48,101 bases of DNA from positions 1 to 48,101 of the forward strand of contig CADBXL010000038.1 in NCBI GenBank assembly GCA_902798615.1, written 5' to 3'. Positions 1 through 48,101 of this stretch are shown piece after piece. The position numbers were made by a program, and so were the translations under genes. Source of the stretch: an uncultured Bacteroidales bacterium (GTDB lineage Bacteria > Bacteroidota > Bacteroidia > Bacteroidales > Bacteroidaceae). The notes under the pieces were generated by a model. The model searched no databases, was not told the origin of the DNA, and saw nothing but the letters and a program-made list of their open reading frames with translations. Every line of letters begins with the position of its first letter. Within the stretch, counting starts at the first letter, position 1.

Positions 1-1
1 C

Positions 2-295
2 TTCCTTCGTGCTCGTAACTTTGACCCGACCAATTGGAAGAAAGGTCATGTTGTGAACATCGATATTACAGGAGGTTCTGAACTTACCAAGGCAAAACTC
101 ATCTACCGTGGTAAGGATAAGGTGAAGGCTGACAATGGCACTAAGTATGACTGCCTCGTACTCTCATACGTAGAGAAAGATGGTAAGAAGGATAAGGAAA
201 TTGTCCGTTTCTTCGTTACTGACGATGCTAAGCACATCCCTATACGCCTTGACTTGTTCCTAAAGTTTGGTGCAGCTAAGGCTTTCCTTGCATAA
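2..295 (+). CDS. DUF3108 domain protein, C-terminal part (5' truncated by window edge)
   Basis: The reading frame is open from base 2, so this is the last 97 codons of a longer gene. An internal GTG at 53 is not a believable start because the frame continues upstream with no break. The visible part has the order expected for the end of a DUF3108 beta-barrel-like domain: an alternating-strand segment with the KYDCLVLSYVEKDGKK core, then VRFFVTDDAKHIPIRLDL, then GAAKAFLA at the C-terminus. In this family the TDD...IP(V/I)R stretch is the most conserved part. DUF3108 proteins are envelope proteins without a known reaction. Signal peptide and N-terminus lie outside the window. The next gene points the opposite way, 360 bp downstream. 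Confidence 0.75.
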   Translation, partial: FLRARNFDPTNWKKGHVVNIDITGGSELTKAKLIYRGKDKVKADNGTKYDCLVLSYVEKDGKKDKEIVRFFVTDDAKHIPIRLDLFLKFGAAKAFLA

Positions 296-309
296 GGAAA
301 AGACAGAGA

Positions 310-657
310 CCATATAAGTCCGTTGTAGGTCCGTTATAAATCCGTTGTAAGTCCGTTCCCGAACTATAGGATCATGGGACTTATATAGGAGTTACAAGGG
401 AGGAAGAAGGGAGTTGCTTTGGAAGCAAAATTAACGTCAGGGTTACAGAAGTGCGAATTTTTTTAGAATTAAACGCAGAGACGCAAAGCATTATAAAATC
501 TTTGCGACTTTGCGTCTTTGCTTTTTAATATCATTTCGCCACCTTCTTGCCATTTACGACACAGGAAAACTATTAGTAACGGGTAACAATAAGAAAATTA
601 GTGTGACTTTATCAAAGGCTTGTCCTCGTCTGGCTCTGCGGCCAAAACATTTTCTGC
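310..657. repeat. Intergenic stretch made of two dispersed repeat types
   Basis: The 362 bp between the DUF3108 gene and the convergent beta-propeller gene hold no convincing ORF. Positions 318-360 carry four degenerate copies of a (a/g)tccgtt(g/a)taa-like unit, followed by the word gggacttatataggagttac at 378-397. The same unit and words recur at 32041-32140. Positions 471-523 form an imperfect hairpin with left arm aaacgcagagacgcaaagca (471-490) and right arm tctttgcgactttgcgtctt (500-519). This hairpin type recurs at 25722-25772 and at 45910/46077. The hairpin lies downstream of two convergent genes and could act as a terminator, but it lacks a clear T tract. Confidence 0.7.
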
Positions 658-1767
658 CTAAGGCTCTATATCAGGTAGCGAGTCAAGGTTGCTGATATCG
701 TAGCTCCAAATTCTCGGAACGACATTATTGAAATGGTCATTTGTCATGAGATATAATGTCTTGTTGTCATAAGATAGCAATATATCCCGTCCAAAATGAT
801 CAAGATGTATTGTGCGTTTCTTGTTGCCTTCCCAGTCATACTCCACAACCGTATTTCCATAGATGTATGAATCTACGTATTTGTCGAATTTCTTTCCTTT
901 TCTGTCAGAATCCAAGAGGAGAACATAGATTCTATTGTTATTTGTGGTGCAGTAAAAACGCTCGTATGTTGTAGTCTTTTGGCTGAAAATATAATTCAAG
1001 CCTTCCTCATCACTTTTGTAAACGGGGTAGTCGGAATACAATTCCTTGACAATATTAATATTCTCGCCCTCGATTGTAAAGATGAATGCAAGCCTTGACC
1101 ATTTACATTGGTAGAGAAAGCGACCGTTGCCATTGCCATCGAGTCTACAGTTATCGGTATAGACAGACTGTTTTACTAAATTTGTACAGTTTATGCCATC
1201 CTTTGGCCAGTATTCCAATGGTGTGGCTTCCTGTTTCTTATAGTCGATTATAGAAAACAGATGCTTAGTTTCAAGCGTAGCACCAGCGACAAGGAGGGAA
1301 TTGTTTGGTAAAGAGACGAATGAACAGCCCGCCAATCTGAAATTCTGAATTCCCGAAAGGTCGTAATTTTTCCATTTATTCTTTTCTTTGATAGATTTCA
1401 GATTGTCAGTTTCCTTTATAACCGTCAGAGAGCTAAGTGCATTGCCAATTCCTGGTGTGTTTAATATCATCAAGAACCTGTCTGTCCCCTTTGCAATGGT
1501 GACGTTGGGGAACTCATTAATATCAAATAATATTTGTTGCTCATCCCATTTCTGTGGGGTTAAGGTGCTGACGTAGTGAGTGAACAATTGGGAGATAAGT
1601 ATGTTGTTGTTGATTATTAGTTCTGGACATTTATCCCTGTTCTTTTTGGGTATCTCCACTCGCGATCCCCTGAGTGAAACCGTCTTTATGGAGTCTTTGG
1701 GGCTATTGCTGCTTGCGATAGCCGAGACTGTCATAAACAGGAGAAATATATTTGCTATTAATCTCAT
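658..1767 (-). CDS. Secreted TolB-like six-bladed beta-propeller protein
   Basis: The 369-residue protein starts with a signal peptide (MRLIANIFLLFMTVSAIASS). The rest is a chain of short beta-rich repeats such as FSIIDYKKQEATPLEYWPKD, RIYVLLLDSDRKGKKF and KTLYLMTNDHFNN. The pattern, with a terminal RIWSYDIS strand, matches the Bacteroidales TolB-like/BF3164-type propeller lipoproteins. These are often annotated as hypothetical, and their ligand is unknown. No lipobox cysteine is evident, so a periplasmic or surface location is inferred rather than membrane anchoring. A -7 box (TATATTTG, minus strand, 1808-1815) lies about 40 bp upstream of the ATG. It is not co-transcribed with the downstream DUF3108 gene. 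The family assignment is moderately sure; function is unknown. Confidence 0.65.
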   Translation of the reverse strand: MRLIANIFLLFMTVSAIASSNSPKDSIKTVSLRGSRVEIPKKNRDKCPELIINNNILISQLFTHYVSTLTPQKWDEQQILFDINEFPNVTIAKGTDRFLMILNTPGIGNALSSLTVIKETDNLKSIKEKNKWKNYDLSGIQNFRLAGCSFVSLPNNSLLVAGATLETKHLFSIIDYKKQEATPLEYWPKDGINCTNLVKQSVYTDNCRLDGNGNGRFLYQCKWSRLAFIFTIEGENINIVKELYSDYPVYKSDEEGLNYIFSQKTTTYERFYCTTNNNRIYVLLLDSDRKGKKFDKYVDSYIYGNTVVEYDWEGNKKRTIHLDHFGRDILLSYDNKTLYLMTNDHFNNVVPRIWSYDISNLDSLPDIEP

Positions 1768-1807
1768 ACTGATGTTGAATTATGGATTGTTTTTCTTTTT
1801 GCAAAGC

Positions 1808-1815
1808 CAAATATA
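1808..1815 (-). promoter_or_regulatory. -7 box of the beta-propeller gene
   Basis: On the minus strand this reads TATATTTG and fits the Bacteroidota TAnnTTTG -7 element. It lies 40 bp before the ATG at 1767. No clear -33 element was found. Confidence 0.45.
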
Positions 1816-1953
1816 GTGAAAGTTTTTATAATTGTATCAAAAAAACAGTAAAATCATCTGCAATACACAAAAACAGATTCTTACATATTGATTATCAATA
1901 ACTTATGTTGGGCATAACCCCTGTCGCAAAAACTTTTGAAAAAACGATTGGGG

Positions 1954-3312
1954 TTACTTCACAAAGCCTTTATTTGCCCACTTAAAACTATTCCAACGTG
2001 ATACGAAGATAGCACCGCGGATGTTTTCATCGAGCACAAAGGCGAACCACATTCCGATAAGTCCGAAACCGAACACAATACCGAAGAGATAGCCGAATCC
2101 AACGCCTACGAGCCATTGTACGATGATTCCGAGGTAGAATGGGAAGAAGATATCACCAGTTGCACGAAGAGTGTTTGTAGCCCATATATTGATGCATTTT
2201 CCAACCTCAAGCAATACATCTATCCAGAAGCACCAGCAGACGAGGGTGGATATTTCCTCATTGTCGGTTAACGAGCCTGCTATGAATGGTCCGGCTAATG
2301 CGCATAGCACGGAGAATGTGAGTGTGATAACTGCACCTCTATGCCACGCAAATTTTCCTATCACGTATGATGCCTGTGTCTTCTCCACACCTGTTAGATG
2401 TCCCACCATGATTGAACTTCCCTGTGCTATGCAGATAGCATACAGATATACGAACATCACTACGTTTCCAACATAGATACGAGCCGTGAGAGCCTCATTG
2501 CCTATCATGTTGATGAAATAGATGATAGTTAGCTGCTGAAGGTTGTAGGAGATATTCTCACCGGCAGAAGGTAGTCCGATTTTGAGGAGCTTTCGCATCT
2601 CGGAGAAAGGGAAAGGACGGAATAAGCGTAATGGGAAACTTGGAATGAGTTTACGGTTAAGCATCACGATAAGCATCAGCATAGATACCGTACGAGAGAT
2701 ACTTGTTGAGATAGCAGCACCTTCTGCACCAAGAGCAGGCATTCCAAACTTACCGAAGATAAGCGTATAGTTGCCGATGATATTCAGGATATTTACCACC
2801 ACAATCACTATCATAGGATAGATAGGCTTGTTTGATGCTCGTAGAATAGCACTAATGGTTGTCGTTATAGCTTGGGCAAAGGCAAGAGAACCTACAATCT
2901 GTAGATATGGCTTTCCATAAACCATAAGTTCAGGACGAAGTCCCATAAACAAAAGCACAGGCTCTGCAAATAGGAAGAGCATTAGGCTTGACATAAAACC
3001 AATAGTTAGATTGAGCATAAGTGCCACTCCACTTACTTTGATAAAGCGATCCTGTAATTTTGCACCAAAATACTGTGAACAAAGCACAGAGGTACCAGCA
3101 TTGATAATAGTGAAAAGAAGGAAAACAAGTTGCAGAATCTGATTATCCATTCCTACAGCAGCCACAGCATCATCACTATGCTGAGACAACATGAAAGTAT
3201 CCACACCACCGAGAAGGAAAGTGAGGAGGGTTTCAAGAAGAATAGGCAATACGAGCCTGTTCAACTGTCGTTGAAGTTTAATTTCAATTCTTTCCTGATT
3301 GCTGTTATCCAT
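1954..3312 (-). CDS. MATE family multidrug/Na+ efflux transporter
   Basis: This integral membrane antiporter of 452 residues has about 12 hydrophobic segments. The N-terminal half opens with LLETLLTFLLGGVDTFMLSQ, the typical MATE TM1 region. Later come the TSVLCSQYFGA segment and, in the second half, GLPSAGENISYNLQQ. Predicted role: export of cationic drugs or metabolites coupled to Na+ or H+. The frame extends upstream to a TTG at 3375. The start at 3312 (MDNSNQERIE) is chosen because it gives the usual family length and because -7 boxes at 3341-3348 and 3373-3380 would place the transcript start downstream of the longer alternative. Substrate cannot be inferred from context. Confidence 0.9.
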   Translation of the reverse strand: MDNSNQERIEIKLQRQLNRLVLPILLETLLTFLLGGVDTFMLSQHSDDAVAAVGMDNQILQLVFLLFTIINAGTSVLCSQYFGAKLQDRFIKVSGVALMLNLTIGFMSSLMLFLFAEPVLLFMGLRPELMVYGKPYLQIVGSLAFAQAITTTISAILRASNKPIYPMIVIVVVNILNIIGNYTLIFGKFGMPALGAEGAAISTSISRTVSMLMLIVMLNRKLIPSFPLRLFRPFPFSEMRKLLKIGLPSAGENISYNLQQLTIIYFINMIGNEALTARIYVGNVVMFVYLYAICIAQGSSIMVGHLTGVEKTQASYVIGKFAWHRGAVITLTFSVLCALAGPFIAGSLTDNEEISTLVCWCFWIDVLLEVGKCINIWATNTLRATGDIFFPFYLGIIVQWLVGVGFGYLFGIVFGFGLIGMWFAFVLDENIRGAIFVSRWNSFKWANKGFVK

Positions 3313-3340
3313 AATGCAAATGTTATCCGAGTGCAACGTG

Positions 3341-3380
3341 CAAAGGTAGGCGCACGTCTTGTTTTCTGAGTGCAAAGTTA
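3341..3380 (-). promoter_or_regulatory. Two overlapping -7 boxes upstream of the MATE gene
   Basis: Minus-strand TACCTTTG (3341-3348) and TAACTTTG (3373-3380) both match TAnnTTTG. Either would start transcription upstream of the ATG at 3312 but downstream of the TTG at 3375, which supports the shorter protein. Confidence 0.45.
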
Positions 3381-3469
3381 CAAAAAAATAAGTTCAGCAC
3401 CGAATAAATATCTATTTTTCGATACTGAAATTATTGTAAATCAAGATAATACGAATGAAAATGAGAAAA

Positions 3470-4276
3470 TTAAGTTTCCTTAATCATGTGATTTAGCTGC
3501 CAGATACACGCAATGGCAATAATGGAAGAGACGATTACCGACGTTATCATTATGTTTTCATTGCCGTTAAAATAAGTACTCAAAGGGGCATCACTCTTAA
3601 TGTCGGGAAATATCCATGTAAGGAAATATGCCACGGAATTATTAATCCAATGATAAATAACTCCAGGAATAATGCTTCCTGTGCGATAGTAAAGCCATCC
3701 AAGTAGTATTCCTATGATGAGGGCATGAGGAATCTGTGCAGGGTTGCCGTGTATTGCGGCAAAGAAGACAGCAGATATCACAATGGCTATCCATGCTTTT
3801 TTGTTGGATAGTTCACCTAAGCTATCCTTTATCCATTCAAGAAGTTTGCGAAGTATTGCACCTCTGAATACCACCTCTTCCACTAATGGAGCGCAGAGAC
3901 CTATGACAATATATCCTTCTGGATATCTTGAAAGCTTGTCGAATATATCTGCATAAATATCTATCCTCCATTGTTCTGGTATAAGTTCCTGGGTCCATGT
4001 TGATGGTAGGATAAAAGAAAGGGAAAGTAAGGCAACAAGGCTCAGAACTTCATATGGCTTTGACAAAATATATTTGCTTGAAACATTACACCATTTAGCT
4101 CCGATGAAGGTTGCGAGTGTCATTATGGAGTAAAGAATAGTGCTTAGAAATATGCTTAAGACAATAGGGTCATAGTTCGTATGTGGGAGGAATGGGATTA
4201 TAGCGTATTCCACTAATAATGACGCAGATGCCTGGTATAGGATGAAAATACCGATGAAAATAAGAGCATGTTTCAT
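3470..4276 (-). CDS. CPBP family intramembrane (CAAX-like) metalloprotease
   Basis: The protein has 268 residues and about seven to eight membrane segments. All three conserved ABI/CPBP motifs are visible: EEVVFRG (the glutamate pair and arginine), FAAIHG with its metal-binding histidine, and HWINNSVAY with the last histidine/asparagine. The family comprises membrane-embedded glutamate proteases related to eukaryotic Rce1. Bacterial members act in bacteriocin self-immunity or in poorly known processing. It is the third gene of a minus-strand operon, 27 bp after ribF. Link to ribF function is not obvious and may only be shared transcription. Confidence 0.88.
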   Translation of the reverse strand: MKHALIFIGIFILYQASASLLVEYAIIPFLPHTNYDPIVLSIFLSTILYSIMTLATFIGAKWCNVSSKYILSKPYEVLSLVALLSLSFILPSTWTQELIPEQWRIDIYADIFDKLSRYPEGYIVIGLCAPLVEEVVFRGAILRKLLEWIKDSLGELSNKKAWIAIVISAVFFAAIHGNPAQIPHALIIGILLGWLYYRTGSIIPGVIYHWINNSVAYFLTWIFPDIKSDAPLSTYFNGNENIMITSVIVSSIIAIACIWQLNHMIKET

Positions 4277-4303
4277 TTTGGATGCTAAGTGTTTTTAGTG
4301 ATG

Positions 4304-5296
4304 TCAAGATAAAGTTCTAAGAAAACGCTTTCTGGTCAGAGGAAGAGCATCGGGGTGCAGAAGATATTCGTTTGCCTTAAACGCATCCTCGGAGAGTTGG
4401 CGTGCAAGCTCTAATATAGAGTCAAAGCGACGTTCATTCCTTAGTTTCTTACAGAATTCCACACGTATCTTCTTTCCGTATATGTTTTCATGAAAACGGA
4501 ATATGTTTGTCTCAAGGGTAAGGTCATTTACACCGTATGTTGGGCGATGACCTATGTTCATCATTCCGTGGTGTTGCTGAATGTTACCTTCAACTCTCAC
4601 CTTTACAGCATAGACACCGCCCACAGGAATGATCTTCAGAGGGTCAATGTCAAGGTTGGCGGTTGGGAAGCCTATTTTCCTTCCTTCATGGAAACCTTCC
4701 ACAACAGTTCCTTCAACACTATAGCGATGCCCAAGACATTCTGCTGCCTCATCAACTCTGCCGTTGGCAAGCAATTCCCTGACCAATGTAGAGGATACTC
4801 GTTTGCCATCAGCAATCTCGAAGGGATCACATTCAATCACCTCAATACCGATAGCCTTGCCATAGCGTACATAGTCCTCAAAGCCCTCGTTCTTGTTCTT
4901 ACGACCGAAACGATTGTCATAGCCAAGGAGTAGAAGTCGGACTCCAAGTTGGTCATAGAGGACTTCTTTCATAAAATCTTCTGCCGACATAGAAGCCATC
5001 TCCCTGTCAAAGCGTAATACGGCACATACATCCACTCCCACCTGCGACATTATCAGTCTCCGCTCATCAACGGTGGTAAGCATATTTGGCACAAAAGTAT
5101 TGTCAAAAACCGTGCGTGGATGACGATCGAATGAGATTGCCATAGATTGAGCCAATCCCCTCTCTTTCGCCAGCATACAAAGGCGACGGAGCACATGCTG
5201 GTGACCCAGATGTACTCCATCGAAATGACCTATTGTTGCCGCACAAGGTACGGGAACAAAGGTTCCTTCAGCATATGGAACAGTTATGCTTGTCAA
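4304..5296 (-). CDS. ribF: Bifunctional riboflavin kinase / FAD synthetase
   Basis: The enzyme converts riboflavin to FMN and then to FAD in the cytoplasm. The N-terminal adenylyltransferase domain (about residues 15-180) shows the nucleotidyltransferase signature ATIGHFDGVHLGHQHVL and the ISSTLVRELL-like segment VSSTLVRELLANGRVDEA. The C-terminal kinase domain (about 185-310) has GRKIGFPTANLD and GVYAVKV, followed by MMNIGHRPTYG and the LRNERRFDS segment. Length of 330 residues is normal for RibF. The start is 3 bp downstream of the stop codon of the thioredoxin-fold gene, which implies tight co-transcription. Confidence 0.95.
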   Translation of the reverse strand: MTSITVPYAEGTFVPVPCAATIGHFDGVHLGHQHVLRRLCMLAKERGLAQSMAISFDRHPRTVFDNTFVPNMLTTVDERRLIMSQVGVDVCAVLRFDREMASMSAEDFMKEVLYDQLGVRLLLLGYDNRFGRKNKNEGFEDYVRYGKAIGIEVIECDPFEIADGKRVSSTLVRELLANGRVDEAAECLGHRYSVEGTVVEGFHEGRKIGFPTANLDIDPLKIIPVGGVYAVKVRVEGNIQQHHGMMNIGHRPTYGVNDLTLETNIFRFHENIYGKKIRVEFCKKLRNERRFDSILELARQLSEDAFKANEYLLHPDALPLTRKRFLRTLS

Positions 5297-5299
5297 ATC

Positions 5300-6472
5300 T
5301 TATTTAGCAAGAAGGCTCTTGATCTCTGCATCCAGATCCTTAATCTGTGCATCGCGCTTGTGAAGCGCATTGGTACGGCTGATAAGGAAGAATGTAGGAA
5401 TGCTCTGAACATTATATCGTGCAAGATACTCAGACTGAAGATTGTTAGGATCGTGAACGTTAATCCAAGGAAGTGCGGCTGTCTGAGTCTTCCAGAAGTG
5501 CTCGTCAGGATCTACTGAAACCTGATAAACCTCCAATCCCTGAGCGTGATATTTGTTGTATATCTCACGAAGCTGCATGATACGCTGTGTACTGCCAGGA
5601 GCAGAGAATGCGTGGAAATCAAGAAGTACCACTTTACCTTTCAGTTCTGTGAGAGAACGGCGGTTACCGTGATTGTCAATCAAAGGAACATCGATGATTT
5701 CAGAAACAACAACCTTTGAAGCATCGATGTCTATAGCCTGCTGCTTAGCCTGAAGAATACGCTGTGTCTTCATTCCCTCAATGGCAATGTTGTGGAGGTT
5801 CTTACCACGCTCTGCCTCTGGATAGTAGGTATCCCAGCTTGTAGCAACAGCACCAAATACGCGCATATCCTCTACACTCTCATGAGGATTGAAAATAAGA
5901 CGATTGCCGAGAGCCTGGAAAAGGGCGAAATAGGCATAAGCCTTGTTTGGCTCCTTAAAGATATAGTCGAGTTTCACTTTCTCCTTGTAGGCATTCACAA
6001 GCTTATTAACACTATCATTAACCTCTTTCAAACCGAGAGTATTATCCTTGTTTATGGCAATAACCTGATTGAGCAGGTTAATCTGCATAAGTGAGAGATC
6101 CTTGATCTTCACACAGTTCTCAGAACCACTAACCTCATACTTCACAGCCATTGTTGGGTATGAAGCCTTGAACTCAACAGTCTCGGTAGAGTCAATGCTG
6201 ACGTTAATGATGCTGTTCTTGATACGGAGACGATAGAACTCGGGTGCAGAAGGTTTCTCACCAGAGAAGTCGAAACCTCCATCAGACGAGAGTTTTACGG
6301 AGTCAATGACAACAGGGCCGTCAAGACTCATATTCTCGAAATAAAGTACGGAATCCTGTGCTTCGGTAATATTACCAGTCACATGGAACTTATTCTGCTG
6401 GCAAGAGGCAAAAGCCACTACCATTGCTGCTACGGTGGTGCATCGTGTGATGCGAGAAATAATATGATTCAT
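5300..6472 (-). CDS. DUF4369/thioredoxin-fold lipoprotein lacking the CxxC pair
   Basis: The 390-residue protein has a lipoprotein signal (VVAFASC, cysteine 24), an N-terminal DUF4369-like beta domain (about 28-115), a helical linker, and a C-terminal AhpC/TlpA-type thioredoxin domain (about 255-390) with DVPLIDNHGNRRSLTELKGK, VVLLDFHAFSAPGS and SIPTFFLIS. The usual WCxxC active site is replaced by FSAPGS around residues 289-294. The only cysteines are 11, 24 and 120, so a classical disulfide-exchange reaction is ruled out. The cis-proline motif (SIPT) is retained. A non-redox, binding or scaffold role is inferred. It is the first gene of the operon with ribF and the CPBP protease. Its 5' untranslated region contains a long inverted repeat. 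Confidence 0.8.
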   Translation of the reverse strand: MNHIISRITRCTTVAAMVVAFASCQQNKFHVTGNITEAQDSVLYFENMSLDGPVVIDSVKLSSDGGFDFSGEKPSAPEFYRLRIKNSIINVSIDSTETVEFKASYPTMAVKYEVSGSENCVKIKDLSLMQINLLNQVIAINKDNTLGLKEVNDSVNKLVNAYKEKVKLDYIFKEPNKAYAYFALFQALGNRLIFNPHESVEDMRVFGAVATSWDTYYPEAERGKNLHNIAIEGMKTQRILQAKQQAIDIDASKVVVSEIIDVPLIDNHGNRRSLTELKGKVVLLDFHAFSAPGSTQRIMQLREIYNKYHAQGLEVYQVSVDPDEHFWKTQTAALPWINVHDPNNLQSEYLARYNVQSIPTFFLISRTNALHKRDAQIKDLDAEIKSLLAK

Positions 6473-6487
6473 TTTTAAAATTATTAG

Positions 6488-6611
6488 GCCTCTCCTCCCG
6501 CCCTCCCCCGTAGGGAGGGAGCCGATTCGCTAATGGAGGATCAGCAAACAAATATCGATTACCCTTCGCCTTCCAGCTCCCTCCCTACGGGGGAGGGCGG
6601 GGGGAGAGGCC
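6488..6611. repeat. Long inverted repeat (about 35-bp arms) in a 5' UTR
   Basis: The left arm at 6488-6523 and right arm at 6577-6611 are complementary except for one small insertion. Each carries the palindromic core cctccctacgggggaggg. The spacer is 53 bp. The element lies between the -7 box at 6631-6638 and the ATG at 6472, so the transcript of the thioredoxin-fold gene would fold into a very strong hairpin. A second copy with the same arms is at 17493-17654. Shorter relatives with a CCCCCAGCCCCC core occur at 7406-7500 and near 14890. It has the look of a non-autonomous palindromic element rather than a gene-specific regulator. Confidence 0.85.
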
Positions 6612-6630
6612 GTTTTCTAATTTTCGACTG

Positions 6631-6638
6631 CAAAGTTA
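6631..6638 (-). promoter_or_regulatory. -7 box of the thioredoxin-fold/ribF/CPBP operon
   Basis: On the minus strand this reads TAACTTTG. It predicts a leader of roughly 150 nt that contains the whole inverted repeat at 6488-6611. Confidence 0.5.
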
Positions 6639-6746
6639 CACCAAATCAGCTAAAAAACAAAATATTATCCTGCTTTTCTTCTTATTCTACGTGCTAATAA
6701 TAATTAAATAATGGATAAAAAAGTACCGAATTAGCGAAAATATCAG

Positions 6747-6754
6747 TACTTTTG
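6747..6754 (+). promoter_or_regulatory. -7 box almost abutting the DUF4294 start codon
   Basis: TACTTTTG matches TAnnTTTG. The ATG at 6764 is only 9 bp beyond it, so the mRNA would have almost no leader. Confidence 0.45.
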
Positions 6755-6763
6755 CCTTTCGAA

Positions 6764-7405
6764 ATGAAATTTTCTCACTTCATCATATCGTTCACACTAT
6801 GCGTCCTGCCTTTCTCCGTACAAGCACAGAAGGAGAAGAAAATCAATCCGGAGGACCGCGTTGTTGACATGGACAGCCCTACGTTCGTGCCAATGGTTCG
6901 TGTGTCCAAAGTCTTTGAAGGCGGTGACAGCATACAGTATGTCGAGATGAATAATGTGTATGTCTATGGACCTATTGACTTCAAGAATGAACGCCAGCGA
7001 AAGTCATACAACCGCCTTGTCTATAACGTGAAGAAAGTGCTTCCTATAGCCAAGGAGGTAAATAGGGCAGTACTTGAAACCTATGAGTATCTCCAAACTC
7101 TTCCTGATGACAAGGCTCGCAAAGAACATATGAAACTTGTGGAGAAAAGTCTTATGGCTGAGTATAAGCCTCGAATGAAGAAGCTGACATACTCGCAAGG
7201 GAAACTCCTTATTAAGCTCATCTATCGTGAAACCAACTCCTCCAGTTACGAACTTGTGCAGGTGTTCTTCGGTTCTACCCGTGCCAGTTTTTATCAGGCC
7301 TTTGCTTGGGTTCTTGGTGCCAGTCTGAAGAAAGCCTATGATCCTAATGGAGTGGATCGTCTCACGGAAAGGGTTGTCAGACAGGTGGAGTCGGGACAGT
7401 TGTGA
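6764..7405 (+). CDS. DUF4294 domain protein with signal peptide
   Basis: The protein has 213 residues and begins with a Sec signal peptide (MKFSHFIISFTLCVLPFSVQ, cleavage near AQA). The mature part has the DUF4294 pattern: YVEMNNVYVYGPIDFKNERQ, then RLVYNVKKVLPIAKEVNRAV, then TYSQGKLLIKLIYRETNSSS and the final FWQ-like AFAWVLGASLKKAYDP. DUF4294 is restricted to Bacteroidota and has no established function; a periplasmic location is inferred. An upstream in-frame TTG at 6752 overlaps the -7 box, so the ATG at 6764 is preferred. The gene is monocistronic and converges on the PAP2 gene. Confidence 0.82.
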   Translation: MKFSHFIISFTLCVLPFSVQAQKEKKINPEDRVVDMDSPTFVPMVRVSKVFEGGDSIQYVEMNNVYVYGPIDFKNERQRKSYNRLVYNVKKVLPIAKEVNRAVLETYEYLQTLPDDKARKEHMKLVEKSLMAEYKPRMKKLTYSQGKLLIKLIYRETNSSSYELVQVFFGSTRASFYQAFAWVLGASLKKAYDPNGVDRLTERVVRQVESGQL

Positions 7406-7500
7406 CCCCCCAGCCCCCTAAGGGGGAGTATGTTATATACATTTTCTGTTGTGGAGGGATAAATACATTCTAAGGAACTCCCCCTTGGGGGCTAGGGGGT
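7406..7500. repeat. Inverted repeat filling the gap between two convergent stop codons
   Basis: The left arm, 7406-7430 (ccccccagccccctaagggg core), pairs with the right arm, 7477-7500 (actcccccttgggggctagg). The arms begin immediately after the TGA at 7403-7405 and end at the TAA complement at 7500-7502. The element can serve as a bidirectional terminator, although it lacks T tracts. It belongs to the same GC-rich palindrome family as 6488-6611. Confidence 0.75.
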
Positions 7501-8480
7501 TACTGGATTTTATTCCATATATACTTCAACAGAAAGAACACAACGATTGCAGAGAAGAAACCTGCGATAGCATCGACTGCATAGTGTGGGAGGAGATACA
7601 CAGTTCCCATGCAGAGGAAAATCCAAGGTATAGCCCAGATAAGCACAAACTTGTATTCCTTAAGCCATAGAGCGATTATCATCGTAAGCGTAGAAACACC
7701 GACATGAGAACTTGGGAAAGCTGCTGTTGGGCGTTCTCCCGTTTCATGGGCCTTCTGCACAAGATTACGGAAAAGTCCATCCTCCCAACCTGGGATAGGA
7801 AGGCACTCCGTGTGATTGGCAAAGTATTTTCCCACTTCTGGGAAATGTCCCTTTGCAATCTCATCTACACCAACAGCAAGATAATAGTATTGAGGACCTG
7901 CAACAGGGAAGAGCACGAACACCACATAATATACGAAGAACGAAGTAATCAGTATGAACGACACCTTCTGGAAGTCCTCATATCGCTTGAAGAACACATA
8001 GAACGTAAGTGAAACAAACATCAAGAAATAGAGCGAATAGCCCATTGCCATCAGTTCTGATACTATATGACTTGGATATGCCTTACTCCAAAGAAGTGCA
8101 GGCTGGAATCCGAACAACTTCTGATCCCATGAAGCAAACACATGGTCAAGGTTCTCAAAATGACAGTTCAGTACGTATGTATCTGGATACCACCAACTCA
8201 ACGTCACTAAGAGCAATCCTATACGTGCCAAAGTCATTGCCCTGCAAGGCCATACCCTATACACAAGCCATAATGCAAAAGTAAGCAGCACAACTCTTAC
8301 GCGCCACCATATCAAAGCCTCAGGATTATGTAATGATGTGGAAGTGAATAAAATGACGAAAATGGTAAAAATGGCATAGATAACCATACCTATTTCTACA
8401 GGGAATAGCCATTTCATCGGCTTTTTCTCATTACTTTTAAGGAATAAATCCGACAGAATATTGTTGTTTTTCTTTGCCAT
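7500..8480 (-). CDS. PAP2 superfamily membrane phosphatase
   Basis: The 326-residue membrane protein has several transmembrane helices. The PAP2 catalytic motifs are in the C-terminal third: PTAAFPSSHVGVST (motif 2, with the catalytic histidine) and LLPHYAVDAIAG (motif 3, histidine and aspartate). Motif 1 is weak. The long, membrane-rich N-terminal half resembles the inositol-phosphoryl-ceramide synthase or lipid-phosphate phosphatase subgroup. Probable role: dephosphorylation or phosphotransfer on a lipid phosphate such as undecaprenyl pyrophosphate, phosphatidic acid or a sphingolipid. It starts 1 bp after the stop of the epimerase gene, so the two are co-transcribed. The pair suggests envelope lipid or glycan work; the exact substrate is unknown. 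Confidence 0.85.
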   Translation of the reverse strand: MAKKNNNILSDLFLKSNEKKPMKWLFPVEIGMVIYAIFTIFVILFTSTSLHNPEALIWWRVRVVLLTFALWLVYRVWPCRAMTLARIGLLLVTLSWWYPDTYVLNCHFENLDHVFASWDQKLFGFQPALLWSKAYPSHIVSELMAMGYSLYFLMFVSLTFYVFFKRYEDFQKVSFILITSFFVYYVVFVLFPVAGPQYYYLAVGVDEIAKGHFPEVGKYFANHTECLPIPGWEDGLFRNLVQKAHETGERPTAAFPSSHVGVSTLTMIIALWLKEYKFVLIWAIPWIFLCMGTVYLLPHYAVDAIAGFFSAIVVFFLLKYIWNKIQ

Positions 8481-8481
8481 T

Positions 8482-9477
8482 TTATAACCAACCGTTTTCC
8501 TTATACCATGCGATAGCCTCTTTCACACCGCGCTCCAAATTATACTCTGGCTTAAAATCCATATCACGCTTTGCTGGAGTTATATCGCACATCCAGTTGC
8601 GCTGCTTAAGGATGTTGAACTTATCATTATTCAATGCGCTCATCTTACCTGTCATCTTCATCCAACGGTCACCTACGGCTGTAACAATCCTGAGTACCCA
8701 TATAGGAGCCTTTATGCGGATAAGGAACTTAATGCCCAGTTCCTTCTTGATAAGGTCAGAGAAAGTAACTGACTCATACACATCACCATCACTCAGGAAA
8801 TATGCCTTTCCAACGCATTCATCGTGCTCCATTGACTTGAATACAGCTTGTACCAAGTCCTTCACATATATGAAAGTGATATCCTGACGGTCATATCCCA
8901 CGGCAAAGTCACTATGTCCCTTGATGCTCTTCGCCATGAGGAAATAGTCGGTCTCGCGAGGTCCATATACACCTGTAGGGCGTAGAACAACCAACGGAAG
9001 GTTATCTTGCTGAAAGAGCCATTTCTCAGCTTCATACTTACTTTTTCCGTATGCCGTATTAGGCTGCGGAGTATCAGTATCGAGAATCTCGGTATGAGGC
9101 ATCTTTTCACGAATAGCACCAAATACACTCAACGAAGAAAGGTAAACGAACCGTTTCATCGGCTGATTGGTAGCCTTTAAGGCATTCACGAAATTCTTAG
9201 TACCCTCAGTATTCACCTTGAAGAAATCCTCTGCCTTGATGCACTTGGTAGCACCAGCCGCATGAACCACATAGTCAAATGCGTGATCAGCAAGAACAGT
9301 CTTCAACTGCTCCACATTCCCAAGGTTAAGTTCAAGGAAATTGATACGCTCATCCTTCAAGTACTTCCTGTTGGTACTCTTACGTACAGCAACCCAGACC
9401 TCAAGTCCGCGACTCAATGCTTCTTCCGCTATAAAACTGCCAATGAAGCCTGATGCTCCAGTGATTAGAATCTTCAT
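8482..9477 (-). CDS. NAD-dependent epimerase/dehydratase (extended SDR)
   Basis: The protein has 331 residues with a Rossmann fold. It shows the extended SDR glycine motif TGASGFIG at residues 6-13, the HAAGATK segment, SSLSVFG strand and serine, and the catalytic YGKSKYEAEKWL (YxxxK). The substrate is probably a nucleotide sugar or a sterol/terpenoid-like alcohol, as in many Bacteroidales orthologues annotated only as NAD-dependent epimerase. It is the first gene of an operon with the PAP2 phosphatase. A full promoter lies upstream (9497-9528), divergent from that of rnr. Confidence 0.87.
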   Translation of the reverse strand: MKILITGASGFIGSFIAEEALSRGLEVWVAVRKSTNRKYLKDERINFLELNLGNVEQLKTVLADHAFDYVVHAAGATKCIKAEDFFKVNTEGTKNFVNALKATNQPMKRFVYLSSLSVFGAIREKMPHTEILDTDTPQPNTAYGKSKYEAEKWLFQQDNLPLVVLRPTGVYGPRETDYFLMAKSIKGHSDFAVGYDRQDITFIYVKDLVQAVFKSMEHDECVGKAYFLSDGDVYESVTFSDLIKKELGIKFLIRIKAPIWVLRIVTAVGDRWMKMTGKMSALNNDKFNILKQRNWMCDITPAKRDMDFKPEYNLERGVKEAIAWYKENGWL

Positions 9478-9496
9478 AATGTTATAATATTTTTTG

Positions 9497-9528
9497 CAAA
9501 GTTAATAAATTTCCTCCTCATTTTACAA
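9497..9528 (-). promoter_or_regulatory. Promoter of the epimerase-PAP2 operon
   Basis: On the minus strand there is a TTG (-33) at 9526-9528, a 21-bp spacer and TAACTTTG (-7) at 9497-9504. The ATG is about 20 bp downstream. Confidence 0.6.
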
Positions 9529-9586
9529 TTAAAACTACATAAAAATCGCACTATTGGCAAATTAATAAAAAATTAACATCCCAAAA

Positions 9587-9618
9587 TTGCCTATTCTCGA
9601 TTTTATTTCGTATGTTTG
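9587..9618 (+). promoter_or_regulatory. Promoter of rnr
   Basis: A TTG at 9587-9589, a 21-bp spacer and TATGTTTG at 9611-9618 give a -33/-7 pair. The leader would be roughly 45 nt and includes the word aacccctaaa just before the ATG. The same word precedes the BspA-like gene. Confidence 0.6.
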
Positions 9619-9670
9619 CAGCATAATTATAATAAAATAAAAAGCCACTAACCCCTAAAACAAGAAAAAT

Positions 9671-11917
9671 ATGGCAAAAGGAAAGAAAGCAGGTAAAAGG
9701 CTAAACAAGAAACAAATGGGTGCTCTGCTGGAAGAGTTCTTCCGCGAGAATCCAGGTAAGGCATATTCTTTCAAAGAGATATTCCACAAGTGTCATCTCG
9801 ATACGCATCCTCTGAAGATGCTCGCTATTGACGTACTTGAGGAAATGGCATGGGACGATTTCCTGTCTCGTGCAAGTGAGAATTCCTACAAGCTCAACGA
9901 GAACGGTTCTGTTCTCGAAGGTACGTTCATCACCAAGTTCAATGGCAAGTGCTCCTTCATGCCCGATGGCTCCGACAAACCTATCTTCGTGGCAGAGCGT
10001 AACTCTATGTGGGCGCTCAACGGCGACCGTGTCAAGGTTTCTATGATGGCACGACGTGCAAAGCATATCCGTGAGGCACAGGTTATCGAGATTATCAAGA
10101 GGGCAAAGGATCAGTTTGTCGGTGTTATCAAGGCTGACCGTGAACTTACCTATCTCGTTCCAACTGACCCAATGACGGTTAGTATCTTTATTCCGAAGCG
10201 CAAACTGAAGGACGCCAAGGATGGTGACAGAGCCGTTGTAAAGGTAATAGAGTGGCCTGATGCAGAGCATAGAAGCATCGTGGCAGGTGTTGTTGATGTC
10301 CTTGGAAAGCAAGGTGATAACGATGCTGAGATGAACACAATCCTTGCCCAGTACGGACTTCCATACAAATATCCGAAGGCTGTGGAAGATGCAGCCAACA
10401 AGATAAGCGATGAGATTACTCCCGATGAAATCGCTCGTCGTGAGGATTTTCGCGATGTCTTCACCTGTACTATTGACCCTCATGATGCCAAGGACTTTGA
10501 CGATGCCCTCAGTATTAAGCGTCTCGACAACGGACAATGGGAAGTAGGTGTTCATATCGCCGATGTTAGCCATTATGTAACAGAAGGCTCTGTAATCGAC
10601 AAGGAAGCAAAAGAACGTGCCACAAGTATCTATCTCGTGGATCGTACCATCCCTATGCTTCCAGAGCGACTCTGTAACTATATCTGCTCACTTCGCCCTG
10701 ACGAGGACAAACTCGCCTATTCCGTTATCTTCAATCTCGATAACGATGCTAAGGTAAAGGCATACCGCATCGTTCACACCGTGATACGAAGCAACCGTCG
10801 TTATGCTTACGAGGAAGTACAGGACATTCTCAATGCCAATCTCAACCCTAATCCTAATGTTGAGTTGCCTGAACTTCCAATGGCTGATGCCGATGAAATC
10901 GAGAAAAAAGAAGCTAAGGGAGCATTAAAAGGTGAGAATGCCTATCTCCTCCTTACTCTCGACCGTCTTGCCAAACTCCTTCGTGCCCAGAGGTTCAAGA
11001 ATGGTGCTGTGAAGTTCGACCGTGAAGAGATGCGTTTCGACATCGATGAGACAGGCAAGCCTATCCGTTGCTACTTCAAGCGTTCAAAGGATGCAAACAA
11101 ACTCATCGAGGAGTTCATGCTCCTTGCCAACCGCACAGTAGCCGAGAGCGTAGGTAAGGTAGCAAAGGGTAAGGTTGCAAAGACTTTGCCTTATCGTGTT
11201 CACGATGATCCGGATCCTCAGAAGCTTGAGACCTTGAAATCATTCGTTGCCAAGTTCGGATATAAGATGAAGAGTACAGGCACAAAGGGTGCTACGGCTC
11301 GTTCCCTCAATCAGCTCATGGACAGCGTTGAGGGCAAGAAAGAGTCTAATGTCATACAGCTTGTTGCCCTTCGTGCAATGATGAAAGCGAAGTATTCCGT
11401 TCATAACATCGGTCACTTCGGTCTTGCCTTCGACTACTACACTCACTTCACCTCTCCTATCCGTCGTTATCCTGATACAATGGTTCACCGTCTTCTCACC
11501 CGCTATGAGCAGGGAGGAAAGTCTGTCAATAAGGATAAGTACGAGGAACTTTGCGAACATTCAAGTGAGATGGAGCAGATAGCAGCCAATGCCGAGCGCG
11601 ATTCCATCAAGTATAAGATGGTAGAGTTCATGAGTCAGTACATCGGCTATGAGTTTGATGCCCATATCTCAGGTATAACGAGCTACGGCATATATTGCGA
11701 GATTGACGAGAACCATTGTGAGGGTATGGTACGTATCGAAGACCTCGACGATGACTACTACGAGTTCGACGAGAAGAACTACTGCCTTATCGGTCGCCGC
11801 CGTCATCACACTTATCAACTCGGCGATGAGCTCCGTATCAAGGTAGCAAAGGCAAATCTTGAGAAGAAACAGCTCGACTTTGTGCTTGCCGAAGAAAAAG
11901 GAAAGCAGAAGAAATAA
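9671..11917 (+). CDS. rnr: Ribonuclease R (3'-5' exoribonuclease)
   Basis: The 748-residue protein has the full RNase II/R domain order: a winged-helix-like N-terminus (about 10-80), OB/cold-shock domains (about 82-230), the RNB catalytic domain (about 255-640) and a C-terminal S1 domain (about 655-745). The metal-binding aspartates are seen in DPHDAKDFDDALSI (269-282), and GVHIADVSHYV follows at 293-303. The enzyme degrades structured RNA processively and takes part in rRNA quality control. It is monocistronic, with its own promoter and a strong terminator downstream. Start context is the first ATG after the promoter, with a lysine-rich N-terminus typical of the family. Confidence 0.96.
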   Translation: MAKGKKAGKRLNKKQMGALLEEFFRENPGKAYSFKEIFHKCHLDTHPLKMLAIDVLEEMAWDDFLSRASENSYKLNENGSVLEGTFITKFNGKCSFMPDGSDKPIFVAERNSMWALNGDRVKVSMMARRAKHIREAQVIEIIKRAKDQFVGVIKADRELTYLVPTDPMTVSIFIPKRKLKDAKDGDRAVVKVIEWPDAEHRSIVAGVVDVLGKQGDNDAEMNTILAQYGLPYKYPKAVEDAANKISDEITPDEIARREDFRDVFTCTIDPHDAKDFDDALSIKRLDNGQWEVGVHIADVSHYVTEGSVIDKEAKERATSIYLVDRTIPMLPERLCNYICSLRPDEDKLAYSVIFNLDNDAKVKAYRIVHTVIRSNRRYAYEEVQDILNANLNPNPNVELPELPMADADEIEKKEAKGALKGENAYLLLTLDRLAKLLRAQRFKNGAVKFDREEMRFDIDETGKPIRCYFKRSKDANKLIEEFMLLANRTVAESVGKVAKGKVAKTLPYRVHDDPDPQKLETLKSFVAKFGYKMKSTGTKGATARSLNQLMDSVEGKKESNVIQLVALRAMMKAKYSVHNIGHFGLAFDYYTHFTSPIRRYPDTMVHRLLTRYEQGGKSVNKDKYEELCEHSSEMEQIAANAERDSIKYKMVEFMSQYIGYEFDAHISGITSYGIYCEIDENHCEGMVRIEDLDDDYYEFDEKNYCLIGRRRHHTYQLGDELRIKVAKANLEKKQLDFVLAEEKGKQKK

Positions 11918-11950
11918 TTCAAAAATATATTAAGTGCAGAATGTAATTAA

Positions 11951-11993
11951 AATTATTGGTGTCCGCTAAAAAGATAGACGGACACCAATAATT
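11951..11993. terminator. Bidirectional terminator between rnr and the esterase gene
   Basis: This is a perfect 15-bp stem, aattattggtgtccg (11951-11965) and its complement (11979-11993), with a 13-nt loop. It is AT-rich at its base and lies between two convergent genes. Confidence 0.85.
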
Positions 11994-12025
11994 GTTTACA
12001 CTTACCATGAAAAAAGTATTGCCAA

Positions 12026-13801
12026 CTACTTTATTAGCATCTTTTTTCCATTCTTGATATATAGTCCCTTTGAGGATGCAGAAACCATGCGTCCCTGAAG
12101 GTCATATACAGCATCTGACTGAAGGTTATCATTCGTGGAATTAACCTCATTGATACCTGTAGATGCATTTTTATCAGAAGATAGGATGAGCTGACCAATG
12201 ATACAGTCACTCCATTCAGAAGCAGCAGAATAAACGGCGATTACATAGTTACCCTGCTCTGTAATGTCAAACTCGAAAGTCTGCTGATCTATGCTGGAAA
12301 AGCTATTTGAAGCTACATTACCGATGTTTATGTTAGGAGTGTATGTCTGACTGGCAATACTCGTATTGTCCTCGCGCTTCTCAATGTTCAGTTCTACTGC
12401 ACCGAAATTTGACATATTCCAATTGCAGATTTTGTATTTCAGCGTATAATGACCTGGAGCAAGCGAGAGCGTAGTGCCACCGTCAGCAAGTCCATACTTT
12501 GCCCATCCCTGATGCTCTTTTCCACCTATATTGCGAAAGTAAAGACCATAGTTGAGTCCTCTTGGTGAACCTGTAAACTGCAAAACTCGACAGCCTGATG
12601 AATAGCCGTTGCTATAACCTGTGCGCCTATCATTACTGTCAAAGGTAGTCCAACCTGCTGGCAATACCCCACCCTCGGTAAACTCCGATGAAATGGTGGT
12701 TTCTTTAGTGTTCTGCAGAGTGATTTCAATGGAAGAGGTGCTTGTCTCACCGTCATTATCTGTAGCAACGGCTTTCAAGGTGTGCTTTCCTGCCTTAGCG
12801 CCAGTAAGAACCGCCTGATATGGAGCATTCTCGCAAGTGGCTAACAATGTAGTTCCGTCATAGAACTCCACCTTCTCAACTGTACCATTTGAATCATCGG
12901 CTGTTGCAGTAATGGTGAGGTCAGGGAAGGAAGTCTCTCCGTTAGCCCCAAAGCTGATATATTTGCCTGCTGTCTTAGGTGATGTTATTCTAACGCTTGG
13001 AGAGGTCTTGTTGAGCGAATATTTCTTGCAGAAATTCCAGATTTCACTACCTGTATATACCTTTGTCTCCTTGCTAATCCAGTGACCTTTACCAGCAAGT
13101 TCGAGCAATCTCACCTCAACACCATCGTTACCAGGTCCCCACACATGGAGCTTTGCATTGAAATTGTTGTAATTGCTTGTAACCTTTGCCGTTGCAGGGC
13201 ATCCGTTATGCTTTACCCACACGTTCAGAGCAGGCTTTGCACCACTAAAACTACAGGTTCCATCGTCCGTGCCATGAATATGCAGTATAGGTATAGGACG
13301 CACATTGGCATTTGCAGTTGCGCCACCCATAGGATAGCCGCTTACAGGAGCAAAGGCAGCAATGAGGTCAGGAATCTTATTCATGGCATGATATGTGAAC
13401 ATACCTCCCATGGAGAAACCGCCAAGATATACGCGGTTGCGATCAATCTTATATTGTGTCACCATCTTTTCGATGATAGCCTTAACGAAATTGATGTCTC
13501 GATCGCCCGAAGTGTCCCATGCCCTGTCAATGCCATTAGGAAAGACCACGACAAACTTGGCTGTATCACAAACAGCCTCCATACTTACCTTGTCGTTCTT
13601 GAACTCGGTATTCTGCATCCAGTTGGCATCCTGATTGTAGCCGTGGCAGAAGATAAGCAACGGACGGTTCTCGCCAAGATTTGCTGGCGCATACACGTTG
13701 TACGTACGGTTAGTACCGTTAACTGTTACGTTGTCTGCCTTCATTGGCAGAACAGCTCCCATAAATAATAGGAGGAGTGAGAGAATGGTAATTTTTTTCA
13801 C
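12026..13801 (-). CDS. Secreted CE1/PHB-depolymerase-type esterase with Ig-like domain
   Basis: The protein has 591 residues. After a signal peptide (about 1-22) comes an alpha/beta-hydrolase domain (about 23-265) with PLLIFCHGYNQD (oxyanion region), the nucleophile elbow GGFSMGGMFTYHA, HIHGTDDGTC (acid) and GKGHWIS (histidine). This is the LpqC/feruloyl-esterase type. Next is a bacterial Ig-like domain (about 275-360, VEKVEFYDGTTLLATCENAP), then a beta-rich possibly carbohydrate-binding module (about 370-545). The C-terminal tail (VYDLQGRMV ... KGLYIKNGKKMLIK) resembles sorting tails common on Prevotella secreted enzymes. A role in de-esterifying plant cell-wall polysaccharide is inferred. 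The gene is single, with a -7 box at 13883-13890. Confidence 0.83.
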   Translation of the reverse strand: MKKITILSLLLLFMGAVLPMKADNVTVNGTNRTYNVYAPANLGENRPLLIFCHGYNQDANWMQNTEFKNDKVSMEAVCDTAKFVVVFPNGIDRAWDTSGDRDINFVKAIIEKMVTQYKIDRNRVYLGGFSMGGMFTYHAMNKIPDLIAAFAPVSGYPMGGATANANVRPIPILHIHGTDDGTCSFSGAKPALNVWVKHNGCPATAKVTSNYNNFNAKLHVWGPGNDGVEVRLLELAGKGHWISKETKVYTGSEIWNFCKKYSLNKTSPSVRITSPKTAGKYISFGANGETSFPDLTITATADDSNGTVEKVEFYDGTTLLATCENAPYQAVLTGAKAGKHTLKAVATDNDGETSTSSIEITLQNTKETTISSEFTEGGVLPAGWTTFDSNDRRTGYSNGYSSGCRVLQFTGSPRGLNYGLYFRNIGGKEHQGWAKYGLADGGTTLSLAPGHYTLKYKICNWNMSNFGAVELNIEKREDNTSIASQTYTPNINIGNVASNSFSSIDQQTFEFDITEQGNYVIAVYSAASEWSDCIIGQLILSSDKNASTGINEVNSTNDNLQSDAVYDLQGRMVSASSKGLYIKNGKKMLIK

Positions 13802-13882
13802 GTCAAAAATGATTTAGGTTGCAGAGATCTACAAGTATTCCTTGTATTTCGATGCACAATGTTATTAATTAATAAGTGGTTG

Positions 13883-13890
13883 CAAAAATA
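13883..13890 (-). promoter_or_regulatory. -7 box of the secreted esterase gene
   Basis: Minus-strand TATTTTTG lies about 80 bp before the ATG. The 222 bp between this gene and the CapA-like gene hold no other feature beyond this box. Confidence 0.45.
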
Positions 13891-14024
13891 GTAATAATTC
13901 CTGAACCAGCAAAATATTTTCGCATTTTTTTATTTATAGATCCATATTGGTTTTCTCCTTTTCAAACGTATAAGGTGTAAAGGAAACCTCTTTAGAGCCT
14001 CTATTATGGAATGAGGGTTGCAAG

Positions 14025-15074
14025 TTATAAGGGACTTGTATGGGAGGAAGAAGGGATTGGTCGCCCTTGTTCTATATTTACTGACACGGAGTCTGCCTTT
14101 AGTGTTCCGTCACTATGGAAAGTGAGACTCGCAATCATAGATACCCTTGCCTTGGGGACTTTCTGGTCGAAGACAAAGTTGCCGATGCTATAATAGACTG
14201 GCATTTTACCTATGGTGTCTATTGGCTGGAGGATGTGGGGATGATGCCCGATGACGGCAGATACTCCTGCCTCGGAAAGTCGGTGGGCAAGAGCGCGTTG
14301 ACGGATGCTTGGATAGGGTTGAAACTCCACACCCCAATGTAATACCACTACAATGTGAGTTTCTGGGTACTTATGATGGAAATCACTGATTTCATCGAGC
14401 AGTTCTTTCTCGGTAGGCTGGGCAATTCCCGGCTTATCGTCTATTCTGCACCAATTCTCTATCGTGAGAGTGGTGGCGTTGAACAGAGCCACGCTAATAC
14501 CATCTTTCTCAATAAGTACAGGCGACATCTGCTCTTTGAAGTTTTTGCCATAACCTAATGGTGTGATTCCTGCCTCTGTGAGATGTTGTGCCGTAGCTTG
14601 AAGCCCACGTCTGCCTTGATCGTTGGTATGGTTATTAGCCATTGCTGCGTGAGTTATACCCGCCTCTTTCAAGTCTTTTGCCCAACGAGCATCAGCACGA
14701 AAGATATACTTCTTATTGACCGGTGAAACGGTATCTGTGAGTGGGCATTCAAGATTCACGACCACAGCATCAGCCTCACGGAATATAGGTGTTACTTCCT
14801 CGAAGAGATAGCTAATACCTCTATACTCCGCCATGTGGCGAACTCCACGGTCAAGGAGAACATCGCCCGTGAAGAGTATAGTGAGGGAAGCCCCCCCAGC
14901 CCCCGAGGGGGAGATTGGGTGATGGGTGGTGGGTGATGGCTGATTGCAACTTGCAAAAAGATAAACTAACAAACAGTTAACACCCAACACCGAACACCAG
15001 CTTTTAACCTTTGACCTTAGTCCTTTGACTTTAGACAAAGATTTAACATCCTGCACTATAGAAAACCTCCTCAT
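14025..15074 (-). CDS. CapA family (poly-gamma-glutamate synthesis-type) lipoprotein
   Basis: The metallophosphatase-fold CapA domain spans about 280 residues: LTILFTGDVLLDRGVR, VVNLECPLTD, MANNHTNDQGRRGL, VVVLHWGVEFQ and VIGHHPHILQP, ending in VYYSIGNFVFDQ. All metal-site residues appear present. CapA proteins act in poly-gamma-glutamate capsule handling, but many Bacteroidota members have no such capsule locus, as here. The frame is open to 15350, but that part overlaps the DUF3160 gene. The ATG at 15074 is the likeliest start, giving a 31-bp overlap, and a lipobox VYLFASC follows. The region from the start to the catalytic domain, and the last residues (PSSSHTSPL), are encoded by dispersed repeats, so the true N-terminus is uncertain. 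Confidence 0.78.
   Translation of the reverse strand: MRRFSIVQDVKSLSKVKGLRSKVKSWCSVLGVNCLLVYLFASCNQPSPTTHHPISPSGAGGASLTILFTGDVLLDRGVRHMAEYRGISYLFEEVTPIFREADAVVVNLECPLTDTVSPVNKKYIFRADARWAKDLKEAGITHAAMANNHTNDQGRRGLQATAQHLTEAGITPLGYGKNFKEQMSPVLIEKDGISVALFNATTLTIENWCRIDDKPGIAQPTEKELLDEISDFHHKYPETHIVVVLHWGVEFQPYPSIRQRALAHRLSEAGVSAVIGHHPHILQPIDTIGKMPVYYSIGNFVFDQKVPKARVSMIASLTFHSDGTLKADSVSVNIEQGRPIPSSSHTSPL
14883..15055. repeat. Block of three low-complexity repeats within the CapA N-terminal coding region
   Basis: Three repeat types sit side by side. A CCCCCAGCCCCCGAGGGGG palindrome lies at about 14890-14912. Runs of a ggtg(a/t)tgggtg unit lie at 14914-14938 and, inverted, at 14979-14997. A ctttgac/cttag series lies at 15001-15045. 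The same classes occur at 7406-7500, 40647-40690 and 19876-19950 respectively. Confidence 0.7.
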
Positions 15075-17484
15075 TATGCTTTTGTTTCTTGTCGAGGATA
15101 AGAGGCTGCATCCACAACGGACGTGCAGGAGCATCACCCTTTTCAAGCCTCTTCTGCCATTCTTCGTCGGTATAGCGTTGATTAAGTGGATTGACGAACT
15201 CATAATAGCTGAACGTAGCACCTCTTGTAAGGAAGATTTTACCGTCGATAACCACAGTAACATAAATGATATCCGCATTACCAGTAGCCTCAGAAAGTAT
15301 TCCGCTCTTCTTACAACCAAGCACATTACGGGTAAACACATCGGCAACAAGTGCTACGGAACGATCTGCGCCCTTCACCTCATCCCAGCGACCAAGTTCT
15401 GAATCTGGTTCTATTACACTCAGCGTGAACCATTCAAGAGAACTTCCCATGTGTCTGATCTCTCCATATTCCTCCTCGCTGAGCATCTTGCCTGCAACTT
15501 CTTTCTTTGAAACCTTTATGCAGAAATCCATATAGTCTTCGAGGGTAGAGGTACGACTTTGCAGAGCCTCGGTCATAAGTCCGTTCTTTGTCAGAAGCGT
15601 CTTTGTCAAGTCAAGCATATCCTTCATTTTTTGCCAGAAATCAAGGTTTGGCTCCACATATCCCATACGGATAGGATCAGGGAATTCTCCGCCGCCACCG
15701 CACTCTGCGCAGATAGGTTGCTCGGCATAGAGGATGGCATCGTGTTTCAGTTCAGCCCATGAGGCAAGTGCCGTGTTGAGATTTTTACGCTGCCATGAGT
15801 CTGTCTTCATATAGTCAGGATAGTCCTTGTTCGTTTTCTGGAGTTGCACAAGGCATTGCATCCATTTGTTATACATGGATTTGTTCCAATCAGCGAACTT
15901 CGACATCTTCGCTTTCATCTTCTTCATTTCGTTGGCATAGCCCTTCCAGTTGTCGGCATCCTGATAGTACTCGGCATTGAGTCTGTCGGCAGCATCAACA
16001 CCGAAGGCAGAGAATACGTGGAGTCCGCGAGGGAATGGCACCTTGGAATTCGCCTTTTCATCGAACATACGGCTGAGCACATATCCGTCAGGAGTATATC
16101 TCTGTGGCATGAAGTTCATCTTGTTCTCACAATCCTTCGATGGATTCTTCTCGTTCTTCTCTGGAATCTTCGAGGTGATACGATTGCGAGTCTTGAACAG
16201 GGAGGCAAGCTTTGTGTTGATATCCTTCTGGGTAGAGGCATCCACCACCTTGTCAAGTGTCATTATCTTCTTGGCGGTAAGATAGTCTGCCACATCAACC
16301 ACGGCTACGTTATCAGGTTCGCCCATAAGGAAGTCAAGGGCTTTATACACACCAAGTCCCTCCTTTGCCACGTTCTTGTCGATGCTATTAAGCAGATATG
16401 CCATCATAGCAGCCTGCTTCACAGCCTGTTTCTGTTCGCTACAGAAGGTGAAGGTCTGCAACCACATCATAGCCCTGAAATATCTCTCCGACTGCTGATT
16501 ACGTGTATAGTGACCGCGAGGCTTGAAGAGGTCGTAGTTGAAAAGAATCCCTTTACCCATCATTGGAGACATAGTTGCCGTGTAGCCGAACACATTAGAA
16601 ATCTCCTGTTCTGCTTTTCCCTTATATGAATCTGGGACTTCAAGATGTTCACCTGTAAGAAGCTCGTTCGCTACGGCAAAGTAAGTGGCATTGAACTCAG
16701 CCAAATCCTTTATCTCTTCATCGGAAGAACTGGATGCTATCTCCATCGCCTTCTTATACATAGCCGTGTTCAACGCACTCATACGAGGTATGAAGCAATG
16801 TTTCTCAAGCGATTTTAGTACATACGAGAAATACATGTGGTATGCCTGAAGAAACACATCTGTGGTGATATAGTTCGGCATCATGTCATACTCATTTTGC
16901 TCGTATATATTGAAAAGCTGCTCATTCTTCGTTGGGATGATGGCAAAGTTATGATGTGACAGATGACTAAGGAACGGCTTATCCACCTCCTCCATCTGGA
17001 ACATATTAACCGTCATGGCTGGATTTGCAAGTTTCAGACCATCCATATCCGTTATCTGCAACTCCTTCAACTCCTTGATACGTGCGTCAATACGCATGAT
17101 AAAGCCTTTCTCCTCCTTGGAGATACCCGCCTTATTGAAGTCTATCAGCGCGTCGTAGTCGTGCTTTTCCAGATAATCATAGCAACGGTCGAGATACCAT
17201 TTCGTCTTATGGGAGAAAAAAGTGTTTATATCATCTTCCATAAACCACACTCCTTTTAGCGCATAAGGATAATGACGAAGCAATCGCAACTCCATCAATG
17301 TCATATCGCTTATGTCCATGTTCAGGTCAATCTCCCTTGGCAGGAGACTGTCGGTTACAAGGAACGAATGTGGATTGAATTCTACGTTTATTAGTTCTGC
17401 TGCCTCTTCAGGTGAACCCTTACGCACCTCAGAGCAGGATGTCAGCAGTAAGGCTGCTGAGAATAAGAGAATTAGTTTTTTCAT
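15043..17484 (-). CDS. DUF3160 domain lipoprotein
   Basis: The protein has 813 residues. It starts with a lipoprotein signal MKKLILLFSAALLLTSC (cysteine 17). The bulk is a large, mostly helical DUF3160 domain: NEYDMMPNYITTDVFLQAYH, the characteristic early motif, then MYFSYVLKSLEKHCFIPRM and, toward the C-terminus, EQPICAECGGGGEFPDPIRM, GYVEPNLDFW and GRWDEVKGADRSVALVADVFT. No catalytic function is known for DUF3160. The frame extends to 17538, but that extension is read through a dispersed inverted repeat, so the ATG at 17484 just before the hydrophobic segment is chosen. It overlaps the CapA gene by about 31 bp. The small lipoprotein at 17621-18193 precedes it. Confidence 0.85.
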   Translation of the reverse strand: MKKLILLFSAALLLTSCSEVRKGSPEEAAELINVEFNPHSFLVTDSLLPREIDLNMDISDMTLMELRLLRHYPYALKGVWFMEDDINTFFSHKTKWYLDRCYDYLEKHDYDALIDFNKAGISKEEKGFIMRIDARIKELKELQITDMDGLKLANPAMTVNMFQMEEVDKPFLSHLSHHNFAIIPTKNEQLFNIYEQNEYDMMPNYITTDVFLQAYHMYFSYVLKSLEKHCFIPRMSALNTAMYKKAMEIASSSSDEEIKDLAEFNATYFAVANELLTGEHLEVPDSYKGKAEQEISNVFGYTATMSPMMGKGILFNYDLFKPRGHYTRNQQSERYFRAMMWLQTFTFCSEQKQAVKQAAMMAYLLNSIDKNVAKEGLGVYKALDFLMGEPDNVAVVDVADYLTAKKIMTLDKVVDASTQKDINTKLASLFKTRNRITSKIPEKNEKNPSKDCENKMNFMPQRYTPDGYVLSRMFDEKANSKVPFPRGLHVFSAFGVDAADRLNAEYYQDADNWKGYANEMKKMKAKMSKFADWNKSMYNKWMQCLVQLQKTNKDYPDYMKTDSWQRKNLNTALASWAELKHDAILYAEQPICAECGGGGEFPDPIRMGYVEPNLDFWQKMKDMLDLTKTLLTKNGLMTEALQSRTSTLEDYMDFCIKVSKKEVAGKMLSEEEYGEIRHMGSSLEWFTLSVIEPDSELGRWDEVKGADRSVALVADVFTRNVLGCKKSGILSEATGNADIIYVTVVIDGKIFLTRGATFSYYEFVNPLNQRYTDEEWQKRLEKGDAPARPLWMQPLILDKKQKHNEEVFYSAGC

Positions 17485-17492
17485 AGGAAAGC

Positions 17493-17654
17493 GGCCTCTC
17501 CCCCCGCCCTCCCCCGTAGGGAGGGAGCCGGAAGTCAAAAGGCGATTCTATTATTTTTTTATTAATTATACATTATTTTATTCTTTGACTAATTATCAAT
17601 CAGGATTTTGGTGCTCCGGCTCACTCCCTACGGGGGAGGGTAGGGGGAGAGGCC
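17493..17654. repeat. Second copy of the long GC-rich inverted repeat
   Basis: The left arm (17493-17531) and right arm (17616-17654) pair with 36 of 39 positions matched. They carry the same cctccctacgggggaggg core as the element at 6488-6611. The 84-bp AT-rich spacer is unrelated to the other copy. The right arm contains the stop codon and last codons of the upstream lipoprotein gene. Confidence 0.85.
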
Positions 17655-18193
17655 ACATACTTCAGTCCAAACCCCTTCAATTGATATAAAACCTCGATGG
17701 TATCGCCGTTTTCCTTGCGCTCCCAGGTATGTACCAGATTGGGCATGGAATCGGTTTCGATCTTGAAGTCGATAAGCGGACATCCGACTCTTGAACCTAA
17801 CCATAGCGGACGGATGAACTGTCCCTTATACAGATGGAAGATGAACAGTCTCTTGTCTTTCTCCGGATGGTATCGCGTAGCCTTGATAGTGCCCACGAGC
17901 ACTTCGGGTATGCTGTCGCCTGTCATATCGCCACAAGTAAAGCGATATACAGGATAGTCCAATGCCCACGAATCTACCACACTATCACCCTTGAGATGCT
18001 CTATACGGTTAGTAGAATCCGTGACAGAAACAAGTCTGAGAATGCCCTCGCCCATAGCACAACGATACTGGCATGTAACAGAATCTATCTGCATCATGCT
18101 ATATTCGCGCGTTGCCTCTTTCTGCTTATGCCCACAACATATTAGGGTACACAGCAAATATACCGTTATTATCGTCTTAGCTATTAGGCGCAT
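17621..18193 (-). CDS. Small lipoprotein of unknown function, FG-GAP-like segment
   Basis: The protein has 190 residues. The lipoprotein signal is MRLIAKTIITVYLLCTLICC, with the modified cysteine at 19 or 20. The middle contains YRFTCGDMTGDSIPEVLVG, a D-x-x-G-D-x-x-P-E pattern reminiscent of FG-GAP/VCBS beta-propeller repeats, then LFIFHLYKGQFIRPLWLGS. I do not recognise a named family. It is the first gene of the cluster with the DUF3160 and CapA-like lipoproteins, so a shared envelope role is inferred. The last residues (SPPTLPRRE) are encoded by the right arm of the inverted repeat at 17493-17654, so the original C-terminus may have been replaced. A -7 box lies at 18215-18222. Confidence 0.7.
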   Translation of the reverse strand: MRLIAKTIITVYLLCTLICCGHKQKEATREYSMMQIDSVTCQYRCAMGEGILRLVSVTDSTNRIEHLKGDSVVDSWALDYPVYRFTCGDMTGDSIPEVLVGTIKATRYHPEKDKRLFIFHLYKGQFIRPLWLGSRVGCPLIDFKIETDSMPNLVHTWERKENGDTIEVLYQLKGFGLKYVASPPTLPRRE

Positions 18194-18214
18194 CTTATTT
18201 TATTAATTTACTTG

Positions 18215-18222
18215 CAAAATTA
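18215..18222 (-). promoter_or_regulatory. -7 box of the lipoprotein/DUF3160/CapA cluster
   Basis: Minus-strand TAATTTTG fits TAnnTTTG, 22 bp before the ATG at 18193. Confidence 0.45.
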
Positions 18223-18334
18223 ATAAAATCCCATAAATCCACAAACAAATTCGCCTTTATCTCACTCCATAACTTCAAAAAAGATGAAAGTTGGCAATGA
18301 AATAAAGGCGAGAATCGAAATTTCAGGTATCAAT

Positions 18335-18478
18335 CTACCTCATAAACGAATTACCACGGCGCACATTCGTGCACCATTTGTTCATCGTGACCTTATCACG
18401 AAGAAATTGCTGTGCTTTCCAGATGCTGAGGGGCTTAGACTCAGTCTGTTCTTTTTGTGTATTGTTAAGGTCTTTCAT
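18335..18478 (-). CDS. Possible 47-residue basic small protein
   Basis: This ATG-to-TAG frame starts MKDLNNTQKEQTE and ends with WCTNVRRGNSFMR. It is hydrophilic, rich in Lys/Arg/Asn/Gln, with two tryptophans and one cysteine and no membrane segment. A -7 box TATTTTTG lies at 18505-18512, about 26 bp before the ATG, which is the arrangement seen for real genes here. The frame is isolated between the lipoprotein cluster and the sigma/anti-sigma operon. I do not recognise a family. The opposite-strand ORF over the same bases (18284-18520) has no promoter and a less protein-like composition. Confidence 0.5.
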   Translation of the reverse strand: MKDLNNTQKEQTESKPLSIWKAQQFLRDKVTMNKWCTNVRRGNSFMR

Positions 18479-18504
18479 ACTAGAATAGTTTTATTAGTCA
18501 TTCG

Positions 18505-18512
18505 CAAAAATA
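18505..18512 (-). promoter_or_regulatory. -7 box of the 47-codon ORF
   Basis: Minus-strand TATTTTTG matches TAnnTTTG. No -33 element is clear. Confidence 0.35.
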
Positions 18513-18630
18513 TGAAATAAAATCCATATTAACGATAAAAAACTCAACAAACATTCAAAGTTTCCGCTTATTTGCTAAATTCTGCAATGTGTACTTAACA
18601 TTCTGTACACCTTATGTATATAATAGCAGA

Positions 18631-18670
18631 AAGTTGAAAGTAGAGGTTAGAAACCTGCAACTTTCAACTT
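18631..18670. terminator. Stem-loop downstream of the sigma/anti-sigma operon
   Basis: The 11-bp arms aagttgaaagt (18631-18641) and its complement (18660-18670) enclose a smaller aggtt/aacct stem. There is no long T tract. It lies about 85 bp past the anti-sigma stop and could terminate that operon. Confidence 0.5.
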
Positions 18671-18752
18671 ATCTGGTATCAGTCGGACTAGTTTTCACAA
18701 GCTATCGCAACTGAGTTTTAGTAAACAAGAAAATTATTTAAAAGCTTAGAAA

Positions 18753-19229
18753 TTATCTTACTAATGTGGACGCCTTGATAGAGTCAATCTTTGAGGAGTC
18801 TGCCATCGCTACGCTGTTGGCTGTGTTGATGGTGATTGAGTCCTTGGTGTGTGAAGCAGCGAACTGCTGTGCGTCCTGAAGAGCCTCGCGCTGGTATGGC
18901 ATTTGTGCTGCAAGTCCGAGAGATAGGATGATACCTACTACTGCGGCAGCCTTGTAGAGAGGGCGGAGGCGGCTTTGCATGGTTATTGTGCGTGCCTTTA
19001 CATGCTTTGGCTCATCGTCTATGAGAGTAAGCATACGCTCGTCGAAATCAGAGCTGAGGTGTGCTTCTTCCATGCCAGACTGCTCATACATGAACAAGTC
19101 GCGATAAGGCAACAGAGTCACCGGCACGTCCTTCTGTGAGAAGAATGTGCGCAAGATACGTTCCTCTTCCAAAGAGGTCTCGCACTTGAAGTAGCGCTCT
19201 AAGAGTTGTTCAATGTATTTATAGTCCAT
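18753..19229 (-). CDS. Probable membrane anti-sigma factor
   Basis: The protein has 158 residues. The N-terminal part (IEQLLERYFKCETSLEEERI) resembles the short cytoplasmic helical domain of Bacteroidales anti-sigma partners. One hydrophobic segment follows (about 92-112, LYKAAAVVGIILSLGLAAQM), and then a short polar periplasmic tail ends in KIDSIKASTLVR. It starts 30 bp after the ECF sigma gene stop, the usual arrangement for a cognate pair. The assignment rests mainly on context and topology. Confidence 0.7.
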   Translation of the reverse strand: MDYKYIEQLLERYFKCETSLEEERILRTFFSQKDVPVTLLPYRDLFMYEQSGMEEAHLSSDFDERMLTLIDDEPKHVKARTITMQSRLRPLYKAAAVVGIILSLGLAAQMPYQREALQDAQQFAASHTKDSITINTANSVAMADSSKIDSIKASTLVR

Positions 19230-19259
19230 TTTTTTATATTTTTAGCGGCTCAAAGCCAC

Positions 19260-19781
19260 TTATTTGTTTTGTAGTGAATCATATGTTTTCTTGATGAACT
19301 GTCGGGCTCGGAAGATGTTTATCTTCACTTGGTCTTCGCTTATCTGCATGATAGCGGCGATTTCCTTGTACGACTTATCCTCGAAATCTCGCAGTTGCAT
19401 TGCTGTGCGTTGTTTCTCGGGAAGGGAGTTCATCAAATCGCGAACCATTGCGATGCGTTCCTTTTCCATCATCTGCTCATACGGGGTATGAGCGTTGTGT
19501 GTCAGATGTTGGGCGTTGGTGGATAGAGGTTCATCCAAAGAAACTGTGCGATGTATGTCTTGTTTCCTAAGAACATCGAGCGCCATGTTTCGCGCTATTG
19601 TCAACGCCCAGCCTTCGAGGGATTCTATCTCGTCCCATTGATCGCGTCGGTTCCAGATCTTTATCAGTGTCTCCTGCACAACATCCTCTGCATCCTGCTG
19701 GTTGAGCGTGATGCGGAAGGCAAGCCTGAAGAGCTTGTCTTTCATTGGAAGTACGTCGGTCTTGAAACTGATATTCTTCAT
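19260..19781 (-). CDS. ECF RNA polymerase sigma factor (sigma-70 family)
   Basis: The protein has 173 residues with region 2 (KLFRLAFRITLNQQDAEDVV ... QETLIKIW) and region 4 (LMNSLPEKQRTAMQLRDFED ... YKEIAAIMQISEDQVKINIF) joined by a short linker. This size and order define ECF sigma factors. The frame extends to 19817, but that ATG lies within a hairpin and the extra residues are not family-like, so the ATG at 19781 (MKNISFKTDVLP) is preferred. It is followed by the probable anti-sigma gene. The regulon is unknown; no autoregulatory site was identified. Confidence 0.9.
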   Translation of the reverse strand: MKNISFKTDVLPMKDKLFRLAFRITLNQQDAEDVVQETLIKIWNRRDQWDEIESLEGWALTIARNMALDVLRKQDIHRTVSLDEPLSTNAQHLTHNAHTPYEQMMEKERIAMVRDLMNSLPEKQRTAMQLRDFEDKSYKEIAAIMQISEDQVKINIFRARQFIKKTYDSLQNK

Positions 19782-19808
19782 CTGTGCTCTGATTGAAAGA
19801 CTATAATA

Positions 19809-19835
19809 AAAGGGCAAAAGTTACATTTGCCCTTT
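19809..19835. terminator. Hairpin between argB and the sigma gene
   Basis: A perfect 10-bp stem, aaagggcaaa (19809-19818) and tttgcccttt (19826-19835), encloses the loop agttaca. It could terminate topA-aroK-speA-argB, or it could be an operator covering the sigma-factor promoter region, where an imperfect -7-like TAACTTTTG lies. Confidence 0.5.
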
Positions 19836-19875
19836 ATTTTTTAACTTATTTTTACACTTCTACTACAAAAACTCT

Positions 19876-19950
19876 AATAAAAAGACTTTAGCCTTTAGAC
19901 CTTAGACCTTTGTCCTTTGTCTTTAGACTTTAGCCCTTTGACTTTAGCCC
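19876..19950. repeat. Degenerate heptamer series downstream of argB
   Basis: This is a run of ctttag-, cctttg- and ctttgac-like units (for example cctttagaccttagaccttt) without coding potential. A related series lies at 15001-15045, where it is translated as part of the CapA-like protein. Confidence 0.6.
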
Positions 19951-20751
19951 TTACTTGCTAATGATAGTGCCGTGATTGCCGTCAATGGCTGTGGCGAGGG
20001 TGATGATAACCCTTGAAACGCCTGCATCGACTGCTGCGAGGGCATTCTCTATCTTTGGCAGCATACCGCCAGAGATTGTTCCGTCGGCCTTATAGCGCTC
20101 GAAGTCTGCGTGGTTGATGGTCGGAATTACGCTGTCATCATCATCAGGATTGCTGAGCACGCCTTTCTTCTCGAAAGAGTAGATGAGCGTTGTCTCATAG
20201 CCTTCAGCTGCAAGAGCCTTGGCTGTCTCAGAAGCCATTGTATCGGCGTTGGTGTTGAGGATATTTCCCTTTCCATCGTGTGTGAGAGGGGCGATGACAG
20301 GAACAACGCCCTGCTGTATTAGGCTTGCGAGCGCTTTGCCGTCAGCACGATCCACATCGCCTACGAAACCGAAGTCAACCATCTTCTCCTCGCCGTCAAC
20401 CTCCATCTTCTTCAAAGGGCGCTTGTGTGAACGGATAACATCCATATCTGCGCCTGTGAGACCAATGGCATTGACATTATTTGCCTGAAGCTTGGCTACA
20501 AGGTTCTTGTTTACAAGTCCGCCATAAACCATTGTTACAACCTCAAGCATCTGGGCATCGGTAACGCGGCGACCGCCTACCATGACGCTCTCTATGCCGA
20601 GTGAGGCTGCTACCTTAGTGGCACGGCGACCACCTCCGTGTACGAGAATCTTTGCACCTTCAATCTTACTGAAGTTATCGAGGAGAGCATCAAGTTGAGC
20701 AGCATCCTCAACAACAGCACCTCCTACCTTTACTATAGTGATTTTCTTCAT
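19951..20751 (-). CDS. argB: N-acetyl- (or N-succinyl-) glutamate kinase
   Basis: The protein has 266 residues of the amino-acid-kinase fold: VKVGGAV (residues 7-13), the KILVHGGGRRATKV phosphate-binding segment, VGGRRVTD, GFVGDV, NTNADTMAS and the C-terminal ISGGMLPKIENAL. It phosphorylates the gamma-carboxyl of the acylated glutamate in arginine synthesis. Bacteroidota have been reported to use succinylated intermediates in this pathway, so the acyl group may be succinyl; the sequence cannot settle this. The gene starts 26 bp after the speA stop and is the last of the topA-aroK-speA-argB unit. It sits next to an arginine-consuming decarboxylase. Confidence 0.93.
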   Translation of the reverse strand: MKKITIVKVGGAVVEDAAQLDALLDNFSKIEGAKILVHGGGRRATKVAASLGIESVMVGGRRVTDAQMLEVVTMVYGGLVNKNLVAKLQANNVNAIGLTGADMDVIRSHKRPLKKMEVDGEEKMVDFGFVGDVDRADGKALASLIQQGVVPVIAPLTHDGKGNILNTNADTMASETAKALAAEGYETTLIYSFEKKGVLSNPDDDDSVIPTINHADFERYKADGTISGGMLPKIENALAAVDAGVSRVIITLATAIDGNHGTIISK

Positions 20752-20777
20752 TTTCTTTCTTTTTGCCCTGTGAAAAA

Positions 20778-22670
20778 CTATTCAAGATATGTATAGCCGT
20801 AAAGGCCGGCACGATAGTTCGAGATAAATTCCTTACCCTCTTCGAGCGTGATCTTACCTTCCTTGACTGACTTTGCCACCCAGATCTCAAGACGGCGCAC
20901 AAGGTTCTTTGGTGAATACTGCACATATTCAAGCACATCGGCAACGGTCTCGCCATCTATTGTCTTGTCTATGTGATAGCCATTGTCGTCAACAGAGATA
21001 TGAACGGCGTTGGTATCTCCGAAGAGATTGTGCATATTACCGAGAATCTCCTGATATGCCCCGACAAGGAAAACACCTATATAATAATGTTCGCCATGCT
21101 TGACAGGATGCAAAGGCAGGTAGCTTGTCTGCTGACCGCCATTTACATAAGTAGCCACCTTACCGTCTGAATCGCAGGTGATATCCTGAATCTGTGCCGA
21201 GCGTGTTGGCTGCTCGTCAAGTCGCTGAATAGGCATGATAGGGAAGAGCTGGTCTATGCCCCATGAGTCGGGCATGCTCTGGAAGAGAGAGAAGTTACAG
21301 AAATACTTGTCTGCCATCTGCTTGTCAAGACTGCGAAGCTCATCAGGTACGTGCTTCTGATGGTGTGCAAGTTCTGAAACCTCGTGTGTTATAGCCCAAT
21401 AGAGAGACTCAATTTGTGCACGTGTCTTCAAGTCGATGATACCGTGACGGAAGAGGTCAAGAGCCTCCTCGCGTATATCCTCGGCATCATGCCAGTCCTC
21501 AAGCATAGAGCGGGTAGATAGCTTGTCCCATATCTCCGTGAGGTCATGAACAAGCTGATGGTCATTCTCGTTAGGCTGGAAATCCTCTGGCATCTGAGGG
21601 GCACTCACGCTTTCAAGCACATCGAGAATAAGAACTGAATGATGTGCGGCAAGAGATCGTCCGCCCTCGGATATAAGGGTAGGGTGAGGGATGTTATTCT
21701 TGTCGGCTGCATCAACGAAGGTATATACGCAGTCGTTCACATACTCCTGAATTGAGTAGTTTACAGATGACTCTGAATTACTTGAACGTGTACCGTCATA
21801 GTCAACACCAAGTCCGCCACCGCAATCCACGAACTCAATACCGAAGCCCATCTGATGCAACTGCACGTAGTACTGGGCTGCCTCACGAAGAGCCGTTGAG
21901 ATACGGCGAATCTTGGTAATCTGCGAACCGATATGGAAATGGATGAGTTTCAGACAGTCGCGAAGCCCCATCTTGTCAAGCATCTCAAGTGCGAGAAGAA
22001 GCTCTGACGAGTTAAGACCGAACTTAGAGGCATCACCACCGCTCTCCTGCCATTTTCCTGCACCTGAAGAAGCAAGTTTGATACGTATGCCAAGGTTCGG
22101 ACGCACATTGAGCTTTGCTGCTGTTTCTGCTATGATACGAAGCTCAGGAAGCTTCTCTATGACAAGGAACAGGCGCTTGCCCATCTTCTGTGCAAGCAAA
22201 GCCATCTCGATGAAGTTCTGGTCCTTGTGACCGTTACAGATCACGATAGAGTCAGAATCCATGTGCTGTGCAAGAACGGCATGAAGCTCAGGCTTTGAAC
22301 CGGCTTCAAGTCCGATGTTGTACTTTGCACCATGCGAGATAATCTCCTCAATGACAGGGCGCATCTGGTTCACCTTGATAGGGAACACGATATAGTGGTC
22401 TCCCTTGAAGTTATACTCCTTGGTGGCCTTCTCGAAACATGCTGCCGTTGACTGGATACGAGTATCGAGGATGTCAGGGAAACGCAGCAGCAGAGGTGCG
22501 GAAATATGGGCAGCAGCCAGTTCATCGACCACTTCCTTCAAATCCACCTGGACGTTATTCTTCTTTGGTGTGACATATACATGACCTTTTTCGTTCACAC
22601 CGAAGAAGTTAACACCCCAACCTTTGATGTTGTAGATCTCCTTAGAGTCTTCTATCGTCCATTTCTTCAT
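20778..22670 (-). CDS. speA: Biosynthetic arginine decarboxylase
   Basis: The protein has 630 residues of the fold-III, alanine-racemase-like PLP decarboxylase family. The PLP lysine is K99 in HYIVFPIKVNQM. The glycine-rich phosphate-binding segment is FVDCGGGLGVDYDGT, and the catalytic cysteine region is QDITCDSDGKV. It forms agmatine from arginine, leading to putrescine and spermidine. The ATG overlaps the aroK stop as ATGA (22667-22670). The length is normal for SpeA. Confidence 0.96.
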   Translation of the reverse strand: MKKWTIEDSKEIYNIKGWGVNFFGVNEKGHVYVTPKKNNVQVDLKEVVDELAAAHISAPLLLRFPDILDTRIQSTAACFEKATKEYNFKGDHYIVFPIKVNQMRPVIEEIISHGAKYNIGLEAGSKPELHAVLAQHMDSDSIVICNGHKDQNFIEMALLAQKMGKRLFLVIEKLPELRIIAETAAKLNVRPNLGIRIKLASSGAGKWQESGGDASKFGLNSSELLLALEMLDKMGLRDCLKLIHFHIGSQITKIRRISTALREAAQYYVQLHQMGFGIEFVDCGGGLGVDYDGTRSSNSESSVNYSIQEYVNDCVYTFVDAADKNNIPHPTLISEGGRSLAAHHSVLILDVLESVSAPQMPEDFQPNENDHQLVHDLTEIWDKLSTRSMLEDWHDAEDIREEALDLFRHGIIDLKTRAQIESLYWAITHEVSELAHHQKHVPDELRSLDKQMADKYFCNFSLFQSMPDSWGIDQLFPIMPIQRLDEQPTRSAQIQDITCDSDGKVATYVNGGQQTSYLPLHPVKHGEHYYIGVFLVGAYQEILGNMHNLFGDTNAVHISVDDNGYHIDKTIDGETVADVLEYVQYSPKNLVRRLEIWVAKSVKEGKITLEEGKEFISNYRAGLYGYTYLE

Positions 22671-23197
22671 TTCTGTCCAATTAATTCTTTTGCTTTTTCA
22701 ACAGAGATAGATATCTTTTCCGGACTCTCCATGAGGGTTACATCCAGAATATGCTTAGCCTTCATATAGAATTGCTCACGATATGCAAGCTGCTCCTTTA
22801 TAAAGGCAAGGAGTTCATCCTTTGTCTTGTTTGCTATGAGAGGGCGCACCGACCTGCCCATCTGCAAATGGGCGTAGAGCACTTCCGGGGTTGCCTTCAG
22901 GTAGATTACATCGGAGTTTTCGTTCATGTAATCCATATTGTCAAAGAAACATGGAGTACCGCCACCGCAACTGATTACTACATCTTCAAACTCTGCCACC
23001 TCATGAAGCATGTTCCGTTCTATTATGCGGAAACCTTCCTCTCCGCGCTCTTCGAAGATCTGTGATATCTTCTTGCGCATACGGCTCTCAATATACCAGT
23101 CGAGGTCATAGAATGGAAGTTCGAGATCCTTGGCAAGCTGCTTGCCGACGGTGGTCTTTCCCGCCCCCATATATCCGATAAGGATTATTCGCTTCAT
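22667..23197 (-). CDS. aroK: Shikimate kinase
   Basis: The protein has 176 residues: a P-loop GYMGAGKTT near the N-terminus, DLDWYIE (the DxD for Mg2+ and substrate), and SCGGGTP (Walker-B-like, shikimate binding), with the lid around MGRSVRPLI. It phosphorylates shikimate in chorismate synthesis. The frame opens to 23236, but the ATG at 23197 overlaps the topA stop as ATGA and gives the normal family length. The next gene, speA, overlaps the aroK stop in the same way, so translation is probably coupled along the operon. Confidence 0.94.
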   Translation of the reverse strand: MKRIILIGYMGAGKTTVGKQLAKDLELPFYDLDWYIESRMRKKISQIFEERGEEGFRIIERNMLHEVAEFEDVVISCGGGTPCFFDNMDYMNENSDVIYLKATPEVLYAHLQMGRSVRPLIANKTKDELLAFIKEQLAYREQFYMKAKHILDVTLMESPEKISISVEKAKELIGQK

Positions 23198-25515
23198 TTC
23201 TTGGCTTTTACAGGAGTGTTTACTATTTCCATGCACTCTTCGTATGAAAGTTCGGCAGCACGCTCATGCATAGCCTTTGGCATACGGTAGTTCTTGCCCT
23301 TGTAGCAGATGTAAGGACCGTAGCGGCCATTCATAACCTCAAGTTCTGCATCTTCCTCGAAGCTCTTCACATGGCGCTGCTTCTCCTGGTCACGACTCTT
23401 CTCGATAAGATCAATAGCCTCTTCGCGTGTAATGTTGAGAGGGTCAATGTCCTTAGGAATTGAAACGTACTTGCGGTTATGCTGTACGTATGGTCCGAAA
23501 CGGCCAGCACCGATTATGATAGGCTCACCTTCGAAATCGTCGAGTGTGCGTGGCAGGCGGAACAGCTCCAATGCCTCTTCGAGTGTGATGGTCTCAAGAC
23601 TCTTATCCTTTGGCAACTGTGCGAAGCGAGGCTTATCCTTGTCCTCTGCACTACCAATCTGCACCACAGGACCGAAACGGCCTATCTTTACAGATACAGG
23701 CTTATGGCTCTTTGGGTCTTCACCGAGGACACGCTCGCCAGCCTTATGCTCAGAACGTGAGTTGATGGTCTTCTCCACCTCTGGAGCGAAGTTCTTATAG
23801 AAGTCCTTGAGCATTGTCGTCCAGTTCTCCTTACCCTCTGCAATATCATCGAATTTCTCCTCGACATTGGCTGTGAAGTTATAGTCCATTATGCCAGGGA
23901 AGTATTCCATGAGGAAATCATTTACCACGATACCGATGTCAGTAGGAAGGAGCTTACCCTTCTCAGAGCCAATCATCTCGGTCTTCTTTGAAGCCTTGAT
24001 ATTGTTGCCCTTGAGAGTGTCGATAGTATATTCACGCTCTTCACCCTTCTTGTCACCCTTCTGAACATATTCACGCTGCTGAATGGTAGAGATAGTTGGA
24101 GCGTATGTTGATGGACGTCCGATGCCGAGTTCCTCAAGCTTATGTACGAGTGATGCCTCAGTATAGCGGATAGGGCCCATTGATGCACGCTCAAGAGATG
24201 TTATCTGTATGCGCTCAAGGGTATCGCCCTCTTTCATTGAAGCTGGCATAGAACCTGTCTCTTCGTTGAGCTTTTCGTTGTCATCATCACCGTCCGACTC
24301 GCGATATACCTTGAGGAAACCGTCGAATACTACAACCTCGCCGGTTGCGATAAACTGCTCGTCGGTATCTGAAACGCTGATGTTCACGGTTGTCTTCTCA
24401 ATCTGGGCGTCTGCCATCTGCGTAGCGGCTGTGCGCTTCCAGATAAGTTCATACAGACGGCGCTCCTGAAGTGTACCCTCGATGGAAGTATTTGCCATAT
24501 ATGTAGGGCGGATAGCCTCGTGAGCCTCCTGAGCTCCCTTTGTATGGGTGCTGTAGTTGCGTGGCTTGCTATACTCCTCGCCATACATGTTTACCACCGT
24601 TTCCTTCGATGTGCCGATACATAGCTGTGAGAGGTTCACAGAGTCGGTACGCATATATGTGATGTGACCGTTCTCATATAGATGCTGTGCCACCATCATA
24701 GTCTGCGATACGGTGAAACCGAGCTTTCTTGCAGCTTCCTGCTGAAGAGTAGAGGTTGTGAAAGGAGGTGCAGGTGTACGCTTGAGAGGCTTCTTGCTTA
24801 TAGCGTCGATGGTGAACGTAGCCTTGCGACACTTCTCAAGGAATGCAACGGCATCCTCGTGTGTTGTGAAGCGCTTGTCGAGCTCCGCACGTATCTCGCT
24901 TGAATTGCCCGCAGCATCCTTTACGGCAAATACTGCGTTGATGCGGAAATAAGGCTCAGACTTGAATGCCTGTATCTCGCGCTCGCGTTCCACTATAAGA
25001 CGTACAGCCACACTCTGCACACGACCTGCTGAGAGCGATGGCTTCACCTTACGCCAAAGCACAGGAGAGAGGTTGAAACCTACCAGACGGTCCAATACTC
25101 GGCGTGCCTGCTGTGCGTTAGTAAGGTTCATATCCAACTGTCGAGGATGCTGAATAGCCTCAAGAATAGCATTCTTCGTAATCTCATGGAACACGATTCG
25201 GCTTGTCTTCTTCTCGTCAAGTCCGAGAACCTCGCAAAGGTGCCATGAGATAGCCTCTCCTTCGCGGTCCTCATCGGATGCCAGCCAAACCTTCTTTGCG
25301 TTCTTAGCATTAGCCTTAAGGTCATTGACCACGCGTTTCTTCTCGTCAGGTATTTCATATACCGGCATGAGGGTATCGAGATCAATGCTTATTTCTTTTT
25401 TCTTCAGATCGCGGATATGTCCGTAGCTGGACATCACTTTATAGTCCTTGCCAAGGAATTTCTCAATGGTCTTAGCCTTAGCCGGGCTCTCCACTATTAC
25501 CAAGTTTTCTTGCAT
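23194..25515 (-). CDS. topA: DNA topoisomerase I (type IA)
   Basis: The protein has 773 residues. The TOPRIM domain opens with NLVIVESPAKAKTIEKFLG and includes WLASDEDREGEAISWHL. The active tyrosine lies in GHITYMRTDSVNLS. The C-terminal part has three repeats of a GRFGP/GRYGP type (IGRFGPVVQIG, GAGRFGPYVQHN, NGRYGPYICYKGKNYRMPK) in place of E. coli-style zinc ribbons, as is usual for Bacteroidota TopA. It relaxes negative supercoils. The frame extends to 25557; the ATG at 25515 (MQENLVIVES) is chosen because the longer form overlaps the -7 box at 25545-25552. It is the first gene of the operon with aroK, speA and argB. Confidence 0.96.
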   Translation of the reverse strand: MQENLVIVESPAKAKTIEKFLGKDYKVMSSYGHIRDLKKKEISIDLDTLMPVYEIPDEKKRVVNDLKANAKNAKKVWLASDEDREGEAISWHLCEVLGLDEKKTSRIVFHEITKNAILEAIQHPRQLDMNLTNAQQARRVLDRLVGFNLSPVLWRKVKPSLSAGRVQSVAVRLIVEREREIQAFKSEPYFRINAVFAVKDAAGNSSEIRAELDKRFTTHEDAVAFLEKCRKATFTIDAISKKPLKRTPAPPFTTSTLQQEAARKLGFTVSQTMMVAQHLYENGHITYMRTDSVNLSQLCIGTSKETVVNMYGEEYSKPRNYSTHTKGAQEAHEAIRPTYMANTSIEGTLQERRLYELIWKRTAATQMADAQIEKTTVNISVSDTDEQFIATGEVVVFDGFLKVYRESDGDDDNEKLNEETGSMPASMKEGDTLERIQITSLERASMGPIRYTEASLVHKLEELGIGRPSTYAPTISTIQQREYVQKGDKKGEEREYTIDTLKGNNIKASKKTEMIGSEKGKLLPTDIGIVVNDFLMEYFPGIMDYNFTANVEEKFDDIAEGKENWTTMLKDFYKNFAPEVEKTINSRSEHKAGERVLGEDPKSHKPVSVKIGRFGPVVQIGSAEDKDKPRFAQLPKDKSLETITLEEALELFRLPRTLDDFEGEPIIIGAGRFGPYVQHNRKYVSIPKDIDPLNITREEAIDLIEKSRDQEKQRHVKSFEEDAELEVMNGRYGPYICYKGKNYRMPKAMHERAAELSYEECMEIVNTPVKAKK

Positions 25516-25534
25516 AATATTTCTATGTTTGTTC

Positions 25535-25606
25535 TTTTGAGGCGCAAAAGTAAACAAAAAATTGCGTACACCTTATTATATAGCGATAATTTTAGATATT
25601 TTAACA
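25535..25606. repeat. Direct repeat copy A, topA promoter region
   Basis: This stretch contains the minus-strand -7 box TACTTTTG (25545-25552) used by topA. An 85%-like copy in the same orientation lies at 27014-27087. Shared words include gcaaaagtaaacaaaaaatt and gatattttaaca. Confidence 0.8.
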
Positions 25607-25721
25607 AAAGAAAGGGCTTTAAGGTGAAAACTATTGGTATTTCTTACGTTTTTAGCCTTTTTCTTAGTGAAATGACGAACCAAGTGCTTTCTGTTATCCG
25701 TGAATTTTTTTTTTGATATCT

Positions 25722-26130
25722 AACGCAAAGACACCAAGACGCGGAGATTATTAACCTCCGCGTCTTTGCGTTTTAATAATCATTGACCTCACCCTTCGAG
25801 GGCTGAAGGCCCGACACTTAATAGGGCAGCCCCCATAAGGGCTGTTATATGAAGGGTGAATACTAAATTGGAGCGCTGTAGGTGCGACACTTATTATAAC
25901 GTGAGTTCGACGAAAAAAACGCTGCGCTTGGCTACGTGACTTGCGAAGCTTGATGAGCCTTGCGAATAATTATCCGTGAATTAGCCGCAAATTATCGTGA
26001 ATTTTTCTTTATTCAATACATTTGCTTAGAAATTTACGAAAAATTCACGGTTAATTCACGGAAATTTTGCTGCTATATGATTAATTCATCGAACTGACGT
26101 TATTATAGGTATCGCACTTACAGCGCTCAA
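25722..26130. repeat. Palindrome cluster between topA and higA, with a nested inverted repeat
   Basis: The 680 bp between topA and higA has no gene. Positions 25722-25772 form a hairpin of the acgcaaagacgc family. Positions 25797-25859 form a hairpin with cacccttc/gaagggtg ends and an inner gggcagccc-like palindrome. Positions 25873-25916 and 26086-26127 are about 45-bp arms of an inverted repeat (core gagcgctgta(g/a)gtgcga). Between them lies an inner pair of tccgtgaatta...cgtgaatttttc arms (25971-26006 and 26034-26062). The nested layout is that of a small non-autonomous element or a structured RNA. From 26130 to 26230 I see only more gcgc/acgc words. Confidence 0.7.
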
Positions 26131-26239
26131 TCAATCATCTCAATCTGTATCAACGGCGCTAACGCACCGCCCTTTTATGTGACGCACCTATGGCGCTCGC
26201 AGTCTCTGTGCAGAACGCAAAGCCACAAAGTATTTTCAT

Positions 26240-26557
26240 TTACCACAACACAGAAGCAGCCATCTTGCGGATTGAAGCCACACGTTCGGCAAGTGTAGGG
26301 TTATTCTTTGCCTTCTGGTAGTTATACTTCATCTGCAACTGAAGTAGGGTAGTAGCAGGAATATCGAGGGCTGCCTCAAACATCATTGCTGTATCTGTGG
26401 TAACAGGGCGGCGTTCATTGAGAATATCGTTAAGCACCTTATATGAAATGCCCATACTCTCAGCCAGAACCTTCTGCTGAATGCCGCGCTCCTCAATCTC
26501 GTCTTTTAGCACCTCTCCTGGATGTGTAGGCGTAAAGCCGTATATCATATTTGCCAT
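26240..26557 (-). CDS. higA: HigA-type antitoxin, XRE helix-turn-helix
   Basis: The protein has 105 residues. It begins with the HigA signature TPTHPGEVLKDEIEERGIQQ and the helix-turn-helix LAESMGISYKVLNDILNERR, followed by MMFEAALDIPATTLLQLQM. It neutralises the HigB RNase and represses the operon. It is 12 bp downstream of higB, in the toxin-first order typical of higBA. Confidence 0.92.
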   Translation of the reverse strand: MANMIYGFTPTHPGEVLKDEIEERGIQQKVLAESMGISYKVLNDILNERRPVTTDTAMMFEAALDIPATTLLQLQMKYNYQKAKNNPTLAERVASIRKMAASVLW

Positions 26558-26569
26558 AGATATGTTTAT

Positions 26570-26881
26570 TTATAGATTTGACAATTCTGTAAGTGTGCAA
26601 AGAGTGACAATCGGTTCTTTGCTGATAAGGTCAAGTTTAAACTCAAGCCTATACTGATCATTCACTCTCACAGAATAAGAACCGTCCTTGTCACCACGAA
26701 GAGCCTCGAAGTGTAAGGAACGAAAACGGAACAAGTCATCCATTACGGAAGTGGACTCCAACAAATCGACAGTCTTTCTGTATTTTGAGGCAATCTGTGG
26801 TTGGAACCTATGTTTCTTATCAGAACAATGTCCTTTCTCATATAGCTCACGCAAATATTCCTTTTCGAATCTTATCTCCAT
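26570..26881 (-). CDS. higB: HigB-type toxin, RelE superfamily mRNA interferase
   Basis: The protein has 103 residues: MEIRFEKEYLRELYEKGHCS, DKKHRFQPQIASKYRKTVDL, FRFRSLHFEALRGDKDGSYS, VRVNDQYRLEFKL. This is the Bacteroidales HigB/RelE layout with the basic patch and the R-N-D-Q-Y-R-L strand. It probably cleaves mRNA at the ribosome. The ATG at 26881 is preferred over 26887 for family fit. Promoter box at 26906-26913, flanked by a 9-bp inverted repeat. Confidence 0.9.
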   Translation of the reverse strand: MEIRFEKEYLRELYEKGHCSDKKHRFQPQIASKYRKTVDLLESTSVMDDLFRFRSLHFEALRGDKDGSYSVRVNDQYRLEFKLDLISKEPIVTLCTLTELSNL

Positions 26882-26892
26882 AAGCACACATT

Positions 26893-26956
26893 AATTTGTT
26901 CGGTGCAAAAGTAATAAATAATATTGAGATAATCCACTAAAATCGTGGAACAAATT
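26893..26956 (-). promoter_or_regulatory. higBA promoter with flanking inverted repeat (possible HigA operator)
   Basis: The -7 box TACTTTTG (26906-26913, minus strand) lies between aatttgttc (26893-26901) and gaacaaatt (26948-26956), a perfect 9-bp inverted pair. HigA-type antitoxins bind palindromes over their own promoter, so this pair is a candidate. The wide spacing is a weakness. Confidence 0.4.
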
Positions 26957-27013
26957 GTTTCGTTGTGTTTTTTTAACAATAGACATCTTCGGCAAATCTC
27001 TCTAATTCTTGTT

Positions 27014-27087
27014 TTTTGAGTCGCAAAAGTAAACAAAAAATTGCGTACATCCTGAATTATATAACAACAATTTTGGATATTTTAACA
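27014..27087. repeat. Direct repeat copy B, duplicated topA promoter region
   Basis: This is a copy of 25535-25606 in the same orientation, with a preserved TACTTTTG -7 box (27024-27031) but no gene directly downstream of it. The two copies bracket a 1.4-kb segment with palindromes and higBA. The rest of 26957-27370 holds no believable ORF. Confidence 0.8.
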
Positions 27088-27371
27088 AGAAAACAGACTT
27101 GTTACATTAATCATGCGAGGAATTTGCAGACAAGCGGGCTGTTCTCTGCATATCTACGCGCTTTTTCGCATTGGTTTGTTGAAAATGTAGATTTTGATAT
27201 AAGAAAGTGAAGGGGTGTCTCTAAAAAATGTTGTACTATTGTACCATTGTACCCCCAAAGGCTCTCGCATAAATAAGTTTGAAACTGAAAAATTTAGTTG
27301 AAATGCAAAAACACGGGAGATAATTTTCAAACAACGTGTTTTGAGATATTTTTATAAAAAATATGGAAATA

Positions 27372-27426
27372 TTTGGAGGTGTGAGAAAGTTTGTGTAACT
27401 TTGCACATCTAACATCATTAGATGTG
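27372..27426 (+). promoter_or_regulatory. Promoter and palindrome of the restriction-modification operon
   Basis: A TTTG (27372-27375), a 20-bp spacer and TAACTTTG (27396-27403) give a textbook -33/-7 pair. Immediately after the -7 box is a perfect 8-bp inverted repeat, cacatcta (27404-27411) and tagatgtg (27419-27426), which spans the expected transcription start. It could be an operator or a 5' mRNA hairpin. Confidence 0.7.
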
Positions 27427-27448
27427 AAATTTCCTTTGAACAAATAAG

Positions 27449-28501
27449 ATGGACAAACTGACATATAATGTAATAGATTTATTTTGTGGATGTGGTGGCT
27501 TATCGCTTGGGTTTGAGCATGCAGGCTACAACCTCCTGCTGGGTATAGACATGTGGGAGGATGCGTTGGTTACATACCGGCATAATCACAAAAATAATAA
27601 TACGCTTTGTGCAGATCTTGCCAACTTAAAAGCAGAAACAGTTGAAAAGGAAATTGATAATCAAAAAGTAGATGTTATTATTGGAGGACCTCCTTGTCAG
27701 GGCTTCTCCATTGCAGGAAAACGAATTGTAGATGATGAACGTAATAGTTTGTACAAATCGTTTGTTCGCATGGTTCAGCATTTTAAGCCAAAAGCTTTTA
27801 TGCTTGAAAATGTTCCGAATATTTTGAGTATAGGAAATGGGATTGTACGTGATTCCATATTGAGGGATTTTGAAGAACTTGGGTATACAATCACATATAA
27901 GGTTTGTCTGGCAGCAGATTATGGAGTACCTCAGAATCGCAAAAGGGCAATATTTGTCGGATTGTTAGATGGGACAAAATTTGAATTCCCCGCTCCAACT
28001 GTTAATGTTCCTATAACTTGCAAAGAAGCCATTTCAGATCTTCCTTATGAAACAATAGAAGAAGGAGGTGCATACACTATAGAGCCACAAAGCGATTATC
28101 AGAAACTTATACGTCAAGGAAGTTCGGGAGTGTACAACCATGACATTACGATTCACACACCAAGGACGCAGGAAATTATTGCTATGGTACCAGATGGTGG
28201 TAATTACAAAGATTTACCTTTGGAGTTGCAAAATACCAGGAAGGTACATATTGCATGGACAAGACTGAATAGTAACCGTCCAAGTGTAACTATAGATACA
28301 GGGCATAATCACCATTTTCATTATAAGTATAACAGGGTGCCTACGGCTCGTGAAAGTGCAAGATTTCAGTCTTTCCCTGATACATTTGTGTTTCTTGGCA
28401 ATAAAACAAGTAAATTGAAGCAAATAGGGAATGCCGTTCCTCCACTAATGGCAGAAGCTATAGCAAAACAACTTAAAAAACATCTAAAACATGAAATATA
28501 A
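27449..28501 (+). CDS. DNA cytosine-5 methyltransferase (first of the pair)
   Basis: The protein has 350 residues with all key C5-methyltransferase motifs: I (DLFCGCGG, 10-17), IV with the catalytic cysteine 83 (PPCQGFS, 81-87), VI (ENV, 120-122), VIII (QNRKR, 162-166), IX (RESARFQSFPD, 301-311) and X (GNAVPP, 327-332). The target-recognition region is about 190-290 and is fairly short. It methylates C5 of a cytosine in an unknown site. It overlaps the nuclease gene by 11 bp and leads a three-gene operon. The region is visibly AT-richer than the topA or ruvB genes, which suggests horizontal transfer. Confidence 0.93.
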   Translation: MDKLTYNVIDLFCGCGGLSLGFEHAGYNLLLGIDMWEDALVTYRHNHKNNNTLCADLANLKAETVEKEIDNQKVDVIIGGPPCQGFSIAGKRIVDDERNSLYKSFVRMVQHFKPKAFMLENVPNILSIGNGIVRDSILRDFEELGYTITYKVCLAADYGVPQNRKRAIFVGLLDGTKFEFPAPTVNVPITCKEAISDLPYETIEEGGAYTIEPQSDYQKLIRQGSSGVYNHDITIHTPRTQEIIAMVPDGGNYKDLPLELQNTRKVHIAWTRLNSNRPSVTIDTGHNHHFHYKYNRVPTARESARFQSFPDTFVFLGNKTSKLKQIGNAVPPLMAEAIAKQLKKHLKHEI

Positions 28502-29915
28502 TCCAGAGCATCAGTATAGATGCACAATTATACGTGGTAAAAGCCAAACCGATATGGAGGATTTACTCCCCCTATATGCAAATATGGTTCACAAATATTG
28601 TCCATGTACAGAAGATGTATTCAGAGTGTCATGTTATAGAATACTTTCAAAAGCATTCTTTTCAACAGAAGCTTACGATGAGTTAAGTGACAGTAACCAA
28701 AAGACTATACAGAATCATCTTACAGAAATTGCAGGAACGTTGCTCGGATTGTATTATCCTATACGTGAAGGGAATACTGTATATATTTACGAATCTGATT
28801 CATGTAGGTATTTAGTCGAAAATAATGACTACCCAACATTCTTCAAGAACCTATGTTTGAACTTTCAGTTCCCTAATGGAGCGAAATGGATGCAATATAT
28901 ACAGGAAGATATAGATGCAAATATTCACATAAAGCCATTCTGCTATGTTGTTGATTTGCTGTATCATGCACAAAATCAGACAGACAAGAGACTCCTAACT
29001 AAACAGGAGGTGGGTTATTATGTTCTTAACAATAGTGATGTGTTACAAGGAAAAATACCTACCAGTGTTGTATATGAACGTATTATGTCTGATAGAAAGA
29101 ATAATGTAAAACGTGAGAAATTAAGCGGTTCACACGATTGGCAACATATTAAGGAACAATTTAATCTGCTTGAATTGGCAAACATCATAGAAACTGACGC
29201 TACCTATATATGGTTAAATAAGGAAGAAACGGAAGCTATTTCACTTTTTATTAGGAAAAAGAACGATTTCAGATTTGATGCATATAGCTATTCTTTGTCT
29301 AAAAAAGAAGAAAAGGAGCGTTATTTATATGATTGGAAGGCATCATATGGTTTGTTCAATCCTGAGTTAATTAACCTAAAGACTACTTTTGGCTCTAATA
29401 TTGTTGTAGTAGGACGAAACGAACAAAAAGCAAATGGTGGAGCTACGAAATCTACAGTTGACTTAGGTGATGAAGGTGAAGCTCTTGTATTCCGTTTGGA
29501 ACAAGAACGTGTGCGTAATTATAAAGAACGACTTGTCAATAAGGTACTTTTGTTAGGTAAGACCAAAGGTCTCGGCTATGATATTTCTTCTATTGAGGCT
29601 GATGAAAACCCAAAACGTCCAGAGTTTGCAAGGTATATAGAGGTAAAAGCTACAAAACGTACGACAGAGCCTAACTTTGAGAATACCGCTTGGTCTGACA
29701 CTTTGAATCTAACTACCAAAGAGTGGATTGCTGCTGAACAATATGGGGAATATTATAATATATATCGTGTGTATTTTACCAAAACTAAGACCTATGTTGT
29801 GCGAATACAAAATCCATTCAAGAAAGCAGAAGAAGGTATGATTGAAGTTTTTCCAACAATCTATCAAATGAATTTTGGTGCTGATGTAATCGAAAAAAGA
29901 TATGTTGGAGAATAA
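28491..29915 (+). CDS. Putative restriction endonuclease with C-terminal DUF3883 domain
   Basis: The protein has 474 residues. The C-terminal portion (about 322-445) fits DUF3883, a PD-(D/E)xK-like fold: DLGDEGEALVFRLE (E330), LGYDISS (D364), YIEVKAT (E384-x-K386), then LTTKEWIAAEQYGEYYNIYR. These give a plausible E...D...ExK metal site. The first 320 residues, mostly helical with the segments CLNFQFPNGAKWMQY and LLTKQEVGYYVLNN, are not confidently assigned. They loosely recall Type IIS enzymes of the AlwI kind and would hold DNA recognition. It lies between two methyltransferase genes and overlaps both (11 and 14 bp), so it is inferred to be their cognate nuclease. Confidence 0.75.
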   Translation: MKYNPEHQYRCTIIRGKSQTDMEDLLPLYANMVHKYCPCTEDVFRVSCYRILSKAFFSTEAYDELSDSNQKTIQNHLTEIAGTLLGLYYPIREGNTVYIYESDSCRYLVENNDYPTFFKNLCLNFQFPNGAKWMQYIQEDIDANIHIKPFCYVVDLLYHAQNQTDKRLLTKQEVGYYVLNNSDVLQGKIPTSVVYERIMSDRKNNVKREKLSGSHDWQHIKEQFNLLELANIIETDATYIWLNKEETEAISLFIRKKNDFRFDAYSYSLSKKEEKERYLYDWKASYGLFNPELINLKTTFGSNIVVVGRNEQKANGGATKSTVDLGDEGEALVFRLEQERVRNYKERLVNKVLLLGKTKGLGYDISSIEADENPKRPEFARYIEVKATKRTTEPNFENTAWSDTLNLTTKEWIAAEQYGEYYNIYRVYFTKTKTYVVRIQNPFKKAEEGMIEVFPTIYQMNFGADVIEKRYVGE

Positions 29916-31425
29916 GTTTAAAGTAGCCTCGTTATTTTGTGGTTGTGGAGGCTCAGACCTTGGTATGGTTGGTGGTTTCAAGTACCTTGACAAATGGTAT
30001 GACGAACTTCCTTTCGATATCATATATGCCGCAGATTTCGACAAATGGGCTGTTGAAACATATAATAAAAACTTCAAGAATAAAGCTGTATGCGCAGATG
30101 TTAAAGAGGTTGATTTCAATAGTATACCAGATGTTGATGTAATGATAGGAGGTTTCCCCTGTCAATCATTCAGCACAGTTAATCCTACAAAAGACACAAA
30201 TGATGATCGTGCCAATCTATATAAACAGATAGTTAGGTTTTTGCAAACAAAAAAACCAAAATATTTTATCTGTGAAAATGTCAAGGGCCTTATGACCCTT
30301 AAAGGAGGTAGTATAGTTAATAAAATCATTGGTGAGTTCTGTGATTGTGGTTATAGGGTTCAATACAAACTTCTAAAAGCTGTTGAATATGGCATTCCGC
30401 AAAGGCGTGAACGTGTGATTATTGTAGGCATTAGAAATGATATTGTCTTTAATTATGAATATCCTACACCGATTTGTACAGAAGCACAGGCTACACCATT
30501 AGGAAAAGTTATCGACAAACTGAATATAGAAGAACAGAAATACTATTTCTCACAACGTGCGGTTCAAGGTGTAAAGAATGCCAAAAACAACATGAAACGA
30601 GGACTATGGCAGGATTTATCCAAACCGTGTTTGACTGTTACTGCGCATTTAGCAAAAACAAGCATGAATTCGCGTGACCCAATCCTTCTTGTAGATGCGG
30701 ACAAAGAATTATATCGTAGATTTACACCTCGCGAAGCTGCGAGAATACAATCATTTCCTGATGATTTTCAACTCAATGCTTCTGAGGCAAAATCATATAA
30801 GCAAATAGGAAATGCCGTTCCTCCTGTCTTTATGTGGTATGTTGCCAGACAATTAGAGCGTTCTATTATAGGGCATCAGAATATGACTCCGGAAGAAATA
30901 AAAAAATATATGACACAAAAAGACACGCGCTCATTCTGTCCTGTAAAAGAAAAAGCCCCAAAATACAAGCAACTCAACTTCCTGGACCTCTTCGACCAAT
31001 ACTCTGATAGTCCGATAGTTGAGAACTATATGGCTCATGAGGATTTGCCGGAGTATGGAATAAATATTGATACAACGAAGAACTGCCTCATAAGTCTTGT
31101 GAAGAAGGATAATTTTGAGCAGTATGTCGACAAGTCAGCCAAAATCTACTATACAGGTAAGAAGTTCCCTGCTACCGTGGCACTCAATAAGTTATACTAC
31201 TTTATGCCATACTTGAAAGGTAAAGGAATTCGTGACTTGTACCTCATAAAGATTGCTCGTGTTGGAACTCGCAAAGAAGGACAGAAAGGTGAGGACAAGA
31301 CAGATTTTCGCCTTGTGTTTGAAATCGAGTTTGTCAAGCAACTCTTTGACGAATATAAGCCTGTGGAACTAAAGATATGGCATACGTTTACCGATACCAC
31401 GATGGAAGAAATCGCTATGATGTAG
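29902..31425 (+). CDS. DNA cytosine-5 methyltransferase with C-terminal extension (second of the pair)
   Basis: The protein has 507 residues. Residues 1-325 form a complete C5 methyltransferase: LFCGCGGSDLG (11-21), PCQSFS with cysteine 87, ENV (125-127), QRRERV (167-172), REAARIQSFPDDF (277-289), GNAVPP (303-308). It shares little with the first methyltransferase outside these motifs, so it probably recognises a different strand or site. Residues about 326-507 are an additional domain: an alpha-rich linker (MTPEEIKKYMTQKD), then a beta-rich part with KIYYTGKKFPATVALNKLYY, RDLYLIKIARVG and FRLVFEIEF. I do not recognise it; a PUA-like fold is a guess. The start overlaps the nuclease stop by 14 bp. 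Confidence 0.9.
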   Translation: MLENKFKVASLFCGCGGSDLGMVGGFKYLDKWYDELPFDIIYAADFDKWAVETYNKNFKNKAVCADVKEVDFNSIPDVDVMIGGFPCQSFSTVNPTKDTNDDRANLYKQIVRFLQTKKPKYFICENVKGLMTLKGGSIVNKIIGEFCDCGYRVQYKLLKAVEYGIPQRRERVIIVGIRNDIVFNYEYPTPICTEAQATPLGKVIDKLNIEEQKYYFSQRAVQGVKNAKNNMKRGLWQDLSKPCLTVTAHLAKTSMNSRDPILLVDADKELYRRFTPREAARIQSFPDDFQLNASEAKSYKQIGNAVPPVFMWYVARQLERSIIGHQNMTPEEIKKYMTQKDTRSFCPVKEKAPKYKQLNFLDLFDQYSDSPIVENYMAHEDLPEYGINIDTTKNCLISLVKKDNFEQYVDKSAKIYYTGKKFPATVALNKLYYFMPYLKGKGIRDLYLIKIARVGTRKEGQKGEDKTDFRLVFEIEFVKQLFDEYKPVELKIWHTFTDTTMEEIAMM

Positions 31426-31442
31426 TAAAGTTTTGCAACAAT

Positions 31443-31482
31443 AAAGAGCCTATCCCGATGAAGATTCAGGATAGGCTCTTTT
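31443..31482 (+). terminator. Rho-independent terminator of the restriction-modification operon
   Basis: A 13-bp perfect stem, aaagagcctatcc (31443-31455) and ggataggctcttt (31469-31481), with T residues after it. It lies 18 bp past the stop of the second methyltransferase. Confidence 0.9.
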
Positions 31483-31516
31483 AGTTTATATACAGCTTTG
31501 CACGCCGAGAGAGGAA

Positions 31517-31552
31517 GCCTAACCAAGCCTTCCCAAAGGGAAGGATGTTTTA
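31517..31552. repeat. Dispersed repeat, copy in intergenic DNA
   Basis: A 34-bp match, aagcctaaccaagcctt plus an aaagggaaggatgt half, occurs here and, inverted and with a single mismatch, at about 40204-40237 within the coding region of the amidotransferase-dipeptidase gene. The inner part (cttcccaaagggaag) is palindromic. Confidence 0.8.
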
Positions 31553-31791
31553 TAGACTATATCCCATACACGATGTCACGCCGAGGGTTGTTGCTATCGT
31601 AGTTAGAATGCTTGCAATAGTCTGAAGAATGAATTTCTAAGTTTCATTTTTCATAGTTTTTTTTTTTCGAATGCAAAATCAGCTTTACAAAATCGCAAAA
31701 ATATGGTTCAATTCAAGCATTTGGAAAGCATATCAAGTCATGCTAATGCCTCTTGATTTTGTAATCTTAGCTTGAAACTATGTAAAATTCA

Positions 31792-32010
31792 CGAGAGTTT
31801 TTAGAGAGGGGGGGTGCACTTTTGCCTATTTTTACCCTTTTGCCTGTTGATTATCAGTAGTTTACAACGCGTGTACCCCCCCCTGAAAATACATTTTGGG
31901 GGTACACTTCAAAGAGAGGGGGGTGCACGCTTTCTTTTTGGCTTGATTTCCAGTATGTTATACCCATAAAAACGGCAAAAGTGCACCCCCCCTCTCGCAA
32001 AACTCTCTCG
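31792..32010. repeat. Nested inverted repeat with G/C tracts
   Basis: The outer arms, 31792-31826 and 31974-32010, pair over about 35 bp and contain a G7/C7 run next to gtgcacttttgcc. Inside them is a second hairpin, gtgtaccccc (31871-31880) and gggggtacac (31898-31907), a perfect 10-bp stem. A third agagaggggggtgcac copy lies at 31913-31928. No coding potential. The stretch 31553-31791 holds nothing I can name. Confidence 0.8.
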
Positions 32011-32040
32011 AAAAATATTTTTCGTTTGCTTCAGGTCCGC

Positions 32041-32140
32041 TTCTCCTTCGCTTCTAATCCGTTTCAAATCCGTTGTAAGTCCGTTCCATAGTATGGGAGC
32101 TGAATGGGAGTTACATGGGAGTCACATGGGACTTACTACG
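32041..32140. repeat. tccgtt-type repeat, second copy
   Basis: The units aatccgttgtaagtccgttc and gggagttacatggga-like words match those at 318-397. Both copies lie just downstream of genes and have no ORF. Here they sit past the stop of the CYTH gene. Confidence 0.65.
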
Positions 32141-32167
32141 GACTCTCTACAAACGCACTTTATGGTG

Positions 32168-32662
32168 CTATTGATATTCTTCCGGGAGTTCTTCTTTCCA
32201 GTTAGGGTAGGGATCGGAGAGGAGATGGGAGTTGTAGAAATGGCGGTTGCCTGTTACCTCTGGGCCGAGGAATGATGGACGGTCGAAAAGTTCGTCTTCA
32301 TTCGTGAGTTCCACTTCGGCAAAGAGAAGGCCTTCGTTAGCTCCATGAAACTCGTCAACTTCAAAGGTATGTCCGCCGAATGGCACAAGCCAACGGGTCT
32401 TGTCAACTACACCTCCACGACATAGCTTCAGCATCTCAAGCGCATCTTCCTTTGGAATCTCGCGCTCAAACTCATATCTTGACATACCGCCATTAAGGGA
32501 AGGGCCTTTGATGGTGAGGTATGCCTTCTCGTCACGTAGTCTTATACGGACAGTGGCTCCCTTGCAAGCCATATATCCCTGTTGGATATGTGAGTGCGAG
32601 GAAGCCATTGTCTTGAAAGACCCGTCCTTTGAAACAAGGAATTTTCTTTCTATCTCAAGCAT
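32168..32662 (-). CDS. CYTH domain protein (triphosphate-tunnel family)
   Basis: The protein has 164 residues. The CYTH signature ExExK is EIERK at residues 3-7, followed by the tunnel strands ATVRIRLRDEKAYLTIKG, MSRYEFEREIP, WLVPFGGHTFEVDEFHG and LLFAEVELTNEDE. Members hydrolyse inorganic triphosphate or act as class IV adenylyl cyclases; in Bacteroidota the former is likelier. It starts 7 bp after a small membrane-protein gene, so the two form an operon. Confidence 0.9.
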   Translation of the reverse strand: MLEIERKFLVSKDGSFKTMASSHSHIQQGYMACKGATVRIRLRDEKAYLTIKGPSLNGGMSRYEFEREIPKEDALEMLKLCRGGVVDKTRWLVPFGGHTFEVDEFHGANEGLLFAEVELTNEDELFDRPSFLGPEVTGNRHFYNSHLLSDPYPNWKEELPEEYQ

Positions 32663-32669
32663 GGGAAGA

Positions 32670-32822
32670 TTAGTTTATAATGCAACTGTATGCTGCGAAT
32701 ACAACTCCAAGGCCAATGAGGACTCCGATAATCCAGCCAATAACCTTGTTACCTTCCTTCTCCTGCTTTGCTGCATAGGCTGCACGCTTTGCGTTGCCTG
32801 CTTCTTTCTTTTCTTTGCTCAT
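32670..32822 (-). CDS. 50-residue single-span membrane protein
   Basis: The frame starts MSKEKKEAGNAKRAAYAAKQ with a highly charged helix, then EKEGNKV, and has one hydrophobic helix (about residues 28-47, IGWIIGVLIGLGVVFAAYS) ending CIIN. The charge pattern predicts an N-in orientation. It sits 7 bp upstream of the CYTH gene on the same strand. The composition and tight spacing support a real gene. I know no named family for it. Confidence 0.75.
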   Translation of the reverse strand: MSKEKKEAGNAKRAAYAAKQEKEGNKVIGWIIGVLIGLGVVFAAYSCIIN

Positions 32823-32858
32823 AGTAAATATAGTTTTATTTAGTTATTAGTTTTTTCA

Positions 32859-32990
32859 AGTGAATAGTGAATAACGAATAGTGAATAATACCTAATACTG
32901 CTATCGCCGAACAGAAAGTATAGCGAAAGACTTATACTGGTGTCCACCTGTATTAAGTATTATTTACTTTTCACTATTCACTTTTCACTT
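32859..32990. repeat. Inverted repeat of gtgaatagtgaa units downstream of prfB
   Basis: The left arm aagtgaatagtgaataacga (from 32859) pairs with the right arm ttcactattcacttttcact (from about 32968), with a shared taatac(c/t)taatac extension. A similar inverted repeat lies upstream of prfB at 34128-34250. It may terminate prfB transcription. Confidence 0.65.
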
Positions 32991-32996
32991 TCAGCA

Positions 32997-34115
32997 TTAT
33001 TCATCCACGACAGGGAACTCCATGAGGTATGCCTTGATGAAACCGTCGATTTTACCGTCCATTACTCCATCAACGTCTGTTGTCTGGTAGTTGGTGCGGT
33101 GATCTTTTACACGACGGTCATCGAACACGTAGGAGCGTATCTGAGAACCCCATTCTATCTTCTTCTTTCCTGCCTCGATCTTTGCCTGAGCCTCGAGGCG
33201 CTTCTTCATAGCACGGTCATAGAGCTGTGATTTGAGCAGTCGCATAGCGTTTTCTCGGTTCTGCTGCTGCTTACGGCTCTCGGTATTGGCAATGAGGATT
33301 TCCTCTTCCTCGCCTGTGTCTGGGTCTTGGTACATATATCGTATACGTACACCAGTCTCAACCTTGTTCACATTCTGACCACCGGCACCACTTGAACGGA
33401 AGGTATCCCAGCTAACGCGGGCAGGATCAACATAAACCTCGATGGTATCGTCGATGAGTGGAGAGACGAAGACAGAGGCAAAACTTGTCATTCGCTTGCC
33501 CTGTGCGTTGAAAGGACTCACGCGCACAAGACGATGAACGCCTGACTCGCTCTTCAAATATCCGTAGGCATATTCGCCACCTTCAATCTCCATCGTCACA
33601 GATTTGATTCCTGCCTCGTCAGCCTCTTCCAAATCGCTGATAGTAACCTTGTAGCCGTGAGTCTCTGCCCAGCGCATATACATACGCCAAAGCATTGAAG
33701 CCCAGTCTTGTGCCTCTGTACCACCCGCACCAGAGTTTATTTTCAGTACGCAAGCCATAGGGTCCTCTTTCTGACGGAGCATATTGCGAAGCTCAAGGTC
33801 CTCGATGGCTTTGAGTGCGCGTTCGTAGTCGGCATCCACTTCCTCTTCCGTCACCATTTCATCGCGGTAGAACTCCATGGCGAGGGCAAGCTCGTCGGTA
33901 GCAGTTCTGACCTCTTCATAGCCGTCAAGCCATTTCTTGATGTCCTTAACGAGTTTCATCTGCTCCTGGGCACGTTCAGGGTCTTCCCAGAAATCGGGAG
34001 CCTGAGTGCGGAGGTCTTCCTCCTCAAATTCTACTTTCTTCTTTTCGATGTCGAGATAGCGGTAAAGCGCATCTGCTCGGTCTTGAATATCCTTTAATTG
34101 GTCTGCTGTGATCAT
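32997..34115 (-). CDS. prfB: Peptide chain release factor 2
   Basis: The protein has 372 residues with SPF (in VRVSPFNAQGKR), the stop-codon-reading tripeptide of RF2, and GGQ (in SSGAGGQNVNKVE), the peptidyl-tRNA hydrolysis motif. It recognises UGA and UAA. The frame is continuous: the position that carries the in-frame UGA in many prfB genes reads YRYLDIEKKK with CTC GAC, so no programmed frameshift is needed. Both flanks carry gtgaatagtgaa-type inverted repeats; no clear promoter box was found. Confidence 0.95.
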   Translation of the reverse strand: MITADQLKDIQDRADALYRYLDIEKKKVEFEEEDLRTQAPDFWEDPERAQEQMKLVKDIKKWLDGYEEVRTATDELALAMEFYRDEMVTEEEVDADYERALKAIEDLELRNMLRQKEDPMACVLKINSGAGGTEAQDWASMLWRMYMRWAETHGYKVTISDLEEADEAGIKSVTMEIEGGEYAYGYLKSESGVHRLVRVSPFNAQGKRMTSFASVFVSPLIDDTIEVYVDPARVSWDTFRSSGAGGQNVNKVETGVRIRYMYQDPDTGEEEEILIANTESRKQQQNRENAMRLLKSQLYDRAMKKRLEAQAKIEAGKKKIEWGSQIRSYVFDDRRVKDHRTNYQTTDVDGVMDGKIDGFIKAYLMEFPVVDE

Positions 34116-34127
34116 ATATTTGCAATT

Positions 34128-34250
34128 AAGTGAATAGTGAATAGTGAAGAGTGAAGAATTTAAATTACATTTTATCGCGAACGGGCGATTAACGGCTTGA
34201 AACGGTAATACAAACTTAAATTTTTCACTCTTAACTTTTCACTCTTAACT
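34128..34250. repeat. Inverted repeat of gtgaatagtgaa units between the acyl-CoA synthetase gene and prfB
   Basis: Words aagtgaatagtgaatagtga (34128-34147) and their degenerate complement ttttcactcttaacttttca (34219-34238) flank a 70-bp centre. It belongs to the same family as 32859-32990. Confidence 0.6.
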
Positions 34251-34259
34251 CTTCTGAAT

Positions 34260-36068
34260 CTATTCTTTGTACATTTCCTCGATAACGTCTGCGTAGTTCT
34301 TGTAAATGACGCCACGACGGCTCTTGAGAGTATTTGTAAGCTCGCCAGACTCCATTGTGAACGGCTTGGTGAGAAGTGTGAATCGCTTAACCTGCTCATA
34401 GCCTGCAAGTCCCTGCTGAAGGGTGTTGATGCGTTCTGTGAGCATCTTGATGATCTTTGGATTCTTGCATAGATCCTCACGACCTTCAAATGTGATATTA
34501 TTCTCACGGGCATATTCCTCAAGAAGAGAATAGGCAGGAACGATGAGCGCAGAGACGAACTTACGCTGATCGGCTACTATGACAATCTGCTCAACATACT
34601 TATCCACGAGGAGCTTAGCCTCTACTGCCTGTGGAGCCACGTATTTACCGTTGGATGTCTTGAAGAGATCCTTTATTCGCTCTGTGATGTAAAGCTCGCC
34701 ATCTTTCAGATATCCGGCATCACCGGTATGGAAATATCCGTCTTCGGTGAAGGCCTCTGCGTTGAGGTGGTCTCGCTTGTAGTATCCCTTTGTGATTGTA
34801 GGACCTTTGAGAAGAATCTCGCTGTTCTCGCCAATCTTGATGTCGATGCCTTCTATCGGGCGGCCTATAGAGCCTATGGTGAACGGCTCGTCGCGATGGT
34901 CGCAGGAAACGGTAGCAAGGCTCTCTGTGAGTCCGTAGCCGACAATCATATTAATGCCGATGGAATGGACGAATACCTCCACTTCAGGAGATACGGTAGC
35001 ACCGGCGGTAGGGAAGATGTTCGGCTTGAGAAGGCCGAGTTCCTTACGGATAAGCGAGAGTACGGTCTTGTTTGCTATCTTGTATTTCAGGGCAAGTCCG
35101 ATTGGCGGGCGCTTGCCGTTTGCACGATATTCTATGTTGTAGCGGGCACCAAGGTCGAGAGCTCCGAGAAGGAGTTTTCTCTGGAAAGGAGAGATCTTAT
35201 CCATCTTTTCCTGTACGCCGGCATATACCTTTTCCCAGAAACGTGGAACGGCAGACATACAGGTAGGGTTGGTCTCGCGCATCGACTTCTGAATCTCACG
35301 AGGATTGGTGTTGATGATAAGCGTAGCGCCTTCGTAGAGAGAGAGGAAATCCCATCCGCGCTCGAAGATATGGGTGATGGGAAGGAAGGTGATGACGCGG
35401 TCGCTTTCCCCAACAGGCACGCATTTGTCGTTAGCCTTGATTGCCGCGTCATACTGACCGTATGTAAGCATTACACCCTTGCTGTCGCCTGAAGTGCCTG
35501 ATGTGTAGAGAATGTTGGCAAGGTCCTCGTTGTTTGCCTGCTTCCATAGATTCTCCACTTCGCTCTGACGCGGATAGCCGTCGGCCATTTTGAGAAGGTC
35601 GGAGAAATATATGGATGTGGTGTCGTGGTTGGCACGTACTACCGATGGGTCATAGATGATGATGCGCTCAAGTGGCGGACAAAGAGCCTGAACGCGACGA
35701 GCCTTGTCGTATTGCTCCTGTTCGCCTACGAAGAGGATGCGTATTGAGGCATCGTTGATGACATACTGAATCTGCTCCTCGCTACTTGTTGCATAGAAAG
35801 GAATTGTAACGGCACGGATACCGAATGCTCCGAAGTCGGAACAGATGTACTGAAAGCAATTCTGGGAGAATACACCGATATTCTCCTGCACATGTACACC
35901 AAGATTAAGAAGGGCGTTGGAAACACGCTTAACCTTCTCGGCGAATCCTTTCCAGGATATTTCCTTCCAAGTTGCACCACCGAACTCACGGTAAACGAAT
36001 ACGGTTCTGTCACCGTATTTCTTTGCCTGTGCATAAGGAAGTTGAGAAAGATGGCATTTTGTAAGCAT
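34260..36068 (-). CDS. Long-chain fatty acid-CoA ligase (AMP-forming)
   Basis: The protein has 602 residues of the adenylate-forming superfamily: P-loop ILYTSGTSGDSKGVMLTYGQ, the A5 motif GYGLTESLATVSC, the A7/A8 region GDAGYLKDGELYITERIKDL and the A10 lysine region. It activates a fatty acid to acyl-AMP and acyl-CoA. The frame extends to 36176; the ATG at 36068 (MLTKCHLSQLPYAQAKKYGD) is chosen because it gives the usual N-terminus and a -7 box lies at 36096-36103. The gene is single. Its substrate chain length cannot be read from sequence. Confidence 0.92.
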   Translation of the reverse strand: MLTKCHLSQLPYAQAKKYGDRTVFVYREFGGATWKEISWKGFAEKVKRVSNALLNLGVHVQENIGVFSQNCFQYICSDFGAFGIRAVTIPFYATSSEEQIQYVINDASIRILFVGEQEQYDKARRVQALCPPLERIIIYDPSVVRANHDTTSIYFSDLLKMADGYPRQSEVENLWKQANNEDLANILYTSGTSGDSKGVMLTYGQYDAAIKANDKCVPVGESDRVITFLPITHIFERGWDFLSLYEGATLIINTNPREIQKSMRETNPTCMSAVPRFWEKVYAGVQEKMDKISPFQRKLLLGALDLGARYNIEYRANGKRPPIGLALKYKIANKTVLSLIRKELGLLKPNIFPTAGATVSPEVEVFVHSIGINMIVGYGLTESLATVSCDHRDEPFTIGSIGRPIEGIDIKIGENSEILLKGPTITKGYYKRDHLNAEAFTEDGYFHTGDAGYLKDGELYITERIKDLFKTSNGKYVAPQAVEAKLLVDKYVEQIVIVADQRKFVSALIVPAYSLLEEYARENNITFEGREDLCKNPKIIKMLTERINTLQQGLAGYEQVKRFTLLTKPFTMESGELTNTLKSRRGVIYKNYADVIEEMYKE

Positions 36069-36095
36069 AATCCAGTTTGATGTTAATATTAAATG

Positions 36096-36103
36096 CAAAA
36101 ATA
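36096..36103 (-). promoter_or_regulatory. -7 box of the acyl-CoA synthetase gene
   Basis: Minus-strand TATTTTTG lies 27 bp before the ATG at 36068. The promoter is divergent from that of the M20 hydrolase gene. Confidence 0.5.
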
Positions 36104-36199
36104 ATAAATTAAGTCGAAATAAGGAAATGATAAAGGTGTTTTTTTGTGTTTGAAGTGGAAAAAAGAGAGAAAACACTCTATTATGTGCAGATTTTTATG

Positions 36200-36207
36200 T
36201 AAGTTTG
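36200..36207 (+). promoter_or_regulatory. -7 box of the M20 hydrolase gene
   Basis: TAAGTTTG matches TAnnTTTG and lies 20 bp before the ATG at 36228. Confidence 0.5.
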
Positions 36208-36227
36208 CAGTCTCAAAACAAGAAATT

Positions 36228-37286
36228 ATGACAACAGAAGAACTTACTCAAGAAGCTGTTTCGCTTCTTCAGAGACTCATAGCAACGCCAAGCGTAAGTC
36301 GTGATGAAGGCAAGGCCGCCGACATTATGCAGGAGGCGATGGAATCATACGGTTTCACCCCGACACGTGTCGGAAATAATCTTTGGATAAAGTCTGAGGA
36401 TTGGTCGGATAACAGGCCGACATTATTGCTCAATGCGCATATTGACACGGTGAAACCGGTAGCCTCATGGACTCGTGATCCCTTTGCTCCGACTATCGAG
36501 GGTGATACTCTGTATGGTCTTGGGAGTAATGACTGCGGCGGTGGACTTGTGTCGCTTCTTCAGGTGTTCAGGGAACTTGTGAACAGCAAGAAATCATTGC
36601 CTTATAACCTTGTCTATCTTGCTTCATGCGAGGAGGAAGTGAGTGGCGTGAATGGTATCAGAAACGTTATCGACAAGTTGCCTGAGATTGATGTTGCCAT
36701 TGTGGGAGAGCCTACGGGAATGCAACCCGCCGTAGCGGAGAAGGGACTTATGGTAATCGACATGACTGCTCATGGAAAATCTGGTCATGCGGCTCGTGGA
36801 GAGGGCATTAATGCCATCTATGAGGCTCTTGATGATATGTGCTGGATAAGAAACTATAAGTATCAGAAGGTGAGTGATTTCCTTGGTCCTACGGTTATGA
36901 ATCTTACTGTGGTGAATAGCGGTACTCAGCATAATGTCATTCCTGATGAATGTAAGATGATTGTTGATGTACGTACAAATGAGAACTATGACAACGAGGA
37001 AGTGTTCCGATTCATTGACGAGCATACGAAGAGCGACTGCAAGGCGCGTTCATATCATTTGCGTTCTTCAAAGATAAGTCTTGACCATCCGCTTGTGAAG
37101 CGTTGTGTGGCTATGGGTAAGAAGCCTTTTGGTTCGCCAACGCTGAGTGATCAGGCTCTCATGCCTTGGGAGTCGTTCAAACTTGGTCCGGGAGAGTCTT
37201 CACGCTCTCATAGTGCCGATGAGTTTATAAGGATTTCAGAGATAAGAGATGCTATTGAGACGTATATCCGTCTTATAGCTGACTAA
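36228..37286 (+). CDS. M20 family metallohydrolase, ArgE/DapE-like deacylase
   Basis: The protein has 352 residues. Zinc-binding and catalytic residues are visible in LLLNAHIDTVKPV, GLGSNDCGGGLVS, SCEEEVSG (general base), VGEPTGMQPAVAEKG and, at the C-terminus, SRSHSADEFIRIS. The dimerisation domain holds DMTAHGKSGHAARG. The likeliest role is removal of the acyl group from acetyl- or succinyl-ornithine in arginine synthesis, but M20 specificity is hard to read and other acyl-amino acids are possible. The frame extends to 36144; the ATG at 36228 follows the -7 box. Its stop overlaps that of convergent dprA. Confidence 0.85.
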   Translation: MTTEELTQEAVSLLQRLIATPSVSRDEGKAADIMQEAMESYGFTPTRVGNNLWIKSEDWSDNRPTLLLNAHIDTVKPVASWTRDPFAPTIEGDTLYGLGSNDCGGGLVSLLQVFRELVNSKKSLPYNLVYLASCEEEVSGVNGIRNVIDKLPEIDVAIVGEPTGMQPAVAEKGLMVIDMTAHGKSGHAARGEGINAIYEALDDMCWIRNYKYQKVSDFLGPTVMNLTVVNSGTQHNVIPDECKMIVDVRTNENYDNEEVFRFIDEHTKSDCKARSYHLRSSKISLDHPLVKRCVAMGKKPFGSPTLSDQALMPWESFKLGPGESSRSHSADEFIRISEIRDAIETYIRLIAD

Positions 37287-38401
37287 CTTAATAAGTGATA
37301 GCTTCCGCCCGCCATTGAGATGACGACACCGTTCATCTCAAGCATGAAAAGGGCGGAATTTATCGTTCCTATAGGGAGATTTGTACGGATAGCGATTTCG
37401 TTAACGTGCAAATCTCTTTCTTTTAGGGCTTCAACAATAAGTGTTTCGTCTGGTGAGAGTTCTGGGAACAACTCACGTTCTATTCCCTTGTTTTTTGCCT
37501 TTTCAAGAATGAGGTTACTATTCCAGTTCATTTCCGTTATGAAATCCTCTGCGGAAGTGATTAGTTGTGCCCCTTGTTTGCGTATAAGGTTATTACAACC
37601 TGCACTATATGGAGCATTTACGGCTCCTGGAAATGCGAATACATCTCGTGAATAGCTGTTGGCAATATCGCAAGTGATGAGACCGCCACCTTTTGCTGCG
37701 CTCTCAACGAGAATGGTAGCATCGCTCATTCCGGCTACTATTCTGTTGCGCTGAACGAAGTTGCGTTTCTCAGGTCGTGTGCCGTGTGGATATTCTGACA
37801 ATAACCCGCCATGGGAAACCATCTCTTTTGCCGTGTTGCGATGTATGTTTGGATATATGGAATCAAGTCCGTGAGCAAGAACACCGACGGTATCCATTCC
37901 AACCTTTAAAGCATTCCGATGGGCTTGTATATCCACGCCATAGGCAAGTCCGCTGATTACAAGAACATCTGGGTTCGTTTCGTGTAAATCCTCGATGAAA
38001 TGGCGGATTATGTCCTGTCCATAGACTGTACATTGACGTGTGCCTATGATGCTTATAACTTTTGCAGGATTGAGGTTTCCATTTCCACAGAAATACAAAA
38101 CAAGGGGAGCATCCTCACAATGAGTGAGGCGTTGAGGGTATTCCTCACAGCCCAAATGCAATGCCTTGATGGAGTGTGTCTCGCAGAATTTCAGTTCCTG
38201 TTCTGCGAGGGCAAGGGCATTATCAAGTCCAGAAAGCATCTGCTTCAAGTGAGGAGTTGCTTCTGGAATGGCATTTTCTATATGATGCCTGTTCTCGACT
38301 ATTGCCGTAGCCGATCCAGCCTCTTGATATAGTTGCATCAACTGAAGAGGCGACATCTGAGGCTTCAGCATTGTCAGTGCTATTGCGTTGAGTATTTCCA
38401 T
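37283..38401 (-). CDS. dprA: DNA-processing protein DprA
   Basis: The protein has 372 residues with a Rossmann-like DNA_processg_A domain: VISIIGTRQCTVYG, VLVISGLAYGVDIQAHRNAL, GVLAHGLDSIYP, GLLSEYPHGTRPEKRNFVQR, NRIVAGMSDATILVESAAKG and GLITCDIANSYSRDVFAFPG. A C-terminal winged helix follows (LKERDLHVNEIAIRTNLPIG). It loads RecA on incoming single-stranded DNA during natural transformation. It lies 22 bp after the glutaminyl cyclase stop and is the last gene of the lrp-led operon. Confidence 0.95.
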   Translation of the reverse strand: MEILNAIALTMLKPQMSPLQLMQLYQEAGSATAIVENRHHIENAIPEATPHLKQMLSGLDNALALAEQELKFCETHSIKALHLGCEEYPQRLTHCEDAPLVLYFCGNGNLNPAKVISIIGTRQCTVYGQDIIRHFIEDLHETNPDVLVISGLAYGVDIQAHRNALKVGMDTVGVLAHGLDSIYPNIHRNTAKEMVSHGGLLSEYPHGTRPEKRNFVQRNRIVAGMSDATILVESAAKGGGLITCDIANSYSRDVFAFPGAVNAPYSAGCNNLIRKQGAQLITSAEDFITEMNWNSNLILEKAKNKGIERELFPELSPDETLIVEALKERDLHVNEIAIRTNLPIGTINSALFMLEMNGVVISMAGGSYHLLS

Positions 38402-38423
38402 GAGATTATTGAGGTGTTAGTGA

Positions 38424-39407
38424 TTATTCTGAGTAGATGACTTGAATTAAAGTCTGACCAACCGCTTTCAAGGTGTTGATGTCAAGATGTTCCATGTCAT
38501 CGTTGATTGTGTGCCATGTAGGACCGAAAGAACTCTGTCGGCAATCAGGATAGAAAGGAATGATATCAACTGTTGGAATGCCAGCCTCGTTTACAGGGAT
38601 GTGGTCGTCTGTTATTTGACCACCCACTTCGTTGGTAAACATACTTCCGTAACCTGCATGACGAGCAGCAGACCATACCTTATCCACGATGGAAGCGGCA
38701 TATTTCAGCGAGAATTGCTCTTGATAGAACTTTGCACCTTGGCCGCCAACCATATCAAGGAGAATGCCAAACTGCGGTTTGTAGTTCTCTGGAAGGTTTT
38801 TTGCCCAATACTGAGCTCCGAGAGCCCATGTATTCTCGCTATCCTCATTCTTTTCAGCCCATTGTGGGGTTCCGTAGTCCTCTGCATCGAAGCATACAAG
38901 GTCAACGCCGATGGCAAGTGTAGTGTCATTCTGAAGAAGACGTGCCACTTCAAGCATTACTCCTACGCCTGAGGCACCATCATTTGCTGCAAGTACAGGC
39001 TTGTGCCAGTTGGTAGAATCTGGGTCGTTGTCAGCCCATGGACGGCTATCCCAATGAGCGCAAATGAGAATACGTCTCTCTGCCTGTGGGTTGAAATGAG
39101 CGATGATATTGGTAGAGTGGAGCTTTGTGCCATCCCAACCTGTGAGATCTGCTTTTTGTGTCTCTACTTCCAGACCGAATCCCTTGAACTTATTTACTAT
39201 CCATTCCTCGCAGAGGTCATGCGCCTTACTGTTCATTGTTCGTGGACCGAAGTCGCATTGTGCCTGACAATAGGCCATTGCAGAATCTGCCATGAAGGCT
39301 GGACCTACTGGCTGTAGAACCTCTTCGGTTGCTTGCTTATTGCTTTTGCAGGAAGTGAAAAGCGATGCAACTAAGAGAAAACTAAGGAAAATGTATTTAC
39401 TGTTCAT
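38424..39407 (-). CDS. Glutaminyl-peptide cyclotransferase, M28-type lipoprotein
   Basis: The protein has 327 residues. The signal MNSKYIFLSFLLVASLFTSC has a lipobox cysteine at 20. The M28 zinc fold shows LICAHWDSRPWADND (first metal histidine and aspartate), LAANDGASGVGVMLEVARL (bridging aspartate), LVCFDAEDYG (base and metal) and the last histidine in FGPTWHTINDDMEHLD. Members cyclise N-terminal glutamine to pyroglutamate on exported peptides. The frame extends to 39428, but the ATG at 39407 lies right at the signal peptide and 10 bp past the preceding stop. Confidence 0.9.
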   Translation of the reverse strand: MNSKYIFLSFLLVASLFTSCKSNKQATEEVLQPVGPAFMADSAMAYCQAQCDFGPRTMNSKAHDLCEEWIVNKFKGFGLEVETQKADLTGWDGTKLHSTNIIAHFNPQAERRILICAHWDSRPWADNDPDSTNWHKPVLAANDGASGVGVMLEVARLLQNDTTLAIGVDLVCFDAEDYGTPQWAEKNEDSENTWALGAQYWAKNLPENYKPQFGILLDMVGGQGAKFYQEQFSLKYAASIVDKVWSAARHAGYGSMFTNEVGGQITDDHIPVNEAGIPTVDIIPFYPDCRQSSFGPTWHTINDDMEHLDINTLKAVGQTLIQVIYSE

Positions 39408-39417
39408 ATATAAGTTT

Positions 39418-41217
39418 TTATTTTGCATTTTGAACCTCCTCCATTACGCGTAGCCAGTTACCTCCCCATATCTTCGCAATATCACTTTCTGAATAGCGAC
39501 GACGAAGAAGCTGACGGGTAAACTGCTGAATATCTGAGGCATCACGCATTCCACGTACACCACCATCACCATCGAAATCTGTACCGATTCCAACGTGGTC
39601 AATGCCCATAATGTCTATTGCATGTTCAAGATGCTTGATTCCATCAAGGATATCAGCTTCGCCTGTCTTTTGCAAGAATCCGTGGTAGAAAGTAGTATGT
39701 ACGACACCTCCCTTTGCTGCTATTGCGCGTAACTGGTCGTCTGTGAGGTTGCGAGGATGATCACAAAGGATGCGGGAATTGGAATGAGAGCATACAATTG
39801 GCTTCTCACTAATCTCAAGGGCATCATAGAAACTCTTCTCACCTGCGTGGCTCATATCTACCATAATGCCTAAGCGATTCATTTCCTTGATTACCTGTTC
39901 GCCAAACTCAGAAACGCCCTTATGAGTGTTACATCCACGGGCAGAGTCACAGATATCATTATCGCCATTATGGCAAAGAGTCATATATACTATGCCTCTA
40001 TCCGCAAAATGCCTCAGCTTGTCAAGGCTGTGCTCAATGGCAAGACCGTTCTCGATTCCGAGCATAATGCTCTTCTTGCCCATCTGCTTATTGGCATAGA
40101 GATCTGCGGATGTTCTTGCTATGCCAAGATAGTCAGGTACTCGGGCAACAGTAGATTCTATGATGTCAAATATGGAATCTGCGTAGGTGGCAGGTGTAAT
40201 AGACATCCTTCCCTTTGGAAAGGCTTGGTTAGGCTTTATATTCTCATAGAACTCTTGCCCTTCCTTTGGCTGTGGAAGATAAGCCACCATGATAGTAGCA
40301 TCCTGACGACCGTCCGTCATCTTATGGAGATCAACAAGAATGCGGCTGTCTCGCTTTGTAAAGTCAACCCCCTCATGGAAGAACATTGGGGTGTCACAAT
40401 GTGTATCGAGGGTAAGGATGCGGGAATGAAGTTCTCCCACATTCTTATATTCCCTTGCAGAATCAACGAGCCACTTGAACAAGGGAAGTCCGTCCTTGCC
40501 AAGCCATTCAGGATGCCATTGCACACCCATCACGTTCTTGTATTCGGTGCTTTCAATAGCCTCTATGATGCCATCCTTTGAATGTGCTGTGGCACGGAAA
40601 AGAGAGCCAGGATTATCAACAGCCTGATGATGGAAAGAGTTGACGTGGAGGGTGTTGGGTGATGGGTGTTGGGTGATGGTAGTTGGGAAATATATGCTAT
40701 GAAGCATACTTCCTTCTTCTATAACAACCGAATGAGTTGCTTCTTCTCTATTTGCGTCCTGTGAATGTTTGATTGTTGCCTGTGAACTGATATCCTGTGC
40801 AACGTGTCCTCCAAGAGCCATCGCAAGTGTCTGGATGCCTCGGCATATTCCCAACATAGGAATCTGCTTGTTGTAGGCAAGACGGGTGAGAATCAACTCG
40901 GCAGCATCGCGCTCCTTGTTGATGTTATGGAGTTTTGGCGAAGGCTCTTCTCCACACCATAACGGATTATAGTCGCCACCGCCAGTTAGCAGAATACCAT
41001 CCACTTTCTCAAGGGTATCAGCAATTATTGCTGTATCGGCAAAGGGTGGTATAATAACAGGAACGCCACCGGCGTTGATGATCTGCTTGTAATAGCGATC
41101 GCGCACCGTGGCGTCTATATCTGAATAGTTAGCCGTTATGCCAATGACAGGACGGTTCTCTGCTTCTGGAAAGTTCTCGTAAGCAGGACTTAAAAGTTCA
41201 TCTAAGGAGAAGCTCAT
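39418..41217 (-). CDS. Fusion of class I glutamine amidotransferase-like (C26) and membrane dipeptidase (M19)
   Basis: The protein has 599 residues. Residues about 20-255 form a PuuD-like C26 domain with GICRGIQ (Cys125), FHHQAV and GVQWHPEW (His235, Glu237). Residues about 265-595 form an M19 dipeptidase: LDTHCDTP (His273 and Asp275 metal ligands), MLGIENGLAIE, MVDMSHAGE, PIVCSHSNSR and HVGIGTDFDGDGG. No signal peptide is seen, so it is probably cytoplasmic. A combined gamma-glutamyl bond and dipeptide hydrolysis is inferred. Two segments, TTITQHPSPNTLH (179-191) and KPNQAFPKGR (328-337), are encoded by dispersed repeats yet keep the frame. It follows lrp by 31 bp and precedes the cyclase gene. 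Confidence 0.88.
   Translation of the reverse strand: MSFSLDELLSPAYENFPEAENRPVIGITANYSDIDATVRDRYYKQIINAGGVPVIIPPFADTAIIADTLEKVDGILLTGGGDYNPLWCGEEPSPKLHNINKERDAAELILTRLAYNKQIPMLGICRGIQTLAMALGGHVAQDISSQATIKHSQDANREEATHSVVIEEGSMLHSIYFPTTITQHPSPNTLHVNSFHHQAVDNPGSLFRATAHSKDGIIEAIESTEYKNVMGVQWHPEWLGKDGLPLFKWLVDSAREYKNVGELHSRILTLDTHCDTPMFFHEGVDFTKRDSRILVDLHKMTDGRQDATIMVAYLPQPKEGQEFYENIKPNQAFPKGRMSITPATYADSIFDIIESTVARVPDYLGIARTSADLYANKQMGKKSIMLGIENGLAIEHSLDKLRHFADRGIVYMTLCHNGDNDICDSARGCNTHKGVSEFGEQVIKEMNRLGIMVDMSHAGEKSFYDALEISEKPIVCSHSNSRILCDHPRNLTDDQLRAIAAKGGVVHTTFYHGFLQKTGEADILDGIKHLEHAIDIMGIDHVGIGTDFDGDGGVRGMRDASDIQQFTRQLLRRRYSESDIAKIWGGNWLRVMEEVQNAK
40204..40237. repeat. Dispersed repeat copy within a coding region
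   Basis: This is the inverted copy, with one mismatch, of 31517-31552. It lies in frame within the C26-M19 gene and encodes KPNQAFPKGR in the M19 half. Confidence 0.8.
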
Positions 41218-41248
41218 ACTTCGTAATTATCAGGATGAAAAGAGTGGA

Positions 41249-41713
41249 TTACTCTTCTGCACGAACTGGAATCTCACGCTTGATGCTCTGCTCCAACGAG
41301 ATAAGTGTCTCTGTTGATACAACGCCGTGGATGCATTGCAACTGATTGTTGAGCAAATGCATCAACTGCTCGTTGTCACGAACATAGAGCTTTACGAGCA
41401 TTGTGTAAGGACCAGTAGTGAAGTGGCATTCCACAATCTCTGGGATATTCATAAGCTGCTTGACTACATCCTTGTACATAGAGCCGCGCTCAAGTCGGAT
41501 ACCAACATAGGTGCAAGTGCTGTAACCAAGTGACTTCGGGTTTACGTCGAATCCGCTACCAGTTATCACACCGTCTTCAATAAGATGTTGTACGCGCTGG
41601 TGAATAGCTGCACGTGATACTCCACATTCTGCTGCCACGTCCTTGAAAGGGATACGGGCATTAAGAGCAAGGATACTCAGGATTTTCTTGTCAAGTTTGT
41701 CAATTTTTTCCAT
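41249..41713 (-). CDS. Lrp/AsnC family transcriptional regulator
   Basis: The protein has 154 residues. The N-terminal helix-turn-helix is KLDKKILSILALNARIPFKD plus CGVSRAAIHQRVQHL. The C-terminal RAM ligand-binding domain follows (TYVGIRLERGSMYKDVVKQL ... TGPYTMLVKLYVRD). These proteins sense amino acids and control uptake or metabolism genes. The gene leads an operon with the C26-M19 fusion, the glutaminyl cyclase and dprA. A matched inverted pair in its promoter (41719-41730 and 41784-41795) suggests autoregulation. Confidence 0.92.
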   Translation of the reverse strand: MEKIDKLDKKILSILALNARIPFKDVAAECGVSRAAIHQRVQHLIEDGVITGSGFDVNPKSLGYSTCTYVGIRLERGSMYKDVVKQLMNIPEIVECHFTTGPYTMLVKLYVRDNEQLMHLLNNQLQCIHGVVSTETLISLEQSIKREIPVRAEE

Positions 41714-41718
41714 CTCGA

Positions 41719-41810
41719 TTATTGAGTAATAAATTGGTTTTCCTATAATCTATCGTCATTGTTTGACTCATATTGTAAGCAAAATTACTCAATAAACCTG
41801 AATTATGCAA
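41719..41810 (-). promoter_or_regulatory. lrp-like gene promoter with paired 12-bp inverted sites
   Basis: On the minus strand there is TTG (41808-41810), a 20-bp spacer and TAATTTTG (-7, 41780-41787). The word ttattgagtaat (41719-41730) and its perfect inverse attactcaataa (41784-41795) lie 53 bp apart. One overlaps the -7 box, and the other lies in the leader just before the ATG. ATTGAGTAAT is itself partly symmetric, as Lrp-type sites are. Confidence 0.6.
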
Positions 41811-41840
41811 CATTTTGACAGAAAAATTATAAAAAAGTGG

Positions 41841-42275
41841 TTATTTTGCTAACAAATTAACACTTTTTGCCATTTCGAGAGCCTTATTTTCGGCAGCTTC
41901 CATGATTTCTCGCTCACCAGGTCCCTTGTCGTTGATGCCACAGAGGTGTAGGATACCATGTATAATAACTCTGAATAGTTCTTCTTCGTATGTTTTTCCA
42001 AAGAGTTCCGCATTACTTTTCACAGTATCAAGACTAATCACAAGGTCACCATTTATGATATCATCTTCATCATAGTCGAAGGTGATGATATCTGTGTAAT
42101 AGTCATGGCCAAGATATTCGTTGTTGACTTCAAGAATCTTCTCGTCGTCAACAAACATATAACCGACCTCGCCAACCTTGCGGCCATAGGAAGCGGCTAC
42201 CTGTTTAATCCAAGCAGAAGTATCGCGTTTGCGAATCTTCGGCATCTTTACGTTTTCTGAAGAATATGTAATCAT
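41841..42275 (-). CDS. ybeY: Endoribonuclease YbeY (rRNA maturation)
   Basis: The protein has 144 residues. The metal motif is HGILHLCGINDKGPGE. The usual third histidine of HGxLHLxGxDH is not present at its normal place, which is a pattern known in Bacteroidota orthologues as far as I recall. Upstream are EVNNEYLGHDYYTDIITFDY and GDLVISLDTVKSNA, typical for the family. It acts in 16S rRNA 3'-end maturation and ribosome quality control. It follows coaD by 29 bp, with an attacgaattac repeat in the gap. Confidence 0.92.
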   Translation of the reverse strand: MITYSSENVKMPKIRKRDTSAWIKQVAASYGRKVGEVGYMFVDDEKILEVNNEYLGHDYYTDIITFDYDEDDIINGDLVISLDTVKSNAELFGKTYEEELFRVIIHGILHLCGINDKGPGEREIMEAAENKALEMAKSVNLLAK

Positions 42276-42279
42276 ATTT

Positions 42280-42307
42280 TTAATTACGAATTACAAATTA
42301 CGAATTA
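42280..42307. repeat. Short tandem attac(g/a)aa repeat between coaD and ybeY
   Basis: Three nearly identical units (aattacgaatt / acaaatt / acgaatt) fill the intergenic gap. There is no stem-loop of note. Confidence 0.6.
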
Positions 42308-42775
42308 CCTAAGTTCCTGCTTTGGCAAGAACTGACTAACATCTTTTCCGAACATCTTCAATGTCCTTATCATACTTGATGAAAGGGCAGAAAGCTCCGG
42401 ACGAGAGTAGAAAAGGATTGTATCCAAACCATCGCTGAGCAGTTTGTTGAAGTCTGCCTGATCACGCTCGTATTCAAAGTCCTTGATTGAACGGACGCCC
42501 TTCACGATAGCCACAGCATTATGTCGCTTGGCAAGATCAACGGTGAGGTCGGAATAAGCCTCCACAACAACACGTGGATCATTCTCGTACACCTTCCTTA
42601 TCTGGGTTACGCGCGCCTCAATCTCCGGACTCAGAAAACTGTCTTTCGTTTCCTTGTCAGGATTGTAGCCGATACCGATGATAATCTTATCGAATATCTT
42701 CAGGGCTCGCTCCACTATGTCTGCGTGACCGATAGTAAAAGGATTGAATGTGCCGGTGAAAAGTGCTGTCTTCAT
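42305..42775 (-). CDS. coaD: Phosphopantetheine adenylyltransferase
   Basis: The protein has 156 residues. The nucleotidyltransferase motif is FTGTFNPFTIGHADIVERAL (the TxGH type), followed by IIIGIGYNPDKETKDSFLSP, VRSIKDFEYERDQA and the LSSSMIRTL segment near the C-terminus. It makes dephospho-CoA from phosphopantetheine and ATP. It starts 3 bp after the ruvB stop. Confidence 0.95.
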   Translation of the reverse strand: MKTALFTGTFNPFTIGHADIVERALKIFDKIIIGIGYNPDKETKDSFLSPEIEARVTQIRKVYENDPRVVVEAYSDLTVDLAKRHNAVAIVKGVRSIKDFEYERDQADFNKLLSDGLDTILFYSRPELSALSSSMIRTLKMFGKDVSQFLPKQELR

Positions 42776-42778
42776 ATC

Positions 42779-43819
42779 TTAATCAAAGAATGATGGACTA
42801 ATGATGTTACTGTTAGTGCGATACATATCCCTGCCGAGATGGTTGTATGCAAGTTCTGTTGCCATACGACCTCTTGATGTCCTCTTGAGGAAACCTTCCA
42901 TGATGAGGTAAGGCTCATATACATCCTCTATGGTTCCTGCATCCTCACCAATAGCTGTGGCGATAGTTCCGATACCCACAGGACCGCCTTTGAACTTGTC
43001 GATGATGGTGGTGAGAATCTTGTTGTCGATATCATCAAGACCGTATTCATCAATGTTAAGGGCTGTGAGAGCCACCTTTGCTATCTTTGTGTCAATATTG
43101 CCGTTGCCTTTTACCTGAGCAAAATCACGCACACGACGGAGAAGGCCGTTTGCGATACGAGGCGTACCTCTTGAACGACGTGAAATCTCATCTGCAGCCT
43201 CGTCGCTTATAGGCATTCCGAGTAGTCGGGCAGAGCGCTTTATGATACGTGAAAGGGTATCAGGATCGTAATATTCAAGGTGCATGTTAATGCCGAAACG
43301 GGCACGCAGAGGAGCTGTCAGCAATCCGCTACGGGTAGTGGCACCGATAAGCGTGAACGGATTGAGGTCTATCTGGATTGATCGGGCTGACGGTCCCTTA
43401 TCTATCATGATATCAATGCGATAGTCTTCCATTGCCGAATAAAGGTATTCCTCTACGACAGGTGAAAGACGATGGATCTCATCAATGAAGAGCACATCGT
43501 TGGTTTCAAGCGATGTGAGGATACCGGCAAGGTCACCCGGCTTGTCGAGTACAGGACCGGAAGTGATCTTGAAACCCACGCCGAGTTCGTTGGCTATGAT
43601 ATTGCTGAGAGTCGTCTTGCCAAGTCCCGGAGGACCGTGGAGTAGGGTGTGGTCGAGAGGTTCTCCGCGGAACTTTGCGGCTTCCACAAAGACCTGCAGA
43701 TTCTCCACAACACTCTTCTGACCGCTGAAATCCTCGAATTGCAGCGGACGTAGTGCTTTCTCAAATTCCTTCTCGGAACTCGATATGCGTTCTTCGTGTA
43801 TGTTGAAGTCTTCTGTCAT
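42779..43819 (-). CDS. ruvB: Holliday junction branch migration ATPase RuvB
   Basis: The protein has 346 residues. Walker A is [13 protein letters not shown], Walker B is [12 protein letters not shown], and sensor 1 with the arginine finger follows around [19 protein letters not shown]. The C-terminal winged helix includes [20 protein letters not shown] and [16 protein letters not shown]. It drives branch migration with RuvA. It is the first gene of ruvB-coaD-ybeY. Its -7 box ends only 7 bp before the ATG. Confidence 0.97.
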
Positions 43820-43826
43820 TAGTTGG

Positions 43827-43857
43827 CAAAGTTACTCATTTTTCTTGAATGGGCAAA
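43827..43857 (-). promoter_or_regulatory. ruvB promoter, near-leaderless
   Basis: On the minus strand there is TTTG (43854-43857), a 19-bp spacer and TAACTTTG (43827-43834). The ATG ends at 43819, so transcription would start at or next to the start codon. Confidence 0.6.
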
Positions 43858-43876
43858 AAATATAGGCATTTAATTC

Positions 43877-43905
43877 TTGTTTTTCGTCTATTTGTATTAT
43901 TTTTG
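43877..43905 (+). promoter_or_regulatory. Promoter of the THUMP-like methyltransferase gene
   Basis: A TTG at 43877-43879, an 18-bp spacer and TATTTTTG at 43898-43905. It is divergent from the ruvB promoter. Confidence 0.5.
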
Positions 43906-43943
43906 CGGTGGAAAAGAAATCACTCACCTTAAATCCGGTTTGA

Positions 43944-45206
43944 ATGAACATATCAGAAGCAACTATCGATTTTGTTTGCAAGCATGCAAATGATGATGTA
44001 AGGAAACTCGCGCTCTCGGCAAAGAGAACGGAGAAACTTGACCTGTCGTTTGCCCTTGACCAGATTGCCGGCAGACAAAAGGCTCGAACAAAGCTTCCTT
44101 CGTGGTATGCTTTGGCTGCTTTGGGTGAGGGTGTTGATGAGGCTCATTTCCTTGTCTTTCCGCCTCATATATCTATGGAGCAATGCTCGTCTGAGCAAAC
44201 GGCACGCTACAAGAAGCGCATTCTTGACCGCCTCCTCCCCTCTATTCTCGACCATCCTTGGTCGAGAAACACCCATTTTATCGATATAACCGGCGGCTTC
44301 GGCGTGGATTTCTCATATCTTGCACAAGGCTTTGCTGAGGCTACATACGTTGAGCGACAAGAGCATCTGTGTGAGATTGCGAGGCATAACTTCCCATTAC
44401 TCGGTTTGCCTAAAGCGAATGTTATTTGTAAGGAACTTGATAGTCCTCTTCAGCTCCCAAGTTTGGGAGCAGCCTTACAAGAAACCATTGTTTTCATAGA
44501 TCCTGCCCGTCGTGATACTAATGGCAATAGAACGTATGCTATTGGCGATTGTATCCCCAATATCCTCGATTTCATCGGGGAATTGTTGAACAGAACGGCC
44601 GTTGTGATGGTAAAGCTGTCGCCTATGCTCGACTGGCATCAAACTGTTGAGGATATAAACCGTGCCTCTGGTTCGGGAAATGCCGTTAGGGAAGTTCATA
44701 TCGTCTCTACCCAGAATGAGTGCAAGGAACTATTGCTTGTGCTTTCCGAGAGATATGAAAGTGAGCTCGAAGTGCATTGTGTTAATGATGATGATGTGTT
44801 TGTCTTTACTCCGGGTGAGGCTAATTCCTCTATCTCAGAATCAAGAAGTACGGAAAAACTCTTTGTTCCTAATGCCTCTGTGATGAAAGCTGGATGTTTC
44901 CCAGAAATAGAAGCACGCTTTGGCATAAGGCAGATTGGCAAGAATTCGCATCTCTTTATCGGAGGTGAGGATATTGTAGGCTTTCCCGGTCGTGTGTTTA
45001 ACATCCTGTGTGTCACGACAATGAACAAGAAGGAGTTGAAATCTGCCCTTGCAGGAATTGATAAGGCAAACATAACAACACGCAACTTCCCCCTTTCACC
45101 AGAACAGCTTCGTAAACGCCTTAAAATCAAGGATGGTGGTGATATTTATCTCTTCGCCACCACAACAGATGAAGAAGAACACATCATCTATGTTACTGGA
45201 AAGTAA
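43944..45206 (+). CDS. SAM-dependent methyltransferase with C-terminal THUMP-like domain
   Basis: The protein has 420 residues. An N-terminal helical part (about 1-105) precedes a class I methyltransferase domain with FIDITGGFGVDFSYLAQG (motif I), ATYVERQEHLCEIARHNF (motif II) and VFIDPARRDTNGNR (motif IV, DPAR), followed by VVMVKLSPMLDW. The C-terminal 90 residues (from about 330) are a beta-rich THUMP-like region. This layout matches Bacteroidota proteins annotated as THUMP-like methyltransferases; an RNA substrate is inferred. The gene is single. The start follows a clear promoter. Confidence 0.85.
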   Translation: MNISEATIDFVCKHANDDVRKLALSAKRTEKLDLSFALDQIAGRQKARTKLPSWYALAALGEGVDEAHFLVFPPHISMEQCSSEQTARYKKRILDRLLPSILDHPWSRNTHFIDITGGFGVDFSYLAQGFAEATYVERQEHLCEIARHNFPLLGLPKANVICKELDSPLQLPSLGAALQETIVFIDPARRDTNGNRTYAIGDCIPNILDFIGELLNRTAVVMVKLSPMLDWHQTVEDINRASGSGNAVREVHIVSTQNECKELLLVLSERYESELEVHCVNDDDVFVFTPGEANSSISESRSTEKLFVPNASVMKAGCFPEIEARFGIRQIGKNSHLFIGGEDIVGFPGRVFNILCVTTMNKKELKSALAGIDKANITTRNFPLSPEQLRKRLKIKDGGDIYLFATTTDEEEHIIYVTGK

Positions 45207-46240
45207 ATTGTTTTTCGGAAAGGATTCCGCGTAGCGCCTGAGCTTTGCGAAGAAATTCTCCGCTTGTGCGGAGGGATCAGAAAGTAAATTAGGAGAAAAT
45301 TAAATCAGTAAATTATATTCAGTAAATTTTTCAGATAAATCGGATAAATCCGTTTCCCTTTATTTCTCTTGAACACATAAATCTCGGATGATACAGATTA
45401 AAGTCCCCCTATGTAGGGGGATTTTGCGGGTCTAAAAATCCCTTAAATCTGTCAGATCCTATGGTCAAAAGAAAAGGGAAACGGATTTATCTGATTTATC
45501 TGAAAATAATTAATGCGACATTAATGTGTTATTTGTGAAAATTAATGTTATCTCGCGGAGCGAAACGTATAATATCCCGTTAATGTCACATTAATATCGC
45601 ATTAATTTTCTGTATAAAATTTTCTGGTCATCGTCGATAATTTTTGTTCCGAAAAAAAAACGAGCGGAGCGAGAAAAAGAATTTACAGGTTTAATTTTCT
45701 CCTAATTTGCTTTCCAAGAAACTCCGCTCTATGTCCGAAGTAATTACCATTAAAATACTATTAAATTACTATTAATTTACCATTAAAATACCATAGTTAA
45801 TGGTAATATTATGGTATTATTATGGTAATATAATGGTATTATAATGGTATTATCATCGGAGGAATAGCGGAGGAAATGCGGATGAAGAGCGTTGTCAAGA
45901 GGGATTTTCAAACGCAGAGACGCAAAGACGCTGAGTTTTCTTTTACGAACACGAAATGCACGAGATTTGTCGCAGACCCACTGACCACGGGGAAGTAAAG
46001 AAACGACTTGCTTTAGCTTGTTGAGCTTTGCGAAAAAGGCCTTCGTTTATTCTGTATTTTCCGTGTTCGGATAAAATCTTTGCGACTTTGCGACTTTGCG
46101 TTTAGTTAATAATTAGTTGCTTTCGCCCTTTAAAAAAACAATTAAAACAAAAGAACACATGAGAAAACATTTTGTTTTTATATGTTTTTATTGGTTTTCT
46201 CCTGTTTTTTTAGAAGGCGAAAGCAAATAGCAAGTAGTCG
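45207..46240. repeat. Dense field of nested inverted repeats, no gene
   Basis: No believable ORF occurs in this 1.0 kb. Nested pairs are: aattaggagaaaattaaat (45287-45305) with its near-complement at about 45690-45708; tcagataaatcggataaatc-type arms (45329-45371 and 45464-45502) around a cccccta/taggggg hairpin (45403-45421); attaatgcgacattaatgtg (45510-45529) with its inverse at 45586-45605; a run of taccatt/aatggta units (45744-45855); acgcagagacgcaaag arms (45912 and 46077-46105); and ttgctttcgccctt arms (46109-46125 and about 46212-46231). Several outer pairs enclose inner ones. Confidence 0.7.
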
Positions 46241-46289
46241 AGCTGTGGTTAAATTATTTTGAGGGGGAAAACCATTTTTTGCGTGAAAA

Positions 46290-46321
46290 TTTGGCGGTAT
46301 CAGATATTTTATGTATTTTTG
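46290..46321 (+). promoter_or_regulatory. Promoter of the BspA-like gene
   Basis: TTTG (46290-46293), a 20-bp spacer and TATTTTTG (46314-46321) match the consensus well. The leader is about 50 nt and contains aacccctaaa, as before rnr. Confidence 0.7.
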
Positions 46322-46378
46322 CAAGCGATTAGTGTGTTGACAACAATTAATCTGTAAACCCCTAAACAACAAACATAT

Positions 46379-48004
46379 ATGAGAAAGACTCTACTCCTTC
46401 TTATCCTCACCCTTTTCTCATTCTCTGCAATTCATGCGGAGATATCTTGGGAGATAAATGGGATAAAATGCAATCTGTCTGATGATGGTACGTTGACCAT
46501 ATCAGGAACAGGAAATATTCCTAACTATGGTTTTGGTCAAGCTCCTTGGTATAATAATCGAAACATAATCAAGGAAGTTGTGATTGAAGATGGTGTGACG
46601 AGTATTGGAAATTATGCTTTCCGTGATTGGTTAGGTCTTACCTCCGTCACCATCCCTAATTCTGTGACGAGTATTGGAAATTATGCTTTCTCTCATTGCT
46701 CTTGTCTTACCTCAATAACAATTCCTAATTCTGTGACGAGTATTGGAAATTATGCTTTCTCTCATTGCTCTTGTCTTACCTCAATAACAATTCCTAATTC
46801 TGTGACGAGTATTGAAGATAATGCTTTCTCTTTTTGCTCAAGTCTCACTTCCGTCACCATCCCTAATTCTGTGACGAGCATTGGAGGGGCAGCTTTCTGC
46901 CAATGCTCAAGTCTCACCTCCATCACCATCCCTAATTCTGTGACGAGTATTGGAGAGCGGGCTTTCTATGGCTGTTATAGACTTACCTCCATCACCATCC
47001 CTAATTCTGTGACGAGTATTGGAGAATATGCTTTCTATGGTTGTTCAGGTCTCACCTCCATAACTATCCCTAATTCTGTGACGAGTATTGGAAGTTATGC
47101 TTTTAGCGATTGCTCAGGTCTCACCTCCATAACTATCCCTAATTCTGTGACGAGTATTGGAGATATGGCTTTCCGGGGCTGCACAGGCCTCAACTCAATA
47201 ACAGTAGAAAAAGGAAATACAAAATATGACAGTAGGGACAATTGTAATGCAATTATAGAAACAAATACCAATAAGTTGATAGCCGGATGTAAGAATACAA
47301 CCATTCCGAGCTCTGTGACGAGTATTGGAAATTATGCTTTCTATGGTTGTGGAAGTCTTGCCTCCGTCACAATTCCTAATTCTGTGACGAGTATTGGAGA
47401 TATGGCTTTCCAGGATTGCACAGGCCTCAACTCAATAACAGTAGAAAAAGGGAATACGAGATATGATAGCAGAGATAATTGTAATGCCATTATAGAAACA
47501 AATACCAATAAGTTGATAGCCGGATGTAAGAATACAATTATTCCGAACTCTGTGATGAGTATTGGGGAGTCTGCTTTCTATGGGTGTTCAGGTCTAACCT
47601 CCATCACTATCCCTAATTCTGTGACGAGTATTGGAAATTGGGCTTTCTCTTATTGCTCAGGTCTCACCTCAATAACTTTTAATGGAAGTACACCTCCTGA
47701 GTTTGGGAATTATGCTTTTCAAAGTGTCAATAAATCCATCCCCGTATATGTTCCTGCTAATAGCATAGAGGCTTACAAGAGTGTATTGGGAGGTTTGGGT
47801 TTGTCTGATATAAAGGTGGCTCCGCTAATATTCCTGAAGGATGGCGAGGCTTATACCCAAGATTCTCAGATTGATGGTATGGATATTTACTATACCCGAA
47901 GTTTCGCTAACACTAATTGGCAGGCTTTGTATCTTCCTTTCTCTTTGAAATACGAGGATTGGAAGGATGATTTCGAGGTGGCTTATATCAATACTGTCCG
48001 CTAG
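46379..48004 (+). CDS. BspA-like leucine-rich-repeat surface protein, ended by an in-frame TAG
   Basis: The protein has 541 residues to the TAG. A signal peptide ([20 protein letters not shown]) precedes about ten 23-residue LRR_5 repeats of the type [20 protein letters not shown]. Two larger insert modules (from [20 protein letters not shown]) interrupt them. The last part ([36 protein letters not shown]) is the start of a C-terminal module usual in Prevotella BspA proteins. The frame continues past the TAG with the expected sequence, so this is probably a nonsense-truncated gene. BspA-like proteins mediate adhesion to host matrix or other bacteria. Near-identical DNA repeats within it invite recombination. 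Confidence 0.88.
46655..46792 (+). repeat. Perfect 69-bp tandem duplication within the BspA-like gene
   Basis: Copies 46655-46723 and 46724-46792 appear identical. Each encodes one 23-residue LRR unit, so gain or loss keeps the frame. Confidence 0.9.
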
Positions 48005-48101
48005 TATGACGATAATGGTGATGGAAGAGCGGATAGGACAATTATGGAGGCTGTAAAGAAGAATAGCGGCTCTACTGCTCCTAATACCCCTTATCTCATC
48101 A
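48005..48101 (+). pseudogene. Continuation of the BspA-like frame after the TAG (runs off window)
   Basis: In the same frame as the upstream gene, the translation right after the TAG reads YDDNGDGRADRTIMEAVKKN and then SGSTAPNTPYLI with no further stop to the window edge. This is the expected continuation of the Prevotella BspA C-terminal module. It supports a recent point change (for example CAG to TAG) and not a natural end. Confidence 0.8.

Follow-up and report, generated by a model that had tools for sequence, protein, structure and literature searches.

The window, i.e. the whole stretch of 48,101 nucleotides analysed here, comes from an uncultured Bacteroidales bacterium of the Bacteroidaceae (contig CADBXL010000038.1). 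It carries three overlapping genes on the forward (+) strand, to which all coordinates below refer. The first, M1 (27449..28501), encodes an m5C DNA methyltransferase of 350 aa with no tail, as assigned by the ORF list and PF00145. The second, R (28491..29915), encodes a BpuJI-type restriction endonuclease of 474 aa (ORF list, Pfam, PADLOC, and phmmer), and the third, M2 (29902..31425), a second m5C DNA methyltransferase of 507 aa, composed of a methyltransferase domain (29917..30858; PF00145, Pfam) and a C-terminal tail. The two outer proteins match PF00145 with E values of 3.2e-76 and 2.7e-75 (Pfam), and both contain the motifs FCGCG, PCQ, ENV, QxRxR, and GNAV. The ORFs and the PF00145 matches agree with the preliminary description of this DNA, in which two dissimilar m5C methyltransferases were placed around a 474-residue protein, and the gene overlaps of 11 and 14 bp given there were reproduced from the ORF ends. 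In the genome assembly (94.75% complete) only two PF00145 genes were detected, both in this operon.

The strong promoter previously placed at 27372..27403 corresponds to a sequence, TTTG-N20-TAACTTTG, matching what we take to be the Bacteroidota-type consensus. This pattern occurs eight times in the window versus 0.61 expected from shuffles; the site is not among the matches of a sigma70-type promoter scan of the window. Between the promoter and the start codon lies a 9-bp inverted repeat, CACATCTAACATCATTAGATGTG (27404..27426), which may be an operator or a leader hairpin. The terminator proposed 3' of the third gene is borne out by a hairpin at 31443..31481 with a 13-bp outer stem and a folding energy of -22.6 kcal/mol (z -7.7), which is absent from the list of a terminator scan with loops limited to 3-8.

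The gene order M1-R-M2 is found in 16 of 16 complete loci, the window counted, and therefore the three genes are not a chance arrangement. The carriers include Prevotella, Alistipes, Muribaculaceae, Paludibacteraceae, and Fibrobacter, with P. multiformis, P. lacticifex, and F. intestinalis as cultured examples. Three pairs of entries (L019 and L015, L020 and L016, L030 and L014) denote one place each and were entered once in this count, and L031, which ends at a contig edge, was left out of the complete loci. Also left out as loci were G196 (two split frames; L017, 15 kb without an M1 or M2 match above 90 bits) and G155, which is below the family cut-off. In the relatives' loci, which extend only 1500 bases past CYTH, prfB adjoins CYTH in 26 of 29, and topA is seen in none of them.

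Within its genus the system is sporadic (of 12 other genomes listed for the genus, none has BpuJI_N, the recognition domain of R), which would suit a decaying remnant without function. Such a remnant is, however, highly improbable, considering that the three ORFs are intact, the core motifs are there, and the operon is flanked by a promoter-like and a terminator-like sequence.

The endonuclease and its predicted site

The recognition half of R had been regarded as not assignable to a family with confidence, with a hint of novelty. This view has to be abandoned, because the half belongs to a named Pfam family for which a relative's crystal structure exists (2vla): the DNA-recognition domain BpuJI_N, PF11564 (28503..29336; E 7.3e-53, Pfam, with residue alignment to BpuJI). 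Over its full length R matches REase_II (E 1.9e-101, PADLOC), and its residues 1-290 match R.BpuJI (PDB 2vla, 5hlt) with 195.8 bits (phmmer). A close characterised homologue with a known site had been named as an outcome that would speak against the original reading. As far as novelty is concerned, BpuJI is such a characterised homologue, though R is not near-identical to it, the identity to the BpuJI recognition domain (2vla) being 40.2%.

BpuJI is described as a type IIS restriction enzyme in which N67 and Q208 are required in DNA binding (PMC9240713). These residues, the only two DNA-binding residues that were checked by name, align with N75 and Q218 of R, and their equivalents are retained in 14 of 14 orthologous R, the window counted; across the same 14, 62 BpuJI residues are invariant. 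In the contexts around the two positions, KTxxNHxTEIAG and QHIxEQxNxLELANxI, the window closely matches BpuJI.

The C-terminal half of R is a NOV_C domain (29478..29795; PF13020, E 4.2e-11, Pfam and alignment), presumably the renamed DUF3883. The pattern E330...D364...E384-x-K386, previously noted in a DUF3883-like C-terminus, lies at these same positions and may constitute a metal site of the PD-(D/E)XK type. Lack of conservation of the four residues in relatives had been named as a refuting outcome, and all four are invariant in 16 of 16 aligned R, the window counted. The BpuJI side of the C-terminal comparison is confined to PDB chains that contain the N-domain only.

Taken as a whole, the operon is very probably a type IIS restriction-modification system of the BpuJI type with an accessory, exchangeable tail on M2. 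The homology of R to BpuJI supports the earlier proposal of a type IIS-like system whose site is asymmetric and whose two strands are each served by an m5C methyltransferase of their own. The BpuJI site, which we take to be CCCGT/ACGGG, has C on both strands, and the site of the window system is probably the same. In the proposed mechanism, the BpuJI_N domain of R would bind the asymmetric 5-bp site, and the NOV_C domain would then cut near it. M1 and M2 would each methylate one cytosine, M1 in one strand and M2 in the other; with both strands methylated, host DNA would therefore be protected and unmodified incoming DNA cut. We infer from sequence the exact site, which methyltransferase serves which strand, and the activity of the system.

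Alternatively, R may be of the BpuJI fold family while recognizing another asymmetric site, which both methyltransferases would follow. An identity of 40% leaves scope for such a change, and a sister subfamily (L012 and L013) has arginine at the Q208 position. In these two loci M1 is 70-74% identical, while R is only about 25% identical, and thus resemblance in M1 is no assurance that R has kept its specificity. Nevertheless, N67 and Q208 are kept in all 14 orthologues and their surroundings in the window are close to those of BpuJI, and we consider another site unlikely.

With the BpuJI-type assignment, the operon core is of a known and ordinary kind, a Bacteroidota branch of the BpuJI family, for which a concrete predicted site replaces the earlier guess. 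The unusual part, missed in the preliminary description, is the tail of M2, which matters more than the core.

The mobile tail of M2

The tail of M2 contains a mobile C-terminal module of about 150 residues, module A (30961..31422; host survey and alignments), which is found on many unrelated restriction-modification proteins. It is present in 51 of 301 genomes of the window's family, its own genome counted. Five of the 16 orthologous M2 stop directly after the catalytic domain, and therefore module A is dispensable for the methyltransferase fold. Module A and the terminator at 31443..31481 both fall within a single DNA alignment with L087, a methyltransferase gene that is not an orthologue. 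As judged from the host survey and alignments, module A is gained, lost, and swapped between restriction-modification genes as a unit, and it is most likely an accessory targeting element.

The module A search gave 62 places, 41 of which were covered together with 5 BpuJI-type M2 loci (the window included), while 16 were left out. The 42 host rows were drawn from 40 fetched stretches. The Pfam set of hosts (A3) comprises 24 of the 42 rows and the window, with per-protein Pfam assignments for the window and ten hosts and the other assignments taken from family tallies. The alignment A4 comprises 37 of the 42 rows and the window, four short fragments and L100 being left out.

Four profile libraries (Pfam, PADLOC, PHROGs, and NCBIfam) and the PDB sequences gave no convincing match to module A, and the following were taken as chance: in Pfam, UBX (0.0008) in 1 of 38 members, with no match for the window module; in PADLOC, PbeC (0.0028) in 1 of 38 members; in PHROGs, phrog_4299 (0.0096) for the window module and phrog_17649 in 5 of 38 members (best 0.049); in NCBIfam, a best match of 0.028; and in the PDB, SLD5 (0.021) for the profile, with none for the window module. 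At the level of sequence profiles, an EVE/ASCH-type (PUA-like) modified-base reader was rejected on a probability of 0.4% for A4 against 12 EVE sequences (hhalign); the ASCH set for this comparison, of 2 sequences only, was too small. Tails A and B are likewise not one family (probability 0.6%, hhalign). Among viral contigs, 20 pattern matches to module A gave no confirmed case, and the plasmids searched gave no match. Among phages, one unannotated record from human faeces has a candidate match (46% identity over 79%).

Module A represents an undescribed domain that marks restriction-modification proteins in Bacteroidaceae, and therefore could help to find and name such genes.

A clamp-binding-like peptide and comparison with known systems

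Residues 357-361 of M2, QLNFL (30970..30984), form a degenerate clamp-binding-like peptide. The consensus for binding to the beta sliding clamp is given as QL[SD]LF or QxxLF (PMC12309361), and neither canonical form occurs in the window M2. The same place in the M2 of Prevotella lacticifex (L029) reads QLDLF, and a QLDLF-like peptide stands ahead of module A in many hosts. QL[SD]LF is found in 3 of 16 orthologous M2 tails, against a mean of 0.003 in shuffles, of which none among 10000 attains 3. For QxxLF the count is 4 of 16, against a shuffle mean of 0.32, with 4 attained by 2 of 10000 shuffles; the sequences in both tests are related and not independent. These two patterns were taken from PMC12309361, while looser motif patterns were set after the sequences had been seen. 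Canonical QLDLF or QLSLF occurs in M2 orthologues with three different tails, and the host's own Y-family polymerase contains PIQLDLFTDY.

QLDLF or QLSLF is absent from all 91 tail-less m5C methyltransferases in a survey of 127 closed, non-duplicate m5C ORFs, from which open, duplicate, and PCQ- or GNxV-lacking ORFs had been removed. The survey loci consisted of 30 listed loci, 60 stretches picked by hand with module hosts passed over, and the loci already used above. Because stretches were picked by hand down a list, this is not a random sample.

Two readings of the tail may be weighed. In the first, held tentatively and at somewhat under an even chance, M2 would be tethered to the clamp via its tail, and such tails would be exchangeable Bacteroidaceae cassettes on m5C and N6A/N4C methyltransferases, with the module also on type IV-like nucleases. 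In the second, to which we give nearly an even chance, the tail has no replication partner and is an extension with a structural or DNA-binding role, the QLxxF-like peptide lying in an amphipathic helix packed against the module. The peptide continues straight into a conserved DLFxQYxxxxIxxN, as the structural reading would expect; the HTH-like m5C hosts of module A have ELDMF or PLDLS, which are poor motifs, the DUF2357 and HNH hosts have no motif, and 3 of 9 module-bearing M2 also lack it. Canonical QLDLF or QLSLF is, however, also found without module A, C-terminally in the M2 of P. multiformis (L021) and ahead of another domain in that of L028, which speaks against a mere packing role.

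The safety of newly replicated, half-methylated host DNA in restriction-modification is usually ascribed to enzyme levels. If M2 were tethered to the sliding clamp, methylation of one strand would therefore be coupled to the passing fork, and a clamp-binding methyltransferase, if true, would provide a physical link between fork and modification. In the literature searched, no account of a clamp-bound restriction-modification methyltransferase was found.

Among the closest known systems is that of BpuJI from Bacillus pumilus: R has BpuJI_N, the N67 and Q208 equivalents, and a C-terminal nuclease domain, and in both systems an asymmetric site would be served by a separate methyltransferase for each strand, which is presumably how the BpuJI operon is composed. 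R differs in having 40% identity in the recognition domain, and M2 has an extra mobile C-terminal module, the comparison with BpuJI covering R only. NOV_C is a broad family; the C-terminal domain of R resembles its nucleases and has the E...D...ExK residues, but differs in being joined to BpuJI_N. With beta-clamp binding proteins the orthologous M2 tails share canonical QLDLF or QLSLF in those three of 16, whereas the window M2 has QLNFL instead of QxxLF. In eukaryotic maintenance methylation, DNMT1 is reported to be tied to PCNA (PMC9690074). The analogy is one of working only, in that a clamp-tied m5C methyltransferase would promptly re-methylate new DNA; no homology past the m5C catalytic fold and no family membership are claimed.

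Composition of the restriction-modification operon

The three open reading frames of the operon, M1 (first m5C methyltransferase, 27449-28501), R (nuclease of 474 residues, 28491-29915) and M2 (second m5C methyltransferase, 29902-31425), are found on the + strand where the preliminary description had placed them, with the 11-bp (M1/R) and 14-bp (R/M2) overlaps that it claimed. Both M1 and M2 match PF00145 and contain the m5C methyltransferase core motifs. In R, residues 5-282 match BpuJI_N (PF11564; E = 7.3e-53) and residues 330-435 match NOV_C (PF13020; E = 4.2e-11), while PADLOC assigns residues 1-467 to a type II restriction enzyme. By sequence, R.BpuJI chains are the only PDB relatives of R up to E = 1. 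Therefore, the recognition half of R, initially not assigned to a family with confidence, has both a Pfam name and a solved relative.

The pattern TTTG-N20-TAACTTTG, which we take to be the Bacteroidota promoter, is present at 27372-27403 as proposed; the window has eight matches to it, compared with 0.61 expected from shuffles. The terminator, likewise proposed, corresponds to a hairpin at 31443-31481 (-22.6 kcal/mol, z = -7.7). Rfam gave no match at the gathering threshold in 26800-32200. Directly upstream, and divergent from the operon, is a pair of genes for a HigA antitoxin (TIGR02607) and a HigB-like toxin (PF05015) (26240-26887, - strand). Downstream, the intergenic region 31800-32000 contains repeated GGGGGTGCAC-like blocks, seen by eye in both orientations.

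Conservation, predicted site and spread

The order M1-R-M2 is kept in all 16 complete loci, including that of the window. E330, D364, E384 and K386, originally proposed as a metal-site pattern, are indeed invariant in the 16 R proteins. BpuJI, the type IIS system of Bacillus pumilus, recognizes CCCGT. Of its DNA-binding residues, N67 is kept in 16/16 R proteins and Q208 in 14/16. On the basis of this residue conservation and the 40.2% identity between the window R and the BpuJI domain, the same site, CCCGT, is predicted for the window R. The two exceptions, L012 and L013 (genomes G137 and G006), have arginine at the Q208 position and belong to a sister subfamily in which R is ~25% identical and M1 70-74% identical; in these operons the nuclease may have changed its specificity while M1 was conserved.

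One scan for close relatives gave, among other named carriers, Prevotella multiformis, P. lacticifex, Alistipes, Muribaculaceae, Paludibacteraceae and Fibrobacter intestinalis. BpuJI_N is sporadic, occurring in 8 of 201 family genomes, seven of them above the cut-off. In one of these seven (G196, contig C51) the matches are split over two adjacent short frames (L009 and L011), which suggests a broken R gene. A phylum-wide sample of 395 genomes contains BpuJI_N only in the window's own genome. The absence of BpuJI_N from all 12 other genomes of the same genus shown in the family scan points to horizontal acquisition. Searches with R gave no match in phage records, and two weak matches (23% and 28% identity) in plasmid records.

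Tail modules of M2

About 200 residues follow the last methyltransferase motif in the window M2. Their C-terminal module (module A, ~150 residues) ends 9 of the 16 orthologous M2 proteins; five (L016, L024-L027) end directly after the methyltransferase domain, and two (L021, L028) have other tails. Scattered weak matches, none convincing, were obtained for module A in Pfam, PADLOC, PHROGs, NCBIfam and PDB sequences. Of 301 family genomes, 51 contain it (own included). Besides the window's own genome, it was found in 6 of 295 at order level (one match being a short fragment, E = 2.3e-4) and in 0 of 395 at phylum level.

All 25 module-A proteins scanned (24 hosts and the window) are R-M-like, comprising 13 PF00145 proteins, five Eco57I/N6 methyltransferases, one N6_N4 methyltransferase, four DUF2357 + PDDEXK_7 proteins, one HNH protein, and L108, assigned solely from a TaqI_C match below threshold together with an NPPW motif noted by eye. 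Module A is N-terminal on a fused m5C-N6A protein (L113/L114). It is C-terminal on the DUF2357 + PDDEXK_7 proteins (L121-L123, L125), which are presumably comparable with McrC-like nucleases. The HNH protein (L126, 1243-2412) has a module-A relative at its C-terminus and an N-terminus that looks EVE-like by eye; Pfam gives HNH only.

The strongest sign that module A is exchanged as a cassette comes from L087, a non-orthologous m5C gene whose product has an N-terminus HTH-like by eye. Its DNA aligns to window 30960-31494 at 78.7%, from the KYKQLNF linker through the stop codon and terminator, the methyltransferase part being unaligned.

The L028 tail (tail B) is also found on another m5C methyltransferase, L173 (46% identity from QLSLF onward). 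It is present in 4 of 151 family genomes, namely that of L173 and three with weaker relatives (28-31% identity), two of whose hosts were read: L226 is a type I R subunit, and L228 has a Methylase_S domain. Comparison of tail B with module A revealed no relationship.

The clamp-like peptide

Just upstream of module A, many hosts have a QLDLF-like peptide. The bacterial consensus for binding the beta sliding clamp is given in PMC12309361 as QL[SD]LF, with QxxLF as a broader form. Three different M2 tails have canonical peptides. In P. lacticifex (L029) QLDLF precedes module A, in P. multiformis (L021) the protein ends in QLDLF, and in L028 QLSLF precedes tail B. QL[SD]LF occurs in 3 of 16 M2 tails versus a shuffle mean of 0.003 (0/10000 shuffles reach 3), and QxxLF in 4 of 16 versus 0.32 (2/10000 reach 4). 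QL[SDN][LFM][FLWMI] was found in none of the 16 M1 or 16 R proteins. Among 397 fetched ORFs (at least 200 aa, 148,852 aa, six frames), from which module-A-signature ORFs were excluded by a pattern that L029 escaped despite bearing module A, the only three canonical matches are the M2 tails of L021, L028 and L029. The 127 distinct m5C methyltransferases comprise 22 with module A, one of which has QL[SD]LF, 14 with another tail, of which three have it (L021, L028, L173), and 91 tail-less proteins, none of which has it. Of 43 module-A rows (42 hosts and the window), four are canonical and 16 fit QL[SDN][LF][FLW]; the loose patterns were picked after the sequences were seen, and the peptide counts are not independent events, because the sequences are related. 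A single reference is provided by PIQLDLFTDY in the Y-family polymerase encoded by the genome to which the window belongs. Near-misses of the consensus are seen at or near the C-terminus of two m5C methyltransferases, L151 (YTQLAFSF) and L154 (YKELNLFGDYD).

Tethering of M2 to the clamp may be suggested by these motifs, and we regard it as tentative, at somewhat below even chances. Counting against it, the window M2 peptide, QLNFL, fails QxxLF, three module-A M2 proteins (L012, L014, L023) lack the peptide, and the HTH-like m5C hosts have ELDMF or PLDLS at its position. Among the 43 module-A rows, the DUF2357 and HNH hosts have no clamp-like peptide. Among the papers listed in literature searches, none was on a clamp-bound R-M methyltransferase; a neighbouring idea, in PMC7736820, is that of plasmid methyltransferases partnering DNA polymerase I.

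The R-M operon is complete and, as a member of the BpuJI type, ordinary. What sets it apart from that type is the M2 tail, which poses one testable question.
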